Notes under the pieces: generated by a model | The model's database searches: none | What the model was told of the DNA's origin: nothing | Seen by the model: only the letters and a program-made list of their open reading frames with translations | Shown: piece by piece, positions 1 through 64,000 of the stretch | Numbering within the stretch: the stretch's first letter is position 1 | How the letters are laid out: each line of letters starts with the position of its first letter | DNA from: Rubrivirga sp. SAORIC476 | GTDB taxonomy: Bacteria; Bacteroidota; Rhodothermia; Rhodothermales; Rubricoccaceae | Assembly: GCF_002283555.1 (NCBI RefSeq) | Contig: NZ_MVOI01000003.1 | Location: 1-64,000, forward strand | DNA: 64,000 nt | Direction of reading: 5' to 3' | Translations under genes and position numbers: made by a program

Positions 1-141
1 TGGAGGTGGAAGCCATGCTCGCCGGGCGTCAGGCCCGAGAGGTTGTAGCGCACCTCCACCGCGTCGCCGAGGTCGACGAACTCGACGGAGCCGGTCACGC
101 CGGACCCATCCACCTCGGCGATCTGGGCGACGGCCCGGCCC
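1..141. repeat. 141-bp exact copy of part of sodC
   Basis: Bases 1-141 are identical to 5112-5252, which lies inside the sodC gene. Identity stops at base 142. On the minus strand this copy would encode only the middle of SodC, from the GRAVAQ region to the GFHLH copper motif, so it is not a working gene. The repeat begins exactly at the first base of the window, so its true left end is unknown. It is either the edge of a tandem duplication or an assembly overlap. Confidence 0.9.
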
Positions 142-166
142 ACTGCCCCACCCCTATGACAGAAAC

Positions 167-198
167 GCGCCCGCCGCCACCTCTGTGACAGCGGGCGC
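167..198 (-). terminator. Terminator after the SusCD operon
   Basis: A perfect 8-bp stem, GCGCCCGC (167-174) and GCGGGCGC (191-198), encloses a 16-nt loop about 50 bases past the SusD stop. On the minus strand it is followed by GTTTCTGTC, a short T-rich tail as expected for intrinsic termination. Confidence 0.6.
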
Positions 199-247
199 CG
201 CGTCTCTCGTTCTCGGGCATGCCACGAAGACCTTGAGGCGGACGAGG

Positions 248-1573
248 CTACGAGTCGAGCACCTCCTGCTCAGGCAGAGGGAACTGGCTGAAGATGTCGT
301 CTCCTGCGCGGTCGATGGGCAGACCGCCAAGGCGGCCGTAGCGCCGGAGGTCGATCCAGCGGTGCCCCTCGGCGTAGAGTTCATACCGCCGCTGCCGGAG
401 CACCTCGTCGATCAACGCCGCCTGCGTCGTCGCACCGGTGTAAGGGGCGAGGCCGGCCGCGGTCCGGATCACGTCGAGATCGGCGACGGCAGCGCCGGGC
501 GCAGAAGTCTGCGCACGCGCCTCGGCACGCAGCAGGATCAGCTCGGCGTTGCGGATGATCGGGATGGCTGCCGTCGGCGACGCGTACACGTCAACGTCGA
601 AGGCCGAGGTGAGTCCGTCGAACGTCCGGGAGTCCGTGCGCTCGAACACCTTGGCGAGTCGGTCGTCGTCATCCGCGATGTCGGCGACGAACGAGGGGTG
701 CGCCAGTGCCCCGTCGCCGTTGCCGTCGAGGGGGAAGAAGAACGGGTTGGTGATGTCACCCGCCCCGGTCGAGAACACGTGGTAGGCCCCGTCGGTGAGA
801 GGAGCGGTGGGGTCGAGGAACGAATCCTCGAGCGCCGCGAGCACGCCGGGCCAATCCTCGCGGTAGGCGTCGACACGGGCTGCGAGCGCCCGGTTGACGA
901 GCGCGTAGCCGTCGGTACCCGCCGGGATGCCCGATGCCACCGTCGTGGCAAAGAAGAGATCGGACCCGGCCTGGAGATCGGTGTACCCCTCATCGAAGAG
1001 CGCAGCGATCCGGTCGAGCGATTCGTCGTACCCCACGATGGGCCCGGCCTCGTCGGCGCCAGGCTCAATGAACCGAAGCCCGTTCTGGGCGGTCAGGTTG
1101 AGGTTGAGCAGATACGAGTAGGCGATCCACGTCTTGGCGAACCCGCGCGCGGCAGCCTTCTCCCCGTCCGACAGCGTCGTGTTGCCCTCAAGGGCGACGA
1201 GCATGGTGTTCGCGTTTCGGATCGTGGTGTACCGAGCGCTCCAGGGCGTGATGACGTAGAACTCGTTGTTGCCGAGGGTGAAGTCGCCTTTCCCGAGGAG
1301 GTCACTGGTGAACCGCGGGTCGGAGGGGCTCACGCGCCAGTACTCGCGGCCGAGCACGCCGACGTCGACGAGGTAGGTTCCGAGGCCGAGCCGGGCCGAG
1401 GCCTCGATCCCGATGCCGAGGTTGGAGAGGTTGGCTTCGGTCGGATTGTCGACGATGTCGTCGAGGGCGGGCCCGTTCGGGTTCGGCCGGTCCTCGATGT
1501 CGAAGGCGTCACAGCCCGTGAGCCCGAGCGCGACGACGGCGCCGAAGACGACGATGCGGAGAAGGGTGGTCAT
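248..1573 (-). CDS. SusD/RagB-like outer-membrane lipoprotein
   Basis: This is the surface lipoprotein partner of the SusC-like porin just upstream, and it would bind an oligosaccharide or peptide ligand and deliver it to the transporter. The N-terminus has a signal peptide with lipobox LTGC followed by Asp. The C-terminal third carries the typical SusD pattern: a stretch of small helices, the motif LRAEARAQ, and RRYELYAEGHRWIDLRRYG near the end. At 441 aa it is somewhat short for the family (commonly 480-600). The start used is the ATG right before the hydrophobic segment; an in-frame ATG four codons upstream is equally possible. It lies 38 bp from the SusC stop in the same direction, so co-transcription is expected. 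The ligand cannot be told from sequence, and no glycoside hydrolase is adjacent. Confidence 0.93.
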   Translation of the reverse strand: MTTLLRIVVFGAVVALGLTGCDAFDIEDRPNPNGPALDDIVDNPTEANLSNLGIGIEASARLGLGTYLVDVGVLGREYWRVSPSDPRFTSDLLGKGDFTLGNNEFYVITPWSARYTTIRNANTMLVALEGNTTLSDGEKAAARGFAKTWIAYSYLLNLNLTAQNGLRFIEPGADEAGPIVGYDESLDRIAALFDEGYTDLQAGSDLFFATTVASGIPAGTDGYALVNRALAARVDAYREDWPGVLAALEDSFLDPTAPLTDGAYHVFSTGAGDITNPFFFPLDGNGDGALAHPSFVADIADDDDRLAKVFERTDSRTFDGLTSAFDVDVYASPTAAIPIIRNAELILLRAEARAQTSAPGAAVADLDVIRTAAGLAPYTGATTQAALIDEVLRQRRYELYAEGHRWIDLRRYGRLGGLPIDRAGDDIFSQFPLPEQEVLDS

Positions 1574-1611
1574 GGAATCAGTCAAGAGTGGAAGGCGGCA
1601 GAGAGGCGCGA

Positions 1612-4557
1612 TTAAAGGCCGAGATTGATGTGGAAGTAGAGGTTCCGCGAGGACGGGAACGGGGCCACCTCCACGCCCGACGCGACCGGCTGGCTGCCGA
1701 AGTTGCTGACCTCCGGGTCGTAGCTCTTGTAAGGCGTGATCGTGAGCAGGTTGGTCGCCGAAACGCCGAGGCGCAGGCTCCGGAGCGTGCCCGCGAACGG
1801 GCCGAAGGCGGACGGGGCGACGTCGTAGTCGACGCGAACCTCGCGGAGCCGGAAGTACGACGCGTTCTGCACGAACGCCGCAGCACCGGCCGGCCGCTGC
1901 TCGATGTTCGGGATGCCGTCGCCGTCGTCGTCAAGGTCGAAGTCTGGGCTCGTGCCCAGCAGGTCGGCCAGGAGTTGCGTGAGGTTGATCACGTCTCCCC
2001 CCTTCTTCCAGTGCGCGAACGCCGTCAGCCGGAGCCGCCGCATGATGGTGACGTCGTTGAAGAACGACATCTGGAAGTCCGGCGAGACGTCGCCGAGCTG
2101 AACCGTTTCCCCGTTCACGTCCCCGACGATCTGGGTCGGGCTCTGGCCCTGCTCGATGCGGACCGACCCGAGGCTGGCGCCAAAGCCACCGCCGGCCGCC
2201 TGGAACGGCGGGACGGTGAGTTCGGTGACCTCGGCGCGGTTGGCCCAGAAGCTCGTCCGCGAGACCCACTGGACCGTCGGGCCGTCGACCGGGATCACGC
2301 TCAGGCCGAGCTCGATGCCATTGTTGCGGAGCTGGCCGCCGTTGAACGTCTCGAAGGCGAACCCGGTCGAGTACGGCACCTGACGCGTCAGGATCAGGTC
2401 GTCAATGGACTTGGTGTAGACCGTACCCTCGAAGCTGACGCGCCCGTCCAGGAGGGTCAGGTCGATACCGCCCTCAATCTCGGTCGCCCGCTCCGGCACG
2501 ACGTCCGCCAGACCGCGCTGTCCGCCGATCGACAGGCCGATGTTGCCACCGACGGCGAGCGTCCCGAAGGTCGTGAACTTGGCCCCGAAGGGAGCCGTGT
2601 TGCCCGTCTGCCCGAATGCCGCGCGAACCTTGAGCAGATCGACCGCACCTCCCTGGAGCAGGCCGAGGTTGGTCAGGTTGATCGCGAGGCCCGCCTTCGG
2701 GTAGGCGTAGAACTGCTCGACGTCGCCGTTGGACGACGACCGCTCGGCACGAACGCCGACCGTGCCGATCACGGCGTCGTTCCAGTTGACCTCCTCCTGG
2801 GCGAACACCGCCCGGTCGTTCTGGAACAGGCGTGCCTGCGTCGTCTGGAGCGTCGAGGCCTGGTCGAGGTTGGTCTGGTTCGGGATCAGGCCCTGGGCCA
2901 CGTTCAGGACGTTGTCGAACTCCTGGTCGAACGCGGTGTAGCCGACCTGCGTCGTGAACGAGAGGTTTCGGTCGCGCGGGGCGTACCCGTGGACTGCAAG
3001 GACCTGCAGGTTCGTGTTGAGGTTGCGCGTCTGGCCGAGCGTCGAGGTCCCCGGAAGCTGGTCGTCGTCCTCGAACTGGAGTTCGACCGGGAACTGGTTG
3101 ATCTGGTCCAGCGCGTAGTAGTCGACGCCGCCGATACCGATCAACTGGAGCGACTGGGTTTCGCTCGTGAGCAGGTTGGCCGTCAGACGTCCCGAGCCCA
3201 GGAACCGGTTGTTCGTCTCCTCGATGGTCGCGAGGTCGCGCGTCTGGAGGAAGTTCGCCGAGTTGAACGGGTTGTCCGGGTAGACCCCATTCTCGTCCGG
3301 GAAGAGGTCGACGAAGTTGGGCGTCGAGAGCAGACCGATGCCGAAGGTCGTCCCGGAGTTGTCGTTGCCGGTGATGCCGCGGGCGGTCTCGGAACGGATG
3401 AAGTTGGCGTTGACGTCGGCGGAAAAGACCTGGCTCAGCCGGTGGGTGAGGTTGAGACGGCCGGACTGCTTCTCGTAGCCCGTGTTGGCGATGATCCCCT
3501 CGTCGTCCTTCACCACGCCGGAGACATAGAACTGCGTCCGCTCGTTGCCGCCCGAGACCGAGAGGTCGGTCGTGAGCAGGAGGCCGTCGTTGCCGAAGAG
3601 GGCTTCCTCGTAGTCGTAGGTCCGCCCGTTCGCCTGGCGGAAGAGCTCGGCCCCGATCTCACCGTACGCCTCACGCGCCGTCGCCTCGTCGAACTGGCGC
3701 GTCCCGAGCAGGCGCTGGACCTGGGTGACGCCGACCGACTGCGAGAGTCGGACCTCCGTGCGCCCCGCCGTGCCGGACTTCGTCGTGATGACGACGACGC
3801 CGTTCGAAGCGCGCGCGCCGTAGATGGCCGCGGCCGAGGGGCCCTTCAGAATCTCGATCGACTCGATGTCCTCCGGTGCGAGATCCGCGATGCGGTTGAC
3901 CGGGTTGTCCTGGTTGGATGCGTTGCCGCCCCCGGCTGCCGCCGTGACGACGTTGACGCCGTTCGAGACCGCGTCGTTCGAGACGATGACGCCGTCGACC
4001 ACGTACAGAGGCTGGCTGTTGCCGTTGATCGTCGTGATCCCGCGCAGCCGGATGTTGATGCCGCCGCCAGGCGCGCCCGAGTTGGAGTTGATGACCGCGC
4101 CGGTCACCTTTCCGTTGAGCGCGCCGTCCAGCGTCTGAGGCTGCGAGATCTCAGACAGCTCTCGCGCAGAGATGGTCTCGATCGAGTTGGCGAGGTTCGC
4201 GCGTCGGACCGAGGTACCGAGCCCGGTCACGACGACCTCGTCGAGGCCGAGGAGGTCGGGCTCGAGCGCCACATCGAACGTGGTCTGCCCTTCAGGGACC
4301 GTGGCCTCCTGGTCGCGGTAGCCGACGAACGAAAACTGCAGGCGGCGCTGGCCCGGCGGGAGCGTGAGCTCGTAGCCGCCGTCCACGTCCGTGGTCGTAC
4401 CGGTGTTGGTGGCCTGGACGAAGACCGTGACGCCGGGGAGCGGCTGGTCGGTCTCGGCGTCGGTCACCGTTCCACGGACGGTGCCTTGAGCGAACGCGAG
4501 AGCAGGGAACGCGAAGAGGGCGACGAGGAGCGCCGCCCGGAGGGTAGACAGGTGCAT
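1612..4557 (-). CDS. SusC/RagA-family TonB-dependent outer-membrane transporter
   Basis: This is an energised outer-membrane channel that works with the SusD-like lipoprotein encoded downstream. The 981-residue product has a signal peptide ending around AFAQG and a carboxypeptidase-regulatory-like (CarboxypepD_reg) beta domain at about residues 25-100. A TonB-box/plug region follows (DEVVVTGLGT, then the plug motif YVVDGVIVSN). The rest is a long C-terminal beta-barrel ending in an aromatic-rich strand (NLYFHINLGL). ATG at 4557 is preferred over an upstream in-frame codon because it begins the signal peptide. A candidate promoter lies about 30 bases upstream. No anti-sigma/ECF sigma pair is adjacent, so regulation is not evident. 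Confidence 0.97.
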   Translation of the reverse strand: MHLSTLRAALLVALFAFPALAFAQGTVRGTVTDAETDQPLPGVTVFVQATNTGTTTDVDGGYELTLPPGQRRLQFSFVGYRDQEATVPEGQTTFDVALEPDLLGLDEVVVTGLGTSVRRANLANSIETISARELSEISQPQTLDGALNGKVTGAVINSNSGAPGGGINIRLRGITTINGNSQPLYVVDGVIVSNDAVSNGVNVVTAAAGGGNASNQDNPVNRIADLAPEDIESIEILKGPSAAAIYGARASNGVVVITTKSGTAGRTEVRLSQSVGVTQVQRLLGTRQFDEATAREAYGEIGAELFRQANGRTYDYEEALFGNDGLLLTTDLSVSGGNERTQFYVSGVVKDDEGIIANTGYEKQSGRLNLTHRLSQVFSADVNANFIRSETARGITGNDNSGTTFGIGLLSTPNFVDLFPDENGVYPDNPFNSANFLQTRDLATIEETNNRFLGSGRLTANLLTSETQSLQLIGIGGVDYYALDQINQFPVELQFEDDDQLPGTSTLGQTRNLNTNLQVLAVHGYAPRDRNLSFTTQVGYTAFDQEFDNVLNVAQGLIPNQTNLDQASTLQTTQARLFQNDRAVFAQEEVNWNDAVIGTVGVRAERSSSNGDVEQFYAYPKAGLAINLTNLGLLQGGAVDLLKVRAAFGQTGNTAPFGAKFTTFGTLAVGGNIGLSIGGQRGLADVVPERATEIEGGIDLTLLDGRVSFEGTVYTKSIDDLILTRQVPYSTGFAFETFNGGQLRNNGIELGLSVIPVDGPTVQWVSRTSFWANRAEVTELTVPPFQAAGGGFGASLGSVRIEQGQSPTQIVGDVNGETVQLGDVSPDFQMSFFNDVTIMRRLRLTAFAHWKKGGDVINLTQLLADLLGTSPDFDLDDDGDGIPNIEQRPAGAAAFVQNASYFRLREVRVDYDVAPSAFGPFAGTLRSLRLGVSATNLLTITPYKSYDPEVSNFGSQPVASGVEVAPFPSSRNLYFHINLGL

Positions 4558-4586
4558 AGGAGACGGGAAGAAGGGGGCGTGAACCT

Positions 4587-4596
4587 CAAAAAGGTA
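4587..4596 (-). promoter_or_regulatory. Candidate -7 promoter box for SusC
   Basis: The minus strand reads TACCTTTTTG, close to the Bacteroidota -7 consensus TAnnTTTG, about 30 bases before the SusC ATG. No convincing -33 TTG element was found. The call rests on resemblance and position only. Confidence 0.4.
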
Positions 4597-4735
4597 CACC
4601 CCCCCCGCGCCTCCCCTGCACTGCTACGGTTGCGTCTGCCCGTGCGCCGTTACGAACGGTCGGACGCGCCTCCGAACGGTCGATTCGCCGCGCTGGGCGG
4701 CTCAGAGGGCGTTCTGAATCCCCCCGAACGCACCG

Positions 4736-5377
4736 CTACGGCTCAATCCCTTCGATCGGGCCTTCCCCCAGATTCCCGGTTTCGCTCCGGCTGGCCACCT
4801 CTGAGATGACGCCACAGCCCACGCGCGGACCGGCGTCGCCGCTAGGCTGGCTCGTCAAGTCGTCAGTGCCGCCGTGGACCAGCACGGCCTTGCCGAGGAT
4901 CGCCGTCGGCCCCTCGAACGACAGCACCGAGTCGATGCGGACGCCGAGCGCCTGCCCAGTCGCCTCGGCGAGGATGTTGCCGAGGTCGCCCGCGTGCCGC
5001 TGAGCGGGCGCCGCGCTCGGCGCGCCGTGCTCGCTGCTGAGCGGGTTGAAGTGGCCGCCCGCCGCGCCTGCGGGCGTGCCGGTCGAGTCGGGGCCGCACG
5101 CGCCCGTCTGGTGGAGGTGGAAGCCATGCTCGCCGGGCGTCAGGCCCGAGAGGTTGTAGCGCACCTCCACCGCGTCGCCGAGGTCGACGAACTCGACGGA
5201 GCCGGTCACGCCGGACCCATCCACCTCGGCGATCTGGGCGACGGCCCGGCCCGGGCCGGAGGGTGAAGGGGCGGTCGCCACGTCCGTCGTCGGCGCTTCG
5301 GCGGAGGCGGGCTCAGGAGCGGGAGCGTCGGCGCATGCGGCGACGAGGAGGGCGAGGGCGAAGAGGAGCGGGCGCAT
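4736..5377 (-). CDS. sodC: Superoxide dismutase, Cu/Zn type, lipoprotein
   Basis: It converts periplasmic superoxide to hydrogen peroxide and oxygen. The 213-aa product starts with a lipoprotein signal (MRPLLFALALLVAACAD). The copper ligands are visible in GFHLH, the zinc-loop histidines in GGHFNP, EHG and RHAGDLG, and the last copper histidine in VLVHGGTDD. The disulfide cysteines lie in GACG and RVGCGVI. An AP-rich linker (about residues 19-45) separates the lipid anchor from the catalytic domain, suggesting the enzyme is tethered to a membrane. It lies upstream of the SusC gene on the same strand, about 180 bp away, probably as its own unit. Part of the gene (5112-5252) is duplicated at the start of the window. 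Confidence 0.95.
   Translation of the reverse strand: MRPLLFALALLVAACADAPAPEPASAEAPTTDVATAPSPSGPGRAVAQIAEVDGSGVTGSVEFVDLGDAVEVRYNLSGLTPGEHGFHLHQTGACGPDSTGTPAGAAGGHFNPLSSEHGAPSAAPAQRHAGDLGNILAEATGQALGVRIDSVLSFEGPTAILGKAVLVHGGTDDLTSQPSGDAGPRVGCGVISEVASRSETGNLGEGPIEGIEP
5112..5252. repeat. Second copy of the 141-bp repeat (inside sodC)
   Basis: This is the parent copy of bases 1-141, lying within the intact sodC frame. The separation is 5111 bases. A tandem duplication of a 5111-base unit would predict that the base before position 1 continues the sequence found just before 5112. Confidence 0.9.
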
Positions 5378-5451
5378 GGGGAGGGGACGATGGGTCGATG
5401 GGCCGCATCTACGCCCCGCCGCGCGTGCTGTTCGCCCGCTCGTGCCCCCGG

Positions 5452-5808
5452 CTACTGCGCGTCGAGTTCGGCCCGGATGCGCTTCGGCAGGCTGGCGCGG
5501 ACGAGCGCATAGGAATGGTCGGCCAGTTCTCGGATCACGTCATCGGGCACGTCCGCCTGCAGCCCGACCGTGTTCCAGTGGACTTTGTTCATGTGCCAGC
5601 CCGGCGTGATCGCGTCGTACTGCTCCCGAAGCTCGACGGCCCGCTCCGGATCGCACTTCAGGTTGACGGACGGCGGCAGCCGCTCCAGTCCCATCAGGGC
5701 GAACATCTTCCCGCCGACCTTGAACACCAGCGTGTCCGGCCCGAACGGCAGCGTCTCCTCGGCGCCCGGCAGGGCGAGGCAGTGGTCGCGGAAGGCGTCG
5801 AGGTGCAT
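5452..5808 (-). CDS. MmcQ/YjbR family protein
   Basis: A 118-aa protein of the MmcQ/YjbR (DUF419) family, a small DNA-binding-like fold of unsettled role. Family signatures are the opening LPGAEETLPFGPDTLVFKV, the KMFAL strand, SVNLKCDPE, and the central GWHMNKVHWNTV block. ATG at 5808 begins the family's normal N-terminus; upstream in-frame sequence is low-complexity and overlaps a hairpin. The gene sits alone between sodC and the trkH terminator. Confidence 0.9.
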   Translation of the reverse strand: MHLDAFRDHCLALPGAEETLPFGPDTLVFKVGGKMFALMGLERLPPSVNLKCDPERAVELREQYDAITPGWHMNKVHWNTVGLQADVPDDVIRELADHSYALVRASLPKRIRAELDAQ

Positions 5809-5835
5809 GGGAACTAGGGGTGAGAACTCAAGATG

Positions 5836-5856
5836 CCCGCCTCGGCACCGAGGTGG
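5836..5856 (-). terminator. Palindromic hairpin after trkH
   Basis: The core CGCCTCGGCACCGAGG (5838-5853) is self-complementary and lies between the trkH stop and the next gene start on the minus strand. The identical 16-base core recurs at 27674 and 48387, each time just after a gene. No clear T-run follows. Confidence 0.45.
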
Positions 5857-5907
5857 AGGGCGCACGCAGCCCTTTTCCATGCCTACGCCCACCAGCCGCA
5901 CCGCGCC

Positions 5908-7644
5908 TCACCGCTTCCAGAAGCCGGGCGTGAAGAGGAGCAGCACGGTGAAGATCTCCAGTCGCCCGGCCATCATCAGGATGGAGAGCAGCCACTTGCC
6001 CGCCACCGGCACGTGCGTGTAGTTCTCCGTCGGCCCCATCGCGCCGAACGCCGGGCCGACGTTGCCGACGCACGAGAACGTCGCGCTGAACGCGCTCCAG
6101 ATGTCGAGCCCCAGCACGCCCATCAGCAGCGTCCCAACGCCGATCAGGCCGACGTAGAACACGATGAAGGAGAGCACGTTGCGGATGATGCCTTCCGGAA
6201 CCACCCGGTGATCCAGGCGGATCGGCAGGATGGCCTGGGGATGGACCAGCAGCCGCAGCTCGCGGAACGAGTTCTTCAGGATCAGCAGCACGCGCACCAC
6301 CTTGACCCCGCCGCCCGTGGACCCTGCCATGCCCCCCACAAAGAAGAGCGCGAACAGGACCACCAGCGCGAGCGGCGGCCAGACCTCGTAGTCCGCCGTG
6401 CCGAAACCGGTCGTGGTGATGATGGAGGCCGCCTGGAAGGCGCCGAAGCGGAGGGCGTCCAGCACGGAGTCGTAGTGGATGACCGTCCGCCCACGCTCCG
6501 CGCGCGACGCCAGCGCGTCGGCCGCCTCGGCGCCGCCGCCGATCTCCTCGCCTCCGGTGCGTGTGCTCGGCTCGGTCCGCGCCTCGTCGAGCGTGGCCCC
6601 GTCCGAGACCACCTCGTCGACCACCTGCTGGGTGACGACCTCGCCGTCGAGCGTCACCGGGGCAGGGAGCAGTTCGCTCGTCGGGGTCCACAGCGTGAGC
6701 GTGAGCAGAAGTGTCGCCAGGCCGAGGATGGTGAAGTAGACCTTCAGTTCCTCGTTGTTGGTCGCCGACCAGTCGCGGTGCAGGAGCCGGTAGTGCAGGG
6801 CGAAGTTCATGCCCGCCAGGATCATGAACACCGTGATCACCCAGTCCACGTAGGCGCTCCCGTACTGCCCGACGGAGCCGTTCTCGGTCGAGAACCCGCC
6901 CGTCGCCAGCGTCGCCATGGCGTGGTTGACGGCGTCGAAGAGCGACATCGCCGGGAGCAACAGGAGCGTCTGGACGACCGTCAGCGCGACGTAGATGGCC
7001 CACAGACGCTTGGCCGTCTCGGTGACGCGCGGCGTCAGCTTGTCGGCGCTGGGGCCGGGGACCTCGGCCTTGAAGAGCTGCATCCCCCCCACCCCGAGGA
7101 GCGGCAGCACGGCGATGGTGAGCACGATGATGCCCATGCCCCCGAGCCAGTGCGTGAGGCTCCGCCAGAGCAGGAACGCGTTGGGGACGGCCTCGATCTG
7201 GGGCGTGTCCGCCCCGCCCAGGATCGTCGCCCCCGTCGTCGTGAACCCGCTCATCACCTCAAAGAAGGCGTCCGCGAACTCCGTCAGCACGCCGGTCATG
7301 ACCCACGGTAGCGCGCCGACGAGCGACAGCACGAACCACGCCAGCGCCACGATGGCGAACCCCTCACGCACCCGCAACTCGTCCTCGGGCTTGAACCCGA
7401 CCCACAGCCCCGCGCCCACGACCACCGAGCCGATCGCCGTCGCGCCGAAGGCCCACCACTCGGGCTCGCCGTACGCCAGGCCGACGAGTGCGGGGGCGAC
7501 CAGCGTCACGCCGAGGGCGGCCAGAAGGACGCCCAGAATGCCTGCGATGGCTTTCCAGTCGAGAATCAACGGGGGACGGGTGAGGGTGGAGACGGGCGAA
7601 GGGTAGCAGAGGCGCGAGGCACGGTCAACGGGCCCCTCTTTCAC
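5908..7644 (-). CDS. trkH: TrkH/KtrB family potassium uptake channel subunit
   Basis: This is the membrane channel of a Trk/Ktr potassium importer and is expected to be gated by the TrkA protein encoded immediately upstream. The product (578 aa with the GTG start at 7644) contains the four pore-loop repeats of the family, each with a selectivity-filter glycine: FTTTGATIL, LATGGFST, TTTGFGT and CVGNVGPAFG. The motif GGMAGSTGGGVK is also typical. About ten membrane segments are recognisable. Residues about 321-392 form an unusually long hydrophilic, acidic and Gly/Ala-rich stretch before the third pore repeat; this is longer than expected for the family. The start is uncertain because no ATG lies near the first membrane helix. 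Only 10 bp separate it from the trkA stop, so the two are one operon. Confidence 0.93.
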   Translation of the reverse strand: MKEGPVDRASRLCYPSPVSTLTRPPLILDWKAIAGILGVLLAALGVTLVAPALVGLAYGEPEWWAFGATAIGSVVVGAGLWVGFKPEDELRVREGFAIVALAWFVLSLVGALPWVMTGVLTEFADAFFEVMSGFTTTGATILGGADTPQIEAVPNAFLLWRSLTHWLGGMGIIVLTIAVLPLLGVGGMQLFKAEVPGPSADKLTPRVTETAKRLWAIYVALTVVQTLLLLPAMSLFDAVNHAMATLATGGFSTENGSVGQYGSAYVDWVITVFMILAGMNFALHYRLLHRDWSATNNEELKVYFTILGLATLLLTLTLWTPTSELLPAPVTLDGEVVTQQVVDEVVSDGATLDEARTEPSTRTGGEEIGGGAEAADALASRAERGRTVIHYDSVLDALRFGAFQAASIITTTGFGTADYEVWPPLALVVLFALFFVGGMAGSTGGGVKVVRVLLILKNSFRELRLLVHPQAILPIRLDHRVVPEGIIRNVLSFIVFYVGLIGVGTLLMGVLGLDIWSAFSATFSCVGNVGPAFGAMGPTENYTHVPVAGKWLLSILMMAGRLEIFTVLLLFTPGFWKR

Positions 7645-7654
7645 TCCCCACTCT

Positions 7655-9022
7655 TCACGCGCTGAACAGCGGCTCCACGTCGCCGACGCGCTCCGGCGTC
7701 GCGAACACGACGCACCGCTGGCCGGGCTCCACCTGCGTGGTGCCGGTCGCGATCTCGACGCGCTGGCCGACGACCGCGCCCAGCAAGATGCCCTTGGGCA
7801 GCTTCAGCTTCGCGAGCGGCTTCCGCGTGATCGGCGCGCCGGGGTCGGCGACGAGTTCCAGGATCTCGGCGTCCAGCCCGTGGACGGTCGCCACGGAGCG
7901 GACGTGCGAGCCGCGCAGGAACCGCAGCACCTCGCGCGAGACGGCCAGCTTCTGGCTCACTGCGGCGTCGAGGCCGATGGACTGGGAGATGGGGATGTAG
8001 GCGCTCTTCGACAGCAGCGCGACCGTCTTGCGGACCTCCAGGTGCTTGGCCATCAGACACGACACTAGGTTGGACTCCTCGTCTTCGGTCACCGCCACGA
8101 TCGCGTCGGTCTCGGCCAACCCTTCGCGCACCAGCAGGTCGATGTCGGCCGGGTCGCCGTGAATCACGAGCACGCCTTCGAGCGTCGCCGCGAGGTGCTC
8201 GGCACGGGCGCGGTCCTTCTCGACCAGCTTGACTTCCATGCCGCCCTCGCGTCGGGTGCGGCCCGCCAGCCCGGCCGCCACGCGGGCGCCGACGTTGGTC
8301 CCGCCCAGGATCATGACGTGCCGCAGCCGCCCGACCTCCTTGCCGAGCACCTTCGCCACCTGCGACACCTTGCCCGTCTCGACGAGCACGAACACCTGGT
8401 CGCCGCCCTGCACCGTCGACACGCCCGACGGCACGATGGTGCGGACGCCGCGCGAGATGCCCATGATGCGGAACGGGAGCGAACTCATCTGCGAGAGTTC
8501 GATCATCGTCGTGCCCGAGAGGGGCGAGTCGCGCTCGATGCGGATGCCGACCAGTTGGACCCGGTTCTGGCAGAAGTCCACGATGTCCGTCGCCGCCGCC
8601 CGTCGGAGGAGCGACACGACCTCGTTGGCCGTCGACTGCTCCGGGTGGATGATGTGGTCGATGCCAAAGTCGCCGAGCGTCAGCACGGCGCCGTCGCCGG
8701 AGAACTCGTCGCTGCGGACGCGCGCGATGGTGACCGTGTCGGCGGGGCTCTTGCCCACCCGCTCGGCGAGCATCGACGCGATGATGTTGACCTCGTCGAT
8801 GTCGGTGACGGCGACCATCAGGTCGGCGTCCTCGATGCGGGCCTCGCGGAGCGTCCTGGCGGAGGTCCCGGAGCCGACGATGGCGAGCACGTCGAGCGTC
8901 TCGCGGACCTGCTCGACCTTCCTGGGGTCGGTGTCGACGACGGTGACGTCGTGGCGTTGGAGAGACAGGAGGCGAGCGACGTCGTATCCGACATCCCCGG
9001 CTCCGACAACGATGGCGCGCAT
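7655..9022 (-). CDS. trkA: TrkA potassium uptake regulatory protein
   Basis: A cytoplasmic nucleotide-binding gating subunit for the TrkH channel. The 455-aa protein is the duplicated form, with two RCK_N Rossmann domains each followed by a TrkA-C domain. The first begins at the N-terminus (VVGAGDVGYDVARLL, with the acidic NAD-ribose residue in VVDTD). The second begins around residue 240 (HVMILGGTNVGARVAAGL). The final TrkA-C region carries QRVEIATGTTQVEPG. It is first in a two-gene operon with trkH. A candidate promoter lies 28 bases upstream. Confidence 0.95.
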   Translation of the reverse strand: MRAIVVGAGDVGYDVARLLSLQRHDVTVVDTDPRKVEQVRETLDVLAIVGSGTSARTLREARIEDADLMVAVTDIDEVNIIASMLAERVGKSPADTVTIARVRSDEFSGDGAVLTLGDFGIDHIIHPEQSTANEVVSLLRRAAATDIVDFCQNRVQLVGIRIERDSPLSGTTMIELSQMSSLPFRIMGISRGVRTIVPSGVSTVQGGDQVFVLVETGKVSQVAKVLGKEVGRLRHVMILGGTNVGARVAAGLAGRTRREGGMEVKLVEKDRARAEHLAATLEGVLVIHGDPADIDLLVREGLAETDAIVAVTEDEESNLVSCLMAKHLEVRKTVALLSKSAYIPISQSIGLDAAVSQKLAVSREVLRFLRGSHVRSVATVHGLDAEILELVADPGAPITRKPLAKLKLPKGILLGAVVGQRVEIATGTTQVEPGQRCVVFATPERVGDVEPLFSA

Positions 9023-9050
9023 GAACCGCCCGTGGGCGCAGTGAGGGCGA

Positions 9051-9058
9051 TCAAGGTA
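9051..9058 (-). promoter_or_regulatory. Candidate -7 promoter box for trkA
   Basis: The minus strand reads TACCTTGA, matching TAnnTT of the -7 consensus, 28 bases before the trkA ATG. The spacing agrees with the other candidate boxes in the window. The last two positions deviate. Confidence 0.35.
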
Positions 9059-9155
9059 CCGCGGCCCGGGGCCAGGGGACCGGACGGAGGCACGAGCGCG
9101 CGGGAAACAGGAAATGCGGGGCGCTCCGGGTTTGTCTCGGTTCTATCCTTCGCCC

Positions 9156-9905
9156 ATGGACCTCTCCCTCGACATCCAGACCGCCCAGAACGTCCCGCTC
9201 GCGCTGGAGCCGGCCAGCCTCGGGCAGCGCATCCTCGCGACGCTCGCCGACGGCGTCATCGTGGGCGCGTGGTGGATGGCGTCCACGGTCGCCCTCGGCG
9301 CGTCTGGCCTGTTCAACTCGACGGCGGGCTTCCTCCTGCTGGTGGTGCTGCCGGTGTTCGTGTACCACCTCGCCTTCGAGGTGCTGTTCGAGGGCCAGAC
9401 GCCCGGCAAGATGCTCCTCAAGATCCAGGTCGCCCGCGTGGACGGCGCGCAGCCGACGCTGGGTCAGTACCTGATCCGCTGGCTGCTCCGGTTCGTGGAC
9501 ATCACGATCTCCAGCGGCACCGCCGCCGTGGTGGCGGTGGCGGCCTCCAAGAAGTCGCAGCGCCTCGGCGACATGGCAGCCGGGACCACGGTCGTACGCC
9601 GCCGCCGCCGGGTTCGCCTGGAGGAGATCCTGTACCCGGGGGCGCCCGCGGACCACGTCGCCGAGTTCCCCGAGGCCGAGCGCCTCTCCGACGCCGACGT
9701 GCGGACGCTCCGCGCGGTGCTGGTCCGCCTCCGGCTCTCGCCGCGCGACCGGCGCTCCGTGCTGCTGGCGCGCAAGGCCAAGGCGGCCGTCGAAACGCGC
9801 CTCGAGATGGAGCCCGTCGCGATGCCGCCGGAAGCCTTCCTCCGCGCTGTCATCCGCGACCATGTCTTCCTGCTCGACCAGCTCGCGGGCGGCGTCGCCT
9901 CCTGA
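9156..9905 (+). CDS. RDD family integral membrane protein
   Basis: A 249-aa inner-membrane protein with the RDD domain (about residues 20-145). The family's conserved Arg lies in LGQRILATLADGVI, with two to three membrane helices and the QTPGKMLLKIQVARVDG signature. A third conserved block, RLGDMAAGTTVVRRR, closes the domain. A hydrophilic, charged C-terminal tail of about 100 residues follows and is presumably cytoplasmic. RDD proteins have been linked to cation transport in some bacteria, but the function here is unknown. ATG at 9156 is used because homology begins soon after it. The next gene follows after 16 bp, so a short operon is likely. Confidence 0.88.
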   Translation: MDLSLDIQTAQNVPLALEPASLGQRILATLADGVIVGAWWMASTVALGASGLFNSTAGFLLLVVLPVFVYHLAFEVLFEGQTPGKMLLKIQVARVDGAQPTLGQYLIRWLLRFVDITISSGTAAVVAVAASKKSQRLGDMAAGTTVVRRRRRVRLEEILYPGAPADHVAEFPEAERLSDADVRTLRAVLVRLRLSPRDRRSVLLARKAKAAVETRLEMEPVAMPPEAFLRAVIRDHVFLLDQLAGGVAS

Positions 9906-9921
9906 TCTCGCCCTCCGACCC

Positions 9922-10605
9922 ATGCCCCACCCGGACAACGACGACCTCCGCCTTTCGCCCACCGGCATCGGACTCATCGTCCGCTTCGAGGGCTTCGAGC
10001 CCGACTGGTACCTGGACCCGGTCGGGGTGCGGACCATCGGCTACGGATGGACGGGGGCACTTCCCGACGGCCTGACGCCGCCGCTGACCGAGGCCGAAGG
10101 GCGCCAGCTCCTGAGCGACACCGTCGGCGCGTACGAGCGGGCGGTGCTGCGGCACGTCTCGGTGCCGCTCGTGCAGGCCCAGTTCGACGCGCTGGTGAGC
10201 TTCACCTACAACGTCGGAGCGACCAACTTCGCCGGGTCGACGCTGCTGCTGCGGCTCAACGCGGGACGCGTGGCCGAGGCCGCCGCCGAGTTCGACCGGT
10301 GGGTCCTGGCGCAGGGCCAGCGACTGGAAGGGCTCGTCCGCCGCCGCGCGGCCGAGCGGGCGCTCTTCGCCTCCGCCTCGGTGCCTGCACCGCCACCCGC
10401 CCCCCCACCGGCACCGCCCCCGCCGGCACCGCCTCCGACACGCCCGCCCGTCGACCCGATGGAGCGGATCCCGACGCGCCGCCCGGCAGACCTCGGCGAG
10501 CGCGACCTCCCCGACTTGCCTCCGGTGAGCCTCCCGCCGGTCCCGCCGTCCCACACGGACGCCCCACGGCCCGACCGCCCGCCGTCCGACCGCCCCGGCT
10601 GGTAG
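9922..10605 (+). CDS. GH24 lysozyme (T4/endolysin type)
   Basis: A peptidoglycan muramidase of glycoside hydrolase family 24. The catalytic Glu-Asp-Thr arrangement is visible as E23 (FEGFE), D32 and T38 in YLDPVGVRTIGYG. The core continues through SFTYNVGATNF and LEGLVRRRAAE to about residue 155. A long Pro-rich, low-complexity tail ends the 227-aa protein. No signal peptide is present, so export would need a holin-like or other route, or lysis. No phage structural, holin or integrase genes are nearby, so it looks domesticated and not part of a prophage. It follows the RDD gene by 16 bp. Confidence 0.9.
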   Translation: MPHPDNDDLRLSPTGIGLIVRFEGFEPDWYLDPVGVRTIGYGWTGALPDGLTPPLTEAEGRQLLSDTVGAYERAVLRHVSVPLVQAQFDALVSFTYNVGATNFAGSTLLLRLNAGRVAEAAAEFDRWVLAQGQRLEGLVRRRAAERALFASASVPAPPPAPPPAPPPPAPPPTRPPVDPMERIPTRRPADLGERDLPDLPPVSLPPVPPSHTDAPRPDRPPSDRPGW

Positions 10606-10630
10606 ACCTCCCCGGCTGGTAGACCTCCCC
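10597..10630. repeat. 17-bp perfect tandem repeat spanning the lysozyme stop
   Basis: GGCTGGTAGACCTCCCC occurs twice head to tail (10597-10613 and 10614-10630). The first copy contains the lysozyme stop codon, so the second copy is non-coding. It could be a slippage product; it does not match the adjacent tRNA, so it does not look like an attachment site. Confidence 0.85.
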
Positions 10631-10638
10631 AAACGACA

Positions 10639-10671
10639 CGCGGCCCCGACTCGGAATGAGCCGGGGCCGCG
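10639..10671. terminator. Hairpin between the lysozyme gene and tRNA-Ser
   Basis: A perfect 10-bp stem, CGCGGCCCCG (10639-10648) and CGGGGCCGCG (10662-10671), encloses a 13-nt loop. It lies 33 bases past the lysozyme stop on the plus strand and 3 bases past the tRNA 3' end on the minus strand, so it can serve both as a terminator. Confidence 0.65.
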
Positions 10672-10673
10672 CT

Positions 10674-10761
<88 letters not shown>

Positions 10762-10841
10762 TGGGGGTGTCCAAACTACGCGACCCAATCCGGGGCGTCC
10801 GGTCCCTCCCGGTGAAAAGTCCCGGAACGCGCGACGCCCCG

Positions 10842-11504
10842 CTACCAGACGTCAACGAGCAGGTAACTCGCCGCCAGCGCCCCCAGGTAGAGGGTCGAAA
10901 CGAGCGCAGCCGCCACCACCTGGAGCCCACGCGACCGGTCTCGCACCCGCTGCCACGCTCGGTATGCGACCGCACCGAGCAGCACCTCAGGCAGAATGAC
11001 GTACAGAGCCACAGGCCCGACCATCGCCACGTCGACGGCCCGCCAGATGGGAACGGCCCAGAGGGTTGCCTCGGAGGCGACGAGAACACCGCCGGCCAGA
11101 ACCGCCGCCCAGACCGTCCCCCGCCGGAGGTCGCCTCGTCCGAGCCAGTCGGCTGCGAAGAGAGACGCCCAGAGCGGGATGGTCCACATGCCCGCCATCG
11201 CGAGCGGCAGCGGACCGATGCGCGGCCCGCCGGTGTCGGGGAAGTCGATCGAGCCGAGAGCATCGGCCAGGAACGCGTCCGGGATGACCTGAAAGAGGCT
11301 CAGCGGCAGCAGAAACGCCCAGAGGCCGATCCACCCGCGGTGCCCTCGGACGCGTCCCACCACCGGGAGCGCCACGTTGTAAAGCACGACCAGCCCCAGC
11401 AGCCGCCAGCCCAGCGCAGGAGCAGGCAGCGCGAGCCCGGCCACCGCGACCAGCCCGAAGCCGAGGTGGACGAGGACCGCGTCGCGGATGGCTCGCGCCC
11501 CCAC
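10842..11504 (-). CDS. Polytopic membrane protein of unknown function
   Basis: A 220-aa, very hydrophobic protein with about seven predicted membrane helices; I do not recognise the family. Noticeable segments are the PLSLFQVIPDAFLADALG loop, the acidic DFPDTGGPRIG stretch, and MAGMWTIPLWASL. A GTG start at 11504 is chosen because it begins 2 bases after the stop of the HmuY gene, while the frame upstream of it is only the reverse of the HmuY coding strand. The tight spacing means it is probably co-translated with HmuY and may act in the same process. Confidence 0.7.
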   Translation of the reverse strand: MGARAIRDAVLVHLGFGLVAVAGLALPAPALGWRLLGLVVLYNVALPVVGRVRGHRGWIGLWAFLLPLSLFQVIPDAFLADALGSIDFPDTGGPRIGPLPLAMAGMWTIPLWASLFAADWLGRGDLRRGTVWAAVLAGGVLVASEATLWAVPIWRAVDVAMVGPVALYVILPEVLLGAVAYRAWQRVRDRSRGLQVVAAALVSTLYLGALAASYLLVDVW

Positions 11505-11506
11505 GG

Positions 11507-12085
11507 TCAGTGTCCCTCGGCGCCGAGCGGCTGGACCTCCAGCGTCACGTACCGCGGACGGACGCCACTCGGCAGCGCGTCGCCCAAGACATAGGACAGG
11601 AATCGCACCTTCGCGGCCGAGCCGTCCGGGCGGCGGATCACGAGCGTCTGGTCGGGGAGCGGCTGGACGCCGTTGCTGGCGTACTCGTACCAGCCGTTGC
11701 CGGAGCCGTTGCAGACGACGCGCGCCGCGCCGCGGGGGCACGCGCCCTCGCCGTCGGCCGCGAGCGCCTCGGGGAGCGCGAGGACGGACTCGAAGGCCAT
11801 CGGCACGAGCGCCCCCGTGAGGCCACCGGGGCCGCTCTCGCCGCCGTTCAGGATCACCTCCGTTCCACGCAGACCGAGGTCCCAGGCCGTCGACGCCGAG
11901 TCGGCGCGGGAGGACACGTCGGGCGCCACCACCAGGGCGCCGTCGCGGAGGGAGAGGAGCGTGAACGGACCGTCCGCCCGGCCCATCCCGGCCGAGTAGG
12001 TCGGCACGCTCTCGATCAGGAGCGTGTCCTGGGCAGCGACCGGAAAGACGACGAGGAGCGCGGCGAGCGCGGCGAGGCGAGACAT
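11507..12085 (-). CDS. HmuY family secreted protein
   Basis: A 192-aa exported protein with a signal peptide (MSRLAALAALLVVFPVAAQ) and an HmuY-like fold. Recognisable blocks are TAWDLGLRGTEVILNGG (about residues 60-80), NGWYEYASNGVQPLPDQTLVIR and the strand AAKVRFLSYV near the C-terminus. HmuY proteins of Porphyromonas bind haem at the cell surface and work with the HmuR receptor, but many family members have no proven ligand. Here no TonB receptor is adjacent; the partner gene is a polytopic membrane protein 2 bp downstream. ATG at 12085 starts the signal peptide. Confidence 0.82.
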   Translation of the reverse strand: MSRLAALAALLVVFPVAAQDTLLIESVPTYSAGMGRADGPFTLLSLRDGALVVAPDVSSRADSASTAWDLGLRGTEVILNGGESGPGGLTGALVPMAFESVLALPEALAADGEGACPRGAARVVCNGSGNGWYEYASNGVQPLPDQTLVIRRPDGSAAKVRFLSYVLGDALPSGVRPRYVTLEVQPLGAEGH

Positions 12086-12172
12086 GAGGCGTCGGGAGGT
12101 GGAGTGCAAGTCAACGCCTCCCACGCCGCACCCGCACACGGGATTCGGTGAAGAGCCCGTCAGGCCGAGCGC

Positions 12173-13492
12173 CTACAGCCGCGTCAGCCAGACCGAGAGG
12201 TCGGTCGTCCCGTCGGGCGTCAACCGGACGAAGTCGCGCCCGCGGCGGCCGAGCATCGTCCCGACTCGCCGCCAGTGGGCCGTCGGGTAGGTGGCGAGGT
12301 AGAGCGCAGCGGCGCCCGCGACATGAGGCGCCGCCATCGAGGTGCCGTCCAGGGCGGCGTACTTGCCGTCGTCGGCCGCCGAGACGACCCGGACGCCCGG
12401 CGCCATCAGGTCCACCACCGAGCCGTAGTTGGAGAAGTCGGCGGCGAAGCGGCGCCCGGTGCCGTAGGCGCCGACCGTGATCGCGTCGGGCACGTGCGCG
12501 GGCGACACCTGAGATGCGTCGATGGCCTGGTTGCCCGCCGCCACCACCACCACCACGTTCTCCTGGATGGCCTGCTGGACGGCCCGGTCGAGGGCGTTGA
12601 GCTCCGTCGTGCCCACGTTCGCACCGACGCTCAGGTTGACCACCATCGGCGTCGACGGGTTGGCGCGTCGGGCGGCGAGGACGTGGTCCATGGCCTGGAT
12701 GAGGCGGCTCATGCTGGCGGTCCCCGACCCGTCGAACACGTCGAGCGAGTGGATCCGCACGCCCGGCGCGACACCGACCATGCCGGTGCCGTCGTCGGTG
12801 GCGCCGATGATGCCTGCGACGTGATTGCCGTGGAGCGTCGACCCCGGGTCGGCCGAGGCCGGGAAGAAGCGGACCGACTCCACGACGTTGACCTCCGGGT
12901 GGTCCACGCCCGAGTCGATCACGTACACGTCCATGTCGACTGTCCCGGAGCCGTCGCCCGAAACGGCGGTCGAACTGTCCCCGCCCACGAAGTCGACGCT
13001 CCACGGCAGCATCTGGCCCTCGAACGCGTCGGGGTCGGTGGTGGCGGCGATGGTCGCGTCGTTCGGATGGCCGGTGTAGTCGTGGCTCAGCGGGACGTAG
13101 TCGCCCAGGATGGCCGGAAGTTCGAGGGTGATGTCGAATTCGACCGAGTCGACGATCGGGCTGAGGCTCAGCAGCAGAAGGATCACGTCGAGGTCACTGG
13201 AGGCGACCGTGATGGCGACGCCCGGGGTCGACTCCTGGACGTAGCCGCGGCGACGGACGTCCTGCTCCTCGAACACTTCGTCCGAGCCCTCCTCCGGGAC
13301 GGTCCCCGGCACGAACAGGACGAGCAGATCCACCGAGTCGGCAGTGGCCGCGGCCATGCGGATCGCCGAGGGGCCGGTCGCGCCATCCTGCGGCGACGCC
13401 GCGTAGGACCGCTCGGACGGGGAGGACATCGTGTCGCAGCCCGAGAGGACGGCGCAGATCAGGACGGCGGCGAGAAGCGGACGGGTGGACAT
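12173..13492 (-). CDS. Subtilisin-like serine protease (S8), lipoprotein
   Basis: A membrane-anchored peptidase with a lipobox (LSGC, Cys19). An N-terminal region of about 150 residues of propeptide or inhibitor-like type includes LDVILLLLSLSPIVDSVEFD, resembling an I9-type segment. The S8 catalytic domain follows. The triad is visible as Asp193 (VYVIDSGVD), His221 (LHGNHVAG) and Ser385 (GTSMAAPHVAG); the oxyanion Asn lies in VVAAGNQ. The 439-aa length fits a protease without extra C-terminal domains. It is the first gene of a minus-strand run with HmuY 87 bp downstream. A -7-like box lies 24 bases before the ATG. Confidence 0.93.
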   Translation of the reverse strand: MSTRPLLAAVLICAVLSGCDTMSSPSERSYAASPQDGATGPSAIRMAAATADSVDLLVLFVPGTVPEEGSDEVFEEQDVRRRGYVQESTPGVAITVASSDLDVILLLLSLSPIVDSVEFDITLELPAILGDYVPLSHDYTGHPNDATIAATTDPDAFEGQMLPWSVDFVGGDSSTAVSGDGSGTVDMDVYVIDSGVDHPEVNVVESVRFFPASADPGSTLHGNHVAGIIGATDDGTGMVGVAPGVRIHSLDVFDGSGTASMSRLIQAMDHVLAARRANPSTPMVVNLSVGANVGTTELNALDRAVQQAIQENVVVVVAAGNQAIDASQVSPAHVPDAITVGAYGTGRRFAADFSNYGSVVDLMAPGVRVVSAADDGKYAALDGTSMAAPHVAGAAALYLATYPTAHWRRVGTMLGRRGRDFVRLTPDGTTDLSVWLTRL

Positions 13493-13516
13493 ACGTGGTG
13501 GCGCCAGGGAAGGCCC

Positions 13517-13524
13517 TAAATCTA
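13517..13524 (-). promoter_or_regulatory. Candidate -7 promoter box for the subtilase gene
   Basis: The minus strand reads TAGATTTA, one mismatch from TAnnTTTG, 24 bases upstream of the ATG at 13492. Confidence 0.4.
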
Positions 13525-13724
13525 GACAAGGAGGCCGCCTCGCTGGCGCCAGGCACACGGCAGCGCTCATTTGCACGGCCCGACCGGACCGGTCCCGCAC
13601 ACCGCGAGCGATGATTACGTTTCAGAATCGGCGATTCTGGTCGGCTCCCTCCCCTTGTAGTCGCTCCCCGACACACCACGTCCTCCATCGTCCTACGCCG
13701 TTTTTAAGCCCTCAGGCCCCTTCG

Positions 13725-16700
13725 TTGATCCTTCGCCTGCCTCTCGTCCTCGCCGCCACGCTCGCGCTGTGCTTGAGCGCGTCTGCTCAGGCGCCGAGCC
13801 TCAACCGGCTCGACGGTGACCGCGCGGTCACCCAGCTCGCCGCCGACGCCTGGGGCGATGCCGAAGGCCTGCCGCAGAGCCGCGTCGAAGCCATCACCCA
13901 GTCGACCGACGGGCACCTGTGGTTCGGCACCCAGGAGGGGCTGGCCCGCTTCGACGGCGTCACGTTTACGGTCCTGGGCCGGGGCGAAGACGAGCTCCCG
14001 GACGCCGACATTCGGGCTCTCGCGCCCGGCCCCGACGGCGGCGTTTGGGTCGGCACGCGGCGAGGCGGGCTGGTGTTCGTCGACCAGAACCTCGGGGTCC
14101 GCGCCTACGGCACCGAGGCCGGCCTGCCGAGCCTGGCGGTCGCGGCGCTGGCCGTCGCCCCCGACGGAGCCGTGTGGGCAGGCACGTTCGACGGCCTCTG
14201 CCGGCTGGCCCCCGGCGCGGACCGCGTCCAGTGCCTCGGCGTCGACGATGGCCTGCCGACGTCCTACGTGCGTGTCCTCGTTCGAGGGAGCAACGGGACG
14301 CTCTGGGTGGGCACGCGCGAAGGCCTCGCGCGCATCGTCGGCGGTCGCGTCGAGGACCTGACCCGCCTCGGGGGGGCAGCGGCCGAACCCATCGGTGCCC
14401 TCGCCGAGGGCTCCGGAGGCACCCTCTGGGTCGGCCCTCTGAGCGAGGAGCCGCTCGCCCTGCTCACGCGGGGCCGCCTCCGCCCGCGCCCCGACGTCGC
14501 GCCCGGCGTTCCGATCGAAGCCCTCTACGTCGACACGGGAGGCGCGCTCTGGGTCGGGACTGGTGGCGGCGGGCTCCGGCGCGTCCAGGGCCAGTCGGTT
14601 GAGACCCTGGCCGAGGCGAGCGGTGCGGACCTCGCCACGGTGCTCGCGCTCCTCCAGGACCGCGAAGGCAGCCTCTGGATCGGGACCGGCGGCGGCGGGC
14701 TGGCCCGGCTCCGCACGTCCAAGTTCATCCCGTTCACCACGCGGGAGGGACTTCCGGCTGATCGGGCCTACACGATCTCGTCGGACCGCAACCGCGGGGT
14801 CTGGGTGGGCACCACCGGCGGCCTCGCGCACATCGTCGGCGGGCGCGTCGTTCAGACGCTCACGGCCGCAGACGGGTTGCTCGGCGATGACGTCTCGACG
14901 GTGTACGTGCGAGAGAACGGCGACGTGTGGGCCGGGATCGAGGGGGCCGGGCTGTGCCGGATCGTGCGGGGGCGCGTCGAACGGTGCCTCACTCCGCGAT
15001 CGGGCCTTCCCGACCCGTACGTGATCGCTCTGTACGAGTACGGCGGCACGTTCTGGGTAGGGACCGCGACCGGCCTCAGCCGCTGGGACGGCGAGGCCCT
15101 CGTGCCCCTCCGGGCGCCCGGCGCGCCGGAGGCCGCTGTGACGGCGCTGGCGGGCGGCCCCGACGGCGAGCTGTGGATCGGGACCTACGGCGCGGGCTTG
15201 TTGCGCTACGACGGCCGGACCGTGGAGCCGGTCCCGGGCACCGAGGGCGACAACGTGCTCTCGCTCCATCGGCGCCGCGACGGCGCGCTGTGGGTCGGCA
15301 CGGACGGGTCGGGGCTGCTCCTGCTGGACGACGGCCTGTTCCGCGTCTCGACGGCCCAGGGGCTCCCCTCTCAGATCGTCCCTCAGATCTTGGAGGACGA
15401 GCAGGGCCGGCTGTGGCTCACCTCCAACCGGGGCGTCGCGGTCGCCTCGGCCGACGCGCTCGCCGAGGCGGCCCGGTCCGGAGCGGCCGTCCAGATGACG
15501 CGCTACGGTCGGCCGGACGGGCTGCCCAGCGCCGAGGCCAACGGCGGCAGCCAGCCCGCGGGGGCCCGCGCCACCGACGGGGTGATCTACGTCCCCACCA
15601 ATGGCGGCGTCGCGCGGATCGACCCGGCGCGCATCCCGACCAACACGCTTCCCCCGCAGGCCATCGTGGAGGTGATGCTGGTCGACGGCACGCGGCTGAA
15701 AGTTGGGGACGATCCGATCGTGCTTTCGCCCGGCGCCTCGGAGTTCGAGTTCCGCTACGCCGGGCTGAGCTACCTCTCCCCGAGCCGCGTCCGCCACCGC
15801 TTCCGCCTCGACGGCCGCGACCGCGAGTGGACCGCTGCGGGCGCGCGGCGCGCGGCCTACTACACCGACCTCGCGCCGGGCGACTACGTGTTCCGGGTCC
15901 AGGCCGCCAACGACGACGGCGTGTGGAGCGACACCGACGCCACGGTCGCGTTCACCGTCGAGCCGCACCTCTGGCAGACCGGCTGGTTCCTGGCGCTCTG
16001 CGTGCTCGCCCTGCTTGGTCTGGCCTATGGCGCGACCACGGCGCGGACGGCCCAGCTCCGCGCCCGCGCGGAGCGCCTCGAAGGCGTCGTTGCCGAGCGA
16101 ACGCGCGAGCTGGCGGACGAAAAGGCACAGGTCGAGCGCCTCAACGGGCAGCTTTCGGACCTGAATGAGACCCTACAGGATCAGGTCCGCGCACAGCTCG
16201 CCGAGATCGTCCGCGGGTCCCGGCTGCGGAAGTACTTCCCCAAGAAGGTCGTCGACCGGATTCTGAACCAGGAGGGCGACGTGACCGTGGAGGCCGAGCG
16301 GCGTCCGGTGACGGTCGTGTTCACCGACCTGGCGGGCTTCACCAAGCTCTCTGAAGCGACGCCGCCCGCCCGCGTGACGGCGCTCCTCAACGAGTACCTG
16401 AACGAGATGGTGGCCCTCATCGACGCCCACGGCGGCACGCTGGACAAGTTCATGGGTGACGGCATCATGGTCCTTTTCGGCGCCGCCGACCCGATGGAGC
16501 CGGACGAGCAGGCCCGACGCGCGGTCGACATGGCCGTCCAGATGCAGGCCGCGATGACGCGCCTCCGCGCCGGATGGCGCGCGACCGGCCTCCACGACGA
16601 CCTCGACCTCCGCATCGGCATCCATCAGGCTGAGGTAACAGTCGGCAACTTCGGCTCTGACGAACTGGTCGAGTTCACAGCCATCGGCCGGGGCGTCAAC

Positions 16701-16883
16701 CTGGCCGCGCGGCTGGAGGGCGCATGCGTGCCCGGCGGCGTGCTCGTGTCCCGCGAGGTCCACGACCGGACCGCCAGCGTGGTCGCGTTCGGCCCCCCAC
16801 AGACGTTCCGGCTCAAGGGCATCGAGGCGCCCGTGGAGGCGTTCACCGTGGACGCGCCCACGGGAGGCGACGGGGTCGCCTAG
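13725..16883 (+). CDS. Two-component-propeller / Y_Y_Y / class III adenylate cyclase fusion
   Basis: A large transmembrane signalling protein (1052 aa from TTG 13725). A signal peptide (ILRLPLVLAATLALCLSASAQ) precedes about a dozen regulator-propeller repeats of the form LWVGTREGLARI, covering roughly residues 35-640. A Y_Y_Y beta-sandwich follows, ending in GDYVFRVQAANDDGVW, then one membrane helix (about 753-773) and a coiled coil (about 775-825). The C-terminal cyclase domain starts near residue 855. Cyclase residues are visible: metal Asp in VFTDLAGF and MGDGIM, the adenine-specifying Lys in LDKFMGD with Thr in EFTAIGRGVN, and Asn/Arg in VNLAARLE, so cAMP is the predicted product. Propeller-Y_Y_Y sensors normally end in a histidine kinase. 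An ATG at 13611 is possible but gives an odd 38-residue lead before the signal peptide. Confidence 0.93.
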   Translation: MILRLPLVLAATLALCLSASAQAPSLNRLDGDRAVTQLAADAWGDAEGLPQSRVEAITQSTDGHLWFGTQEGLARFDGVTFTVLGRGEDELPDADIRALAPGPDGGVWVGTRRGGLVFVDQNLGVRAYGTEAGLPSLAVAALAVAPDGAVWAGTFDGLCRLAPGADRVQCLGVDDGLPTSYVRVLVRGSNGTLWVGTREGLARIVGGRVEDLTRLGGAAAEPIGALAEGSGGTLWVGPLSEEPLALLTRGRLRPRPDVAPGVPIEALYVDTGGALWVGTGGGGLRRVQGQSVETLAEASGADLATVLALLQDREGSLWIGTGGGGLARLRTSKFIPFTTREGLPADRAYTISSDRNRGVWVGTTGGLAHIVGGRVVQTLTAADGLLGDDVSTVYVRENGDVWAGIEGAGLCRIVRGRVERCLTPRSGLPDPYVIALYEYGGTFWVGTATGLSRWDGEALVPLRAPGAPEAAVTALAGGPDGELWIGTYGAGLLRYDGRTVEPVPGTEGDNVLSLHRRRDGALWVGTDGSGLLLLDDGLFRVSTAQGLPSQIVPQILEDEQGRLWLTSNRGVAVASADALAEAARSGAAVQMTRYGRPDGLPSAEANGGSQPAGARATDGVIYVPTNGGVARIDPARIPTNTLPPQAIVEVMLVDGTRLKVGDDPIVLSPGASEFEFRYAGLSYLSPSRVRHRFRLDGRDREWTAAGARRAAYYTDLAPGDYVFRVQAANDDGVWSDTDATVAFTVEPHLWQTGWFLALCVLALLGLAYGATTARTAQLRARAERLEGVVAERTRELADEKAQVERLNGQLSDLNETLQDQVRAQLAEIVRGSRLRKYFPKKVVDRILNQEGDVTVEAERRPVTVVFTDLAGFTKLSEATPPARVTALLNEYLNEMVALIDAHGGTLDKFMGDGIMVLFGAADPMEPDEQARRAVDMAVQMQAAMTRLRAGWRATGLHDDLDLRIGIHQAEVTVGNFGSDELVEFTAIGRGVNLAARLEGACVPGGVLVSREVHDRTASVVAFGPPQTFRLKGIEAPVEAFTVDAPTGGDGVA

Positions 16884-16890
16884 CCCACCT

Positions 16891-16949
16891 CGGCGGCGTG
16901 CCCCGTCTCGGCAGGACTCTGTCCAGGGGCACACGCGGCGGCGTGCCCC
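16891..16949. terminator. Stem-loop and direct repeats between convergent genes
   Basis: GTGCCCC (16898-16904) pairs with GGGGCAC (16926-16932) between the cyclase stop and the alaS stop. In addition, the 14-mer CGGCGGCGTGCCCC occurs at 16891-16904 and again at 16936-16949. The hairpin may end transcription from both sides; the direct repeat is unexplained. Confidence 0.45.
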
Positions 16950-19852
16950 TACTCCAGCATCGCGCGGACCTCGTCGGCCGCCGCCCCCAGCGCGTCGGCG
17001 AGGCCGTCGGGGTTCTTGCCGCCGGCCGTCGCCAGCGTGGGCCGGCCGCCGCCGCCGCCGCCGACGGTCTTCGCCAGCGCGCCGACCAGCTTCCCGGCCT
17101 GGACGCCCTGCGCGATCACGTCGTCGGTGACGGACGCGGCGAGGTAGGCTTTGCCCTCCTCCGCGTCGGCCGATCCGAACACGGCGACGCCGCCGCCGCC
17201 GGTGGCCGTCATGCGGTTGCGGGCCGTCTCGGCGAGGTCGCGAAGCGTGTCCATGTCGGCCCCCGGGATCTCGCCCGTGGCCACGCGCACGTCGCCGACC
17301 GCCTCCGCCTCGGCGAGGATCTGGTCGAGCCCGGCCGCCGCCTGCGCCTTGCGGAGCCCGGCGATGGTCGCCTCCAGCGACTTCACGTCGTTCTGCAGGC
17401 CCTCCACCGTCAGCGGGAGGCCGTCGGGGAGCTGCTTGAAGAGGCCGCGCGTGGCGCCCAACTCGTCCAGCTCGCCGCGCATCCAGGCCAGCGCCGCCTC
17501 GCCCGCGACGGCTTCCACGCGTCGGACACCCGACGCGACCGAGCCCTCCGACGTGATCGAGAACAGGCCGACCTCGCCCGTCGACTCGACGTGCGTGCCG
17601 CCGCACAGCTCGACCGAGATGTCCGGCCCGAACGTGATCACGCGGACCCGCTCGCCGTACTTCTCGCCGAACAGCGCCATTGCGCCTCGCGCCTTGGCCT
17701 CGTCGATGGGCACGTCGCGCGCCTCGTCCTTGGGGATGTTCTGGAGCACGAGCGCGTTGACGCGGTCCTCCACGGTCCGCCGCTCCTCGTCGGTCAGCTT
17801 CTCGAAGTGCGAGAAGTCGAACCGGAGGCGGTCGGGGGCGACGAGCGAGCCCTTCTGCTGGACGTGCGTGCCGAGCGTCTCGCGGAGGGCGGCGTGCAGC
17901 AGGTGGGTCGCCGTGTGGTGGCGCATGATGCGCTGCCGCCGGTCGGCGCCGACGGTGGCGGTCACCTCGGCGTCGCGGTCGTTCGGCAGGCGGTCCACCA
18001 CGTGGACGATCAGGCCGTCGGCGCCCTTGACGGTGTCGAGGACCCGGAGCACCTCGCCGCCCACGTCGAGGCGGCCGGTGTCGCCGACCTGCCCGCCGGA
18101 CTCGGCGTAGAACGGGGTCGTGTCGAGCACCAGCTCGTGGCGGGCCTCCTCGCCCTCGCCCACCGTGCGGGTCTTGAGGATGCGCGCGCCGGTGACCTCC
18201 AGCCGGTCGTAGCCGACGAAGGTCACCTCGGCGGGGGTGTCGACGGTGGCATCCCACAGGTCGACATCCTCGCCGGCCATCGAGAACCCGGCCGCGGCGC
18301 GGGCGCGGTCCCGCTGCTCGCCCATCAGCTCCTCGAACCGGGCCTCGTCCACGATCAGGCCGCGCTCGCGGGCCATCACGGCGGTCAGGTCGGACGGGAA
18401 GCCGTACGTGTCGTGGAGAAGGAAGGCGATGTCGCCTGAGAACACACCCTTTTCAGCAGCCGTGACAAACTGATCAATGGCGCCGTCGAGTGAGTCGCTG
18501 ATCTTCAACAACTCCGCCACGACTGCCTTGATTGGCCCAGTAGGTACGACCTCCATTCCTACGTGCCCACGCGGACTGACGTGCACCTTGGAGGTGTACG
18601 CTTTCTCATCTGAGCCACCGTCCCTGTACGACTCAACAACGTCTGCTGTACGGTCGAACATCTCGATCCCGCTCGCCAGCGTCCTCAGGAAGGCTTCCTC
18701 CTCGGCCGTGATGATCCGGGCTGCCGTCTCCTGCGTCTCCGCCAGTTCCGGGAACGCCTCGCCCATCTCCCCCACCAGCGCGGGCAGGAGCGACGCCATG
18801 AACGGCTCGCGGAGGCCGAGCGCCTGGTAGCCGTAGCGGACCGCCCTCCGAAGAATCCGGCGGAGCACGTAGCCGCGGCCCGTGTTGCCCGGCAGCGCCC
18901 CGTCCGCGATGGCGACGGCGAGGGTGCGAACGTGGTCGGCCACGACGCGCATCGCCACGCGGATGCGCTTGTCATCGGCGTCCGCCTCGTCGTAGTCGTC
19001 GTACGCCTTCAGGCCGGCCGTCTCGGCGATGGCCGCCAGGATGGGCGTGAAGAGGTCCGTGTCGTAGTTGGACGCCTTGCCCTGGAGCACCGCGCAGATG
19101 CGCTCGAAGCCCATGCCCGTGTCGATGTGCTTGTCCGCAAGCGGCGCCAGCACCGTCTGCTCGCCGTCCTTGGTCGCGTCGAACTGGATGAACACCAGGT
19201 TCCAGATCTCCATGACCCGCGGGTCGTCCTTGTTGACGAGCTGCTGGCCGGGCGTGATGGCCCGCTCGTGGTCGTCGCGCAGGTCGACGTGGATCTCCGA
19301 GCATGGCCCGCACGGCCCGGTCTCGCCCATCATCCAGAAGTTGTCCTTCGACGACTGGTAGAGGATGTGGGCCGGGTCGATGGAGGTCTCCTCGGACCAG
19401 AGGTCGGCCGCCTCGGAGTCCGGCCCGAGGCCGAGCGCCTCGTCGCCCTCGTGGACGGTGACGTAGAGGCGGTCGGCGTCGAGGCCCCAGCGGTCGACGA
19501 GCAGCTCCCAGGCCCAGGCGATGGCCTCGCGCTTGAAGTAGTCCCCGAAGCTCCAGTTGCCGAGCATCTCGAAGAACGTATGGTGGTACGTGTCGAGGCC
19601 GACCTCGTCGAGGTCGTTGTGCTTGCCGGAGACGCGCAGGCACTTCTGGGTGTCCGCCACGCGAACGTACGGGCGGGTGCCCGTCCCGAGAAAGACGTCC
19701 TTGAACGGGTTCATGCCCGCGTTGATGAACAGCAGTGTCGGGTCGTCCTGCGGGACGATGGGCGCGCTGGGCACGATCTCGTGGCCTTTCTCGCGGAAGA
19801 AGGCGAGGAAGGCGTCGCGGGTCTCCTGGGCGGTCTTCGGGCGGCTCGGCAT
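16949..19852 (-). CDS. alaS: Alanyl-tRNA synthetase with an extra insertion
   Basis: It charges tRNA-Ala and edits mischarged products. Domain order is a class II catalytic core (from ETRDAFLAFFREKGHE, with GMNPFKDVFLG and GRGYVLRRILRRAVRYG), a tRNA-recognition region ending at LLHDTYGFPSDLTA, an editing domain with zinc motif HHTATHLLH and CGGTHVE, and a C-terminal DHH-like C-Ala domain with GGGGGGRPTLA. The length is 967 aa against about 875 in E. coli. Most of the excess is about 60 residues inserted at roughly 398-468, just before the DTYGFP motif. The DNA of that part (18481-18660) is about 58% GC by hand count, clearly below its surroundings. The start at 19852 is supported by the -7 box 22 bases upstream. 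Confidence 0.97.
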   Translation of the reverse strand: MPSRPKTAQETRDAFLAFFREKGHEIVPSAPIVPQDDPTLLFINAGMNPFKDVFLGTGTRPYVRVADTQKCLRVSGKHNDLDEVGLDTYHHTFFEMLGNWSFGDYFKREAIAWAWELLVDRWGLDADRLYVTVHEGDEALGLGPDSEAADLWSEETSIDPAHILYQSSKDNFWMMGETGPCGPCSEIHVDLRDDHERAITPGQQLVNKDDPRVMEIWNLVFIQFDATKDGEQTVLAPLADKHIDTGMGFERICAVLQGKASNYDTDLFTPILAAIAETAGLKAYDDYDEADADDKRIRVAMRVVADHVRTLAVAIADGALPGNTGRGYVLRRILRRAVRYGYQALGLREPFMASLLPALVGEMGEAFPELAETQETAARIITAEEEAFLRTLASGIEMFDRTADVVESYRDGGSDEKAYTSKVHVSPRGHVGMEVVPTGPIKAVVAELLKISDSLDGAIDQFVTAAEKGVFSGDIAFLLHDTYGFPSDLTAVMARERGLIVDEARFEELMGEQRDRARAAAGFSMAGEDVDLWDATVDTPAEVTFVGYDRLEVTGARILKTRTVGEGEEARHELVLDTTPFYAESGGQVGDTGRLDVGGEVLRVLDTVKGADGLIVHVVDRLPNDRDAEVTATVGADRRQRIMRHHTATHLLHAALRETLGTHVQQKGSLVAPDRLRFDFSHFEKLTDEERRTVEDRVNALVLQNIPKDEARDVPIDEAKARGAMALFGEKYGERVRVITFGPDISVELCGGTHVESTGEVGLFSITSEGSVASGVRRVEAVAGEAALAWMRGELDELGATRGLFKQLPDGLPLTVEGLQNDVKSLEATIAGLRKAQAAAGLDQILAEAEAVGDVRVATGEIPGADMDTLRDLAETARNRMTATGGGGVAVFGSADAEEGKAYLAASVTDDVIAQGVQAGKLVGALAKTVGGGGGGRPTLATAGGKNPDGLADALGAAADEVRAMLE

Positions 19853-19874
19853 ACGGGCGTCGGTCGGGGGACGA

Positions 19875-19882
19875 GGAAGCTA
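19875..19882 (-). promoter_or_regulatory. Candidate -7 promoter box for alaS
   Basis: The minus strand reads GGTAGCTTCC around this site. The box TAGCTTCC is identical to those before icd and the cystathionine beta-synthase gene and lies 22 bases before the alaS ATG. Confidence 0.55.
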
Positions 19883-20008
19883 CCCCGGCCCCTCCCCCGA
19901 GGTCCGCCGAGGCGGGGGGATTCGGTGTGAGGGTGACCGGACGGCTGCGGGGGAACCGCGGGCCCTGCCGCAGGCGTCCTCTCCCCCCTCCCATCCACCG
20001 TTCTTCGC

Positions 20009-21058
20009 ATGCAGGCCGATACCCTCTTCTCAGGCTCGGTCGTACGCGACACCGTCATCACCGCGGAGGGGGCGCTCCCGCGAACGGCGGCGGACACCGT
20101 GAACGTCTCCCTGGCCGAGGCCACCGGCGAGGCCGTCAGCACGGTGCAGGGGTTCGTGGACACCTTCTTCGCCTCGCTGCCGCGCGTGGCGGTGGGGATC
20201 GTCGTCCTGCTGTTCTTCTGGCTCGTCGCGAAGGGCGTGCGGAGCGCCATCCACCGGATCACGCCCGGCCCCATCGACTCGCCCATCGGCATGGTGCTGG
20301 GGCGCGTGGCGACGGCCTTTCTGCTGGTGCTCGGCGTGCTGGTCGGGCTCGTGGTCGTCTTCCCGACGTTCACGGTGACCGGGCTGGTGGGCGCGCTGGG
20401 CGTCGGCGGCGTGGTGATCGGCTTCGCGTTCCAGGACACGTTCCAGAACCTGCTCGCGGGCGTGCTCCTGCTGCTCCGCCAGCCGTTCCGTATCGGCGAC
20501 GAGATCGTGTCAGGCGACTACACGGGCACTGTCGAGGCCATCGAGACGCGCGCTACCTACATCCGGACCTACGACGGACGCCGCGTCATCATCCCGAACA
20601 GCCAGATCTACTCGGACCCGGTGCAGGTCATCACGGCCTACGGCATGGTCCGCAGCCAGTACGACATCGGCATCGGCTACGGCGACAACGTGGACACCGC
20701 CAAGCAGATCGCGCTCGACACGGTCGCGGGCATCGAGGGCATCCTGAGCGACCCCGCACCGGACGTGCTGACGTGGGACCTCGCGGGGTCCAGCCTCAAC
20801 CTCCGCCTCCGCTGGTGGACCGATCCCAGCCGCGCCAGCGTGGTCAAGACGCGCGACCTCGTGCTCCAGAACATCGCCGCGAAGATGGCGCAGGGCGGCA
20901 TCGACCTGCCGTTCCCGACCCAGGTGGTGCTCTTCCACGACCAGACCGAGGAGACCGACGGCGACCGGACGCGCCAGCGCGAGGGCTGGCCTGCGGGCGA
21001 CAACCCGCCCCGTCCCGCCCGACTCGCCGACGCCGAGCGGCGCGGCGAGAGCGCCTAG
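20009..21058 (+). CDS. MscS-family small-conductance mechanosensitive channel
   Basis: A 349-aa inner-membrane channel that would release solutes on hypo-osmotic shock. An N-terminal extracytoplasmic stretch (about residues 1-55) precedes three membrane helices. The third, pore-lining helix is the most diagnostic (ALGVGGVVIGFAFQDTFQNL). It is followed by the beta domain (QPFRIGDEIVSGDYTGTVE, RRVIIPNSQI) and a C-terminal alpha/beta domain ending in VVLFHDQTEE. A charged tail of about 30 residues closes the protein. It is divergent from alaS and overlaps the stop of the next, convergent gene. Confidence 0.93.
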   Translation: MQADTLFSGSVVRDTVITAEGALPRTAADTVNVSLAEATGEAVSTVQGFVDTFFASLPRVAVGIVVLLFFWLVAKGVRSAIHRITPGPIDSPIGMVLGRVATAFLLVLGVLVGLVVVFPTFTVTGLVGALGVGGVVIGFAFQDTFQNLLAGVLLLLRQPFRIGDEIVSGDYTGTVEAIETRATYIRTYDGRRVIIPNSQIYSDPVQVITAYGMVRSQYDIGIGYGDNVDTAKQIALDTVAGIEGILSDPAPDVLTWDLAGSSLNLRLRWWTDPSRASVVKTRDLVLQNIAAKMAQGGIDLPFPTQVVLFHDQTEETDGDRTRQREGWPAGDNPPRPARLADAERRGESA

Positions 21059-21609
21059 AACGCGAACCCGAAACCGACCTCCGGCTGGATCCGCGGCCGC
21101 TCCCGTCCCGGATCGGCTGCGCTCAGCAGGGCGCCAGCGCGCACGGAGAGGCGCGGCGCCGACGGTGACCGTCCCGGATCGTTCGCCCCGAGGGAAAGCA
21201 CGGACCGCGCCCCGGCGTAGACGTGGGGAATGATGGCGACCTGACGCACCGTCCCGGTGTACTGACCGAGTCGGTCCGTCAGCGTGACGGTCGTGTTGGT
21301 CACCGACAAGCCGACGCCGCCCTGGGCCTCCAGCGTCTGCGGGCCCACGGCCCCCAGCAGCAGCGCCCGCCCGACCGGATCGGCGGTGTTCGCGAACGGG
21401 TTGGCATTGGCGAAGCCCACCCCGAGGCGGGCGCGGAGGTGGTCGTCGATCTGGATTTCGGCGTCCATCCCGACTCCGCCCGGGTAGGCGCCCTTCAGGC
21501 TCACCATCAGGTCGTAGCGGTACTGGTGCGCCTCCACTGCGGGCGGGCTCGGCTGGGCGAGCACGGGCGCGGCCAGAGACAGGGCGAGAAGGCAGGCGAG
21601 TCGACGCAT
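21055..21609 (-). CDS. Secreted outer-membrane beta-barrel-like protein, unknown
   Basis: A 184-aa protein with a clear signal peptide (MRRLACLLALSLAAPVLAQ). The remainder alternates short hydrophobic strands with turns (YDLMVSLKGAYPGGVGMDAE, RARLGVGFANANPF, PHVYAGARSVLSLG) and ends in EVGFGFAF, whose terminal Phe is typical of outer-membrane barrels. No specific family is recognised. It converges on the mscS gene with a few bases of overlap at the stops. ATG at 21609 starts the signal peptide. Confidence 0.7.
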   Translation of the reverse strand: MRRLACLLALSLAAPVLAQPSPPAVEAHQYRYDLMVSLKGAYPGGVGMDAEIQIDDHLRARLGVGFANANPFANTADPVGRALLLGAVGPQTLEAQGGVGLSVTNTTVTLTDRLGQYTGTVRQVAIIPHVYAGARSVLSLGANDPGRSPSAPRLSVRAGALLSAADPGRERPRIQPEVGFGFAF

Positions 21610-21691
21610 GAGAGGCGGGGTCGTGGATGCCTCCAAGGTCCGGCGCCAGCCTGAGCGACGGATGGTCTGATCCTACCAGCCTCCCCGGTCC

Positions 21692-22906
21692 CTACAGCCC
21701 GCGTGCCCGGTCCGCCTCGACGCGCTCCTGGAGGGCCTCGAAGGTGTCGCCACCGTAGCGCTCGAGGAGCGCGACGGCGATCTCCCAGGCGACCGTCGCC
21801 TCGGCGACCGTGCTGGCGGCCGGGACGCTCGTCACGTCGCTGCGCTCGTAGCGCGTCGGCTGGCTCTCACCCGTTTCCAGGTCCGCCGTGCCGAGGGGCT
21901 TGATGAGCGTCGGGATCGGCTTCATGGTGCCGCGCACGACCAGCGGCTGGCCGTTCGAGATGCCCCCCTCGACGCCGCCCGCGTGGTTGGACGTACGGCC
22001 CCAGCGGTCGCCGTCCCGCGTGATCGGGTCGTGGACCTCCGAGCCGGGGCGCCGCCCGACCAGCCAGCCGTCGCCCACCTCGACGGACTTCTGCGCCTGG
22101 ATGGACAGGATGGCCTGCGCGAGGCGCCCGTCGAGCCGCCGGTCCCCCTGCGCGTAGCTCCCGAGGCCAACCGGGACGCCGGTCGCGATGACCTCGTACA
22201 CGCCGCCCAGCGTGTCGCCCGCCTTCTTGGCCGCCTTGATGTGCTCGATGGTGCGCTCCGTCAGGTCGGCGTCGAGCATGCGGACCTCCGACCGGTCGGC
22301 AGCCTCATAAAGGGCCCGAGCGCCGCCCTCGGCCAGCAGCGCGTCGCGGGCCTCGCTCCACTCGGCCGGGTCGTCCATGCCCACCTCGCCCAGGCGGACG
22401 ACGTGGCTGCCGACCTCGATGCCGAGCGCGCGCAGCATCTGCCGTGCGACCGAGCAGCACGCGACCCGCATCGCCGTCTCGCGGGCCGACGACCGATCGA
22501 TCACCGGCCGCACGTCGGGCCCGTGGGGCGGGCGGTCGAAGCCATACTTCTGCGCGCCGACGAGGTCGGCATGGCCGGGCCGTGGCAGCGTGATCCGCTC
22601 GATTCCCTCGCCGGTGCCCTCGACGGCCATTTTCTCGGGCCAGCCGGTGCGGTCGGCCTCGTAGGCCGCGTTGGGCAGCAGCAGCGCGATGGGGCTGCCC
22701 ATGGTGTGGGAGAACCGGACCCCGCCGAGCACCTGCACCTGGTCGCGCTCCACCTTCGCGCGCCCGCCGCGCCCGTAGCCGAGCCAGCGCCGCGACAGGT
22801 GCTCGTTGAGGTCGGCCGGGACGACGGGCACGCCTGCGGGCATCCCTTCGACGATGCCGACGAGGGCTTCGCCGTGGGACTCGCCGGCGGTGAGGTAGCG
22901 GATCAC
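21692..22906 (-). CDS. aroC: Chorismate synthase
   Basis: The last step of the shikimate pathway: EPSP to chorismate, with reduced FMN. The 404-aa product starts directly with the family N-terminus (IRYLTAGESHG). It contains the other signatures: RRWLGYGRGGRAKVE, RPGHADLVGAQKYG, DRSSARETAMRVA, and the C-terminal GGVEGGISNGQPLVVR. A GTG start at 22906 is chosen because the aligned family begins here; the in-frame sequence upstream comes from tandem heptamers and is not family-like. Confidence 0.96.
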   Translation of the reverse strand: MIRYLTAGESHGEALVGIVEGMPAGVPVVPADLNEHLSRRWLGYGRGGRAKVERDQVQVLGGVRFSHTMGSPIALLLPNAAYEADRTGWPEKMAVEGTGEGIERITLPRPGHADLVGAQKYGFDRPPHGPDVRPVIDRSSARETAMRVACCSVARQMLRALGIEVGSHVVRLGEVGMDDPAEWSEARDALLAEGGARALYEAADRSEVRMLDADLTERTIEHIKAAKKAGDTLGGVYEVIATGVPVGLGSYAQGDRRLDGRLAQAILSIQAQKSVEVGDGWLVGRRPGSEVHDPITRDGDRWGRTSNHAGGVEGGISNGQPLVVRGTMKPIPTLIKPLGTADLETGESQPTRYERSDVTSVPAASTVAEATVAWEIAVALLERYGGDTFEALQERVEADRARGL

Positions 22907-22940
22907 GAGTTCGGAGTTCGAGGTTCGGAGTTCAGGGGTC
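22906..22940. repeat. Tandem degenerate heptamers upstream of aroC
   Basis: On the plus strand five consecutive 7-mers run CGAGTTC, GGAGTTC, GAGGTTC, GGAGTTC, AGGGGTC, ending at the aroC GTG. On the transcribed strand this is repeated GAACTCC. The array occupies the leader where a ribosome-binding site would be expected. Confidence 0.75.
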
Positions 22941-23077
22941 GGAGCCACGGTACCGCAGCCGACCAGAAGGTGGCACCGTACGCGTAGCCTCGCCACCCCC
23001 TCGCCAAGCTTTCGCGGCCGCCCCTCCCCCTGACGAGTGGCTGGGTGCCTCACCCCAGGCTCAGCCTCCCAGGTTCG

Positions 23078-24607
23078 TCAGTCCACGAAGGGCGATGCCA
23101 GGTCGTAGAACGCCGTCCGACCGTCGGGGCGGCGGACGCGGAGGAGCGCGGGCCGGTCCATGCGGGCGAGGCGGGCGAGCGCGATGCGCGCCTCCTCGGC
23201 GGTCGAGACGCGCTGGTTCTCGACGGCGACCACCACCGTGCCGCGCGGCAGGCCGTCCAGTTCGGCGGCGCTGCCGGGCTCGATGGACTCGACGAACGCG
23301 CCCTCTTCGAAGCGGCGCCTCTCGTCGCGGGCGAGGTCGCGGAAGCGGACGCCCCAGTCCGGCGCCTCGGTCCGCGAGACCTCCTCCTCCTGCGGCCCGG
23401 TCGCCGGCCCGCCAGCGGCGGGAGTGCTGGCGAACCAGTCCTCCAGCGACGGGTCCCGCGGGTCCGTCAGCGTCGCCTCCAGGCTGCGCTCGGCGCCGCC
23501 ACGCCAGACCGCGAGGTCGATCTCCTGGCCAGGGCTGTACATGGCGAGGCGGCTCTGGAACTGGTTGGGCTCGTCGACGGCTCGTCCGCCGACTTCGAGG
23601 AGCACGTCGCCGGGCTGCAGGCCAGCACGAGCCGCGGGGCCGCCGGAGACGACGCGCGTCACGAGGACGCCCCGCACGTCCGGCATGCCCGCCTCACGGG
23701 CGTCGGCACGTGACATAGGGAATACCTCCACGCCGAGGTACCCGCGGCGGACCTCGCCGTAGCGGATCAGGCTCTCGGCCACGACGCGAGCGAGGTTGAT
23801 CGGTACCGCGAACCCGTAGCCCTCCGCGAATCCTGTCTCGGAAGCGTTGGCCGTCACCACGCCCACCACCTGACCGCGGAGGTTCACCAGCGCTCCGCCC
23901 GAGTTGCCGGGGTTGATCGCCGCGTCGGTCTGGATGAAGTCCTCGATGGCGAACTCGTTCTGGATCGCGTTGAGACCGCCCCGGCCCAGGGCCGACACGA
24001 TGCCCGAGGTGAACGAGTTGCGGAGTCGGAACGGACTGCCGACCGCCAGCACCGTCTCCCCGACCTGGAGTTCGTCGGAGTCGCCCAGCGACGCGACCGG
24101 CAGGGGCTCGTCCTCCGCGACGCCGACCTCGAAGAGGCGCAGCACCGCGATGTCGGTGGTCGGGTCGGTGCCCACGACCTCGGCGCGGTACTCGCGCTTC
24201 TCGGAGGGGAGGATCACCGTCGCCTCCGTAGCCCGCGCGACGACGTGCGCGTTGGTGAGGACGTAGCCTGCCGGCGAAATGATGATGCCGCTGCCCGCCT
24301 CGGTCTGCACGCGCGCGTACCCGGTTCCGAGTTCCACCTCCACGTAGACGACGGCCCGGTCGACTTCCCGCGCGACGATCACGCGCTGATTGCTCAGGTC
24401 CACCAGGTCCGGCACGTCGATGGGGTCGGCGGGCGGCGGCCCGTCGGCGCCGATCTGGACCGTCTCCACCGCCGCGGGCGCCGCCGGGGTCCGGGGCCCC
24501 GTGGACGGCGTCTCCGGATCGGCCTGGAGCAGACGGATCGCCGGGAAGCCGACGAGGACCCCGACCGAGAGCACGGCCAGCGCGAACAGGATGCGTCGAA
24601 GCGTCAC
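23078..24607 (-). CDS. HtrA/Deg family serine protease with two PDZ domains
   Basis: An envelope quality-control protease. From the GTG start at 24607 the 509-aa product has an N-terminal membrane anchor or signal (LRRILFALAVLSVGVLVGF) and a Pro/Ala-rich linker. The trypsin-like domain has His in VLTNAHVV, Asp in PTTDIAVLRL and Ser in INPGNSGGALV. Two PDZ domains follow (RRGYLGVEVFPM through GLQPGDVLLEVGG, and a C-terminal one with IEPGSAAELDGLPRGTVVVAV). An in-frame ATG at 24679 would add 24 basic residues. GTG is preferred because it begins close to the hydrophobic segment and follows a pyrimidine-rich leader like other genes here. It is divergent from the glycosyltransferase gene. Confidence 0.93.
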   Translation of the reverse strand: MTLRRILFALAVLSVGVLVGFPAIRLLQADPETPSTGPRTPAAPAAVETVQIGADGPPPADPIDVPDLVDLSNQRVIVAREVDRAVVYVEVELGTGYARVQTEAGSGIIISPAGYVLTNAHVVARATEATVILPSEKREYRAEVVGTDPTTDIAVLRLFEVGVAEDEPLPVASLGDSDELQVGETVLAVGSPFRLRNSFTSGIVSALGRGGLNAIQNEFAIEDFIQTDAAINPGNSGGALVNLRGQVVGVVTANASETGFAEGYGFAVPINLARVVAESLIRYGEVRRGYLGVEVFPMSRADAREAGMPDVRGVLVTRVVSGGPAARAGLQPGDVLLEVGGRAVDEPNQFQSRLAMYSPGQEIDLAVWRGGAERSLEATLTDPRDPSLEDWFASTPAAGGPATGPQEEEVSRTEAPDWGVRFRDLARDERRRFEEGAFVESIEPGSAAELDGLPRGTVVVAVENQRVSTAEEARIALARLARMDRPALLRVRRPDGRTAFYDLASPFVD

Positions 24608-24678
24608 AGCGAGGGAAGGGTGAGCCCGGCGTCGGCGTACGGATCGAAACCGCACGTCCACGGACCGGGTGCTGAACA

Positions 24679-24686
24679 TACGTTTG
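24679..24686 (+). promoter_or_regulatory. Candidate -7 promoter box for the glycosyltransferase cluster
   Basis: TACGTTTG is an exact match to TAnnTTTG in the intergenic region. It lies about 83 bases before the chosen GTG start, which is longer than the 21-31 bases usual in this window. Confidence 0.35.
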
Positions 24687-24769
24687 AGTCCTCGGATCCG
24701 TCCTTCGCACGCCCCTGCGGGCACTTCTTCATCCATCCGCTGACCCTGCCGCGCTCCGTTCCCCGCTCT

Positions 24770-25882
24770 GTGCTGTTCGCCCTCCTGGGCGACGTGACGA
24801 GCTCCTCGCGGGCGCTGCGCCAGCTCCGGGCGATGGCCGACGCGGGCCTCGCCGTAACGGTGACACAGACGGCATCTCCGCGCGACCCCGGCGCCCTCCC
24901 AGACGGCGTGACGGCACAGGTCCTCCCGGTCCCCCCCGGCGGCGGGCCGAAGGCGTTCTGGCACGCCCACCGCGCCGTGCGGTCCGCTGCGATGCGGCAC
25001 CCGGCCGGGCTCTACTGGGCGAGCGACCTCTACACCCTCCCCGCGCTCGCCGCCGCCGCCCAGCGGCACGGCGGCGCGCTGGCCTACGACTCCCGAGAGC
25101 TCTACGCCGGCCTCGACTCCGCACACGGCCGCCCCTGGGTCGGCACCGCGTGGGGCACGCTCGAACGCTGGGTCGCCCCCCGCGCCGACGCTGTGGTGAC
25201 GGTGGGCGACGCCATCGCGGACCGGCTGGCAGACCGGTACGGCATCCCGCGGCCGACGGTCCTGTACAACGCGCCCGAGGTCCCGGCGGCTCTGCCCGAC
25301 CGCACCGCGCTCCGCCGCGCCCTCTCCCTCCCCGCCGACGGCCGGATGGTGGTGCTCTATCAGGGCCTCTTCCGAGACGGCCGCGGCCTCCCTGCGCTCG
25401 TCGAGGCCACGCGCGCCGTCGAGGGCGTCCGCCTCGTCCTGATCGGCGAGGGCGCCCTCGCCGACTCCGTCGCAGAGGCAGGAAAGGATCTCGGGGATCG
25501 GCTCGTCGTGCACCCGTTCGTCCCCCCCGACCGCCTCGCGGCCCTCACGCCGGGCGCCGACCTCGGTGCCTGCCTCATCGAACCCCTGACGGAGAGTTTG
25601 CGCCTCAGCCTGCCCAACAAGCTGTTCGAGTACCTTGCGGCGGGCGTCCCGGTGCTGGCCAGCCCGCTGCCCGAAATCCGCGCCGTGGTGGGTCAGGGAG
25701 TCGGCGTCCTGGCCGACCCTCGGGACGCCGGGGCCGTCGCCGCAGCGCTCCGCACCGCCCTCGACCCGCGCCTCCGCGCCCGGTGGGCCGCCGCCGCCCC
25801 GGCCGTGCTCGCGCCCTACACATGGAACGAGGGCCGACGCACGTTCCGCGCTCTCCTCGACCGCCTCCTCCCCCCCACATGA
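24770..25882 (+). CDS. Glycosyltransferase, GT4-like (GT-B fold)
   Basis: A 370-aa protein that probably transfers a sugar from a nucleotide-sugar donor to an envelope or exopolysaccharide acceptor. The N-terminal Rossmann domain begins LFALLGDVTSSSRALRQL and contains GLYWASDLYTLPALAAAA. The C-terminal domain has the GT4-like pattern: MVVLYQGLFRDGRGLP, RLVLIGEGALADSV, and LRLSLPNKLFEYLAAGVPVL, in which the ELAAG-type Glu contacts the donor. The start is uncertain: GTG at 24770 gives a natural beta-strand N-terminus, and no ATG lies in frame nearby. Its stop overlaps the start of the thioredoxin gene (ATGA), so the two are translationally coupled. Confidence 0.85.
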   Translation: MLFALLGDVTSSSRALRQLRAMADAGLAVTVTQTASPRDPGALPDGVTAQVLPVPPGGGPKAFWHAHRAVRSAAMRHPAGLYWASDLYTLPALAAAAQRHGGALAYDSRELYAGLDSAHGRPWVGTAWGTLERWVAPRADAVVTVGDAIADRLADRYGIPRPTVLYNAPEVPAALPDRTALRRALSLPADGRMVVLYQGLFRDGRGLPALVEATRAVEGVRLVLIGEGALADSVAEAGKDLGDRLVVHPFVPPDRLAALTPGADLGACLIEPLTESLRLSLPNKLFEYLAAGVPVLASPLPEIRAVVGQGVGVLADPRDAGAVAAALRTALDPRLRARWAAAAPAVLAPYTWNEGRRTFRALLDRLLPPT

Positions 25883-26451
25883 CCAAGGTCCTCGTCGCCC
25901 TCCTCTTCGCGCTCCCGCTCGCCGCGAGCGCACAGGTGGACGCCTCCATCATCCCGGACGACGCGCCCGACTGGTACTCCATGGAGGACGCCATCTCCCT
26001 GGCCCAGGCCGACGACCGGCTGCTCTTCGTCTACGGCTACGCCTCCTGGTGTGGCTACTGCGCCCGCTTCGACACCGAGGTGCTGACCGACGACACCGTC
26101 CAGGCGTACCTCAACGAGAACTACGCGCCGGTCCGCCTGGACATCGAGGGCCGCGACTCGCTCCAGTTCTTCGACGCCCGCGTGACGGGCCGCGACCTCG
26201 GAGGCGCCATGGGCATCACCGGCACCCCGACCCACGTGTTCGTCGACACCGACGGCTCGCTGATCACGAAGATGCCGGGCTTCGTGGACCCCGAGACGTT
26301 CCTCTTCGCGCTCGAGTACATCAAGGAGGAGGCCTACGAGACGACCGCCTTCGACCGGTTCGTGGTGGCCCGGCGGACGGGCCTGAGCCTGGAGCAGTCG
26401 ATGGGCGACCTCGTGGCGCCGCCGCGCACCGCCCCGGCTCCGTCGCAGTAG
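25879..26451 (+). CDS. Secreted thioredoxin-fold protein
   Basis: A 190-aa exported thioredoxin-like oxidoreductase. A signal peptide (MTKVLVALLFALPLAASAQ) is followed by the thioredoxin fold with the redox motif WCGYC (Cys58, Cys61). The cis-Pro strand is visible as GITGTPTHVFVDTDG. A short C-terminal tail is rich in Ala/Pro. It most resembles the Thioredoxin_7/SoxW-like group, acting in the periplasm. It overlaps the glycosyltransferase by 4 bp and the HDAC-like gene begins 4 bp after its stop. Confidence 0.88.
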   Translation: MTKVLVALLFALPLAASAQVDASIIPDDAPDWYSMEDAISLAQADDRLLFVYGYASWCGYCARFDTEVLTDDTVQAYLNENYAPVRLDIEGRDSLQFFDARVTGRDLGGAMGITGTPTHVFVDTDGSLITKMPGFVDPETFLFALEYIKEEAYETTAFDRFVVARRTGLSLEQSMGDLVAPPRTAPAPSQ

Positions 26452-26455
26452 CCGC

Positions 26456-27400
26456 GTGCGGGTCTCGTACCACCCGGCGTACGTCGTCCCCCTGCCCGAG
26501 CGGCACCCGTTCCCGATGGGCAAGTTCTCCGCCCTCCGCGACCTGCTGGTGGCGGAGGGCGTGATCGATCCCGCGGACATCGTGGAGCCCCGCGAGGCCG
26601 ACTGGCCGGACCTGCTGCTGGTCCACACGCGGCGGTACCTGGACGCGCTGGCAGCGGGAACGCTGACGCGCGCCGAAGAGCGACGCATGGGCCTGCCGTG
26701 GAGCGAGGCGCTCGTCCGCCGGAGCCGCCTCGCAGTCCAGGGCACGGTCAACGCCATGTCGATGGCGCTGGTGGACGGGGTCGCAGGCAACCTCGCCGGC
26801 GGTACCCACCATGCGATGCCGGACTGGCCGGAGGGCTTCTGCGTGCTCAACGACGTGGCGGTCGCGCTCCGGGTCCTCCAGCAGACCGGCTGGCTGCGCC
26901 GGGCGCTCGTCCTCGACCTCGACGTCCACCAGGGCAACGGCACCGCGGCCTTCTTCGGGGGCGACCGCGCGTGGCCCGGTGGCGGCGTCTACACGGTGTC
27001 GGTGCACGGCGCGAACAACTACCCGTTCCGGAAGCCGCCCTCCACCTGTGACGTGGGCCTGCCCGACGGCACCGGCGACGAGGCCTACCTCAGCACGCTG
27101 GCCGACCTCCTCCCCCGCCTGCTCGCCGACGCGGCCCCCGACCTCGTGGTGTACCTGGGCGGCGTGGACGTGGTGGCGGAGGACCGGTTCGGGCGGCTGG
27201 CGCTCTCGCGCGACGGGCTCGCGGCCCGCGACCGGTTCGTCTGCGAGACCGTCCGCGACGCCGGGGTGCCGCTGTGCCTGCTCCTCTCCGGCGGCTACGC
27301 GGCGCGCCGGACGCCGGGGCAGGCGCCGGAGACGCTCGCCCGAGCGACGGCCGCCCTCCACGCGACGATGTACCGGGAGGCGTCGGCCGTCTTCGGCTGA
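26456..27400 (+). CDS. Histone deacetylase / acetoin-utilization (AcuC-like) family hydrolase
   Basis: A zinc-dependent amidohydrolase of the class I/II HDAC superfamily. The catalytic His pair is in GGTHHAMPDWPEGFC. Zinc ligands are Asp and His in LDLDVHQGNGTA and Asp in LGGVDVVAEDRFG; a Tyr-containing SGGYAAR block near the C-terminus completes the site. The length (314 aa) fits. In bacteria such enzymes deacetylate acetyl-CoA synthetase, polyamines or other small amides, and the substrate here is unknown. The GTG start at 26456 lies 4 bp after the thioredoxin stop, so it belongs to that operon. Confidence 0.92.
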   Translation: MRVSYHPAYVVPLPERHPFPMGKFSALRDLLVAEGVIDPADIVEPREADWPDLLLVHTRRYLDALAAGTLTRAEERRMGLPWSEALVRRSRLAVQGTVNAMSMALVDGVAGNLAGGTHHAMPDWPEGFCVLNDVAVALRVLQQTGWLRRALVLDLDVHQGNGTAAFFGGDRAWPGGGVYTVSVHGANNYPFRKPPSTCDVGLPDGTGDEAYLSTLADLLPRLLADAAPDLVVYLGGVDVVAEDRFGRLALSRDGLAARDRFVCETVRDAGVPLCLLLSGGYAARRTPGQAPETLARATAALHATMYREASAVFG

Positions 27401-27469
27401 GCCTCCGTGGCGTGGACGGCTGAACCGCGTGTGTCCACCATCGTTCAGAGAGCCCCCGCGACGACTCCG

Positions 27470-27670
27470 ATGCCCCTCTCCCGTCCCCAGACCCGCGCCT
27501 TTGTCCTCGTCCTCGTCGTGCTGATGCTGGGCCTCTCGGTCCTCGCGACGGTCATGATCACCCGAGGTTGGTCCAACGAGACCGTCCAGGAGCAGGTGGA
27601 GCAACAGGAGAGCGAGCGGCGGCAGGCCATGCCACGGCTCAACCCGGACGCCGAGGCCGACGCCGAGTGA
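27470..27670 (+). CDS. Small single-pass membrane protein, hypothetical
   Basis: A 66-aa product with a short basic N-terminus, one membrane helix (about residues 10-30, FVLVLVVLMLGLSVLATVMI) and a polar tail rich in Glu and Gln (VQEQVEQQESERRQ), likely helical. ATG at 27470 is chosen because it starts 9 residues before the helix. It is about 70 bp after the HDAC-like gene in the same direction and ends at a bidirectional hairpin. No family is recognised. Confidence 0.6.
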   Translation: MPLSRPQTRAFVLVLVVLMLGLSVLATVMITRGWSNETVQEQVEQQESERRQAMPRLNPDAEADAE

Positions 27671-27673
27671 CCT

Positions 27674-27692
27674 CGCCTCGGCACCGAGGCGG
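27674..27692. terminator. Palindromic bidirectional terminator
   Basis: CGCCTCGGCACCGAGGCGG lies between two convergent genes (stops at 27670 and 27704). It forms an 8-bp stem around CA and shares its 16-base core with the hairpins at 5838 and 48387. Confidence 0.6.
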
Positions 27693-27703
27693 ACGCGGCC
27701 GGG

Positions 27704-28024
27704 CTAGCTCCGACGGCTCAGCCCGACCCCGAGCGCGATGAGCGCCGCCGCGCCGATGCCCAGGTAGAGCGGCTTCGAGAGCACCGCCTCCGTCCACGAC
27801 GGCTCCGCCGCAGGAAGCTGGTCGAACGTGTGGACCGCCTCGATCTGCCCCTTGTCGCCATGGACCACGACCCGCCCGGCACCGAGCTGGCGGACGTAGC
27901 CGGACGCGCGGGAGACGGCGTCGTCGCGATCGTCCGCCTCGAACGAGAGCGACGGGGAGCCTTCGAGACGGACCCCCCAGCGCTCGTCGTGGGGGACGAT
28001 GTGGTAGACGTTGCGACTGGGCAT
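27704..28024 (-). CDS. DUF2188 protein with C-terminal membrane helix
   Basis: A 106-aa protein. The DUF2188 domain covers residues about 5-68, with the pattern VYHIVPHDERWGVRLEG, then an Ala/Asp helix, then GAGRVVVHGDKGQIE. A short linker leads to one C-terminal membrane helix (YLGIGAAALIALGVGL) ending SRRS. The domain would therefore face the cytoplasm as a tail-anchored protein. DUF2188 has no established function. It is divergent from the penicillin-acylase-like gene. Confidence 0.82.
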   Translation of the reverse strand: MPSRNVYHIVPHDERWGVRLEGSPSLSFEADDRDDAVSRASGYVRQLGAGRVVVHGDKGQIEAVHTFDQLPAAEPSWTEAVLSKPLYLGIGAAALIALGVGLSRRS

Positions 28025-28062
28025 GGCGTGAGGAGAAGGTGAAGCGTCTCTACGCCCGTCCG

Positions 28063-28070
28063 TACCATCC
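28063..28070 (+). promoter_or_regulatory. Possible -7 promoter box for the acylase-family gene
   Basis: TACCATCC, preceded by G as in the GTAGCTT boxes, lies 23 bases before the ATG at 28094. It matches only TA and a later T of the consensus; the spacing is the main support. Confidence 0.25.
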
Positions 28071-28093
28071 GGTGCCCGAACCAGCCTCTACGA

Positions 28094-30415
28094 ATGAAAC
28101 GCGCCGTCTTTGTCCTCGTGTCCATCGTCGTCCTGATCCTGGTGCTCGGGGCGGTGGGCATCTGGGGGACGCTCCGGGCCAGCCTCCCCACCCTCAACGG
28201 CGAGGAGGCGTTGCCGGGCCTGTCGTCCGCCGTGACCGTCGAGCGCGACGCGGCAGGCGTGCCGACCCTCACCGCGGCGACCCGCGCCGACGCCGCGCGT
28301 GCGCTCGGCTACGTCCACGCCCAGGAGCGGACGTTCCAGATGGACCTCCTCCGCCGCGCCGCAGCGGGCGAGCTCTCGGCCCTGCTCGGAGAGGCCACGT
28401 GGTCCACCGACTCGACGCTGCGCCCGCAGCGACTCCGCGCGCGGGCCGAAGCGGTCGTGGAGGCCCTCCCGGCCGAGCAGCGCGCCGTTCTCGACGCCTA
28501 CACGGACGGCGTCAACACGGGCCGTGACGCGCTCGGCGCGTGGCCGTTCGAGTACCTCGCCCTCCGCCAGGCGCCCGAGCCGTGGAAGCCCGAGGACTCG
28601 ATCCTGGCCGCCTACGCCATGTACCTGGACCTCCAGTTCGACGGCGGCTTCGGCATCGAGTTGGACCGGCACGCTGTCGAGGCGACCCTGCCCGGCCCGC
28701 TCGCCGCCTTCCTGATGCCCGAGGGCGACGCCTGGGACGCGCCCATCGAGGGCGAGGCGCTGGAGCCGCCGCCGGTCCCCACGGCCGAGGAGATCGGCGA
28801 CTTCCGCCCCGGCGCGGAGCGAGCGGCCGTCCCGGAAGCCGAGATCCCCGGCTCCAACAACTGGGCCGTCTCCGGCGAGCTGACCGCGACCGGGAGCGCG
28901 ATGGTGGCCGACGACATGCACCTCGGTCTGCGGCTCCCCCACATCTGGTTTCGCGCCTCCCTCGTCGTCGGCGGGCGGCGTATCACCGGCGTCACCCTGC
29001 CCGGCACGCCGCTGATGGTGGTCGGCAGCAACGGCGACGTGGCGTGGGGCTTCACCAACTCCTACGCCGACTACATCGACTATGTCCGCCTCGTGGAGGA
29101 CCCGGAGCGCCCCGGTCATGTCCTGACCGACTCCGGGAGCGTCGCCGTCGACACGTTGCGCGAGCAGGTCCGCCTCGGCGACGCGGTGCGGGAAGTCGTG
29201 ATCGTAGACACGCCCTGGGGACCGGTCACGGCCCACGACGCCGACGGGACCGCGTATGCGATGCAATGGGGCGCACACCGGACGGCGTCGACCAACCTCG
29301 CGCTCCTCGATGTGGAGACGGCGACGACGCTCGACGAGGCGCTCGACGCCGCCAACCGGTCCGGCATCCCGGGCCAGAACTTCGTCGCAGGCGACCGCGC
29401 CGGGCGCATCGGCTGGACCATCGCCGGGCAGATCCCCCACCGCGTCGGCCGCGACGGCAAGCGCCCGGTCGATTCGACCGACCCGAACGCCCGCTGGGAC
29501 CGGTTCCTGACGCCCGACGAGGTGCCCCGCATCGTGGACCCCGCCGACGGGCGGCTGTGGACGGCCAACGCGCGCGTGGTCTCGGGCGAGGCGCTTGCCG
29601 TGCTCGGCGGCGACAACTACGCGCCCGGCGCCCGCGCCCGCCAGATCCGCGACGGCCTCCGCGCCCTCGACGCCCCCATCTCCGAGCGCGACCTGCTCGC
29701 CATCCAGTTGGACGACCGCGCGCTGTTCTATGCCCGCTGGCGCTCGCTCCTCCTCAACACGCTCGCCGAGGCGGACGCTTCGCCCGAGCGCGACCGCCTC
29801 GCCCGGCTCGTCGACGACTGGAGCGGCCGCGCCGCACCCGACGACGCGGGCTACCGCCTGGTCCGCGACTTCCGGACCAAGGTGGTCGACCGGGTGCTGC
29901 CACCGCTGCTGGCGCCGGTCCGCGCTCGAACGCCGCGCGTGGAGTTGCCCGGACGCGACGAGACGCCCGTCTGGTCGCTCGTCTCTGAGCGCCCTGCGCA
30001 CCTCCTCCCCGTGGGCTACGCCGACTGGGACGCCCTGCTCCTCGACGCCGCCGACGCCGTCACGTTGCGGCACCCGGACCTCGCCGCCGCGACCTGGGGC
30101 GCCTACAACACGCTCCGCATGGAGCACCCGATGGCCTCCGTCCTGCCCGGCATCGGCGACCGGCTGATGATGCCGGAGGTCCAGCAGCCGGGCGACCAGC
30201 GGATGCCTCGCGTCTCCGGCCCCTCGTTCGGCGTCTCCGAGCGCATGGTCGTGTCCCCCGGCCACGAAGAGGACGGCATCTTCCACATGCCCGGCGGGCA
30301 GGCGGGCCACTTCCTCTCCCCCTACTGGGGCGCGGGCCACGACGACTGGGCGCAGGGCCGCCCCTCCCCCTTCCTCCCCGGCGAGACCGTCTACACGCTC
30401 ACGCTGGTTCCTTGA
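28094..30415 (+). CDS. Penicillin acylase family (Ntn) hydrolase
   Basis: A 773-aa membrane-anchored or periplasmic N-terminal-nucleophile hydrolase that matures by self-cleavage into small and large subunits. An N-terminal helix (AVFVLVSIVVLILVLGAVGI) precedes the alpha-subunit, which has VTVERDAAGVPTLTAATR and the ALGYVHAQERTFQMDLLRR signature. The predicted cleavage site and nucleophile are Gly253-Ser254 in EIPGSNNWAV. The beta-subunit follows with DDMHLGLRLPHIW and GVTLPGTPLMVVGSNGDVAWGFTNS. Substrates in the family include beta-lactams, acyl-homoserine lactones and N-acyl amino acids; none can be assigned here. Confidence 0.94.
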   Translation: MKRAVFVLVSIVVLILVLGAVGIWGTLRASLPTLNGEEALPGLSSAVTVERDAAGVPTLTAATRADAARALGYVHAQERTFQMDLLRRAAAGELSALLGEATWSTDSTLRPQRLRARAEAVVEALPAEQRAVLDAYTDGVNTGRDALGAWPFEYLALRQAPEPWKPEDSILAAYAMYLDLQFDGGFGIELDRHAVEATLPGPLAAFLMPEGDAWDAPIEGEALEPPPVPTAEEIGDFRPGAERAAVPEAEIPGSNNWAVSGELTATGSAMVADDMHLGLRLPHIWFRASLVVGGRRITGVTLPGTPLMVVGSNGDVAWGFTNSYADYIDYVRLVEDPERPGHVLTDSGSVAVDTLREQVRLGDAVREVVIVDTPWGPVTAHDADGTAYAMQWGAHRTASTNLALLDVETATTLDEALDAANRSGIPGQNFVAGDRAGRIGWTIAGQIPHRVGRDGKRPVDSTDPNARWDRFLTPDEVPRIVDPADGRLWTANARVVSGEALAVLGGDNYAPGARARQIRDGLRALDAPISERDLLAIQLDDRALFYARWRSLLLNTLAEADASPERDRLARLVDDWSGRAAPDDAGYRLVRDFRTKVVDRVLPPLLAPVRARTPRVELPGRDETPVWSLVSERPAHLLPVGYADWDALLLDAADAVTLRHPDLAAATWGAYNTLRMEHPMASVLPGIGDRLMMPEVQQPGDQRMPRVSGPSFGVSERMVVSPGHEEDGIFHMPGGQAGHFLSPYWGAGHDDWAQGRPSPFLPGETVYTLTLVP

Positions 30416-30458
30416 CATCGTAGGATCGTATGGCAGGCGCCCCTCGGCGAAGCCGCCC

Positions 30459-30476
30459 GACGCGCCTCAGCGCGTC
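30459..30476. terminator. Short hairpin at the ddl / acylase convergence
   Basis: GACGCGC (30459-30465) and GCGCGTC (30470-30476) form a perfect 7-bp stem with a 4-nt loop. It lies 44 bases past the acylase stop and overlaps the last codons of ddl, so it could act on plus-strand transcripts. Confidence 0.35.
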
Positions 30477-31513
30477 GTCTTGCGAGCCGCGTCGCGGGCG
30501 TGGCGGTCCAGGCCGAGTTGGAGCAGGTCGTCCACCAGCGTCTCGATGGGGCGGCCCGTCCTCGCCCACATCACCGGATACATGCTGCGCGAGGTGAAGC
30601 CCGGGATCGTGTTGATCTCGTTGACCAGCACGTCGCCCGCGTCGGTGACGAAGAAGTCGACCCGGCTGAGGCCCTCGCAGCCGAGTGCGACGTAGGCCTC
30701 GACGGCCATCCGGCGGACGGTCTCGGCGACCTCGGCGGGCAGATCGGCCGGGACCTCCATGCGCGACGCGTCGGGGTCCTCGTACTTGGCGTCGTAGGTG
30801 TAGAACTGGGCCGTCGACACGATCTCGCCGGGGACGGACGCCGCGGGCCGCTCGTTGCCGAGCACGGCCACCTCGATCTCGCGCCCGACGATGCCGGTCT
30901 CGACGAGAATCGTCTTGTCGTACAGGAACGCCTCGTCCAGCGCCGCCTCGAACCCGTCGGCCGCCTCGACCTTGCTCACGCCGACCGACGACCCCGAGTT
31001 GGCGGGCTTCACGAACACGAGCGCACCGAGCGCTTCACTGACGTCCTCGAACGCGACGCCGTCCCGCTCGTGGGCGCGGATCACCACGAACGGCGTCGTC
31101 GGCAACCCGGCGGCCTCCAGGAGCCGCTTCGCGACCACCTTGTCCATGCATGCCGCCGACGCCAGCACGTCGGGGCCGACGTACGGCAGGCCGAGCGTGT
31201 GCAGAAAGCCCTGGATGGTGCCATCCTCGCCGTTGTGGCCGTGGAGAATCGGGAAGACGATGTCGAGCCCGAGAGCCCCCAGGTCGGCACTCGTCACGGT
31301 TCCCTCGCCCCCGTGCGGGACGAAAACGGCGGCCTCCTCGTCCCCACCGATCCCATCGGTCACGTGCCACTGACCGTCCAGGGCGATGTAGATCGGCGTC
31401 ACGCGGTGGCGCGCGGCCAGCGCGTCGTAGACCGTCCGCGCGGAGCGGATCGAGATCGCGTGCTCGGCCGACTGGCCACCGTAGAGGAGTCCGACGTGAA
31501 GAGGGGCGGGCAT
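30467..31513 (-). CDS. ddl: D-alanine--D-alanine ligase
   Basis: It makes the D-Ala-D-Ala dipeptide for peptidoglycan. The 348-aa ATP-grasp enzyme shows the Ddl N-terminal motif (VGLLYGGQSAEHAISIRSA), PILHGHNGEDGTIQG, LPYVGPDVLASAACMDK, and the ATP-binding FVKPANSGSSVGVSKV. The metal-binding end is CEGLSRVDFFV and NEINTIPGFT. ATG at 31513 starts the family N-terminus. A TAGCTTTG box lies 24 bases upstream. It is divergent from icd and convergent with the acylase gene. Confidence 0.96.
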   Translation of the reverse strand: MPAPLHVGLLYGGQSAEHAISIRSARTVYDALAARHRVTPIYIALDGQWHVTDGIGGDEEAAVFVPHGGEGTVTSADLGALGLDIVFPILHGHNGEDGTIQGFLHTLGLPYVGPDVLASAACMDKVVAKRLLEAAGLPTTPFVVIRAHERDGVAFEDVSEALGALVFVKPANSGSSVGVSKVEAADGFEAALDEAFLYDKTILVETGIVGREIEVAVLGNERPAASVPGEIVSTAQFYTYDAKYEDPDASRMEVPADLPAEVAETVRRMAVEAYVALGCEGLSRVDFFVTDAGDVLVNEINTIPGFTSRSMYPVMWARTGRPIETLVDDLLQLGLDRHARDAARKTTR

Positions 31514-31537
31514 GACGAGGCGAATCGGGGGGGAGGC

Positions 31538-31545
31538 CAAAGCTA
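31538..31545 (-). promoter_or_regulatory. Candidate -7 promoter box for ddl
   Basis: The minus strand reads CGTAGCTTTG, an exact TAnnTTTG match, 24 bases before the ddl ATG. Confidence 0.6.
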
Positions 31546-31683
31546 CGGGGGACCGAGACCCCCAGAACAGCGCCGGCGGAGGTCCGGCGGGAAAGCGGTC
31601 CCGAGGGGCAGCCACCCGAGCGAGCCCCCTGGACTTCCGCATCTCGCCTCTCCGTGCGGTGGATCGGTCCGCGCCGCGCCGCG

Positions 31684-31691
31684 TAGCTTCC
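31684..31691 (+). promoter_or_regulatory. Candidate -7 promoter box for icd
   Basis: CGTAGCTTCC, the same core as at alaS and the cystathionine beta-synthase gene, lies 31 bases before the icd ATG. Confidence 0.5.
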
Positions 31692-31722
31692 GGGCCCTCT
31701 CTCCAAGACACCCGACCTTCCG

Positions 31723-32973
31723 ATGGCCGACACCCAGCACAGCACTTCTTCCGGCGAGACGATCCGCATGACCGAGGACGGTCTGCACGTCCCGGACCAC
31801 CCCATCATCCCGTTCATCGAAGGCGATGGCATCGGCCCTGACATCTGGGCGTCGGCGTCGCGCGTGCTCGATGCGGCCGTCGAGAAGGCCTACGACGGGA
31901 AGCGCCAGATCGTCTGGAAGGAGGTTCTGGCGGGTGAGAAGGCCCACGACCAGACCGGCGAGTGGCTGCCGCAGGCCACGCTCGACGCCATCGATGAGCA
32001 CCTCGTCGCGATCAAGGGACCACTCACGACGCCCGTCGGCGGCGGCATCCGGAGCCTCAACGTGGCGCTCCGCCAGAAGCTCGACCTGTACGCCTGCGTC
32101 CGCCCCGTCCGCTACTTTACCGGCGTCCCGTCGCCGGTCAAGGCGCCCGAGGACGTGGACATGATCATCTTCCGCGAGAACACGGAGGACATCTACGCGG
32201 GCATCGAGTTCGAGAACGGCACCGAGGACGCCGAGACGTTCAAGGCCCTCCTCAAGGAGCATTTCCCGGAGCGCTTCAAGAACGTCCGCTTCCCCGACAC
32301 GGCAGGCTTCGGCATCAAGCCGGTCTCGCAGGAGGGGACGACGCGCCTCGTCCGTGCCGCGTTCGACTACGCGGTCACGAACGGCAAGGACTCCGTGACG
32401 CTCGTCCACAAGGGCAACATCATGAAGTTCACCGAGGGCGCTTTCCGCGACTGGGGCTACGAGCTGGCCGACGCCGAGTACGGCGCGGAGACGCTGGACG
32501 GCGGCCCTTGGCGCACGTTCACCAAGAACGGCGTCACGATCACGGTCAAGGATGTCATCGCGGACGCCTTCCTCCAGCAGATCCTGACCCGCCCCGCCGA
32601 GTACGGCGTCATTGCGACGCTCAACCTCAACGGCGACTACGTCTCGGACGCGCTCGCGGCCGAGGTCGGCGGCATCGGCATCGCGCCGGGCGCCAACATC
32701 AACTACACGACGGGCGTGGCGCTCTTCGAGGCGACCCACGGCACGGCGCCGAAGTACGCCGGGCAGGACAAGGTCAACCCGTCGTCGGTGATCCTCTCGG
32801 GCGAGATGATGCTCCGCTACATGGGCTGGACCGAGGCCGCCGACGCCATCATTCAGTCGATGGAGACGACCATCGGCCAGAAGCGCGTCACGTACGACTT
32901 CGAGCGCCAGATGGAGGGCGCCACGCTGCTCAAGTGCTCCGAGTTCGGCGACGCGCTGATCGAGAACCTGTAG
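31723..32973 (+). CDS. icd: Isocitrate dehydrogenase, NADP-dependent
   Basis: A TCA-cycle enzyme: isocitrate + NADP+ to 2-oxoglutarate + CO2 + NADPH. The 416-aa sequence is of the E. coli homodimeric type I. It shows [14 protein letters not shown] at the N-terminus and the substrate loop [13 protein letters not shown], whose Ser is the residue phosphorylated by AceK in E. coli. [28 protein letters not shown] and [19 protein letters not shown] follow. The cofactor end [13 protein letters not shown] with RYMGW also fits. No aceK is visible nearby. It is followed by a strong intrinsic terminator. Confidence 0.97.
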
Positions 32974-32998
32974 GACAGCGGACCGCAGACCACGGACG

Positions 32999-33033
32999 AT
33001 GGCCCGCCTCGGTGACGTTCCGAGGTGGGCCAT
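32999..33033 (+). terminator. Rho-independent terminator of icd
   Basis: A 14-bp stem pairs ATGGCCCGCCTCGG with CCGAGGTGGGCCAT (one G-T pair) around a 7-nt loop. The T-rich run TTTCTTGTTC follows. This is the clearest terminator in the window. It begins 26 bases after the icd stop. Confidence 0.85.
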
Positions 33034-33064
33034 TTCTTGTTCTCCCTTCCTCTCCCTCCGTTCT

Positions 33065-34105
33065 GTGAATCGACGCCACCTCCTCCGCTCCCTCCCTCTC
33101 GGCGCCGCGCTGGGCCTCGCCGGGGGCGCCGCCCGCGCCACCGAACCCCGCCCGACGACGGCCCGCCCGAGGCGGCTGCGGCCCGGCGACACCGTCGGCC
33201 TGATCAGTCCGGCCGGGGTGACGACCGACCCCACCGACATCGGCCGCGCGCAGGCGGCGCTCGCGGCACTGGGGCTGGAGACCGTCGTCGCCCCCCACGC
33301 GCTCGCCGAGGTGGGCTACTTCGCCGGGACCGACGAGCAGCGGGCCGCCGACGTGACCCGGATGTTCGCCGACCGGCAGGTGGACGGCATCCTGACGATG
33401 CGCGGGGGCTGGGGATGCGCTCGCCTTCTACCTCATCTGGACTTCGAGGTCATCCGTGCCAACCCCAAGGTGCTCTGCGGCTTCAGCGACGTCACCTCCC
33501 TCCTTCTCGCGATCACGGCTCGCACCGGGCTCGTCACGTTCCACGGCCCGAATGCGACCTCGAACCTGAACGGGTTCACCGGCCAGAGCTTCCGACGCGT
33601 GGTGATGGACGCCGATGCGGTGACTCTCGCGAACCCGCCGTTCGGCCCGGACACGCCCGTCCTCGCCCGGTACCCCACCACCACGCTCCGCCCCGGCCAG
33701 GCACGCGGACCGCTCCTCGGCGGCAACCTGACCGTGCTGGCGTCGATGGTCGGAACGCCGTTCCTGCCGCCGCTCGACGGCGCCATCCTGTTCGTCGAGG
33801 ACGTGGGCGAGGCCATCTACCGCATCGACCGGATGCTGACGCAGATCGGACAGGCCGGACTGCTGGACGGCATCGCAGGGTTCGTGTTCGGCGCCTGCAA
33901 CCGCTGCGATCACGACTCCGGCGACTCGGCGGGCTTCACGCTGGAGGAGGTGATCCGCCAACACATCGAGCCGCTGGGCGTGCCCGCATACACCGGAGCG
34001 ACCATCGGCCACCTCGGGCCGAAGCTGACCGTCCCGCTGGGCGCCGAGGTCGAGATCGATGCCGAGGCGGGAACGCTGAGGCTGACCGCGCCTGCAGTGA
34101 TGTGA
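33065..34105 (+). CDS. LD-carboxypeptidase (peptidase family S66), probably Tat-exported
   Basis: It trims peptidoglycan tetrapeptides by cutting the L-Lys/Dap-D-Ala bond, or a related substrate. The 346-aa product from GTG 33065 starts with a twin-arginine-like signal (NRRHLLRSLPLGAALGLAGGAARA). The catalytic Ser lies in CGFSDVTSLLL, Glu in ILFVEDVGEAIYRIDRML, and His in TGATIGHLGPKLTVPLG. GTG is chosen over the ATG at 32999 because that ATG is inside the icd terminator hairpin. The leader is strikingly pyrimidine-rich. Confidence 0.92.
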   Translation: MNRRHLLRSLPLGAALGLAGGAARATEPRPTTARPRRLRPGDTVGLISPAGVTTDPTDIGRAQAALAALGLETVVAPHALAEVGYFAGTDEQRAADVTRMFADRQVDGILTMRGGWGCARLLPHLDFEVIRANPKVLCGFSDVTSLLLAITARTGLVTFHGPNATSNLNGFTGQSFRRVVMDADAVTLANPPFGPDTPVLARYPTTTLRPGQARGPLLGGNLTVLASMVGTPFLPPLDGAILFVEDVGEAIYRIDRMLTQIGQAGLLDGIAGFVFGACNRCDHDSGDSAGFTLEEVIRQHIEPLGVPAYTGATIGHLGPKLTVPLGAEVEIDAEAGTLRLTAPAVM

Positions 34106-34241
34106 AGTGAGACCATCCCTCTCACCGACAGGAGAAAGCGACTAAGGACATGGGACACGAAACCTCATGCTGCTGAGGTGTGGGTCCATTGTGCGCCAGG
34201 GCCAGTCGGCGGAAACTGGAAGCTCACTTCCCTCCCGCCTC

Positions 34242-34640
34242 ATGTCCCGCCTTCTCTCCTCCTTTCTCGCCCTCGGCCTCGCCCTGACGCTCACAGCCTG
34301 TGATGCCGTCGCCCCACAGCCCAACCTCGCACTCGCGGACGCCTCCAGCGCCACGGTCTCGGTGAACGTGGCCCCCGGCTCCACGCTCTGCACGTACAGC
34401 TTCTACCACGCCACCGCGACGGTCAGCAACCTGCCCGCTGGTGTCACGGTCAGCCATTACCGGTGGTACAAAGACGGCCAACTGATGAGTGGCGAGACGG
34501 AACGGCGCGTGTTCGGGACGACCGGAGCGGCGGGGTCCTTCACCCACTCCGTCTACGCCGTGCTGAGCAACGGCTCCGAATCCGGCACCAACGTGACCGT
34601 CAACGTGGTCAGCAGCCCCTCGTGCAGTGGCGGCTGGTAG
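34242..34640 (+). CDS. Small lipoprotein, hypothetical
   Basis: A 132-aa lipoprotein with signal sequence and lipobox (LALTLTACD). The mature part looks like one immunoglobulin-like or PKD-like beta-sandwich: FYHATATVSNLPAGVTVSHYRWYKDGQ, a SFTHSVYAVLSNGSESG strand, then TVNVVSSPSCSGGW. Cysteines at both ends could form a disulfide. No family is recognised. Codon use is less GC-rich than in neighbouring genes. ATG at 34242 begins the signal peptide. Confidence 0.7.
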   Translation: MSRLLSSFLALGLALTLTACDAVAPQPNLALADASSATVSVNVAPGSTLCTYSFYHATATVSNLPAGVTVSHYRWYKDGQLMSGETERRVFGTTGAAGSFTHSVYAVLSNGSESGTNVTVNVVSSPSCSGGW

Positions 34641-34666
34641 GAGGCCCCTGCTCCCGGTCCCGATTG

Positions 34667-34696
34667 CGGCCGCCCGGCCTCGTGCCGAGGCGGCCG
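34667..34696. terminator. Bidirectional hairpin between convergent genes
   Basis: CCTCG (34678-34682) and CGAGG (34686-34690) form the inner stem; CGGCCG on each side (34667-34672, 34691-34696) extends it across a 5-nt bulge. It is a variant of the CCTCGGnnCCGAGG palindrome seen elsewhere and sits between stops at 34640 and 34702. Confidence 0.5.
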
Positions 34697-34701
34697 TTCG
34701 C

Positions 34702-35172
34702 TTAGCCCACCAGCTTGCGCAAGGCCAGCACGCTGCCGAGGTGGATGCCCTCGTGGTACTGGTTGAAGCGGACCGCGTCGTCCACCGAACGGAGCGTCAC
34801 GCCGGGCGTGGTGGTGTACTCGCGGTACGTCTCGAAGCGACCCGCCCGGAGGTCCGCCTCGGTCTGGTCGGGCAGCGAGAGAAAGGGCTCACGGATCTCC
34901 GCCAGCGTCCAGGCTCGGTCCCAGTCGCGCGGCGAGGTGCCCTTCCGGAAGGCGCCCATCATCTCGGCAGAGACGTTCGGCTGAAGGCCCGAGAGGCCGT
35001 ACACGAGGACCTGCTGCGTCACCACGAGGTGGCCGACGTTCCACAGGATGTGGTTGTTGAAGCCCTCCGGGATGGTGGTCAGCGCCTCCTCAGGGAGCGC
35101 GTCGACGAGGGCGGCCAGCGTCTGTCGGGTCTGGCGGAGATCCGACAGCGCGGCGAGAGTCTGATCGGTCAT
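34702..35172 (-). CDS. DinB-like (DUF664/DinB_2) four-helix protein
   Basis: A 156-aa DinB-superfamily protein, probably metal-dependent. The three metal-ligand positions appear as His in NNHILWNVGHLVVTQQ and His in FNQYHEGIHLGSVLALRK near the C-terminus. Members are thiol-transferases or unassigned stress proteins, and the substrate here is unknown. ATG at 35172 overlaps the stop of the GNAT gene by 4 bases (ATGA), so the two are coupled. Confidence 0.88.
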   Translation of the reverse strand: MTDQTLAALSDLRQTRQTLAALVDALPEEALTTIPEGFNNHILWNVGHLVVTQQVLVYGLSGLQPNVSAEMMGAFRKGTSPRDWDRAWTLAEIREPFLSLPDQTEADLRAGRFETYREYTTTPGVTLRSVDDAVRFNQYHEGIHLGSVLALRKLVG

Positions 35173-35573
35173 GCCTTGCGCACCCATGCGTTCTCGACCG
35201 GCGCGAAGCCGAGCCGCTCGTAGAAGCCCGTCGACAGCGTCGAGTCGCGGAGGATGAGTTCTACACCCGGCAGGCGCTCCAGAATCTCGTCGATGAGGCG
35301 CTTGCCGATGCCCGCGCCCTGCACGTCCGGCTCGACGGCGAGGTCGCAGAGCACGGCCGTCTGGATGCCGTCGGTGAGGACACGGGCGAGGCCGACGATG
35401 CGCCCGCCGTCCCAGACGGTCAGCACGAGCGAGGACGCCTCGAAGCTGGCCCAGAGCCGCTCGGGGTTGTCGGTCTTGCGGAGCAGCGGCGCGCGGCGGT
35501 AGAGCGTCGCGATGCGGGCAGGCGTGAGCCCGTCGAGCGTGTCGCGGAGGTCGAGGGAGCCGGAGTCGGTCAT
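35169..35573 (-). CDS. GNAT family N-acetyltransferase
   Basis: A 134-aa acetyl-CoA-dependent acetyltransferase. The acetyl-CoA binding loop is VEPDVQGAGIGKRLIDEIL, preceded by GLARVLTDGIQTAVLCDLAV and followed by FYERLGFAPV, the usual GNAT order. ATG at 35573 opens the family N-terminus. It is upstream of the DinB-like gene with stop/start overlap. The acceptor is unknown; substrates for this short class range from small amines to protein N-termini. Confidence 0.9.
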   Translation of the reverse strand: MTDSGSLDLRDTLDGLTPARIATLYRRAPLLRKTDNPERLWASFEASSLVLTVWDGGRIVGLARVLTDGIQTAVLCDLAVEPDVQGAGIGKRLIDEILERLPGVELILRDSTLSTGFYERLGFAPVENAWVRKA

Positions 35574-35633
35574 CGGGTGCAGGGAGAGGAGTTCAGGGTG
35601 AAGGGGGCGCCCACCCCATGGTTCCGCCATCGT

Positions 35634-36641
35634 CTACCCGGCGTCCGAGTCCGGGTTCGCGTCGTCTCGCACCCAACGCCAGCGCATGGCGCGGACGGCG
35701 AGCGCCTCGGGCACCTCACGGGCGGGGTCCGTCCACAGGCGGAGACGCTGGCCATCCAAGTCGACGCTCCACTCGGCGGTCAGCCCCAGGAAAAGGCGGC
35801 CGAGCAGGCGCGCGGGCAGGCCGTCGGCGGCCGGTTCGAGGGCTTCGGGACGGACCGCCAGCGCGGTGCCGTCGGGCATCGGCTCGCCCGCCAGTCGCTC
35901 GGCGACGGCGCGGTCACGGATCACGTTGGCGCCGCCCAGGAACGAGGCCGCATAGGCGGTCGGCGGATCGGCGTACAGGTCTTCCGGCGTGCCGACGGCC
36001 TCCAGCGAGCCCGCGCGCATCAGCGCGATGCGGTCGCTCAGCGCGAGCGCCTCCGACTGGTCGTGGGTGACGTAGAGGCTCGTCACGCCGAGGTCGCGCT
36101 GGAGCGCTTTCAACTCCGCACGGGTGGCCTCCCGCAGGGCGAGGTCGAGGTTGGACAGCGGCTCGTCGAACAGCAGCACGTCGGGCTCGACGGCGATGGC
36201 GCGGGCGAGGGCCACGCGCTGCTGCTGACCGCCCGAGAGCGCTGCCACGGGACGATCCTCCAGCCCCCCCAGGTCGACCCGCGCGAGGGCGCGCGCCGTT
36301 CGCTGCCGGCTCTGCTCCTTCGCGACACCGCGCACCGACATCCCATAGCCGACGTTCTGGCCGACGGTCATCGTCGGGAAGAGCGCGTAGCTCTGGAAGA
36401 CCATCGCCGTCGGGCGATCCTGGGGCGCCAGCCGCGTCACGTCGCGGTCGCCGATGCGGATCGCCCCCGCGTCGGGGGTCTCGAAGCCCCCCACGAGGCG
36501 GAGCAGCGTCGTCTTGCCACAGCCCGAGGGGCCCAGCAGCGAGACGAACGCGCCCGCGGGCACGTCCAGGGTCACGCCGCCGACGGCCGTGACGGCCCCG
36601 TAGCGCTTGACGACGCCGTCGATCTGGATGCCTGCGGACAT
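35634..36641 (-). CDS. ABC transporter ATPase, FbpC/PotA-CysA type
   Basis: A 335-aa ATP-binding subunit of a Fe3+/sulfate/polyamine-type importer. Walker A is GPSGCGKTT, the Q-loop is MVFQSYALFPTMTV, the signature is LSGGQQQRVALARA, Walker B is VLLFDEPLSNLD, and the switch His is in YVTHDQSEAL. The C-terminal third is a TOBE-like regulatory domain with GTALAVRPEAL. No permease or solute-binding protein lies within the window, so it is an orphan here. ATG at 36641 is used; it is preceded by the sucC terminator. Confidence 0.94.
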   Translation of the reverse strand: MSAGIQIDGVVKRYGAVTAVGGVTLDVPAGAFVSLLGPSGCGKTTLLRLVGGFETPDAGAIRIGDRDVTRLAPQDRPTAMVFQSYALFPTMTVGQNVGYGMSVRGVAKEQSRQRTARALARVDLGGLEDRPVAALSGGQQQRVALARAIAVEPDVLLFDEPLSNLDLALREATRAELKALQRDLGVTSLYVTHDQSEALALSDRIALMRAGSLEAVGTPEDLYADPPTAYAASFLGGANVIRDRAVAERLAGEPMPDGTALAVRPEALEPAADGLPARLLGRLFLGLTAEWSVDLDGQRLRLWTDPAREVPEALAVRAMRWRWVRDDANPDSDAG

Positions 36642-36659
36642 AGGGCCCAGAAACAGGTA

Positions 36660-36684
36660 GGGGGCATACCGATGGCATGCCCCC
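36660..36684 (-). terminator. Terminator of sucC
   Basis: GGGGGCAT (36660-36667) and ATGCCCCC (36677-36684) form a perfect 8-bp stem around 9 nt, 22 bases past the sucC stop. On the minus strand it is followed by TACCTGTTTC. Confidence 0.65.
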
Positions 36685-36705
36685 ATGAGGTGTCGAGGAG
36701 AAGGC

Positions 36706-37878
<1,173 letters not shown>

Positions 37879-37903
37879 AGGGAGGTCAGATTGGGTGTGG
37901 TCG

Positions 37904-38029
37904 GATCGGGTGATCGGGGGCGTCCTGCCGCGCGTCCGCCGAGGGGCACGCCAAGCTACCTCCCCCCGTTCCGACCGCGCCCGCACTGGACGGCCGGACG
38001 CGGCCCCTGGGGTCGGCAATCACCCGATC
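37904..38029. repeat. Inverted pair of 11-mers in a divergent promoter region
   Basis: GATCGGGTGAT (37904-37914) and its exact complement ATCACCCGATC (38019-38029) flank the intergenic centre. Each copy therefore reads ATCACCCGATC in the direction of its own gene, 25 bases upstream of the sucC ATG and 27 bases upstream of the permease TTG. It could be a shared operator or leader element. Confidence 0.6.
37951..37958 (-). promoter_or_regulatory. Candidate -7 promoter box for sucC
   Basis: The minus strand reads GGTAGCTTGG, sharing GTAGCTT with four other sites. The distance to the ATG (72 bases) is longer than elsewhere, leaving room for the 11-mer element in the transcript leader. Confidence 0.45.
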
Positions 38030-38056
38030 TTCCCTCACCCGCTCTCCCGATCTCGT

Positions 38057-39142
38057 TTGACTCGCTTCGACTGGCACGTCCTCCGCCGCTTTCTCTCCGG
38101 CACCGCGCTCCTGCTGGTGCTGCTGGTGGCGACGTTCATCGTGCTGGACCTCGCCGAGCGGATCGACGACTTCCTGGACCGCGGCGCCACGACGGCCCAG
38201 ATCTTCGGCGAGTACTACCTCTACTACGTCCCGGACATCCTCCGGCTGACGAGCCCGCTGGCGCTCTTCCTGGCTGCCGTCTACGTCACCTCGCGACTGG
38301 CGCAGTCGATGCAGTTGACGGCCATCCACATGGCAGGCGTCTCGACGGCGCGCTACATGCGACCGTTTCTGCTGGTCGGGCTCGGGGTGACGGCGGGCAT
38401 GCTGGCCTTCAACGGGTTCGTGGTGCCGCGGGCCAACACCGTCGTCCATGCCTTCCAGAATCAGTACTACCGCGACGCGCCTGAGGGAAGCAGCGGCTCC
38501 GAGATCGTGCGGCAGATGGCACCCGGAGTCGTCCTGACGGCCCGCTACTTCGATCGCGAGCGGTCGCAGGCCTTCCGCGTCAGCGTGGTCGAGATGGACT
38601 CCGGCCGAGGCCTCGCGCGCCGCCTGGACGCCGCGCAGATGACCTGGAACGATTCGCTCGCCACGTGGCAGGGCGTCGACGTGTCCGTGCGCGCGTTCGA
38701 CGACGGCGGGGCGGAGACGTACGCCTACCACGCCCAACTCGACACGGCGCTCGCGGTGCGGCCCCGCGACCTCGCCCAGTCGGAGCGCGACGCCGAACGG
38801 CTGACGGTGCTGGAAGCACGCGACTACGTGCGGTCGCTCGAACGGGCAGGCGTCACCGAGCGAGGCCGACCGCTAGTGGCGTACTACAACAAGTTCGCCT
38901 ACCCGGTCGCGAACCTGATCCTGGTCCTGCTCGCGGTCCCGATGGCGGCGCGGCGGCGCCGAGGCGGGCAGGCGGCGCAACTGGCACTGGGCCTGGGCGT
39001 CGCGTTCATCTACCTCGCGCTCCAGAAGACCATCGAGCCGCTCGGGTACGTGCAGACGATCCCCCCCGTCGTCGCAGCCTGGCTGCCGCACCTCGTCTTC
39101 GCGCTCGTCGCCGTCCTCCTGCTGGCCCGAGCTAACCGGTAA
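38057..39142 (+). CDS. LptF/LptG family LPS export permease (YjgP/YjgQ)
   Basis: An inner-membrane permease subunit that with LptB extracts lipopolysaccharide towards the outer membrane. The 361-aa product from TTG 38057 starts TRFDWHVLRRFLSGTALLL. It has three N-terminal helices with LTSPLALFLAAVYVTSRLAQSMQ, a central periplasmic beta-jellyroll (about residues 130-260) and three C-terminal helices including FAYPVANLILVLLAVPMAAR. Whether it is LptF or LptG cannot be decided from one gene. TTG is the first in-frame start ahead of the conserved N-terminus; no nearby ATG fits. Confidence 0.9.
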   Translation: MTRFDWHVLRRFLSGTALLLVLLVATFIVLDLAERIDDFLDRGATTAQIFGEYYLYYVPDILRLTSPLALFLAAVYVTSRLAQSMQLTAIHMAGVSTARYMRPFLLVGLGVTAGMLAFNGFVVPRANTVVHAFQNQYYRDAPEGSSGSEIVRQMAPGVVLTARYFDRERSQAFRVSVVEMDSGRGLARRLDAAQMTWNDSLATWQGVDVSVRAFDDGGAETYAYHAQLDTALAVRPRDLAQSERDAERLTVLEARDYVRSLERAGVTERGRPLVAYYNKFAYPVANLILVLLAVPMAARRRRGGQAAQLALGLGVAFIYLALQKTIEPLGYVQTIPPVVAAWLPHLVFALVAVLLLARANR

Positions 39143-39172
39143 AGGACCGAAGCCGTCTGACGCGGAATGGGG

Positions 39173-39196
39173 CGACTAGGACTGGTGTCCTAGTCG
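39173..39196 (+). terminator. Stem-loop after the Lpt permease gene
   Basis: CGACTAGGA (39173-39181) and TCCTAGTCG (39188-39196) form a perfect 9-bp stem with a 6-nt loop, 30 bases past the stop. It lacks a T-run. The rest of the intergenic stretch to 39381 is AT-richer than its surroundings and contains TAATTAGG (39353-39360) as a weak promoter candidate for the next gene. Confidence 0.55.
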
Positions 39197-39381
39197 ATGT
39201 GGCCCCCCTCTCACAAGCGAGAGCGTCCCTGCATGACACCTGGTCGTCTCAGGGTGAGAAGTTTCTCCCCCAACCTCGTGTTCTGGGCCAGTTTGGGGCG
39301 AATTGCAGGTTTGAGACACCATTTTTTGCGTTTCCGGGTCCAGCCAGAGAGTTAATTAGGACTCCCATTTGGCTCAATCCC

Positions 39382-40686
39382 ATGACGACTCCACCACGTC
39401 GTTCGTCCGCCGTCCTCTCCTATCGCGACCTCGTCCGGATCCGTACACAGATGGATCTTCCGGGGCGCACCTCCGAGTTTTCGGGGCGCATCCGAGACGA
39501 GCGGACCGACGGCGTGGACGGGCTCCACTTCCGGTCGATCGAGAGCGGGACCGGGCGGGAGGTGCGCGTCCGCGATCACCTCGGGACCTCGCGGCGGATG
39601 CTGATGTTCGGCTCGAACAACTACCTCGGGCTGGCGACGCACCCGCGCGTGATTCAGGCCGTCCAGGACGCCGTCGGGCGCTACGGGGTCGGCGCCGGAG
39701 GCCCACCGATCCTCAACGGGCACGGACCGCTGTACCGCCAACTCGAGGAGCGGCTCGCAGCCCACGAGGGCAAGGAGGCCGCGCTGGTGTTCTCCAGCGG
39801 CTACTCGGCCAACGTGGGCCTGATGAGCGCCCTGCCCGGCCCGCGCGACATCGTCTTCTACGACGATGAGATCCACGCGTCGACGCTCGACGGTCTGAAG
39901 ATGGGGCGCATCGAGGCCCGGCCGTTCCCCCACAACGACGCCGCCCGCCTCGACGCCCTGATCACCGCCGCGAAGGAGACCTTCCAGGACGTGTTCGTCG
40001 CCGTCGAGGGCGTCTACTCGATGTCGGGCACGGTCGCCCGGCTGGACCGCATCGGCGAGGTGACGCTCCGCCACGGGGCGACGCTGGTCGTCGACGAGGC
40101 CCACGGCACCGGCGTCACGGGCCCGGGCGGCGCGGGCACCGTCGCCATGTTCGACGCCGGCGACGCGGCGACCGTCGTGATGGGCACCTTCTCCAAGAGC
40201 TTCGGCGTCTCCGGCGGCTTCGTCGCGGCCGACGCCGACGTGGTGGACTACCTCCGCTACTTCGCCCGCTCGTACGTCTTCTCGACGGCCCCGTCGACGG
40301 CCATCTGCGCCGCCGTGCTCGCGGGCCTCGACGTGCTCGAGGACGAGCCCGAAATCCACGCGCGCCTGATGGACGTGTGCGGCTACCTCGCCGAAGGGCT
40401 GCGCGCTCGCGGCTTCGAGGCATCGGGCGTGACGGCCGTGTTCTCGCTCCCCGTCGGACCCGGCACGGACGTGCGCGCGGCCGCGCACGACTTCAACCGC
40501 CGCGGCCTCTTCCTCAACCACGTCGAGGCGCCCGCCGTCCCGACCTCCCAGCAGCGCTTCCGCGTCAGCCTCACGGCCGACCACACCCGCGACGACATCG
40601 ACCGCCTGCTCGAAGCCGTGGACGAGGTATGGGCGGTCCACGTCCCGAGCCGTGCGGGCACAGCCGCCGTCAAGAGCGCCGTGTAA
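39382..40686 (+). CDS. Alpha-oxoamine synthase (serine palmitoyltransferase-like)
   Basis: A PLP enzyme that condenses an acyl-CoA (or acyl-ACP) with an amino acid. The 434-aa protein belongs to the KBL/AONS/SPT family. Key blocks are MFGSNNYLGLATHPRV, GVGAGGPPILNGHGPLYRQLE, the FSSGYSANVG PLP-stacking region, VVDEAHGTGVTG, and the PLP-lysine motif TFSKSFGVSGGFV. An N-terminal extension of about 50 residues precedes the core. Serine palmitoyltransferase is favoured because Bacteroidota-type bacteria make sphingolipids and no biotin or threonine-degradation genes are adjacent; glycine C-acetyltransferase or AONS remain possible. ATG at 39382 is used. Confidence 0.85.
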   Translation: MTTPPRRSSAVLSYRDLVRIRTQMDLPGRTSEFSGRIRDERTDGVDGLHFRSIESGTGREVRVRDHLGTSRRMLMFGSNNYLGLATHPRVIQAVQDAVGRYGVGAGGPPILNGHGPLYRQLEERLAAHEGKEAALVFSSGYSANVGLMSALPGPRDIVFYDDEIHASTLDGLKMGRIEARPFPHNDAARLDALITAAKETFQDVFVAVEGVYSMSGTVARLDRIGEVTLRHGATLVVDEAHGTGVTGPGGAGTVAMFDAGDAATVVMGTFSKSFGVSGGFVAADADVVDYLRYFARSYVFSTAPSTAICAAVLAGLDVLEDEPEIHARLMDVCGYLAEGLRARGFEASGVTAVFSLPVGPGTDVRAAAHDFNRRGLFLNHVEAPAVPTSQQRFRVSLTADHTRDDIDRLLEAVDEVWAVHVPSRAGTAAVKSAV

Positions 40687-40692
40687 CGGCAC

Positions 40693-40727
40693 GCGCCCGC
40701 GGCCAGGCTCTTCCCGGCCGCGGGCGC
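40693..40727. terminator. Strong GC hairpin between convergent genes
   Basis: GCGCCCGCGGCC (40693-40704) and GGCCGCGGGCGC (40716-40727) form a perfect 12-bp stem with an 11-nt loop just after the alpha-oxoamine synthase stop. It faces the convergent lipoprotein gene. Confidence 0.7.
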
Positions 40728-40752
40728 AGCGGTGCCAACTGGTCGAAGGCGG

Positions 40753-41220
40753 CTAGGAGCCGTTCGCAGTGTACAGCAGGACCTTGCGGAGCAGGTTCGA
40801 GGGACCCGACGTCGCGCTGTCGGGCATGCCCAGTTCACCGGGCGGCGCCGGCGGCGGGTCGTTGTAGCACACCTGCCGCGCGCGGACGTCGTACGTGGTG
40901 CCTCCGGACGGGGGAATCTCCACGTCCCACACGCGCAGCACGGATCCGTAGACGGTGCCCTCGGCCGGGACCCATGCCGACGAGCCGACCGCTCGAATCT
41001 CGACGTTGCCTTGCAAGGCTCGGTGATCCGCGTTGGTGGAGCCGTAAGAGAACGCCACGTCCACAGCACTCGACCCGTAGGCCACGATGGAATGGAGCGT
41101 CGGCGCGCTGCAGGCGACGGCCTCCGGGTCGGCCGAGGCGGCCGAGGAGGGAACGACACTGTCGCAGCTCGAGAAGAGCAAGCCGCAGACCAGAGCGGCC
41201 GGGGCAAGGAAGGATCTCAT
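40753..41220 (-). CDS. Small lipoprotein, hypothetical
   Basis: A 155-aa lipoprotein: signal MRSFLAPAALVCGLLFSSCD with the lipobox Cys. The mature part looks like one fibronectin type III-like beta-sandwich (STNADHRALQGNVEIRAVG, VLRVWDVEIPPSGGTTYDVRARQVCYNDPPP). A cysteine pair (VACSAP and QVCYND) may form a disulfide. No family recognised. It is comparable in design to the lipoprotein at 34242, but no close sequence similarity is evident by eye. Confidence 0.68.
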   Translation of the reverse strand: MRSFLAPAALVCGLLFSSCDSVVPSSAASADPEAVACSAPTLHSIVAYGSSAVDVAFSYGSTNADHRALQGNVEIRAVGSSAWVPAEGTVYGSVLRVWDVEIPPSGGTTYDVRARQVCYNDPPPAPPGELGMPDSATSGPSNLLRKVLLYTANGS

Positions 41221-41307
41221 GAGAGGAGGGGGAGGATGGGAAGGGGGGCGACCACAATGCCGCCCACACGTCCAACCACGCTCTTCTCACGGATGTCTAC
41301 AACAGAC

Positions 41308-41330
41308 TTGACTCCTAACGAAGGAGTCAA
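41308..41330 (-). terminator. Terminator after the DUF3467 gene
   Basis: TTGACTCCT (41308-41316) and AGGAGTCAA (41322-41330) form a perfect 9-bp stem with a 5-nt loop. It lies 29 bases beyond the DUF3467 stop on the minus strand and is followed there by GTCTGTTG. It is notably less GC-rich than other hairpins here. Confidence 0.6.
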
Positions 41331-41359
41331 AACCTACCAATCCGGCTCGTCTCCCGTGC

Positions 41360-41674
41360 TTACGCCTCCCCACCCGGCGCGGAGAACTGAATCGGGTGCT
41401 GCGTGGCGACATCGCTGATCGCTCCGTGCTGGGCCTCGTAACGCTGGATGTTGTCCGCAAGGGCCGCCAGCAGGCGCTTCGCGTGGCCCGGCGTCACCAC
41501 GATCCGGCTCTTGACGCGCGCCTTCGGGACGCCCGGCATCACACGGATGAAGTCCAGGATGAACTCCTCCGGGCTGTGGGAGATCATGACGAGGTTCGAG
41601 TAGACGCCTTCTGCGACCTCCTCGGAGAGCTCGATCTGGAGGGACGGGCCTTGAGGTTCGGTGGGGGATTCCAT
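41360..41674 (-). CDS. DUF3467 domain protein
   Basis: A 104-aa protein with the DUF3467 domain over nearly its whole length. Typical features are the opening LQIELSEEVAEGVYSNLVMI, HSPEEFILDFIRVMPGVPKARVKSRIV and the helix TPGHAKRLLAALADNIQRYE. The family is widespread but has no assigned function. ATG at 41674 is preferred over an in-frame GTG three codons upstream. It follows the cystathionine beta-synthase gene by 26 bp on the same strand, suggesting co-transcription. Confidence 0.9.
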   Translation of the reverse strand: MESPTEPQGPSLQIELSEEVAEGVYSNLVMISHSPEEFILDFIRVMPGVPKARVKSRIVVTPGHAKRLLAALADNIQRYEAQHGAISDVATQHPIQFSAPGGEA

Positions 41675-41700
41675 GTCGGACACAGCTAGAGGGGAGAAGG

Positions 41701-43107
41701 TCAGCCGCGCTGGCGGCCCGCGCGAGCGAGCGCCGAGATCAGGTCGCTGCGCGTCAGGATGTCGAATGCCGCCGGGTCGTCGCCGTCGGCGCGGACGAGG
41801 ACGGCCCCGGCCTCGCCGTCGAGAGTGGCCGTCAGGTCGTCGAGGTGGACGCCGGCCTCGACGATGGGTAGCGGCGCCCCCATGACCTCGCGGACCGCCT
41901 CGTCGCGAGCGTCGGGGGCTTCGATGAGCCGGTTCAAGACCCCCCGCTCGTTGAGGCTGCCCACCACCTCACCGTGTTCCAGCACCGGCACCTGACTGAT
42001 GCCGTGCGCGGTCATGGTCTCGATTGCCGCCGCGAGGGTGTCGTCGGGCGTGACGCCGATGACCGCCTCGTGGCGAGGGCGGACCGCCAGCACGTCGTGG
42101 ACGGTCAGCGAGGGCGTCGTCTCCAGGAACCCGTTGCGCCGCATCCACTCGTCGTCGTACGTCTTCGAGAGGTAGCGGAAGCCGCTGTCGGGCAGCATCA
42201 CCACGACCACGTCGTCCTCCGTGAGGCGGTCGCGGTTCGCGTCCATCCAGTCGAGCGCGCCCGCCATGGCCATGCCGCAGGACTGGCCGATGAACAACCC
42301 CTCCTCGCGGGCGAGGCGGCGCGTCATCTGCATGGTCGTCTTGTCGTCCACCTGGACGTAATCGTCGACGAGTGAGAAGTCCATGTTCTTGGCCAGGATG
42401 TCCTCGCCTACGCCCTCGGTGGCGTACGGGTAGATCTCTGACTCCTTGAATTCGCCCGTCCGCCAGTACTCGGCGTAGACGCTGCCGTACGGGTCGACGC
42501 CGATGACCTGCACGTCGGGGTTCTGCTCCTTGAGGTAGCGTGCCGTGCCCGAAATGGTGCCACCCGTGCCCGCCCCCGCGACGAAGTGCGTGATCCTCCC
42601 CTCGGTCTGCTCCCACAACTCCGGCCCTGTGGTCTGGTAGTGCGCTTCGGCGTTGGCCGGATGGTCGTACTGGTTGGGGTAGAACGAGTTGGGGATTTCC
42701 TTGGAGAGCCGCTCGGCGACCGAGTAGTAGGACCGCGGGTCGGTCGGCGCGACGTTGGTCGGGCAGACGATGACCTCCGCCCCGAAGGCGCGCAGCACGT
42801 CCACCTTCTCCGGGCTCTGCTTGTCGGTGGTGGTGAAGATGCAGCGGTAGCCCTTCGCGATGGCCGCGATGGCGAGCCCGGCGCCCGTGTTGCCGCTGGT
42901 GCCCTCAATGATGGTGCCGCCCGGCTTCAGCAGCCCCTTCGCCTCGGCGTCCTCGATCATCGCCACGCCGATGCGGTCCTTGACCGACCCGCCCGGGTTG
43001 AAGAACTCGACCTTCGCAAGGACGGTGCAGGGAAACTCCCGCCCCATCGTCTGGAGGCGGACGAGTGGCGTGTTGCCAATCGTGTCGAGGATGGACGCGG
43101 ACCACAT
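41701..43107 (-). CDS. Cystathionine beta-synthase with CBS-domain pair
   Basis: A PLP enzyme of trans-sulfuration: serine + homocysteine to cystathionine. The 468-aa protein opens ILDTIGNTPLVRLQ. The PLP lysine is K43 in NPGGSVKDRIG, the substrate loop is EGTSGNTGAGLAIAA, and the phosphate-binding loop is AGAGTGGTISGTARYLKE. Residues about 338-460 form two CBS domains (Bateman module), as in eukaryotic CBS, which bind adenosyl ligands. The bifunctional architecture favours CBS over a plain cysteine synthase. A TAGCTTCC box lies 22 bases before the ATG. Confidence 0.93.
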   Translation of the reverse strand: MWSASILDTIGNTPLVRLQTMGREFPCTVLAKVEFFNPGGSVKDRIGVAMIEDAEAKGLLKPGGTIIEGTSGNTGAGLAIAAIAKGYRCIFTTTDKQSPEKVDVLRAFGAEVIVCPTNVAPTDPRSYYSVAERLSKEIPNSFYPNQYDHPANAEAHYQTTGPELWEQTEGRITHFVAGAGTGGTISGTARYLKEQNPDVQVIGVDPYGSVYAEYWRTGEFKESEIYPYATEGVGEDILAKNMDFSLVDDYVQVDDKTTMQMTRRLAREEGLFIGQSCGMAMAGALDWMDANRDRLTEDDVVVVMLPDSGFRYLSKTYDDEWMRRNGFLETTPSLTVHDVLAVRPRHEAVIGVTPDDTLAAAIETMTAHGISQVPVLEHGEVVGSLNERGVLNRLIEAPDARDEAVREVMGAPLPIVEAGVHLDDLTATLDGEAGAVLVRADGDDPAAFDILTRSDLISALARAGRQRG

Positions 43108-43129
43108 GGCGGACTTCAGGGTTGGGATC

Positions 43130-43137
43130 GGAAGCTA
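43130..43137 (-). promoter_or_regulatory. Candidate -7 promoter box for cystathionine beta-synthase
   Basis: The minus strand reads AGTAGCTTCC; the box is identical in sequence and spacing (22 bases) to the alaS box. Confidence 0.55.
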
Positions 43138-43270
43138 CTCTCCACGCCGTGCGCTCCCTGTGAGGAGTGGAGGCGTGGAGCGAGAGGCGCCCCGTCTCGG
43201 CGCCGAGGTGGACCGAGAGGGTCCGCTGCTCCGGAGCGATCCTCGGTCCCGCACCCGGCGTCCCCGGTTC

Positions 43271-43278
43271 TACCTTCC
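43271..43278 (+). promoter_or_regulatory. Candidate -7 promoter box of the hybrid kinase; leaderless?
   Basis: TACCTTCC lies 3 bases before the kinase ATG at 43282. If it is the -7 element, transcription would start at or next to the ATG, giving a leaderless message. Confidence 0.35.
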
Positions 43279-43281
43279 GGT

Positions 43282-44754
43282 ATGGAGCCTGCCCCCTCCC
43301 TCCCCTTCGTCGCCCCCGAGCTGCTGACGGCGCTGGCCGACCCGTCGGGGCTCCGGCTGGACTGCAACGAGGCGTGGCGGGAGGTCTTCGGCGACGATGG
43401 GCTGTGGGGGCGCCTCCCCCTCGAAGACGCCCGGTTCGCACAGGAGCACGCCGTCGAAGCCTCGCGGGGCGGGTCTGTGACCAACGAAGTGTTCCTGATC
43501 GAACGGTCGACCGGCGAGGGGCCCCTGCCCGTGTTGCTCCATTTCCAGCCGATCCGCCTTCCGACCATCGAGTCCGGGCGGTACCCGGTGTCGATCCACG
43601 GCGAGGTGATGCGCGAGCCCGCCAGTTGGGCCGCCGAGCAGACGCGCCGCCGCCGCATGGAGATGCTGGGCCGCATGTCGATGGGCATCGCCCACGACTT
43701 CAACAACCTGCTGACGGCCGTTCTCGGCCACGCCGAGCTGCTTCGCTCCGACCTCCTCCGCCTCGGCGCCGGCAGGGATGCCCAGGACCACCTCCGGTCC
43801 CTGGAGCAGGCTGCGGGCGACGGCGCCTCGCTGGTCCGCAAGATCCAGCAGTACATCCGCAACGAAAAGCAGGAGCGCGCCGAGGCGGTCGCCCTCCACG
43901 GGATCGCGGAGGAGGTCCTCACGCTCACGCGCCCCTACTGGTACAACGAGCCGCGGCGGCGCGGCATCGCCATCCAGGTGCAGAGCACCCTGCGGCCGGT
44001 CCCTGCCATCCTCGGGACGCCGACGGAACTGCGCGAGGTGCTCGTCAACCTCGTCCTCAACGCCGTCCAGGCCATGCCCGCCGGGGGCACGCTCTCCATC
44101 GCGACGAGCCGCCGCGCGCGGGCCTGCGTGGTCGAGGTCGGCGACACGGGCGTGGGGATGACCGAGAGCGTCCAACGTCGCGTCTTCGAGCCCCTGTTCA
44201 CGACGAAGGGCTCGGGCGGCTCGGGCATGGGGCTGACCATGAGCCAGGGCATCGTGCAGGAGCACAACGGACGGATCGAGATCGAGAGCGCGCCGGGCCG
44301 GGGGACGCTCTTCCGGCTCGTGTTCCCGTTCTCCACCGGCACGCCCGCCCCGGAGACGGCGCGCGAGACCGCCCTCAAACCCAGCACCGCGCCTGGCCTG
44401 CGCCTGCTGGTCGTCGACGACGAGCCGATGGTGCGGACGGTCACCTCGAAGCTGCTCCGCCTCCGCGGTCACACCGTTCGCGAAGTGGACGGGGGCCCGG
44501 CGGCACTGACGGCGCTGGCCGAGGACGCCGACCTCGACGCCGTCGTGACCGACCTCTCGATGCCCGACATGAGCGGGCGCGAGCTGGCCGCGGCCATCCG
44601 TCAGCGCTTCCCCGGCCTCCCGGTCCTCCTCCTCACCGGCGACACCGACGCCGAGGCGGACGGGGCCGACGTGTCGGCGGTGGTCAAGAAGCCGTTCCAG
44701 CTGGACGTGCTGGATGCGGCCGTGCGGGAGGTGGCGGAGAGGGAAGGAGCGTGA
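43282..44754 (+). CDS. Hybrid sensor histidine kinase with receiver domain
   Basis: A 490-aa soluble hybrid kinase. Residues about 1-110 resemble a PAS-like sensor. A dimerisation/phosphoacceptor domain has His138 in MSMGIAHDFNNLLTAVLGH, the NtrB-like family form. The HATPase domain shows the N-box LVNLVLNAVQAMP, G1 VGDTGVGMTE, F-box VFEPLFTTKG and G2 GSGMGLTMSQGIV. The C-terminal receiver domain starts LRLLVVDDEP, with phospho-acceptor Asp424 (VVTDLSMPDMSG) and conserved Lys in VVKKPF. No membrane segments and no adjacent DNA-binding regulator are seen, so the output partner is unknown. Confidence 0.94.
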   Translation: MEPAPSLPFVAPELLTALADPSGLRLDCNEAWREVFGDDGLWGRLPLEDARFAQEHAVEASRGGSVTNEVFLIERSTGEGPLPVLLHFQPIRLPTIESGRYPVSIHGEVMREPASWAAEQTRRRRMEMLGRMSMGIAHDFNNLLTAVLGHAELLRSDLLRLGAGRDAQDHLRSLEQAAGDGASLVRKIQQYIRNEKQERAEAVALHGIAEEVLTLTRPYWYNEPRRRGIAIQVQSTLRPVPAILGTPTELREVLVNLVLNAVQAMPAGGTLSIATSRRARACVVEVGDTGVGMTESVQRRVFEPLFTTKGSGGSGMGLTMSQGIVQEHNGRIEIESAPGRGTLFRLVFPFSTGTPAPETARETALKPSTAPGLRLLVVDDEPMVRTVTSKLLRLRGHTVREVDGGPAALTALAEDADLDAVVTDLSMPDMSGRELAAAIRQRFPGLPVLLLTGDTDAEADGADVSAVVKKPFQLDVLDAAVREVAEREGA

Positions 44755-44758
44755 CTCC

Positions 44759-45712
44759 TCACTCCCCGCTGCCCCAACGCCGGGCCATGAAGCTGCCCTC
44801 GACCTCTGCCTCGGGCTCGTCGGGGGGCGTGAGGTTGTAGAACGCGACGAGGGCGTCGTACAGCTCTTCGTGGTGCTTGCGGAGACGCGCAGGGCGCTCG
44901 AAGAACTGCTCGGTGGCGACGGCGAACAACTCGGCCGGCGCGCTGGCGGCGTAGGAACGGAGGACCCCGTCGCCGCGAGCCGCGCGCCGCATCTCTTTGC
45001 GCATGAGGGTGGTCCAGGCGTCCGCCGAGCGCGGGTCGAGGAACGACGGCACACCATCGGCCTCCCAGCCGTCGAAGTCGAACACGTGAGCCAGCTCGTG
45101 GAGGACCACGTTGTGCCCGTCCTCCCTCGCCCACCCCCTCTCGGCAGCCCGCGTCGACAGCACGATGGGTCCCTGGGAGTGGACCATCCCGTCGTACATC
45201 CCGGGCTCCTCGTCGCCGTAGGCCTCGTCGAACGTGTCCGGGACGAAGAGGACTGTCCGCTCGGTAGGCATCTCCCAGTCCGGGTGGCCGTGGAGCAGCA
45301 TCGCCGCACCCGCGGCGACGCCGAGGCGGAGCGTCTCGGTGGGCTCGGCGCCGCCCGCGCCCTCGAACGTGAGGCCGTCGAGCACCAGCGCCACGTCCTG
45401 CTCGAAGCGCCGCCGGTCTGCCGCGCCCGCCTCGGCGTAGAGCCGGACGTGGTCGCGCAGCCATGCGCGCCACCGCTCGGGCAGCGGCTGCCGCACGACG
45501 CGGAGCCGGTGCAGCGGACGCCGGAGCGCCCACCCGGCGATCACCGCCCACACCAGCGCGCCGACGAGGACGGCCGTCGCCGGCGACCCGGACCGCCCGA
45601 CGACCAGCCCGACGATCACCGCCAGGAAGGCCCCGCCGAGCGCGGGAGAGACGAGATCGGACGGTCGGGCTGCACGCACGAGAGGAATCGGAGAACGAAG
45701 GGACACCGGCAC
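44759..45712 (-). CDS. MtfA-like zinc metallopeptidase (M90), membrane-anchored
   Basis: A 317-aa protein with two N-terminal membrane helices (PALGGAFLAVIVGLVVG and TAVLVGALVWAVIAGWAL) and a C-terminal MtfA/M90 peptidase domain. The domain shows the typical RLRVVRQPLPERWRAWL opening, PIVLSTRAA, and the zinc motif HELAHVFDF with the downstream Glu ligand in APAELFAVATEQFFERP. E. coli MtfA is soluble and inactivates the glucose-PTS repressor Mlc; here no PTS context exists and the protein has added membrane helices. The start is GTG (45712 or 45706). Confidence 0.9.
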   Translation of the reverse strand: MPVSLRSPIPLVRAARPSDLVSPALGGAFLAVIVGLVVGRSGSPATAVLVGALVWAVIAGWALRRPLHRLRVVRQPLPERWRAWLRDHVRLYAEAGAADRRRFEQDVALVLDGLTFEGAGGAEPTETLRLGVAAGAAMLLHGHPDWEMPTERTVLFVPDTFDEAYGDEEPGMYDGMVHSQGPIVLSTRAAERGWAREDGHNVVLHELAHVFDFDGWEADGVPSFLDPRSADAWTTLMRKEMRRAARGDGVLRSYAASAPAELFAVATEQFFERPARLRKHHEELYDALVAFYNLTPPDEPEAEVEGSFMARRWGSGE

Positions 45713-45814
45713 CGGCCGCGGAGTTTACCCCTGGCCCGCTCCCGCCGATGCCCCTGGCCGGATCGCGCCACGCCCTGCGGCGTGCACCCCTGCCCTGACC
45801 GCGCCCTCCCACGC

Positions 45815-48370
45815 ATGCGCCCCCTCCACCTCGCCTCGGACGACCTGCCCCACGACAGCGGGGACCCCGAGCAGTCCATCCCCCTCCTCACGCCCGATGA
45901 GGAGCGTCAGATGCACTCGGCCGAACTGCCCGAGTCGCTCCCCATCCTGACGCTCCGCAACACGGTCCTCTATCCGGGCGTGGTGCTGCCGATCACCGTC
46001 GGACGGGACGCGAGCCTCACGCTGGTCAAGGATGCCTACGCTGGCGACCGCCTCGTCGGCGTCGTCGCCCAGAAGCGCGCCGAGGTGGAGACGCCCGGCC
46101 CCGATGATCTCTACCGGGTTGGCGCTGCGGCGACGATCCTGAAGCTGATCAAGATGCCCGACGGCTCGGTGTCGATCGTCATCCAGGGCAAGCGGCGCAT
46201 CGAGATCGAGGAGTACGACCAGCTCGACCCGTACCTGACCGCGCGCATCCGCCCCATCGAAGAGGACGCGCCCGACGACGTGGACCCGGTCGAGATCGAC
46301 GCCCGCGTGCGCTCGATCAAGGAGCTGGCGGTGCAGATCGTCAACCTGTCGCCGAACCTGCCCAGCGAGGCGGCCTACGCGATCCAGAACATCGAGAGCC
46401 CCAACTTCCTCGTCCACTTCATCGCGTCGAACCTGCAGATCGACGTCGAGAAGAAGCAGGCGCTGTTGGAGACGCGGCCGCTGCTGGACCGCTCCCAGCT
46501 CGTGCTGGACTACCTGGAGCAGGAAGTCCGCGTGCTGGAGATCTCGGAGGAGATCCGGTCGAAGGTCAAGACGGACGTGGACCAGCAGCAGCGGGAGTTC
46601 TTCCTCCGCCAGCAGCTCAAAGCGATCCAGGACGAACTGGGCGAGACGGAGGGTTCCTCGCGCGATGCCGACGAGCTGCGCGAGAAGCTGACCGAGAAGC
46701 GCGACCTGTTGCCGGAGGCGGTCATCGAGACGCTCGACAAGGAACTGCAGAAGCTCGCCAGGACGAACCCGGCCAGCCCCGAGTACGGCGTCGTCCGCAA
46801 CTACGCCGAGACGATCCTCGACCTGCCCTGGGGCCACACGTCCGAGGACAAGCTCGACATCGCGCGGGCCGAGGAGGTGCTCGCCGAGGACCACTACGGC
46901 CTCGACGACGTCAAGAAGCGCATCCTGGAGTACCTCGCGGTGCTCAAGCTGAAGGGCGACATGAAGGCGCCCATTCTGCTGTTCTACGGCCCGCCCGGCG
47001 TCGGCAAGACGAGCCTGGGCAAGAGCATCGCCCGGTCGCTCGGCCGCGAGTTCCACCGCATCAGCCTCGGCGGCGTCCGCGACGAGGCGGAGATCCGCGG
47101 GCACCGACGGACCTACATCGGCGCGCTGCCGGGCCGCATCATCCAGGGCCTCAAGCGGGCCGGGACGAGCAACCCCGTGTTCATGCTCGACGAGGTCGAC
47201 AAGCTGGGCACCGACTTCCGGGGCGACCCGTCGAGCGCGCTGCTGGAGGTCCTCGACCCCGAGCAGAACGACTCCTTCAACGATCACTACCTGGAGCTCG
47301 ACTACGATCTCTCAAAGGTCCTCTTCATCGCGACGGCCAACTCGCTCGAGACCATCCCCGGCCCGCTCCGGGACCGGATGGAGATCATCGAGATCAACGG
47401 CTACACGCCGTCCGAGAAGCTGGCCATCGCCAAGACGTACCTCGTGCCGCGACAGTGCGAGCGCAACGGGCTCCGCGAGGACCAGTTCTCGGTCACCGAC
47501 GACGCGCTCCTGCTCGTCATCGAGGGCTACACGCGCGAGTCGGGCGTCCGCCAGTTGGAGCGGACCATCGGCTCGGTCGTCCGCAGCATCGCCAAGACGG
47601 TCGCCCTCGGTGAGGCCGAGCGCGGCGACGTGACGGCTGACGACATCCAAGGCATCCTGGGCGGACGCAAGTTCTACAACGACGTGGCCGAGCGGACCGA
47701 GGTCCCGGGCGTGGCGACGGGCCTGGCATGGACGCCGGTCGGCGGCGACATCCTGTTCATCGAGGCCTCGGTCAGTCGCGGCTCAGGCAAGATGACGCTC
47801 ACCGGCAAGCTGGGCGACGTGATGCGCGAGAGCGCGCAGGCGTCGCTGTCGTGGGTCAAGGCCAACGCCGAGGACCTCGGCATCCCCGACGACGCGTTCC
47901 GCTACTGGGACCTGCACGTCCACGTGCCTGCGGGGGCGATTCCGAAGGACGGCCCCAGCGCCGGCGTCGCCATGACCGCCGCGCTGACGAGCATCTACAC
48001 CCGGCGCCGCGTCCGCCACGACGTGGCGATGACGGGAGAGATCACACTCCGCGGGCTGGTGCTGCCGGTCGGCGGGATCAAGGAGAAGGTGCTCGCCGCG
48101 CGCCGGGCGGGGATCACGTGCGTCGTCCTGCCGGAGAAGAACAAGACCGACGTGGAGGAGATCAAGGACGAGGCCGTCGAGGGCCTGGAGGTCCACTACG
48201 TCAAGCGCATCCCGGAGGCCCTCGACCTGCTCCTGGAGCCGACTGCGGAGGAGGACCCGGCGGAGCTGTTTGCGGTCTCGGACCGGGAAAAGCAACTCGC
48301 GGGCTCCCCCAGCACAGGCGGCCCGATCGTGGTCACCAACGGGGACCCGGAGGAGCCCGTCATGAACTGA
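45815..48370 (+). CDS. lon: Lon ATP-dependent protease
   Basis: A cytoplasmic AAA+ protease for damaged and regulatory proteins. The 851-aa protein has an N-terminal LonN substrate domain ([20 protein letters not shown]) and a coiled middle. The AAA+ module has Walker [13 protein letters not shown], Walker [12 protein letters not shown], and the arginine-rich [23 protein letters not shown]. The Lon proteolytic domain has the Ser-Lys dyad: Ser in [10 protein letters not shown] and Lys in [17 protein letters not shown] at 45815 gives a 40-residue N-terminal extension before the LonN fold. It is divergent from the MtfA-like gene. Confidence 0.97.
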
Positions 48371-48380
48371 ACCGGCCTTT

Positions 48381-48409
48381 CCTCCCCGCCTCGGCACCGA
48401 GGCGGGAGG
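48381..48409 (+). terminator. Hairpin after lon
   Basis: CCTCCCCGCCTCGG (48381-48394) pairs with CCGAGGCGGGAGG (48397-48409) with one bulged C, 11 bases past the lon stop. It contains the recurrent 16-base core (48387-48402). The remaining stretch to 48577 holds no gene I can support. Confidence 0.6.
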
Positions 48410-48577
48410 CTTCAGGCCGACGCGGCTGGGTGCCGCCAGCCAGCCGAGGATCACACCGAACGGGGTGTTCCGGCGCACGTCCTCGCGGGGGCCGCCCAGC
48501 ATGAGGTCGACCGCCGCGACGAGGGAAGTCGCCGCGGCGGCCAGCCAACGAAAACCGGCGAGGCTGTGCCTCGTCGC

Positions 48578-49078
48578 TTACTCCGCCAGGTACCGTGAGG
48601 CGGCGACGGGCGAGCTACCCGTGGCCTCGGCGACGGCGGCGAGGAAGTCGGCCTCATCGGCGAACGGCCGGAGGGCGACCAGCGAGGCCGCGCTGGTCGC
48701 GTCGATGCCTGGAAGCTGCATCAGCGTCTCCTCGTCGCTCTCGTTGGGGACGATCGGGACGAAGACCATCTCCTCGTAGGACGCGACCTCGTCGGCGTCG
48801 ACGTACTTGCCGATCTCACGGCGGAAGTCCTGAATGCTGGTGTACGGCCGGTACTCGTCGAACTCGTGCGCCATGCGCTCGCCGACGAGCGCCTCGAACT
48901 CCGCCTCGGTGGCCGTGTTGAGGTTCAGCTTCTCGGCGGAGGGCGCCGCGGGAGCATCCGCAGGTGCGGTGACCGGGCCAGCGGTCTCCACCGGCGACTC
49001 GGAAACCTCTGGAGCGTCGGGCTCGGACTGGCAGGCGGCGAAGGAAAGCGCGAGGACGAAAAGGAGCAGGCGAGACAT
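48578..49078 (-). CDS. Helix-hairpin-helix (ComEA-like) lipoprotein
   Basis: A 166-aa lipoprotein (signal MSRLLLFVLALSFAACQ) with an acidic Ala/Pro linker and a helix-hairpin-helix region. LNLNTATEAEFEALVGERMAH resembles the ComEA opening, and a second copy is ETLMQLPGIDATSAASLVAL. ComEA proteins bind DNA in the periplasm during natural transformation; here the first hairpin lacks the usual LPGIG, so DNA binding is uncertain. A TACCTTTG box lies 23 bases before the ATG. Confidence 0.78.
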   Translation of the reverse strand: MSRLLLFVLALSFAACQSEPDAPEVSESPVETAGPVTAPADAPAAPSAEKLNLNTATEAEFEALVGERMAHEFDEYRPYTSIQDFRREIGKYVDADEVASYEEMVFVPIVPNESDEETLMQLPGIDATSAASLVALRPFADEADFLAAVAEATGSSPVAASRYLAE

Positions 49079-49101
49079 GGTAGGGTCGGGGGGTGGATGC
49101 C

Positions 49102-49109
49102 CAAAGGTA
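49102..49109 (-). promoter_or_regulatory. -7 promoter box of the HhH lipoprotein gene
   Basis: The minus strand reads GGTACCTTTGGG, an exact TAnnTTTG, 23 bases before the ATG at 49078. Confidence 0.6.
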
Positions 49110-49311
49110 CCGCACCTCAAAAGAGGTGGTCGCCCAGACCGGGACCCTCGGCTGGCGCCGTGGGGGTCGGGCGATCACGATCACGAATCGGGGTTGGCCA
49201 CGGGCCACCCGACGCGGGGTCTCCGACAAGTCCACCGAGGCGAAAGGTGCCGACCAGCTCTGCTTCCTCCACCCGGCATGGCTGACACGCATCTCCCCCA
49301 TTTCAAACAAG

Positions 49312-49341
49312 CGGGCGCCCCGGCCGAAGCCGAGGCGCCCG
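49312..49341 (-). terminator. Terminator after the T9SS-tail gene
   Basis: CGGGCGCC (49312-49319) and GGCGCCCG (49334-49341) form a perfect 8-bp stem 24 bases past the stop; the minus strand continues CTTGTTTG, a short T-rich tail. Confidence 0.7.
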
Positions 49342-49365
49342 GATAGCGCACAGAACCTGGATCGC

Positions 49366-50214
49366 CTAGCGAACGACCTGCACCGTCTGCGACGTACGAA
49401 CGCCGTCCGATTCGAGCACGACGACGTACGTCCCCGCCGAGACCGCGTCGAGGTCCAGCCGAACGCGCGCCGGCGAGTCGGCAGAGACGAGGCCGTCGAA
49501 CGCACGCGCGACCTCACGGCCCTGAATGTCGAACAGCGTCACGGTCGCCCGCGTCCGCTCGGTTGCGGTCGCCGTGACCCAGGCCTCGGAGCGAGCTGGG
49601 TTCGGCTGCACCACCGAGAGCGCCAGGCCGTCCGTGCGAGACGCGCCGTCGGCGACATCGACGAGCGGGGACGCGACCTGGACCGGGGCCTCGTCATCCA
49701 GCACGACGGCACCCGGACGGGTCCCAGGCGGACGTCCGGTGTCGAGCGCCTCCACACGGAGCGCGGGACCGGAGACGCGGTTCCGGGCAGCCAGCAGCGA
49801 CGCCTCGGTCCGCCCGTTGGCGGTCATCGCGTCGACCGCGACCGCGACGGTTCGGAGGGGGGCCGGGGCGGTGCCGTCCCGGCCGTCCGCCAGCGGTCCG
49901 TCGGAGACCTGTCGCTGGACCTGGGCCGGGAAGGCGAACGCGGCCGACAGGTCATCCGAGTCGGCGACGGTCCCGTCGGAGCGGCGCTCGGCCGCCTGCG
50001 TCGTGATCGCTGCCGAGGCGGAGGCCTCCGGTCGCCGGGTCTGGAGCCGGATGGCCTGGTCCTGGTCGTCGAAGAAGCTCAGCCCGACCGTCTCGGGGGA
50101 CGGCGCGAGCGGCGCTCCCGGCGCGTCGGTGTCTTCGGCGGCCGTCCGCTGCTGGGCGGAGGGGGCGACGGCGAGTCCGAGCGCGAGGCTTGCGGCGAGC
50201 GTGATGCGAAGCAT
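49366..50214 (-). CDS. Secreted protein with type IX (type A) sorting domain
   Basis: A 282-aa protein with a signal peptide (MLRITLAASLALGLAVAPSAQ) and a C-terminal T9SS sorting domain of about 85 residues: LALSVVQPNPARSEAWVT, VTLFDIQGREVARAFDG, and ending TYVVVLESDGVRTSQTVQV. These match the type A tail (PNP, then GREV, then YVV). The 150-residue middle is Thr/Ala/Asp-rich with no recognised domain. It follows the S74-domain gene by 16 bp on the same strand; an alternative ATG at 50238 would overlap that gene's stop. Being coupled to a tail-fibre-like protein suggests a surface complex. Confidence 0.85.
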   Translation of the reverse strand: MLRITLAASLALGLAVAPSAQQRTAAEDTDAPGAPLAPSPETVGLSFFDDQDQAIRLQTRRPEASASAAITTQAAERRSDGTVADSDDLSAAFAFPAQVQRQVSDGPLADGRDGTAPAPLRTVAVAVDAMTANGRTEASLLAARNRVSGPALRVEALDTGRPPGTRPGAVVLDDEAPVQVASPLVDVADGASRTDGLALSVVQPNPARSEAWVTATATERTRATVTLFDIQGREVARAFDGLVSADSPARVRLDLDAVSAGTYVVVLESDGVRTSQTVQVVR

Positions 50215-50230
50215 GGAAGTCGGGATCGGG

Positions 50231-51826
50231 CTACTCATGGGCCGTACCGAGGAGCGCCTCGATGCGCGCGAGGCGCGCGGCGAGGGCCGCGTTCTCAGCC
50301 TCCAGTTCCGCGATGCGAGCGGTCGCCGCCTCGCTTCGGGTGTGGAGGGCCTGGATGGCCGCCAGCGACACGCCGTCGGCGTCCACCATCGAGATGGTGG
50401 TCTCGCCCTGGCCGAGGCCGAAGGTGCGGTAGAAGTCCTGCGCCATCGGGCCCATGTGGGCGATGCCGTCGGCCGCGATGTACTCCCACGTCGAGATCGG
50501 GAGCCCAGCGACGCCCGCCAGGACGGCCTCGGGGTCGACCGCTACGATGTCCTCCTTGACGTTGACATCCGAGGAGCCGTTCACCGTACCCGCCGTCGTG
50601 AGGTTGCCCGAGAGGTCGAGGTTGAGAAGCTGTCCGGCGCCGCCCACGGCCTGGTTGGTGACGCGGAAGGCGAACGCTTCTCCCGTCAGGTCGCCGATCA
50701 CGCTCAGGCTCCGGTCCACGCGGACGTCGGTCCGGAACCGGGAGAGATCGTCGTCGATGCCGTCCCCGTCGACGTCGAAGTCCGTGCCGACCTCGAAGAT
50801 GGTGTTGGCAGCGGCATTGCTGGGATCGGTGAACCCGACGAGCACCTGCGTGTCGACGCGCACGCGCCCGCCCTTGCCGATGCGCACCTCCGGGGTGGTG
50901 GTCGCCACACCGAGTTCGAGGCGATCCGCGTACATGTCGATGGAACTGGTCCCGGCGTTCGGGCGAACGCGGAAGGGCAGCTTGGACCCGCCGTTCACGT
51001 CACGGATGAAGAAGTTGGTCTCGTTGGCAGCCACGTCCCACGTGTAGGGGGTGAAGCCCGACGCACCGCTCTGCTCCAGGCGGAGCGTCGGCGTGTCGCC
51101 GTTGGACGAGTGCAGCTCCACGACCGGGGTGTCCGTACCGAACCCGACGCTGCCGTTGGCGGCGACGTAGATCGACCAGTTGGGAGCGCCCGCGCGGATG
51201 CGGAGCGGCGACCGATTGCCCGTCGCGTCGTCGATCGAGAAGTAGCTCTGGCCTCCGTTGGCCGAGTCGTTGATCGTGATGCGCCAGTCGTTGGACGGGA
51301 AGCTGCCGCTGTTGGACGTGTCGTCGAAGTGGATGCGCAGGTTGTTCTCCTTGAGCCGCACGGTGTCGAAGCCGAAGTTCTCGCCGTTGACGCAGTCCTG
51401 GCCGAAGCAGCCGCTGCCACGCACGATGAGGTCGTCGTTGAACACCTGGTCGAGCAACGGCGACGAGACGGCCGCGCCATGCCGGATCTCCAATGTGCCG
51501 CGCTGCAGGAGTGCCGTCGACGTCTCGGCCTCGTCGAGGTCGGTCGGCATCAGCACGAGTTCGTACCCGTAGAAGCCGTCGGCCAGGGGCTCGTCCCCGA
51601 TCTCGGAGGGGTGAACCCGGACGGACTCGCCCGCGGTAAAGGCATGGCGGTATTCGAGTCCGCTCGGAGCGGTCAGCGTCACCAGTGCCTGCGAGAACGC
51701 GGCGTCCGGGCTCCACACCACGGCCCCGTCCTGCACGGCGGTGGGGACCGGGGCAGCGGCGAAGGCAGGAGCCACCAGGAGGAGAGCGAGCATGGCCAAG
51801 AGAGGCCGCGAGAATCGATGAGGCAT
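50231..51826 (-). CDS. Secreted tail-fibre-like protein with S74 self-cleaving chaperone domain
   Basis: A 531-aa exported protein: signal MPHRFSRPLLAMLALLLVAPAFAAA, then a beta-rich stalk with repeated INDSANGGQSYFSID and GFGTDTPVVELHS-like modules, as in trimeric fibres. A C-terminal intramolecular chaperone domain (peptidase S74) covers about residues 420-531. The catalytic Ser-Lys dyad is in SSDVNVKEDI, spaced as in endosialidase (SDxxxK). The hallmark block GIAHMGPMAQDFYRTFGLG and the terminal coiled coil (ARIAELEAENAALAARLARIE) follow. Such domains drive trimer folding and are then released. It is cotranscribed with the T9SS-tail protein. Confidence 0.88.
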   Translation of the reverse strand: MPHRFSRPLLAMLALLLVAPAFAAAPVPTAVQDGAVVWSPDAAFSQALVTLTAPSGLEYRHAFTAGESVRVHPSEIGDEPLADGFYGYELVLMPTDLDEAETSTALLQRGTLEIRHGAAVSSPLLDQVFNDDLIVRGSGCFGQDCVNGENFGFDTVRLKENNLRIHFDDTSNSGSFPSNDWRITINDSANGGQSYFSIDDATGNRSPLRIRAGAPNWSIYVAANGSVGFGTDTPVVELHSSNGDTPTLRLEQSGASGFTPYTWDVAANETNFFIRDVNGGSKLPFRVRPNAGTSSIDMYADRLELGVATTTPEVRIGKGGRVRVDTQVLVGFTDPSNAAANTIFEVGTDFDVDGDGIDDDLSRFRTDVRVDRSLSVIGDLTGEAFAFRVTNQAVGGAGQLLNLDLSGNLTTAGTVNGSSDVNVKEDIVAVDPEAVLAGVAGLPISTWEYIAADGIAHMGPMAQDFYRTFGLGQGETTISMVDADGVSLAAIQALHTRSEAATARIAELEAENAALAARLARIEALLGTAHE

Positions 51827-52071
51827 GAGAAAGCGGGAGGGGTACCCGGGGAGGGTACGGCGGCCGGGGGGATCCACCATCGTGTAATTCAATGATCTCC
51901 CCGTTTTGTGACCACGCCGGATCCAGGTTCGCATTCACCCGCCACACCTTGGATCGAAACGCAGCGCTCCAGGGCTTCGGCCACACGACCGGAGACGACA
52001 ATCTCGACCGGGCACGTCACAGGGGTGTCACACCCTCCCCCCGATTCTCCGGGCACACCCCGCCGCCACCG

Positions 52072-52395
52072 ATGCCGACCCGACCGCCCCTCGCAGACAC
52101 CCTGCCCTACGCAGCCGACTTCGTAATCGAGATCCTGGCCGCGGCGTCACGCGCACCGTTCGGGCAACTCTCGTGGGTCGAGATCAACCGCCTCGCCGCG
52201 CGCTGGCTTCGGCCCGAGGCGGGCAGCCGCGAAGCCGACACGTCCCGCCTCGGTCATACCGTGGTGATCGAGATGTCTGCCCACGGTCTGCTGGACATCG
52301 AACTGACGACCGCCGCCGACGGCCAACTGATGGTGCAGCGGGTGGCACACCCGCGCTTCGCGGGCGTCGAGGCCGCCCGCGCGCTCGCCGCCTAG
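52072..52395 (+). CDS. Small hypothetical protein
   Basis: A 107-aa protein, no signal peptide, no recognised family. The first half is helical (TLPYAADFVIEILAAASR, LSWVEINRLAARWLRPEAG); the second half has two beta-like strands (TVVIEMSAHGLLDIELTT, QLMVQRVAHPRF). ATG at 52072 is the first start with uninterrupted coding character. Its stop overlaps the stop of the convergent gene at 52392 by a few bases. Confidence 0.55.
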   Translation: MPTRPPLADTLPYAADFVIEILAAASRAPFGQLSWVEINRLAARWLRPEAGSREADTSRLGHTVVIEMSAHGLLDIELTTAADGQLMVQRVAHPRFAGVEAARALAA

Positions 52396-52625
52396 CGGTC
52401 GGGCTGGTCGAACGGCTCGTCCGACTCGTCGAGCACCCGGGCGTCGGACATGTTCGGGTCGAGTTCCCGCTCGAAGGCCTGCTTCGCCTCGACGGCCACG
52501 CTGGCCGCCCGGTCCAGGCCCTTGTCGATGGCGTTGGCGAGCAGCCGGACGGCGCCTCCACCCACGAGACCGACCCGCTCCAGCAGGCCGGCCCGTTCGA
52601 ACCGTTCGGGCCAGGAGTCCCTCAT
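52392..52625 (-). CDS. Small hypothetical protein, coupled to upstream gene
   Basis: A 77-aa acidic/basic protein with one amphipathic helix-rich block (GAVRLLANAIDKGLDRAASVAVEAKQAFERELD) and a polar C-terminus. ATG at 52625 overlaps the stop of the preceding gene in ATGA, so translation is coupled. No family is recognised. It ends within bases of the convergent gene. Confidence 0.5.
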   Translation of the reverse strand: MRDSWPERFERAGLLERVGLVGGGAVRLLANAIDKGLDRAASVAVEAKQAFERELDPNMSDARVLDESDEPFDQPDR

Positions 52626-52996
52626 CCCGCGTCTTCGTCGTCGGCGGGCGGGCGACGGCGAGGCGTCTTGCCCGCCGTTTTCTTCGGCGCCGCCTTCTTC
52701 TTGGGCGCGGGACGCTTCGGCGTGGCGGCCTTCGGTTCCGGCTTCGAGGCGGGCGGGTCGGCGGCAGGTGGCGGAGGCGGCGCGCCCATGTCCCAGGCCC
52801 CACGACCGTCGAACCAGGAGTCGATGTCGAGATCGTCGAGCGCGGCGGCGGCGCGGCGGCCGGTCTCGGCGAGAGCCTGGCTCAGCGTTTCGAACGTCGC
52901 CTCCAGCACGAAGGCGGCCTTTTCGGAGGTACCGAGATCCGCGAACGCGTCGCGGACATCGTCGAAGGGATCGGGAGTGGTCTTGGCGGTGGCCAT
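52622..52996 (-). CDS. Small protein with helical N-terminus and Lys/Ala/Pro-rich tail
   Basis: A 124-aa protein. Residues 1-60 are helical (DPFDDVRDAFADLGTSEKAAFVLEATFETLSQAL, then GRRAAAALDDLDIDSW). Residues about 75-124 form a Pro/Lys/Ala-rich basic tail (KKKAAPKKTAGKTPRRR) similar in composition to histone H1-like or PhaF-type DNA-binding tails. Start/stop overlap with the next gene shows coupling. A nucleoid- or granule-associated role is only a guess. Confidence 0.6.
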   Translation of the reverse strand: MATAKTTPDPFDDVRDAFADLGTSEKAAFVLEATFETLSQALAETGRRAAAALDDLDIDSWFDGRGAWDMGAPPPPPAADPPASKPEPKAATPKRPAPKKKAAPKKTAGKTPRRRPPADDEDAG

Positions 52997-53099
52997 GGGT
53001 CGGGGGGCTGGTGCTGCCGGGAGTGGGCGCGATTCACGTCGACGGAGCCTGTCCCGGCTGCCTGCGTTGGACGAGACCTCCCTCCCAGTGTTTCACTCC

Positions 53100-54158
53100 G
53101 TGACCGAGCCCGACGCCCCACTCCCCGAGCCCCTGACTGGCCTCGTCATCCGGTCCACCGGAAGCTGGTACGAGGTCCGCACCGAGGATGGAGAGACCAT
53201 CCGGGCTCGTCTGAGAGGCCGGTTCCGCCTGGACGCCATCGAGATCGACGAGACGAATCCGCTCGCCGTGGGCGACCGCGTCCGGCTGGTGATGGGCGTC
53301 GGGGACGACGACTCGGGCATGATCACAGCCATCGAGCCGCGGGACAACCAGCTCAGCCGCCGCGCGCCGGGGAAGCGGGGCGCCGTACGCGAGCACGTCA
53401 TCGTGGCCAACATCGACCGTGCGTGGTGCGTCCAGTCGACGTTCGGGCCGAAGGTGAATCCGGGCTTCGTGGACCGGTTCCTGGTGGCGGCCGAGACGCA
53501 TCACATCCCCGCTGGCCTCATCCTCAACAAGGCCGATCTGCTGGAAGGCAACGAGCGCGCCGAGGAGGCGATGGCGTTCTGGCAGGAGCTCTACGAGGGA
53601 CTGGGTTACCCCGTCCTCCTGACCAGCACGGTGACCGGACGCGGACTAGAGGCCTTCCGCGCCGCCCTGGCGGGTGCTGTGAGCGTCGTCTCCGGCCCCT
53701 CGGGTGTGGGGAAGTCAAGCCTGCTCAACGCCATCGAGCCCGGCCTCGGGCTGCGGACCTCCGAGATCGGGGAGAAGACGCAGAAGGGGCGTCACACGAC
53801 GACGTTCGCGACTCTCCTCCGGGCAGGCGGCGGATGGGTGGCCGACACGCCTGGCATCCGGGAGTTCGGCCTCTGGGACATGGCGCCTGAAGAGCTCGGC
53901 GGCTACTTCGTCGAGTTCCGCCCCTTCCTGGACGACTGCCGCTTCCCCGACTGCACCCATGCCCACGAGCCGGACTGCGGCGTCCAGCAAGCCGTCGACG
54001 ACGAGTTGATCACGCCGGAGCGGTACGGCAGCTACCTGTCGATGCTGGAGACCGTCGCCGAGTCGTACCGGCTCTCAAAGGAGGCCCGCTGGCGCACGCT
54101 GGGCCGGCCTGAGGACCCGGACGCGCCGTTCCTCGACGCGGAAGAACGCGGTCGCTGA
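53100..54158 (+). CDS. rsgA: Ribosome small subunit-dependent GTPase RsgA
   Basis: A late 30S maturation GTPase. The 352-aa protein starts with an OB-fold (TGLVIRSTGSWYEVRTEDGE, AVGDRVRLVMG). The circularly permuted GTPase has G4 LILNKADLL first, then G5-like LTSTVTGRGLEA, G1 SGPSGVGKSSLLNA, switch KGRHTTTF and G3 ADTPGIREF. The zinc site is CRFPDCTHAHEPDCGV. GTG at 53100 is taken as start; another GTG at 53088 adds four residues. It is divergent from the small coupled pair. Confidence 0.94.
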   Translation: MTEPDAPLPEPLTGLVIRSTGSWYEVRTEDGETIRARLRGRFRLDAIEIDETNPLAVGDRVRLVMGVGDDDSGMITAIEPRDNQLSRRAPGKRGAVREHVIVANIDRAWCVQSTFGPKVNPGFVDRFLVAAETHHIPAGLILNKADLLEGNERAEEAMAFWQELYEGLGYPVLLTSTVTGRGLEAFRAALAGAVSVVSGPSGVGKSSLLNAIEPGLGLRTSEIGEKTQKGRHTTTFATLLRAGGGWVADTPGIREFGLWDMAPEELGGYFVEFRPFLDDCRFPDCTHAHEPDCGVQQAVDDELITPERYGSYLSMLETVAESYRLSKEARWRTLGRPEDPDAPFLDAEERGR

Positions 54159-54161
54159 GAC

Positions 54162-55277
54162 TCAGAATGGCGCCGTGAAGGCGCTTTCGAAGAGGGGCGG
54201 CGGTGTGAGACGGGCGACCCGGTTGCGGACGCGCCCGGCCCGTCCTCCGAGTTGACCGAGCCAGCCGGACGCCTGCGACCGCCGCCTCACCGAGGCCGCG
54301 CGGCGACGCCTCTCGTGCTCGTAGCCCCGCAGCGCCGTAACCACATCGACCTCGGCGCCGAGGTGGGCCGCCAGGGCGACGGCATCTTCGAGGGCGAACG
54401 CGCCCCCCTGCCCCAGGTCCGGCGTCATGCCGTGCGCGGCATCGCCGACGAGCGCCACGCGGCCCGCGACCCACGGCCGCGACCGGCGCAGGCCGAACAC
54501 GTCGTGGCGGACCACGTCACCTCGCGAGGTCGCGGCGATGACGCGGCGGACGCGAGGGTGCCAATCCACGAACAGGTGCGCGAGCTCGGTGCGGGGGTCG
54601 TCTGTGTCCTGCTGGCCGGGCGGCCGAGACGCGAGCGCGTACCAGTAACACTGCCCTCCGTCGAGCGAGAAAAGGCCGAATCGCAGCCCATCGCCCCAGG
54701 CTTCGAAGGCATCGCCGGTCAGGTCGTGCGGCCTGGACCCGAGACCGCGCCAGGCGGTGTAGCCCTGGTAGACCGGCGGGTTGGAAGCGACGCACGTTTC
54801 GCGGAGACGAGACCGGATGCCGTCGGCAGCGACGAGCACGTCCGCTTCCATGACTGCGCCATTCTCCCGCACGACGCGAACTCCGCCGGACCGAGACTCG
54901 GCCTCAGAAATCGTGCTCCCGTAGTGGATCGCCTCCGACCCCAGGGCATCCGCCAGCACGCCGACGAGGTCGCGGCGTCGGACACAGAGCGAGGGAGCGT
55001 CCGGGCGAGCCGTCGAGAACCGGAGCAGCGTCTCCCCTGCCGGGTTCAGGATGCGGACCGCCTCGGCCCGCCCCGACCGCGCGGCCACCTCATCGAGGAC
55101 TCCGAGGCGGGCGAGGGCACGCGTGGCGTTGGGCCACAGCGCGATCCCTGCCCCGACCTCCCGCAGCGCCGGAGCGCGCTCGTAGACCGTCGCCGCGATG
55201 CCTCGCTGACGCAGCGCGAGCGCCGTCGCTAGCCCGGCGATGCCGCCTCCTGCGACGGCGACGCGCAGCCTCCCCAC
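54162..55277 (-). CDS. FAD-dependent monooxygenase (UbiH/PHBH-like)
   Basis: A 371-aa flavoprotein hydroxylase. The N-terminal FAD motif is AVAGGGIAGLATALALRQRG with Glu at the end of the next strand (TVYERAP). The mid-domain motif is VLVAADGIRSRLRE, and the second FAD motif is ALVGDAAHGMTPDLGQGG. It resembles zeaxanthin epoxidase and salicylate or aromatic hydroxylases; the substrate is not assigned. The GTG start at 55277 lies 3 bases after the topA stop, so it is probably read through from topA. Confidence 0.9.
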   Translation of the reverse strand: MGRLRVAVAGGGIAGLATALALRQRGIAATVYERAPALREVGAGIALWPNATRALARLGVLDEVAARSGRAEAVRILNPAGETLLRFSTARPDAPSLCVRRRDLVGVLADALGSEAIHYGSTISEAESRSGGVRVVRENGAVMEADVLVAADGIRSRLRETCVASNPPVYQGYTAWRGLGSRPHDLTGDAFEAWGDGLRFGLFSLDGGQCYWYALASRPPGQQDTDDPRTELAHLFVDWHPRVRRVIAATSRGDVVRHDVFGLRRSRPWVAGRVALVGDAAHGMTPDLGQGGAFALEDAVALAAHLGAEVDVVTALRGYEHERRRRAASVRRRSQASGWLGQLGGRAGRVRNRVARLTPPPLFESAFTAPF

Positions 55278-55280
55278 CGA

Positions 55281-57836
55281 TCAGGAGGCCTTCTTGCGCG
55301 GCGCCCGCTTCTTCTTCGGCTTGGACGCCTTGGCATCCACCAGTGCGACCGCCTGCTCCAGCGTGATCTCGTCCTTGTCCATGTCCTTCGGGATGGTCGC
55401 GTTGGTCTTGACGTGCTTGACGTAGGGCCCGTAGCGCCCCTCAAACACATCGATCGGCTTCCCGGACTCTGGGTGTGCCCCCAGCGTGCGGAGCGGTGCC
55501 GCCTTCTGGCGCTTCTGCGCGATCAGTTCGAGGGCGCGCTCCAACTCCACCGTGAGGACGTTGTCGCCATCGGCGGGCTTGAGGCTCGCGAAGGTCCGCT
55601 CGTGCTGGACGTAGGGGCCATACCGGCCGATGTTGGCCTTGATCGGCTGGCCCGTCTCCGGGTGGTCGCCGAGCGTGCGCGGCAGGTTGAGGAGTTGCAC
55701 GGCCAGGTCGAGGTCGACGTCCTCGGGCTTGGTGCCCTTGGGCAGCGAGGTCCGCTTCGGCTTCTTCTCCTCGTCGTCGCCCAGCTGGACGTACGGGCCG
55801 TAGGGGCCGGACTTGAGGAGGATCGGCATCTCGGCCGTCGGGTGGATGCCCAGCGGCCGCTCGTCGTCGTTGGCGTCGATGAGCGCGGCGATGTCGGCCT
55901 CGGCGAGGTCGGCGGGGGCAGCCTCGGGCGGGAGCGACGCCGTGCTGCCGTCGGGAGCGGCCGCATACGGACCGTACCGGCCGACGCGCACCTCGTAGGC
56001 GCCCCACTTGGCGTGGCGCATGGTCGAGATCTCGCGCGGGTCGATGGTCTCGACGCCCTGCTCGATCCGCTTCTCCAGCCCTTCGGGGCCGTTGAAGAAG
56101 CGCTCCAGGTACGGCACGCGCTCCTCCGTGCCCCCTGCGATGCCGTCCAGTTCTTCCTCCATCCGCGCCGTGAACGCGGTGTCGACGAGGCGCTCGAAGT
56201 TCTTCTCCAGCAAGTTCGTGACCGCCATGCCCGTGAAGGTGGGCACGAGCTGGTTCTTGTCGCGGATCACGTAGCCGCGCCGGACCACCGTGTCGATGAT
56301 GGACGCGTAGGTGGACGGCCGACCGACGCCCGCCTTCTCCAGCGCCTGCACCAGCGAGGCGTCCGTGTAGCGGGCCGGCGGCTTCGTCTCGTGCCCGACT
56401 GCATCGACCGCCTTGGCTTCGGGCGTGTCATCGACGGCGAGGGCGGGAAGCGGGCTGTCGCGATCGTCGAGCGCGGCCGACGGGTCGTCCTTGCCCTCCA
56501 CATAGGCACGGAAGAAGCCCGGGAACTCGATCACCTGACCGTTGGCCCGGAAGGTCGACTCGTCGTCGGTGCCCTCGGCGGCCAGGATGGTGGCGCGAGT
56601 GCGGAGCAGGCGGGCGTCCGCCATCTGAGAGGCGACGGTGCGCTTCCAGATCAGGTCGTAGAGCTTGGCCTCGTCGCCGGAGAGCTTCAGCTCGTCGCGC
56701 GTCTTCATCTGCGTGCCCGCCGGGCGGATGGCCTCGTGGGCCTCCTGCGCGTTGCGGACCTTGCCCGAGAACTGGCGCGGGCTGGGCGATAGGTACTCCT
56801 TGCCGTAGCGGGCCTCGACGGCACCGCGGGCCGCCGTGATGGCCTCCGTCGACAGCGTCGTGGAGTCCGTTCGCATGTAGGTGATGTGGCCCTGCTCGTA
56901 GAGCTTCTGGGCGGTCTGCATCGTCCGCCGGGCGCTCATCCCGATCTTGCGGTTGGCCTCCTGCTGCAGCGTCGAGGTGATGAAGGGCGCCGCGGGCTTG
57001 CGGGTGGCCTTCTTCTGCTCCACCTCCGAGATCCGCCAGGGCGCGTCCTTGAGGCGGTCGGCGAGGCCGGTGGCCTGCTCCTCCCCCATCACGAGCGCGT
57101 CGCTCTTGGGCTTGAGCGTGCCGGTCTTCTCGTCGAAGTCCTTGCCGGTCGCGAGCTTCTGCTCGCCGAGGTGCGTCATCTTGGCCTCGAACGGCACGCC
57201 CCCCTGAGCGAGCGTGGCCGAGAGGTCGAAGTAGCTGGCCGAGATGAAGTCGAGCCGCTCCCACTCGCGCTCGACGAGCACGCGCACGGCGACCGACTGG
57301 ACGCGACCCGCCGACAGCTTGGGCGCGATCTTTTTCCAGAGCACCGGCGACACCGAGTACCCGACCAAGCGGTCTAGCACGCGACGCGCCTCCTGGGCAT
57401 CGACGAGGCGGGTGTCGAGTTCGCGCGTGTCGTCGAGCGCCTTCAGGATGGCCTCCTTCGTGATCTCGTGGAACACCATCCGCTTGACGGGCACCTTCGG
57501 CTGGAGGACCTCCAGCAGGTGCCAGCCGATCGACTCGCCCTCACGGTCTTCATCCGTCGCGAGGTAGAGTTCGTCAGCCTCCTTCAGAGCGGCCTTGAGT
57601 TCCTTGACCACCTTCTTCTTGTCCGCCGGGACGACGTAGAGCGGGGTGAACCCGTCGGCGACGTTGACGCCGAGGCGGGCCCACTTCTCTTTCTTGACCT
57701 TCGCCGGGATCTCGGCGGCGGACGAGGGCAGGTCGCGGACGTGCCCCATGGAGGCCTCGACCTGATAACCGGCGGGCAGGAACTTGCGGATCGTACGGGC
57801 CTTGGTGGGAGACTCGACGACGACGAGGCGCTTCAT
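55281..57836 (-). CDS. topA: DNA topoisomerase I
   Basis: It relaxes negative supercoils. The 851-aa type IA enzyme begins KRLVVVESPTKARTIRKFL with the Toprim domain (acidic DED triad in LATDEDREGE). The catalytic Tyr is in HITYMRTDST. IRDKNQLVPTFTGMAVTNLL closes the core. Instead of zinc fingers, the C-terminal part (from about residue 590) holds several repeats of the form VRVGRYGPYAAAPDG and IGRYGPYVQHERTFASL (topoisomerase C-terminal repeats). A basic tail (KPKKKRAPRKKAS) ends the protein. Upstream on the minus strand, TAGTTTGC (57871-57878) is a weak promoter candidate. Confidence 0.96.
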   Translation of the reverse strand: MKRLVVVESPTKARTIRKFLPAGYQVEASMGHVRDLPSSAAEIPAKVKKEKWARLGVNVADGFTPLYVVPADKKKVVKELKAALKEADELYLATDEDREGESIGWHLLEVLQPKVPVKRMVFHEITKEAILKALDDTRELDTRLVDAQEARRVLDRLVGYSVSPVLWKKIAPKLSAGRVQSVAVRVLVEREWERLDFISASYFDLSATLAQGGVPFEAKMTHLGEQKLATGKDFDEKTGTLKPKSDALVMGEEQATGLADRLKDAPWRISEVEQKKATRKPAAPFITSTLQQEANRKIGMSARRTMQTAQKLYEQGHITYMRTDSTTLSTEAITAARGAVEARYGKEYLSPSPRQFSGKVRNAQEAHEAIRPAGTQMKTRDELKLSGDEAKLYDLIWKRTVASQMADARLLRTRATILAAEGTDDESTFRANGQVIEFPGFFRAYVEGKDDPSAALDDRDSPLPALAVDDTPEAKAVDAVGHETKPPARYTDASLVQALEKAGVGRPSTYASIIDTVVRRGYVIRDKNQLVPTFTGMAVTNLLEKNFERLVDTAFTARMEEELDGIAGGTEERVPYLERFFNGPEGLEKRIEQGVETIDPREISTMRHAKWGAYEVRVGRYGPYAAAPDGSTASLPPEAAPADLAEADIAALIDANDDERPLGIHPTAEMPILLKSGPYGPYVQLGDDEEKKPKRTSLPKGTKPEDVDLDLAVQLLNLPRTLGDHPETGQPIKANIGRYGPYVQHERTFASLKPADGDNVLTVELERALELIAQKRQKAAPLRTLGAHPESGKPIDVFEGRYGPYVKHVKTNATIPKDMDKDEITLEQAVALVDAKASKPKKKRAPRKKAS

Positions 57837-57933
57837 AGTGGGGGGTTCGGGTCCAGACCTGGGCGGCCGGGCAAACTAGCGTCCGCCGATGACGGCCCTG
57901 CGGCACCGCGTGTGCGCAAGGTGGCGGAGGTCG

Positions 57934-58374
57934 CTACACGCGGGCGGACCGTGCCCGTTCCACCGACGCGTGGGGAGTGGGCGTTGCGCGGGACCCGGAC
58001 ACCTCCCAGAGCCTCCTCCCCACAGCACCCGGAATCACGATCGGCCCGACGCGCGACACGTCCACCACGAACCGGCCGGCGGCGACCGGCACGACGCTCT
58101 TGACCCGGCTCCAGGGGACGTGGCGCAGTCGCTCCGGCGGGCCGCCGAGGTGGAGCCTCAGCCCGTCCGGCTGAATGGCGATCCGCCCCTCTGGATTGCA
58201 CAGCGCGAGCGTCTCTCCCACACCGTCCTCAGGGGCCAGATCATACGCGTCCTCGAACCGACGCATCATCGCCCGTCGATGGGCTCGGGTTTGCATCGCC
58301 CGCCATCCAACGACCGCGCACGCGGTCACCGCCAGCGCCGCGAGAGTGAGTCCGACCAGGGGAAAAATCGACAT
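57934..58374 (-). CDS. Small membrane protein, hypothetical
   Basis: A 146-aa protein with one N-terminal membrane helix (FPLVGLTLAALAVTACAVVGW) followed by a basic stretch and a soluble PH-like beta domain: GRIAIQPDGLRLHLGG, LRHVPWSRVKSVVPVAAGRFVVDVS, GPIVIPGAVGRRLWEV. Such membrane-anchored PH-like domains occur in proteins of unassigned function. ATG at 58374 is preferred over two upstream in-frame starts because of the helix and a TATGTTGG box 21 bases upstream. Confidence 0.65.
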   Translation of the reverse strand: MSIFPLVGLTLAALAVTACAVVGWRAMQTRAHRRAMMRRFEDAYDLAPEDGVGETLALCNPEGRIAIQPDGLRLHLGGPPERLRHVPWSRVKSVVPVAAGRFVVDVSRVGPIVIPGAVGRRLWEVSGSRATPTPHASVERARSARV

Positions 58375-58395
58375 GAAGCCGTGCCAGGGGGGCGG

Positions 58396-58403
58396 CCAAC
58401 ATA
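58396..58403 (-). promoter_or_regulatory. Candidate -7 promoter box of the membrane protein gene
   Basis: The minus strand reads TATGTTGG, one mismatch from TAnnTTTG, 21 bases before the ATG at 58374. Confidence 0.45.
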
Positions 58404-58471
58404 GGGCAAACCCACCCTCACTCGGCAGGCGCCTGTGCGCCATCACACCAACAAAATGCGCGATCGGGGAC

Positions 58472-58485
58472 CGGAAGCGCTTCCG
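58472..58485. promoter_or_regulatory. 14-bp perfect palindrome downstream of serC
   Basis: CGGAAGCGCTTCCG is a perfect loop-less palindrome in the 159-bp gap between serC and the membrane protein gene. GGGGAC and GTCCCC flank it further out. It could be an operator or part of the serC terminator. Confidence 0.35.
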
Positions 58486-58533
58486 TTACGCAGCATGCGT
58501 CACGTCCCCCCTTCCCCTCCAGGCCTGTTCACG

Positions 58534-59643
58534 TCACCCGTAGGTCGACTCGAAGCGGCCCATGAAGTCCACCAGCGCGTCCACCGAGGCGGGCTCGACG
58601 GCGTTGTAGATCGACGCTCGAACGCCGCCCACCGTCCGGTAGCCCTTCAGTGCCAGCAGCCCCTCCCCCGCCGCCTCGGTGACGAAGCGCGCCTCCAACT
58701 CCTCGCTGGGCAGTCGGAAGGTGACGTTCATGTGGGACCGGTCCTCGGTGCGCGCGGTCGGGCGGTAGAAGTCTGTCGCGTCGAGGGCTCCGTAGAGGGC
58801 CTCGACCTTCGTGCGGTTGCGCTCGACCATGCCCGCCAACCCGCCGTTGCGCTCGATCCAACCGAGCACCTTGTCGACGATGTAAATGGCGAAGACGGGC
58901 GGGGTGTGGAACAGCTTCTTCGCATGCGTGCCGTAGTCCAGGAGCGTCGGCAGGCCAGGTAGCCGCGTCTGCAAGAACTCGTCGCGAACGAGGACGGCGG
59001 TGACGCCGGCGGGGCCGATGTTCTTCTGCGCGCCCGCGTAGAGGAGCCCATAGCGGTCCATGTCGAGCGGGCGGCTGAGGAAGTCGGACGATGCATCGCA
59101 CACGAGCGGCATCGGGACGTCCGGCTCCTCGCGGAGCTGGGTGCCGTAGATGGTGTTGTTGCTCGTGTAGTGGAGGTACGTCGCGCCGGGGTCGAGCCGC
59201 CAGTCGCTCTGACGGGGGACGTAGCTGTAGTCGCCGTCTCGGCTCGACGCCACGACATCGACCCGCGCGCTCCGGGTGTTGGCCACGATCACAGCCTCGG
59301 CGACCGCCTTCCCGCTCCAGTTGCCCGTGTCGAGGTAGGCGACGGAGCCCCCCGCCGGGAGGAAGTTGAGCGGCACCTGGTGGAACTGCATCGACGCGCC
59401 GCTCGCCAGGAACAGGACGTGCCAGTCGTCGCCCAGCCCCAGCAGGCGGGCCATCCGCTCCTTCGCGCGCTCGTGGATCTCGGAGTACGCCGCTGACCGG
59501 TGGCTGACCTCCATGATCGAGGCGCCGAGCCCGGGGAAGACCGGGAGCTCCTCCCGCACCTCCTCCATCACGTCGGACGGCAGCGCGCCGGGACCGGCGG
59601 AGAAGTTGTGCAGGCGCTGGTCGAGGTCGGCGGGCGGGGTCAT
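58534..59643 (-). CDS. serC: Phosphoserine aminotransferase
   Basis: Serine biosynthesis (3-phosphohydroxypyruvate + Glu to phosphoserine), also used in the pyridoxal phosphate pathway. The 369-aa class V aminotransferase opens RLHNFSAGPGALPSDVMEEV. It contains IMEVSHRS, HYTSNNTIYGTQ, DASSDFLSRPLDM and the PLP-lysine motif YAGAQKNIGPAG. The C-terminal FRLPSEELEARFV and GYRTVGGVRASIYNAV complete the family pattern. ATG at 59643 begins the conserved N-terminus. serA and serB are not in the window. Confidence 0.96.
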   Translation of the reverse strand: MTPPADLDQRLHNFSAGPGALPSDVMEEVREELPVFPGLGASIMEVSHRSAAYSEIHERAKERMARLLGLGDDWHVLFLASGASMQFHQVPLNFLPAGGSVAYLDTGNWSGKAVAEAVIVANTRSARVDVVASSRDGDYSYVPRQSDWRLDPGATYLHYTSNNTIYGTQLREEPDVPMPLVCDASSDFLSRPLDMDRYGLLYAGAQKNIGPAGVTAVLVRDEFLQTRLPGLPTLLDYGTHAKKLFHTPPVFAIYIVDKVLGWIERNGGLAGMVERNRTKVEALYGALDATDFYRPTARTEDRSHMNVTFRLPSEELEARFVTEAAGEGLLALKGYRTVGGVRASIYNAVEPASVDALVDFMGRFESTYG

Positions 59644-59721
59644 GGGCGTGGGTCTGTGGAAACGAAGCAACCAGTGGACGACGGAGCGCTCGGCGGGTTC
59701 TACCCGCTCGCTCGGACGCGG

Positions 59722-60174
59722 TCAGTCGGCCTCACAATCGCGGCGGCGCGTGTCCATGATGTGAACGATCTGCCAGCCGTCGTCGCTGCGTGCGAGCGTG
59801 AACGCATTCGTGCCGCAGTGGCTGAGCTGGCCACCCGCGTAGAAGGTGTAGGGCGTCCACGCGACCGCGAGGCCATCGTCGATCATCACCGGGTAGCCGT
59901 CCGTGAGCTGTTCGTCCAGGTCGACGGGCGCGGCGGCGATGCTGGTGAGGAACCGGTCGATCGGGGACTCGATCACGCGGCGCTCGCCCTCGGGGCCGAC
60001 GGCGGCGGTCATCAGGCGGGCCTCGGGGTGCATCGCGGCCCGGATGGCGGTCGTGTCCTTGGCGCGCATCCCGTCGAACAACTGGTCGATGGTGGCGCGG
60101 ACGGCCGCGTCGGCGTCGTCCTGGGCGGACGCGGGGACGGCGAGCAGGAGGAGAGCGAGAAGGGACAGGCGCAT
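59722..60174 (-). CDS. Secreted NTF2-like (SnoaL/DUF4440) protein
   Basis: A 150-aa exported protein: signal MRLSLLALLLLAVPASAQ, then an NTF2-like cone fold (AAVRATIDQLFDGMRAKDTTAIRAAMHPEARL; a central DGLAVAWTPYTFYAGG; terminal FTLARSDDGWQIVHIMDTRRR). This type is a small ligand-binding or enzymatic domain with no assigned activity. TAGTCTGA (60198-60205) lies 23 bases upstream, a weak promoter candidate. Confidence 0.82.
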   Translation of the reverse strand: MRLSLLALLLLAVPASAQDDADAAVRATIDQLFDGMRAKDTTAIRAAMHPEARLMTAAVGPEGERRVIESPIDRFLTSIAAAPVDLDEQLTDGYPVMIDDGLAVAWTPYTFYAGGQLSHCGTNAFTLARSDDGWQIVHIMDTRRRDCEAD

Positions 60175-60218
60175 GGTCGGAAGGGGGAAACGAGGCCTCA
60201 GACTACGGCCGGGCTCGC

Positions 60219-60992
60219 TCAGGTTGCATGCGTCACCTCGCCCGACTCCGCCAGTTGCTCGGCCGCTTCGGCGTCCGGGCGGGTCGGCCCGACGGTCTCC
60301 CGAGGCGGGGGCGTCGAGCCTTCGGCGCGTGCCTTCAACTCGTCCCGCACGAACCGCTGCATCCGGTCGAGCGCCGTCCGCGCGAACTTGAGCTGGAGGC
60401 GGCGGCCGAAGAGCTTGAAGCCGATCCGGTAGAACGGATTCCGGATGCGGTCCGGCTTCGAGAACGCGTCGATGTGGAACACTACCTCGCCCGTCGCCTC
60501 GGCCTTGCGGACTTCGAAGGTGATCTGCCCCTGCTCGAAATGCCCTTCCAGGGTCGCGTAGTCGAACCCGTAGACGTGGACGCGGCCAGCATCCGTCTCC
60601 CGAACCTCGTCGATCTCGCGCCCGATGCGCACCTCGAACCAGAACGTGAACCCGAGGAAGCGCGCACGCAGCAGCATCGGGCGTCCCGCGACGGGGTCGT
60701 CGGGCGAGAAGATGCCCGTGATGAGCGACGGGTCGGGAAAGGCGTACCCACGGACGAGGTCACAGGCGACGGCGAACGAGGCCCGCGCGTCGTCGGCCGG
60801 GAGCGGCGGGCCGGGCGGCTCGGGGACCAGCTCCGCCTCGTGGTGGTCGAGACGCCACCCGTCGGCCTCGGTGTAGTCGTGGTCCTCGTCGAGGTCGAAG
60901 TTGTAGCGGGCCTGCCGGACGGCGTCGAGCCGCTCGGCATAGTCCGTCCAGTCGGGGCGCCGCGGGACGGCGCGGGAAATCAGGTCAGCCAT
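60219..60992 (-). CDS. DUF1990 family protein (1)
   Basis: A 257-aa protein with the DUF1990 fold, identified by the block VHVYGFDYATLEGHFEQGQITFEV and, upstream, YNFDLDEDHDYTEADGWRLDHHEAELV. The C-terminal half contains RIGFKLFGRRLQLKFARTALDRM. DUF1990 proteins (SRPBCC-like) have no established role. ATG at 60992 overlaps the stop of the next upstream gene by 8 bp, so the two DUF1990 genes are translationally coupled. Confidence 0.85.
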   Translation of the reverse strand: MADLISRAVPRRPDWTDYAERLDAVRQARYNFDLDEDHDYTEADGWRLDHHEAELVPEPPGPPLPADDARASFAVACDLVRGYAFPDPSLITGIFSPDDPVAGRPMLLRARFLGFTFWFEVRIGREIDEVRETDAGRVHVYGFDYATLEGHFEQGQITFEVRKAEATGEVVFHIDAFSKPDRIRNPFYRIGFKLFGRRLQLKFARTALDRMQRFVRDELKARAEGSTPPPRETVGPTRPDAEAAEQLAESGEVTHAT

Positions 60993-61698
60993 CGTCGGGG
61001 TCGGCTTCCCGCTCGGTGAGCACGCGGACCTCCTCCATCTTGCGCCCGCCGCAGTCCTCGGCGACGCGCTCGCAGAAGAACGTCCACATGGCCTGCTGGG
61101 CCTTCTTGGCGAGGCCGAGCTCGTCGTAGACGAAGTCCACCGCGCCGTCGCGGCTGCGGGCCCATGACTCGATCGAGAAGCGGAGCGCGTCGGTCACGAC
61201 GGGGTGCGGGGCCGCCGCGAACCGGATCTGGCCCGCCTCCATGTGGCCTTCCAGCGTCGCGAGCGTGAACCGCGTCGGCGTGACCTCGACGACGCGCACG
61301 GGGCCGTCCCACGGCGAGCGGATGGTGATGTCGTATTCGTCCCCGACCGAGAGGAATCCTTCCTCGCCCGTCGACTTCTCGAACACCGCCAGTTCGTCCG
61401 GCACGTAGTCCTGGATGCTTGCGCCGATGCAGGCGATCAACTCTTCCGGCGACTTGGTGGTGTGCTCCACGTCTACCTCGTAGCGACGATGGAAGCGAGG
61501 CCCCACGCCTTCCTCCTCGGGCTGAAGGTCCCGGTCGCCGGGCACATCGTCGTCGGCGGGCGGGGGCCCGACGTAGGGCACGTCCCGCTCGACGGCGCGG
61601 ACGGGGTAGCCCCAGCGACGGACGGCCCAGGTGGCGAGGGCGGCGCCCGCGGTGAGGGAGGCCGTGGAGATCAGGAGGGCGCGGGTGCGTCGGTTCAT
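60985..61698 (-). CDS. DUF1990-like protein with N-terminal membrane helix (2)
   Basis: A 237-aa protein sharing the DUF1990 signature (RFTLATLEGHMEAGQIRFAAAPH) with the downstream gene but otherwise different. It has an N-terminal membrane anchor (RALLISTASLTAGAALATWAVRR), a Pro/Asp-rich linker, then a coenzyme-like beta domain (FHRRYEVDVEHTTKSPEELIACI). ATG at 61698 is used. It is the upstream member of a coupled pair and probably arose by duplication and later gained the anchor. Confidence 0.78.
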   Translation of the reverse strand: MNRRTRALLISTASLTAGAALATWAVRRWGYPVRAVERDVPYVGPPPADDDVPGDRDLQPEEEGVGPRFHRRYEVDVEHTTKSPEELIACIGASIQDYVPDELAVFEKSTGEEGFLSVGDEYDITIRSPWDGPVRVVEVTPTRFTLATLEGHMEAGQIRFAAAPHPVVTDALRFSIESWARSRDGAVDFVYDELGLAKKAQQAMWTFFCERVAEDCGGRKMEEVRVLTEREADPDDG

Positions 61699-61747
61699 GC
61701 GCTTCGAACGCCCGGATCCGTCCGAAGCTCCGCCCCAGAACACGACA

Positions 61748-61779
61748 GCGCCCCGCCCGGACCAGGCCGAGCGGGGCGC
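61748..61779 (-). terminator. Hairpin after the BAX-inhibitor-like gene
   Basis: GCGCCCCGC (61748-61756) and GCGGGGCGC (61771-61779) form a perfect 9-bp stem with a 14-nt loop, 21 bases past the stop on the minus strand. There is no T-run. Confidence 0.5.
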
Positions 61780-61800
61780 CGAGGCGGACGGAACCGTGGA

Positions 61801-62490
61801 TCAGTCGCGGCTCATGAACAGCCGCAGGACGTACCAGAACATCAGCGCGACGGAGGCGAACAGCTCCAGCGCGGCGGACACGTAGCGGTCCTCCGGGTAG
61901 TGGTGGAGCACCTTCGACGTGTCGTACAGGATGGCGGCCCCGGCGAGGCCGATCATCGCGACCGAGAACCACGTGCCGAGTTCGAACCCGAACAGGACGC
62001 CCGCCACGATGGCGACCAGCGCGAGCACGAATGCCCACTTCAGCAGGCCGCCGAGGAACGAAAAGTCCTTGCCGGTGAAGAACACGATGGCCGTCAGCGC
62101 CGAGAAGCCGAGCAGCGTCACCCAGGCCGCGCTCGCGATCACCCCGCCGCCGACTGACTGCTCCGCGATCCAGAGCAGCGGGACGAAGATGACTGCCTCG
62201 GCGAGCACGAACGCCCCGAGGGCGCCATACTGGGCCGCCTTCGACTCAGCGCGCGCCGCCGCGCTGGACGCGAACCAGCTCACGACCACGAACCCACCCA
62301 GCACCAGCAACCAACTGACGCTCGTCATGGCTCGAGCCATCGGCTCGGCGATGCCGGAGGTAAAGAAGAAGACCTCGATGAGCGCGAACAGCAGGATGGC
62401 GCCGAGGAGGTGCGCGTATGTGCGCGTCAGGAACGCCGCGCGGGCGTCGTCGCCGAGAGCGGCGACCGGGGTGCGATAGAGGGTGTCCAT
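61801..62490 (-). CDS. BAX inhibitor-1/YccA family membrane protein
   Basis: A 229-aa inner-membrane protein with seven hydrophobic segments. The family pattern is visible: FLTRTYAHLLGAILLFALIE at the start, AWVTLLGFSALTAIVFFTGKDFSFLGG in the middle and AAILYDTSKVLHHYPEDRY, with its conserved acidic pair, near the end, followed by ALELFASVALMFWYVLRLF. Bacterial members are linked to calcium leak or protease regulation. ATG at 62490 starts the protein; a longer open frame upstream is only an overlap with the next gene. Confidence 0.92.
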   Translation of the reverse strand: MDTLYRTPVAALGDDARAAFLTRTYAHLLGAILLFALIEVFFFTSGIAEPMARAMTSVSWLLVLGGFVVVSWFASSAAARAESKAAQYGALGAFVLAEAVIFVPLLWIAEQSVGGGVIASAAWVTLLGFSALTAIVFFTGKDFSFLGGLLKWAFVLALVAIVAGVLFGFELGTWFSVAMIGLAGAAILYDTSKVLHHYPEDRYVSAALELFASVALMFWYVLRLFMSRD

Positions 62491-62558
62491 GGGAAGAAGG
62501 AGTCGGAATCGGGGGGTGAACGGCGGAGCGGCGGCATCCGTCTGAGGCCGCCGGGCGC

Positions 62559-63725
62559 CTACGGGGTCGGGAGGCGTTTGGCGTCGAACAGATCGAATGC
62601 CGGATCGGTTCGGCCGAGGAGGGTGCGGGCTGCGAGCAGGCCGAACCGGAGCGCGTAGCCCATGCCGTGTCCCGTGAAGCCGACCGCGACGTGCGCGCCG
62701 TCGACGCCGGACACGCCGCCGAGCGCCGGTAGACCATCCGGGCTGAAGCCCATCGTGCCCGACCAGCGGCGCTCGACGGGCAGGCCGGGCCAATACGGAA
62801 AGTGCTCGGCGAGGTAGCGTTCGAGGTCGCCCTGGAGCGCCTCGGTGGTCGCGTCGGCGTACCCGACCTCCTCCTCGACGTGGAGGTGCCGGGCGCCGCC
62901 GACGAGCACGCGCCCGTCGGGCCGCTGGCGGACGTAGTAGTAGCCGTCGTGCGAATAGACCGGCACATCCAGAAACGGAGCCGTGGGCGCAGTCGCCAGC
63001 ATCTGCGCGCGGACGGGCCGGACGAGTGGCGACAGTTCGGGCAGCAGTTGAGGCAGGTAGGCGTTCGTCGCGATCAGCACGCGGTCGGCCACCACCTCTC
63101 CCCCGCCGACGGCGCCGAGGCGGACCCGCCCGCCCTCGGCCTCGACCGCCTCGGCCCGCCAACCGGTGACGACCTCCGCGCCACTCTCCTCGGCCAGTGC
63201 CCGCACGAGTCGGGCCGGATCGATGGCGCCGCCGGTCGGCACGAACAGCGCGCCGGGGAAGCCGACCGCGGCGACCCGGTCGTCCAGGTCCGACTCGTCC
63301 CACCACGCGCTCTCGATGCCGTCTTCGGCCATCAGCGTGCGTGCGCGGCGGAGGCGGTCGGCCTCGGCGTCCGTGCCTGCGGCGAGGACGCTGCCGGTCG
63401 CCTGGAAGCCCACCTCGCGTCGGGTGCCGATCTCGGCCGCCATCTCGTAGGCCTCGCGCGTGAACGCCCAGATGCGCCGCGCGGCGTCGCGCCCGTAGGC
63501 GTCCACCGCCGAGGCGTAGTCGGACGCGGTCCCCAGGAGCAGGAAGCCCGCGTTGCGCCCGCTCGCGCCGTGCGCCAGCCGCTCGGCCTCCAGAATCGCG
63601 ACACGCAGGGTCGGGTCCAGCCGATGCAGCGCCCATGCGGTCGCGGTGCCGATGATGCCACCGCCGACGATGGCCACGTCGGCGTCGAGGCGGGGCGTGC
63701 GCTGCCAGAGGGAGACGGTCGCCAT
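62559..63725 (-). CDS. FAD-dependent DAO-family oxidoreductase
   Basis: A 388-aa glycine/D-amino-acid oxidase-type flavoprotein. The FAD motif is VAIVGGGIIGTATAWALHRL with Glu in VAILEAERLAHGASGRNAG. The PTGGAIDPARLVRALAEESGAEV region and the C-terminal GTMGFSPDGLPALGG, HVAVGFTGHGMGYALRFG are typical of gamma-glutamylputrescine/glycine oxidases (PuuB-like). The substrate is unknown. The start ATG at 63725 shares one base with the stop of the next upstream gene (TGATG), so it is translationally coupled to the AcuI-like reductase. Confidence 0.91.
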   Translation of the reverse strand: MATVSLWQRTPRLDADVAIVGGGIIGTATAWALHRLDPTLRVAILEAERLAHGASGRNAGFLLLGTASDYASAVDAYGRDAARRIWAFTREAYEMAAEIGTRREVGFQATGSVLAAGTDAEADRLRRARTLMAEDGIESAWWDESDLDDRVAAVGFPGALFVPTGGAIDPARLVRALAEESGAEVVTGWRAEAVEAEGGRVRLGAVGGGEVVADRVLIATNAYLPQLLPELSPLVRPVRAQMLATAPTAPFLDVPVYSHDGYYYVRQRPDGRVLVGGARHLHVEEEVGYADATTEALQGDLERYLAEHFPYWPGLPVERRWSGTMGFSPDGLPALGGVSGVDGAHVAVGFTGHGMGYALRFGLLAARTLLGRTDPAFDLFDAKRLPTP

Positions 63726-64000
63726 CAGGTGCGGGTGTCGACCACCACCCGGCCGACCGTGTCGCCATCCACGATCCGGGCACTCCACGCCGGCACGTCG
63801 GCGAGTGGGATGACGGTCTTCTCGACCGCCGACAGCGCGCCCGCCGCGACCGCGTCGGCGAGGCGAGCCCAGGCCTGCTCGCGGAGCGGAACCGGGGCCG
63901 TGTTCGAGTCGATGCCAGCCAGCGTGACGCCGCGCAGGATGAAGGGGAAGACCGTCGTGGCGAGGGCCGGCCCACTTGCGAGGCCGCAGGCCGCCACGCA
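63725..64000 (-). CDS. Acrylyl-CoA reductase / YhdH-type quinone oxidoreductase, 3' part
   Basis: Only the last 91 residues lie in the window; the gene continues past base 64000. The segment reads CGLASGPALATTVFPFILRGV, then TLAGIDSNTAPVPLREQAW and the ending VDGDTVGRVVVDTRT. This is the C-terminal part of MDR-superfamily AcuI/YhdH enzymes, NADPH-dependent reductases of acrylyl-CoA or quinone-like substrates. It is upstream of, and coupled to, the DAO-family gene. Confidence 0.88.
   Translation of the reverse strand, partial: CVAACGLASGPALATTVFPFILRGVTLAGIDSNTAPVPLREQAWARLADAVAAGALSAVEKTVIPLADVPAWSARIVDGDTVGRVVVDTRT

Follow-up and report, generated by a model that had tools for sequence, protein, structure and literature searches.

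An S74 fibre gene and a T9SS-tail gene form a recurrent pair in Rubrivirga and related bacteria and may serve one cell-surface fibre

Organization of the Gene Pair

The window analyzed here is a 64,000-nucleotide stretch of Rubrivirga sp. SAORIC476 (contig NZ_MVOI01000003.1, positions 1 to 64,000), and all features described below lie on its minus strand. The S74 fibre gene P0001 (50231..51826, 531 aa) is followed by P0002 (49366..50214, 282 aa), a gene whose product bears a type IX sorting (T9SS) tail. The former is supported by a PF13884 match and an SDxxxK dyad, the latter by PF18962 and TIGR04183, and both by ortholog alignment, thus confirming the two ORFs that a first-pass annotation had placed at 49366-51826. 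The gap of 16 bp that it gave between them holds if P0002 starts at the ATG at 50214, but not if the possible longer start at the in-frame ATG at 50238 is used, which gives an 8-bp overlap with the end of the S74 gene; the P0002 homologue of a genome of the same family (G003) likewise has an in-frame ATG overlapping the S74 stop. The two genes may well be co-transcribed. A promoter scan detected none, and the terminator-like hairpin of 13 pairs located 3′ of P0002 (49312..49341) is weakly supported, as the scan found one hairpin against 0.8 expected in shuffles, with a fold z of -1.74. Five neighbouring ORFs of the window were scanned with Pfam and correspond to lon, an HHH protein, rsgA, a FAD monooxygenase and one ORF with no match; no phage-like or injection gene was found among them, in line with the absence of phage genes first noted. 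The same genome carries a second S74 gene (L292, 4489-6396 on contig C6), which has no T9SS-tail gene behind it.

P0001 consists, in order, of a signal peptide, an Ig/FnIII-like N-domain, a conserved but unnamed fibre domain (hereafter FD), a stalk, the S74 chaperone and a long C-terminal helix. The signal peptide (residues 1-24, 51755..51826) was read by eye, as was that of P0002; the model places a helix at residues 8-22. The N-domain (residues 25-118, 51473..51754) is a sandwich according to its structure model (pLDDT about 75-94 for residues 31-120, mostly about 90) and to its fold matches, where FnIII rows appear at a Z of about 8, this being a common fold. FD (residues 119-316, 50879..51472) has no Pfam or NCBIfam family. 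The stalk (residues 317-418, 50573..50878) is poorly conserved in the alignment and low in pLDDT; both parts were modelled as monomers, with a confidence that is middling or low. The S74 chaperone together with the C-terminal helix occupies residues 419-531 (50234..50572).

Concerning the chaperone, the proposed Ser-Lys pair in SDxxxK spacing is intact (Ser419-Asp-Val-Asn-Val-Lys424) and PF13884 matches residues 419-467 above its cut-off (E-value = 9.4e-8, 32.7 bits, cut-off 22). Its extent had to be corrected, since the Pfam match is followed by a long helix, at residues 480-530 in the model. Ser419 (codon 50570-50572), Lys424 (50555-50557) and His457 (50456-50458) are invariant in the alignment of P0001 with its two closest relatives, and the S419 and K424 columns are at least 90% conserved in 54 rows, many of them picked for bearing the motif. 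The S74 part was modelled confidently; its best Foldseek row is the MyRF ICA (E-value = 5e-3, none below 0.001), with the phage T5 fibre ranking below it. A cut before Ser419 is predicted from the sequence, and P0001 would be expected to trimerise, to cleave itself and to reside on the cell surface.

P0002 comprises a signal peptide, about 180 residues with no Pfam or NCBIfam family and a type A T9SS sorting tail (residues 204-282, 49366..49605 with the stop). The tail is slightly above the cut-offs of both PF18962 (28.1 bits, cut-off 27) and TIGR04183 (27.1 bits, cut-off 23), which upholds the sorting tail claimed for the second protein. The stretch at 49732..49887 encodes three GR pairs (DGR at residues 110-112, NGR at 133-135 and TGR at 159-161), and the pairs themselves (111-112, 134-135 and 160-161) are all invariant among three orthologues. 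T9SS machinery was detected in this genome (SprA_N, E-value = 3.5e-70), along with eight PorV family matches over the cut-off (best E-value = 9.3e-94), and P0002 is presumably exported by this system.

Conservation of the Pair in the Family and the Phylum

An S74 gene is present in three of the nine genomes of the family, the source genome included (G000, G003 and G004), and a P0002 homologue is located directly behind it in each. The six others (five of them 81-91% complete and one 93%) gave no P0001 match and no PF13884 match, and P0002 was matched by its tail only. P0001 is 48% and 46% identical to its two orthologues, and P0002 49% and 35%. The whole neighbourhood of G003 is common with the source genome, so its pairing is not independent; G004 shares lon nearby and few other genes, and since it keeps the pair though most neighbours differ, the pair has been maintained through rearrangement.

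The same gene order was found far more widely. With runs of S74 genes collapsed, a T9SS-tail gene (same strand, within 150 bp) directly follows the S74 gene in 33 of 83 cases, representing 12 of 22 families; without collapsing, it is the next gene for 29 of 84 S74 genes. Controls from 19 stretches of 20 kb of the same genomes, hand-chosen and not randomly drawn, yielded one such next gene among 285, and one among the 82 secreted-like controls (Fisher p = 9e-11), while genes at a greater distance within the S74 loci gave 1/170. The position profile of T9SS-tail genes peaks at +1 (29/75), compared with 17/67 at +2 and 12/69 at -1, and falls to 2/54 and 2/44 four genes away. The remaining 50 of the 83, which include the second S74 gene of the source genome, have no T9SS-tail gene directly behind, and some lineages do not pair at all (e.g., 0/8 in family f18, 0/5 in f26 and 0/4 in f39). 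In f18, the S74 genes (L312, L313, L316, L317, L320 and L321) have a rhomboid/rhombosortase-like gene about 80-240 bp downstream and no T9SS-tail gene.

The loci counted comprise 55 of the 56 PF13884 loci of the order sample (114 genomes) and, from outside the order, 34 stretches of a longer list (395-genome phylum sample), mostly the better-scoring ones. S74 ORFs repeated over loci (identical last 120 residues), those with no visible downstream gene, and L264 and L287-L291, where Pfam gave an S74 match that our own model missed, were dropped before counting. T9SS tails were called with a profile seeded on that of P0002, and both counting models, for T9SS and for S74, derive from the same loci that were counted. 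NCBIfam placed eight of ten checked tails over its cut-off, with one below and one unlisted; among 31 neighbours left uncalled by our profile it recognised three more tails, one of type A and two of type B. The co-occurrence in relatives that the first-pass annotation had put forward as a check is borne out, by both genes in three of nine family genomes and by enrichment across the phylum, and the link between the two genes gains support accordingly. The recurrence in many related families suggests that the tagged protein helps the fibre to reach its position on the cell surface. In the open-access literature searched (titles and abstract starts), a description of S74-T9SS pairing was not found.

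Seven ORFs (six plus L142) carry S74 and a T9SS tail in one chain, all with S and K intact. As the tail follows an intact S74 there, both can share a chain, and the argument that a self-cleaving fibre cannot keep a tail is not strict. Of the S74 domains aligned from the phylum loci (84 in all), 78 have an S/K catalytic dyad and six a C/K one, Cys replacing the catalytic Ser in the latter (L250-L325).

The Fibre Domain and the [DN]GR Peptide

FD spans about 190 residues, and its alignment columns average 61% identity in 81 rows (loci L083-L161). No Pfam or NCBIfam model covers it across P0001 and 54 FD proteins; in the latter, Pfam reported S74 in 52 and otherwise coiled-coil noise, and NCBIfam matched four families at an E-value of 0.01, none of them relevant. 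A GTDB contig scan yielded at least 531 confirmed relatives, of which 79 loci were kept, and the rows of the FD tree bear nine phylum labels, namely Acidobacteriota, Pseudomonadota, Verrucomicrobiota, Planctomycetota, Chloroflexota, Bacteroidota, Thermodesulfobacteriota, Myxococcota and Aminicenantota. Phyla are mixed in this tree, where the 14 rows of the source phylum need seven changes, at least three by well-supported branches, many forks being open and some branches long; FD has therefore probably been exchanged between phyla. Some phyla that carry FD fibres are not known to possess a T9SS, and hence FD does not need one.

In the source phylum FD is rare, with long matches in 4 of 395 genomes, and the order of genome G292 (123 genomes) gave one full match, that of G292 itself, whose FD protein (L250) has no S74 and no adjoining T9SS gene. 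Nine T9SS pairs (one of them, L131, having no phylum label) and one same-chain fusion were counted among the 11 judgeable FD fibres of the phylum, three further FD loci being cut by contig ends. Regarding structure, the best fold row for the FD model is the T4 gp34 fibre (E-value = 3e-3), Bdellovibrio fibres appear near an E-value of 0.1, and BFVD returns tail-fibre-like proteins (best E-value = 2.5e-5). These rows, obtained with a predicted model, fit a trimeric fibre shaft and are no proof of one.

Several arrangements were observed around FD genes of other bacteria. The N-domain can be encoded on its own, by a small gene for a secreted protein that immediately precedes the FD gene (L105, L107, L111, L112, L146, L147, L161, L114, L096, L097 and L103). 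Large secreted repeat proteins with an FxPxTIGPGS start, which we take to be DUF7933-like, lie beside FD genes in L090, L093, L101, L110, L099, L144 and L157, several of them within 40 bp and on the same strand, and the proteins encoded directly downstream in L102, L107, L112, L121 and L147 presumably resemble ASPIC/UnbV or FG-GAP. In several genomes four to six FD genes are arrayed in tandem (L104, L148, L089, L132 and L145), and on plasmids of marine Alphaproteobacteria they are annotated as tail fiber domain-containing or hypothetical proteins.

Viral sequences match a different part of P0001. In IMG/VR, 58 loci match it from residue 399 onward only, two records of a phage collection match residues 419-497, and FD was not found by sequence in either; PHROGs matches belong to virion and tail fibre families. 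A prophage origin was rejected on this ground, viral matches being confined to residue 399 onward.

The partners of FD fibres have a short peptide in common: [DN]GR precedes the tail in each of the nine T9SS partners, with 16 copies against 1.13 expected, although these nine represent three lineages (five Saprospirales-like, three of the own family and the one of G074). By comparison, the peptide is present in 2 of 23 partners of non-FD S74 proteins, and in 26 of 91 other T9SS-tail proteins with 37 copies against 17.2 in shuffles, about twice. When 19,683 tripeptide patterns were tried, only [DN]GR and the broader [DN]G[KR], which contains it, occurred in all nine partners ([DN]GR was present in 28 of 106 other T9SS proteins in this test), and each of 20 shuffled sets gave at most one universal pattern, always a very common one. 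Outside the T9SS phyla, direct neighbours of FD genes hold 28 copies against 15.6 expected (97 ORFs, many spurious). Where the FD gene lacks a fused N-domain, [DN]GR is found in 12 of 18 upstream secreted-like proteins (15 of 18 with TGR), seven of the 12 being one homologous group from marine Alphaproteobacteria; most of these small upstream genes are the free N-domain. Fused N-regions contain it in 10 of 83 cases, which rules it out as a mark of fused N-domains, just as the 2/23 above rules it out as a general marker of S74 partners. We hypothesize that [DN]GR serves for docking where FD has to be bound by a partner on a separate chain. For the Saprospirales partners, a trimeric coiled coil was rejected as unproven, since between 31 and 106 of 200 shuffles attained the heptad score.

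Proposed Mechanism and Alternatives

The reading that we favour, which we regard as evenly poised between right and wrong, is that P0001 and P0002 form a unit for one trimeric fibre of the cell surface, in which the T9SS-sorted P0002 carries or anchors P0001. P0001 would enter the periplasm through its signal peptide, where the S74 domain would join three chains and then cut itself off before Ser419, leaving the N-domain, FD and stalk as the mature fibre. With the C-terminus discarded along with the chaperone, that fibre would have no C-terminal T9SS tail. P0002, as a type A substrate, would supply one, being exported through SprA/PorV and either taking the fibre along or holding it after both have arrived on the surface. 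Their likeliest contact would be that of the repeated [DN]GR peptides of P0002 with FD; export and docking are both inferred here. A wider version, in which a general trans-sorting mode of the T9SS has a tail-less, self-cleaving trimeric fibre carried or anchored by a tailed partner docking FD through [DN]GR, the same peptide serving separate N-domains in other phyla, is speculative and in our judgement unlikely.

A weaker but serious possibility is that both proteins serve surface attachment without touching, the fibre leaving by another route and P0002 alone acting as an adhesin or matrix protein. The T9SS partners of non-FD S74 proteins do differ widely in length and make-up, and another export route is needed anyway for FD fibres in phyla where no T9SS is known; against this, S74 and a T9SS tail are fused in the same chain in some proteins, and [DN]GR tracks FD and not S74 generally. 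Rather improbable is a role of P0002 as a maturation or capping factor used once in assembly, such as one that keeps the trimer together up to the release of the chaperone: a three-fold fibre would be well matched by the three GR pairs of P0002 and the three [DN]GR copies of the G074 partner, and the same peptide occurs on separately encoded N-domains in other bacteria, but the T9SS tail is a surface-sorting signal that a purely periplasmic helper would not need. That the two genes are chance neighbours kept by descent only is very improbable, for although the pairing in G003 counts for little with its entire neighbourhood in common, G004 retains the pair amid mostly different neighbours and the gene order recurs in 12 of 22 families.

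Phage tail fibres are the classic setting of S74. According to PMC8213781, S74 is also reported in eCIS operons, and this, together with the PHROGs families and the resemblance of the FD model to phage fibres in BFVD, could suggest that P0001 is a domesticated phage or contractile-injection tail fibre with P0002 as an incidental neighbour; such an origin is hardly credible, given the signal peptide and N-domain, the five scanned neighbours with no phage-like gene, viral matches on the S74 end and none on FD, and a pairing conserved in the family and enriched in the phylum.

If P0001 and P0002 do form one fibre unit, a fibre that sheds its C-terminus beside a tailed partner would offer a means of exporting or anchoring a structure of several chains, and would show how phage-type fibres have been taken into Bacteroidota-like cell surfaces several times. 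FD, about 61% conserved over nine phyla and having no family model, is well suited to structural study.

Comparison with Known Systems

T9SS cargo is thought of as proteins with their own C-terminal tail, and S74 chemistry is known from phage proteins. Like the S74 intramolecular chaperones of the phage T5 fibre, endosialidase and MyRF, P0001 has the domain match and the catalytic dyad; unlike them, it is an exported bacterial protein, and set against the phage S74 proteins, its FD has no sequence counterpart in IMG/VR or the phage collection.

P0001 also resembles the S74 subgroup of the Bdellovibrio mosaic adhesive trimer (MAT) fibres, which PMC10769870 describes as surface displayed, trimeric and self-cleaving: it is likewise chromosomal, with a signal peptide, a beta-rich N-domain, a shaft and a C-terminal SDxxxK S74. 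Self-cleavage, trimerisation and surface display were demonstrated for a Bdellovibrio fibre and are expected by analogy for P0001. The fibres Bd2133, Bd3182 and Bd2439 appear among the FD and P0001 fold rows at E-values of 0.09-0.13, while the MAT N-terminal model NF053851 matched neither P0001 (NCBIfam, E-value 0.1) nor any of 54 FD proteins (E-value 0.01). P0001 differs further in having FD and a T9SS partner gene, neither of which is mentioned in the passages of PMC10769870 consulted.

Concerning P0002, its signal peptide and a tail over both cut-offs are those of type A T9SS substrates (TIGR04183, PF18962), whose tails are recognised by PorV according to PMC12618676; unlike typical ones, it has repeated GR pairs before the tail in place of a Pfam or NCBIfam domain. 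The adjoining of a substrate gene and a dedicated partner gene recalls type B substrates with their PorP/SprF-like shuttle genes, although there, according to PMC12618676, the partner is a shuttle locating the substrate, while here it is an S74 fibre with no tail of its own. The pair is thus a variant that combines known kinds, an S74 surface fibre and a T9SS substrate.
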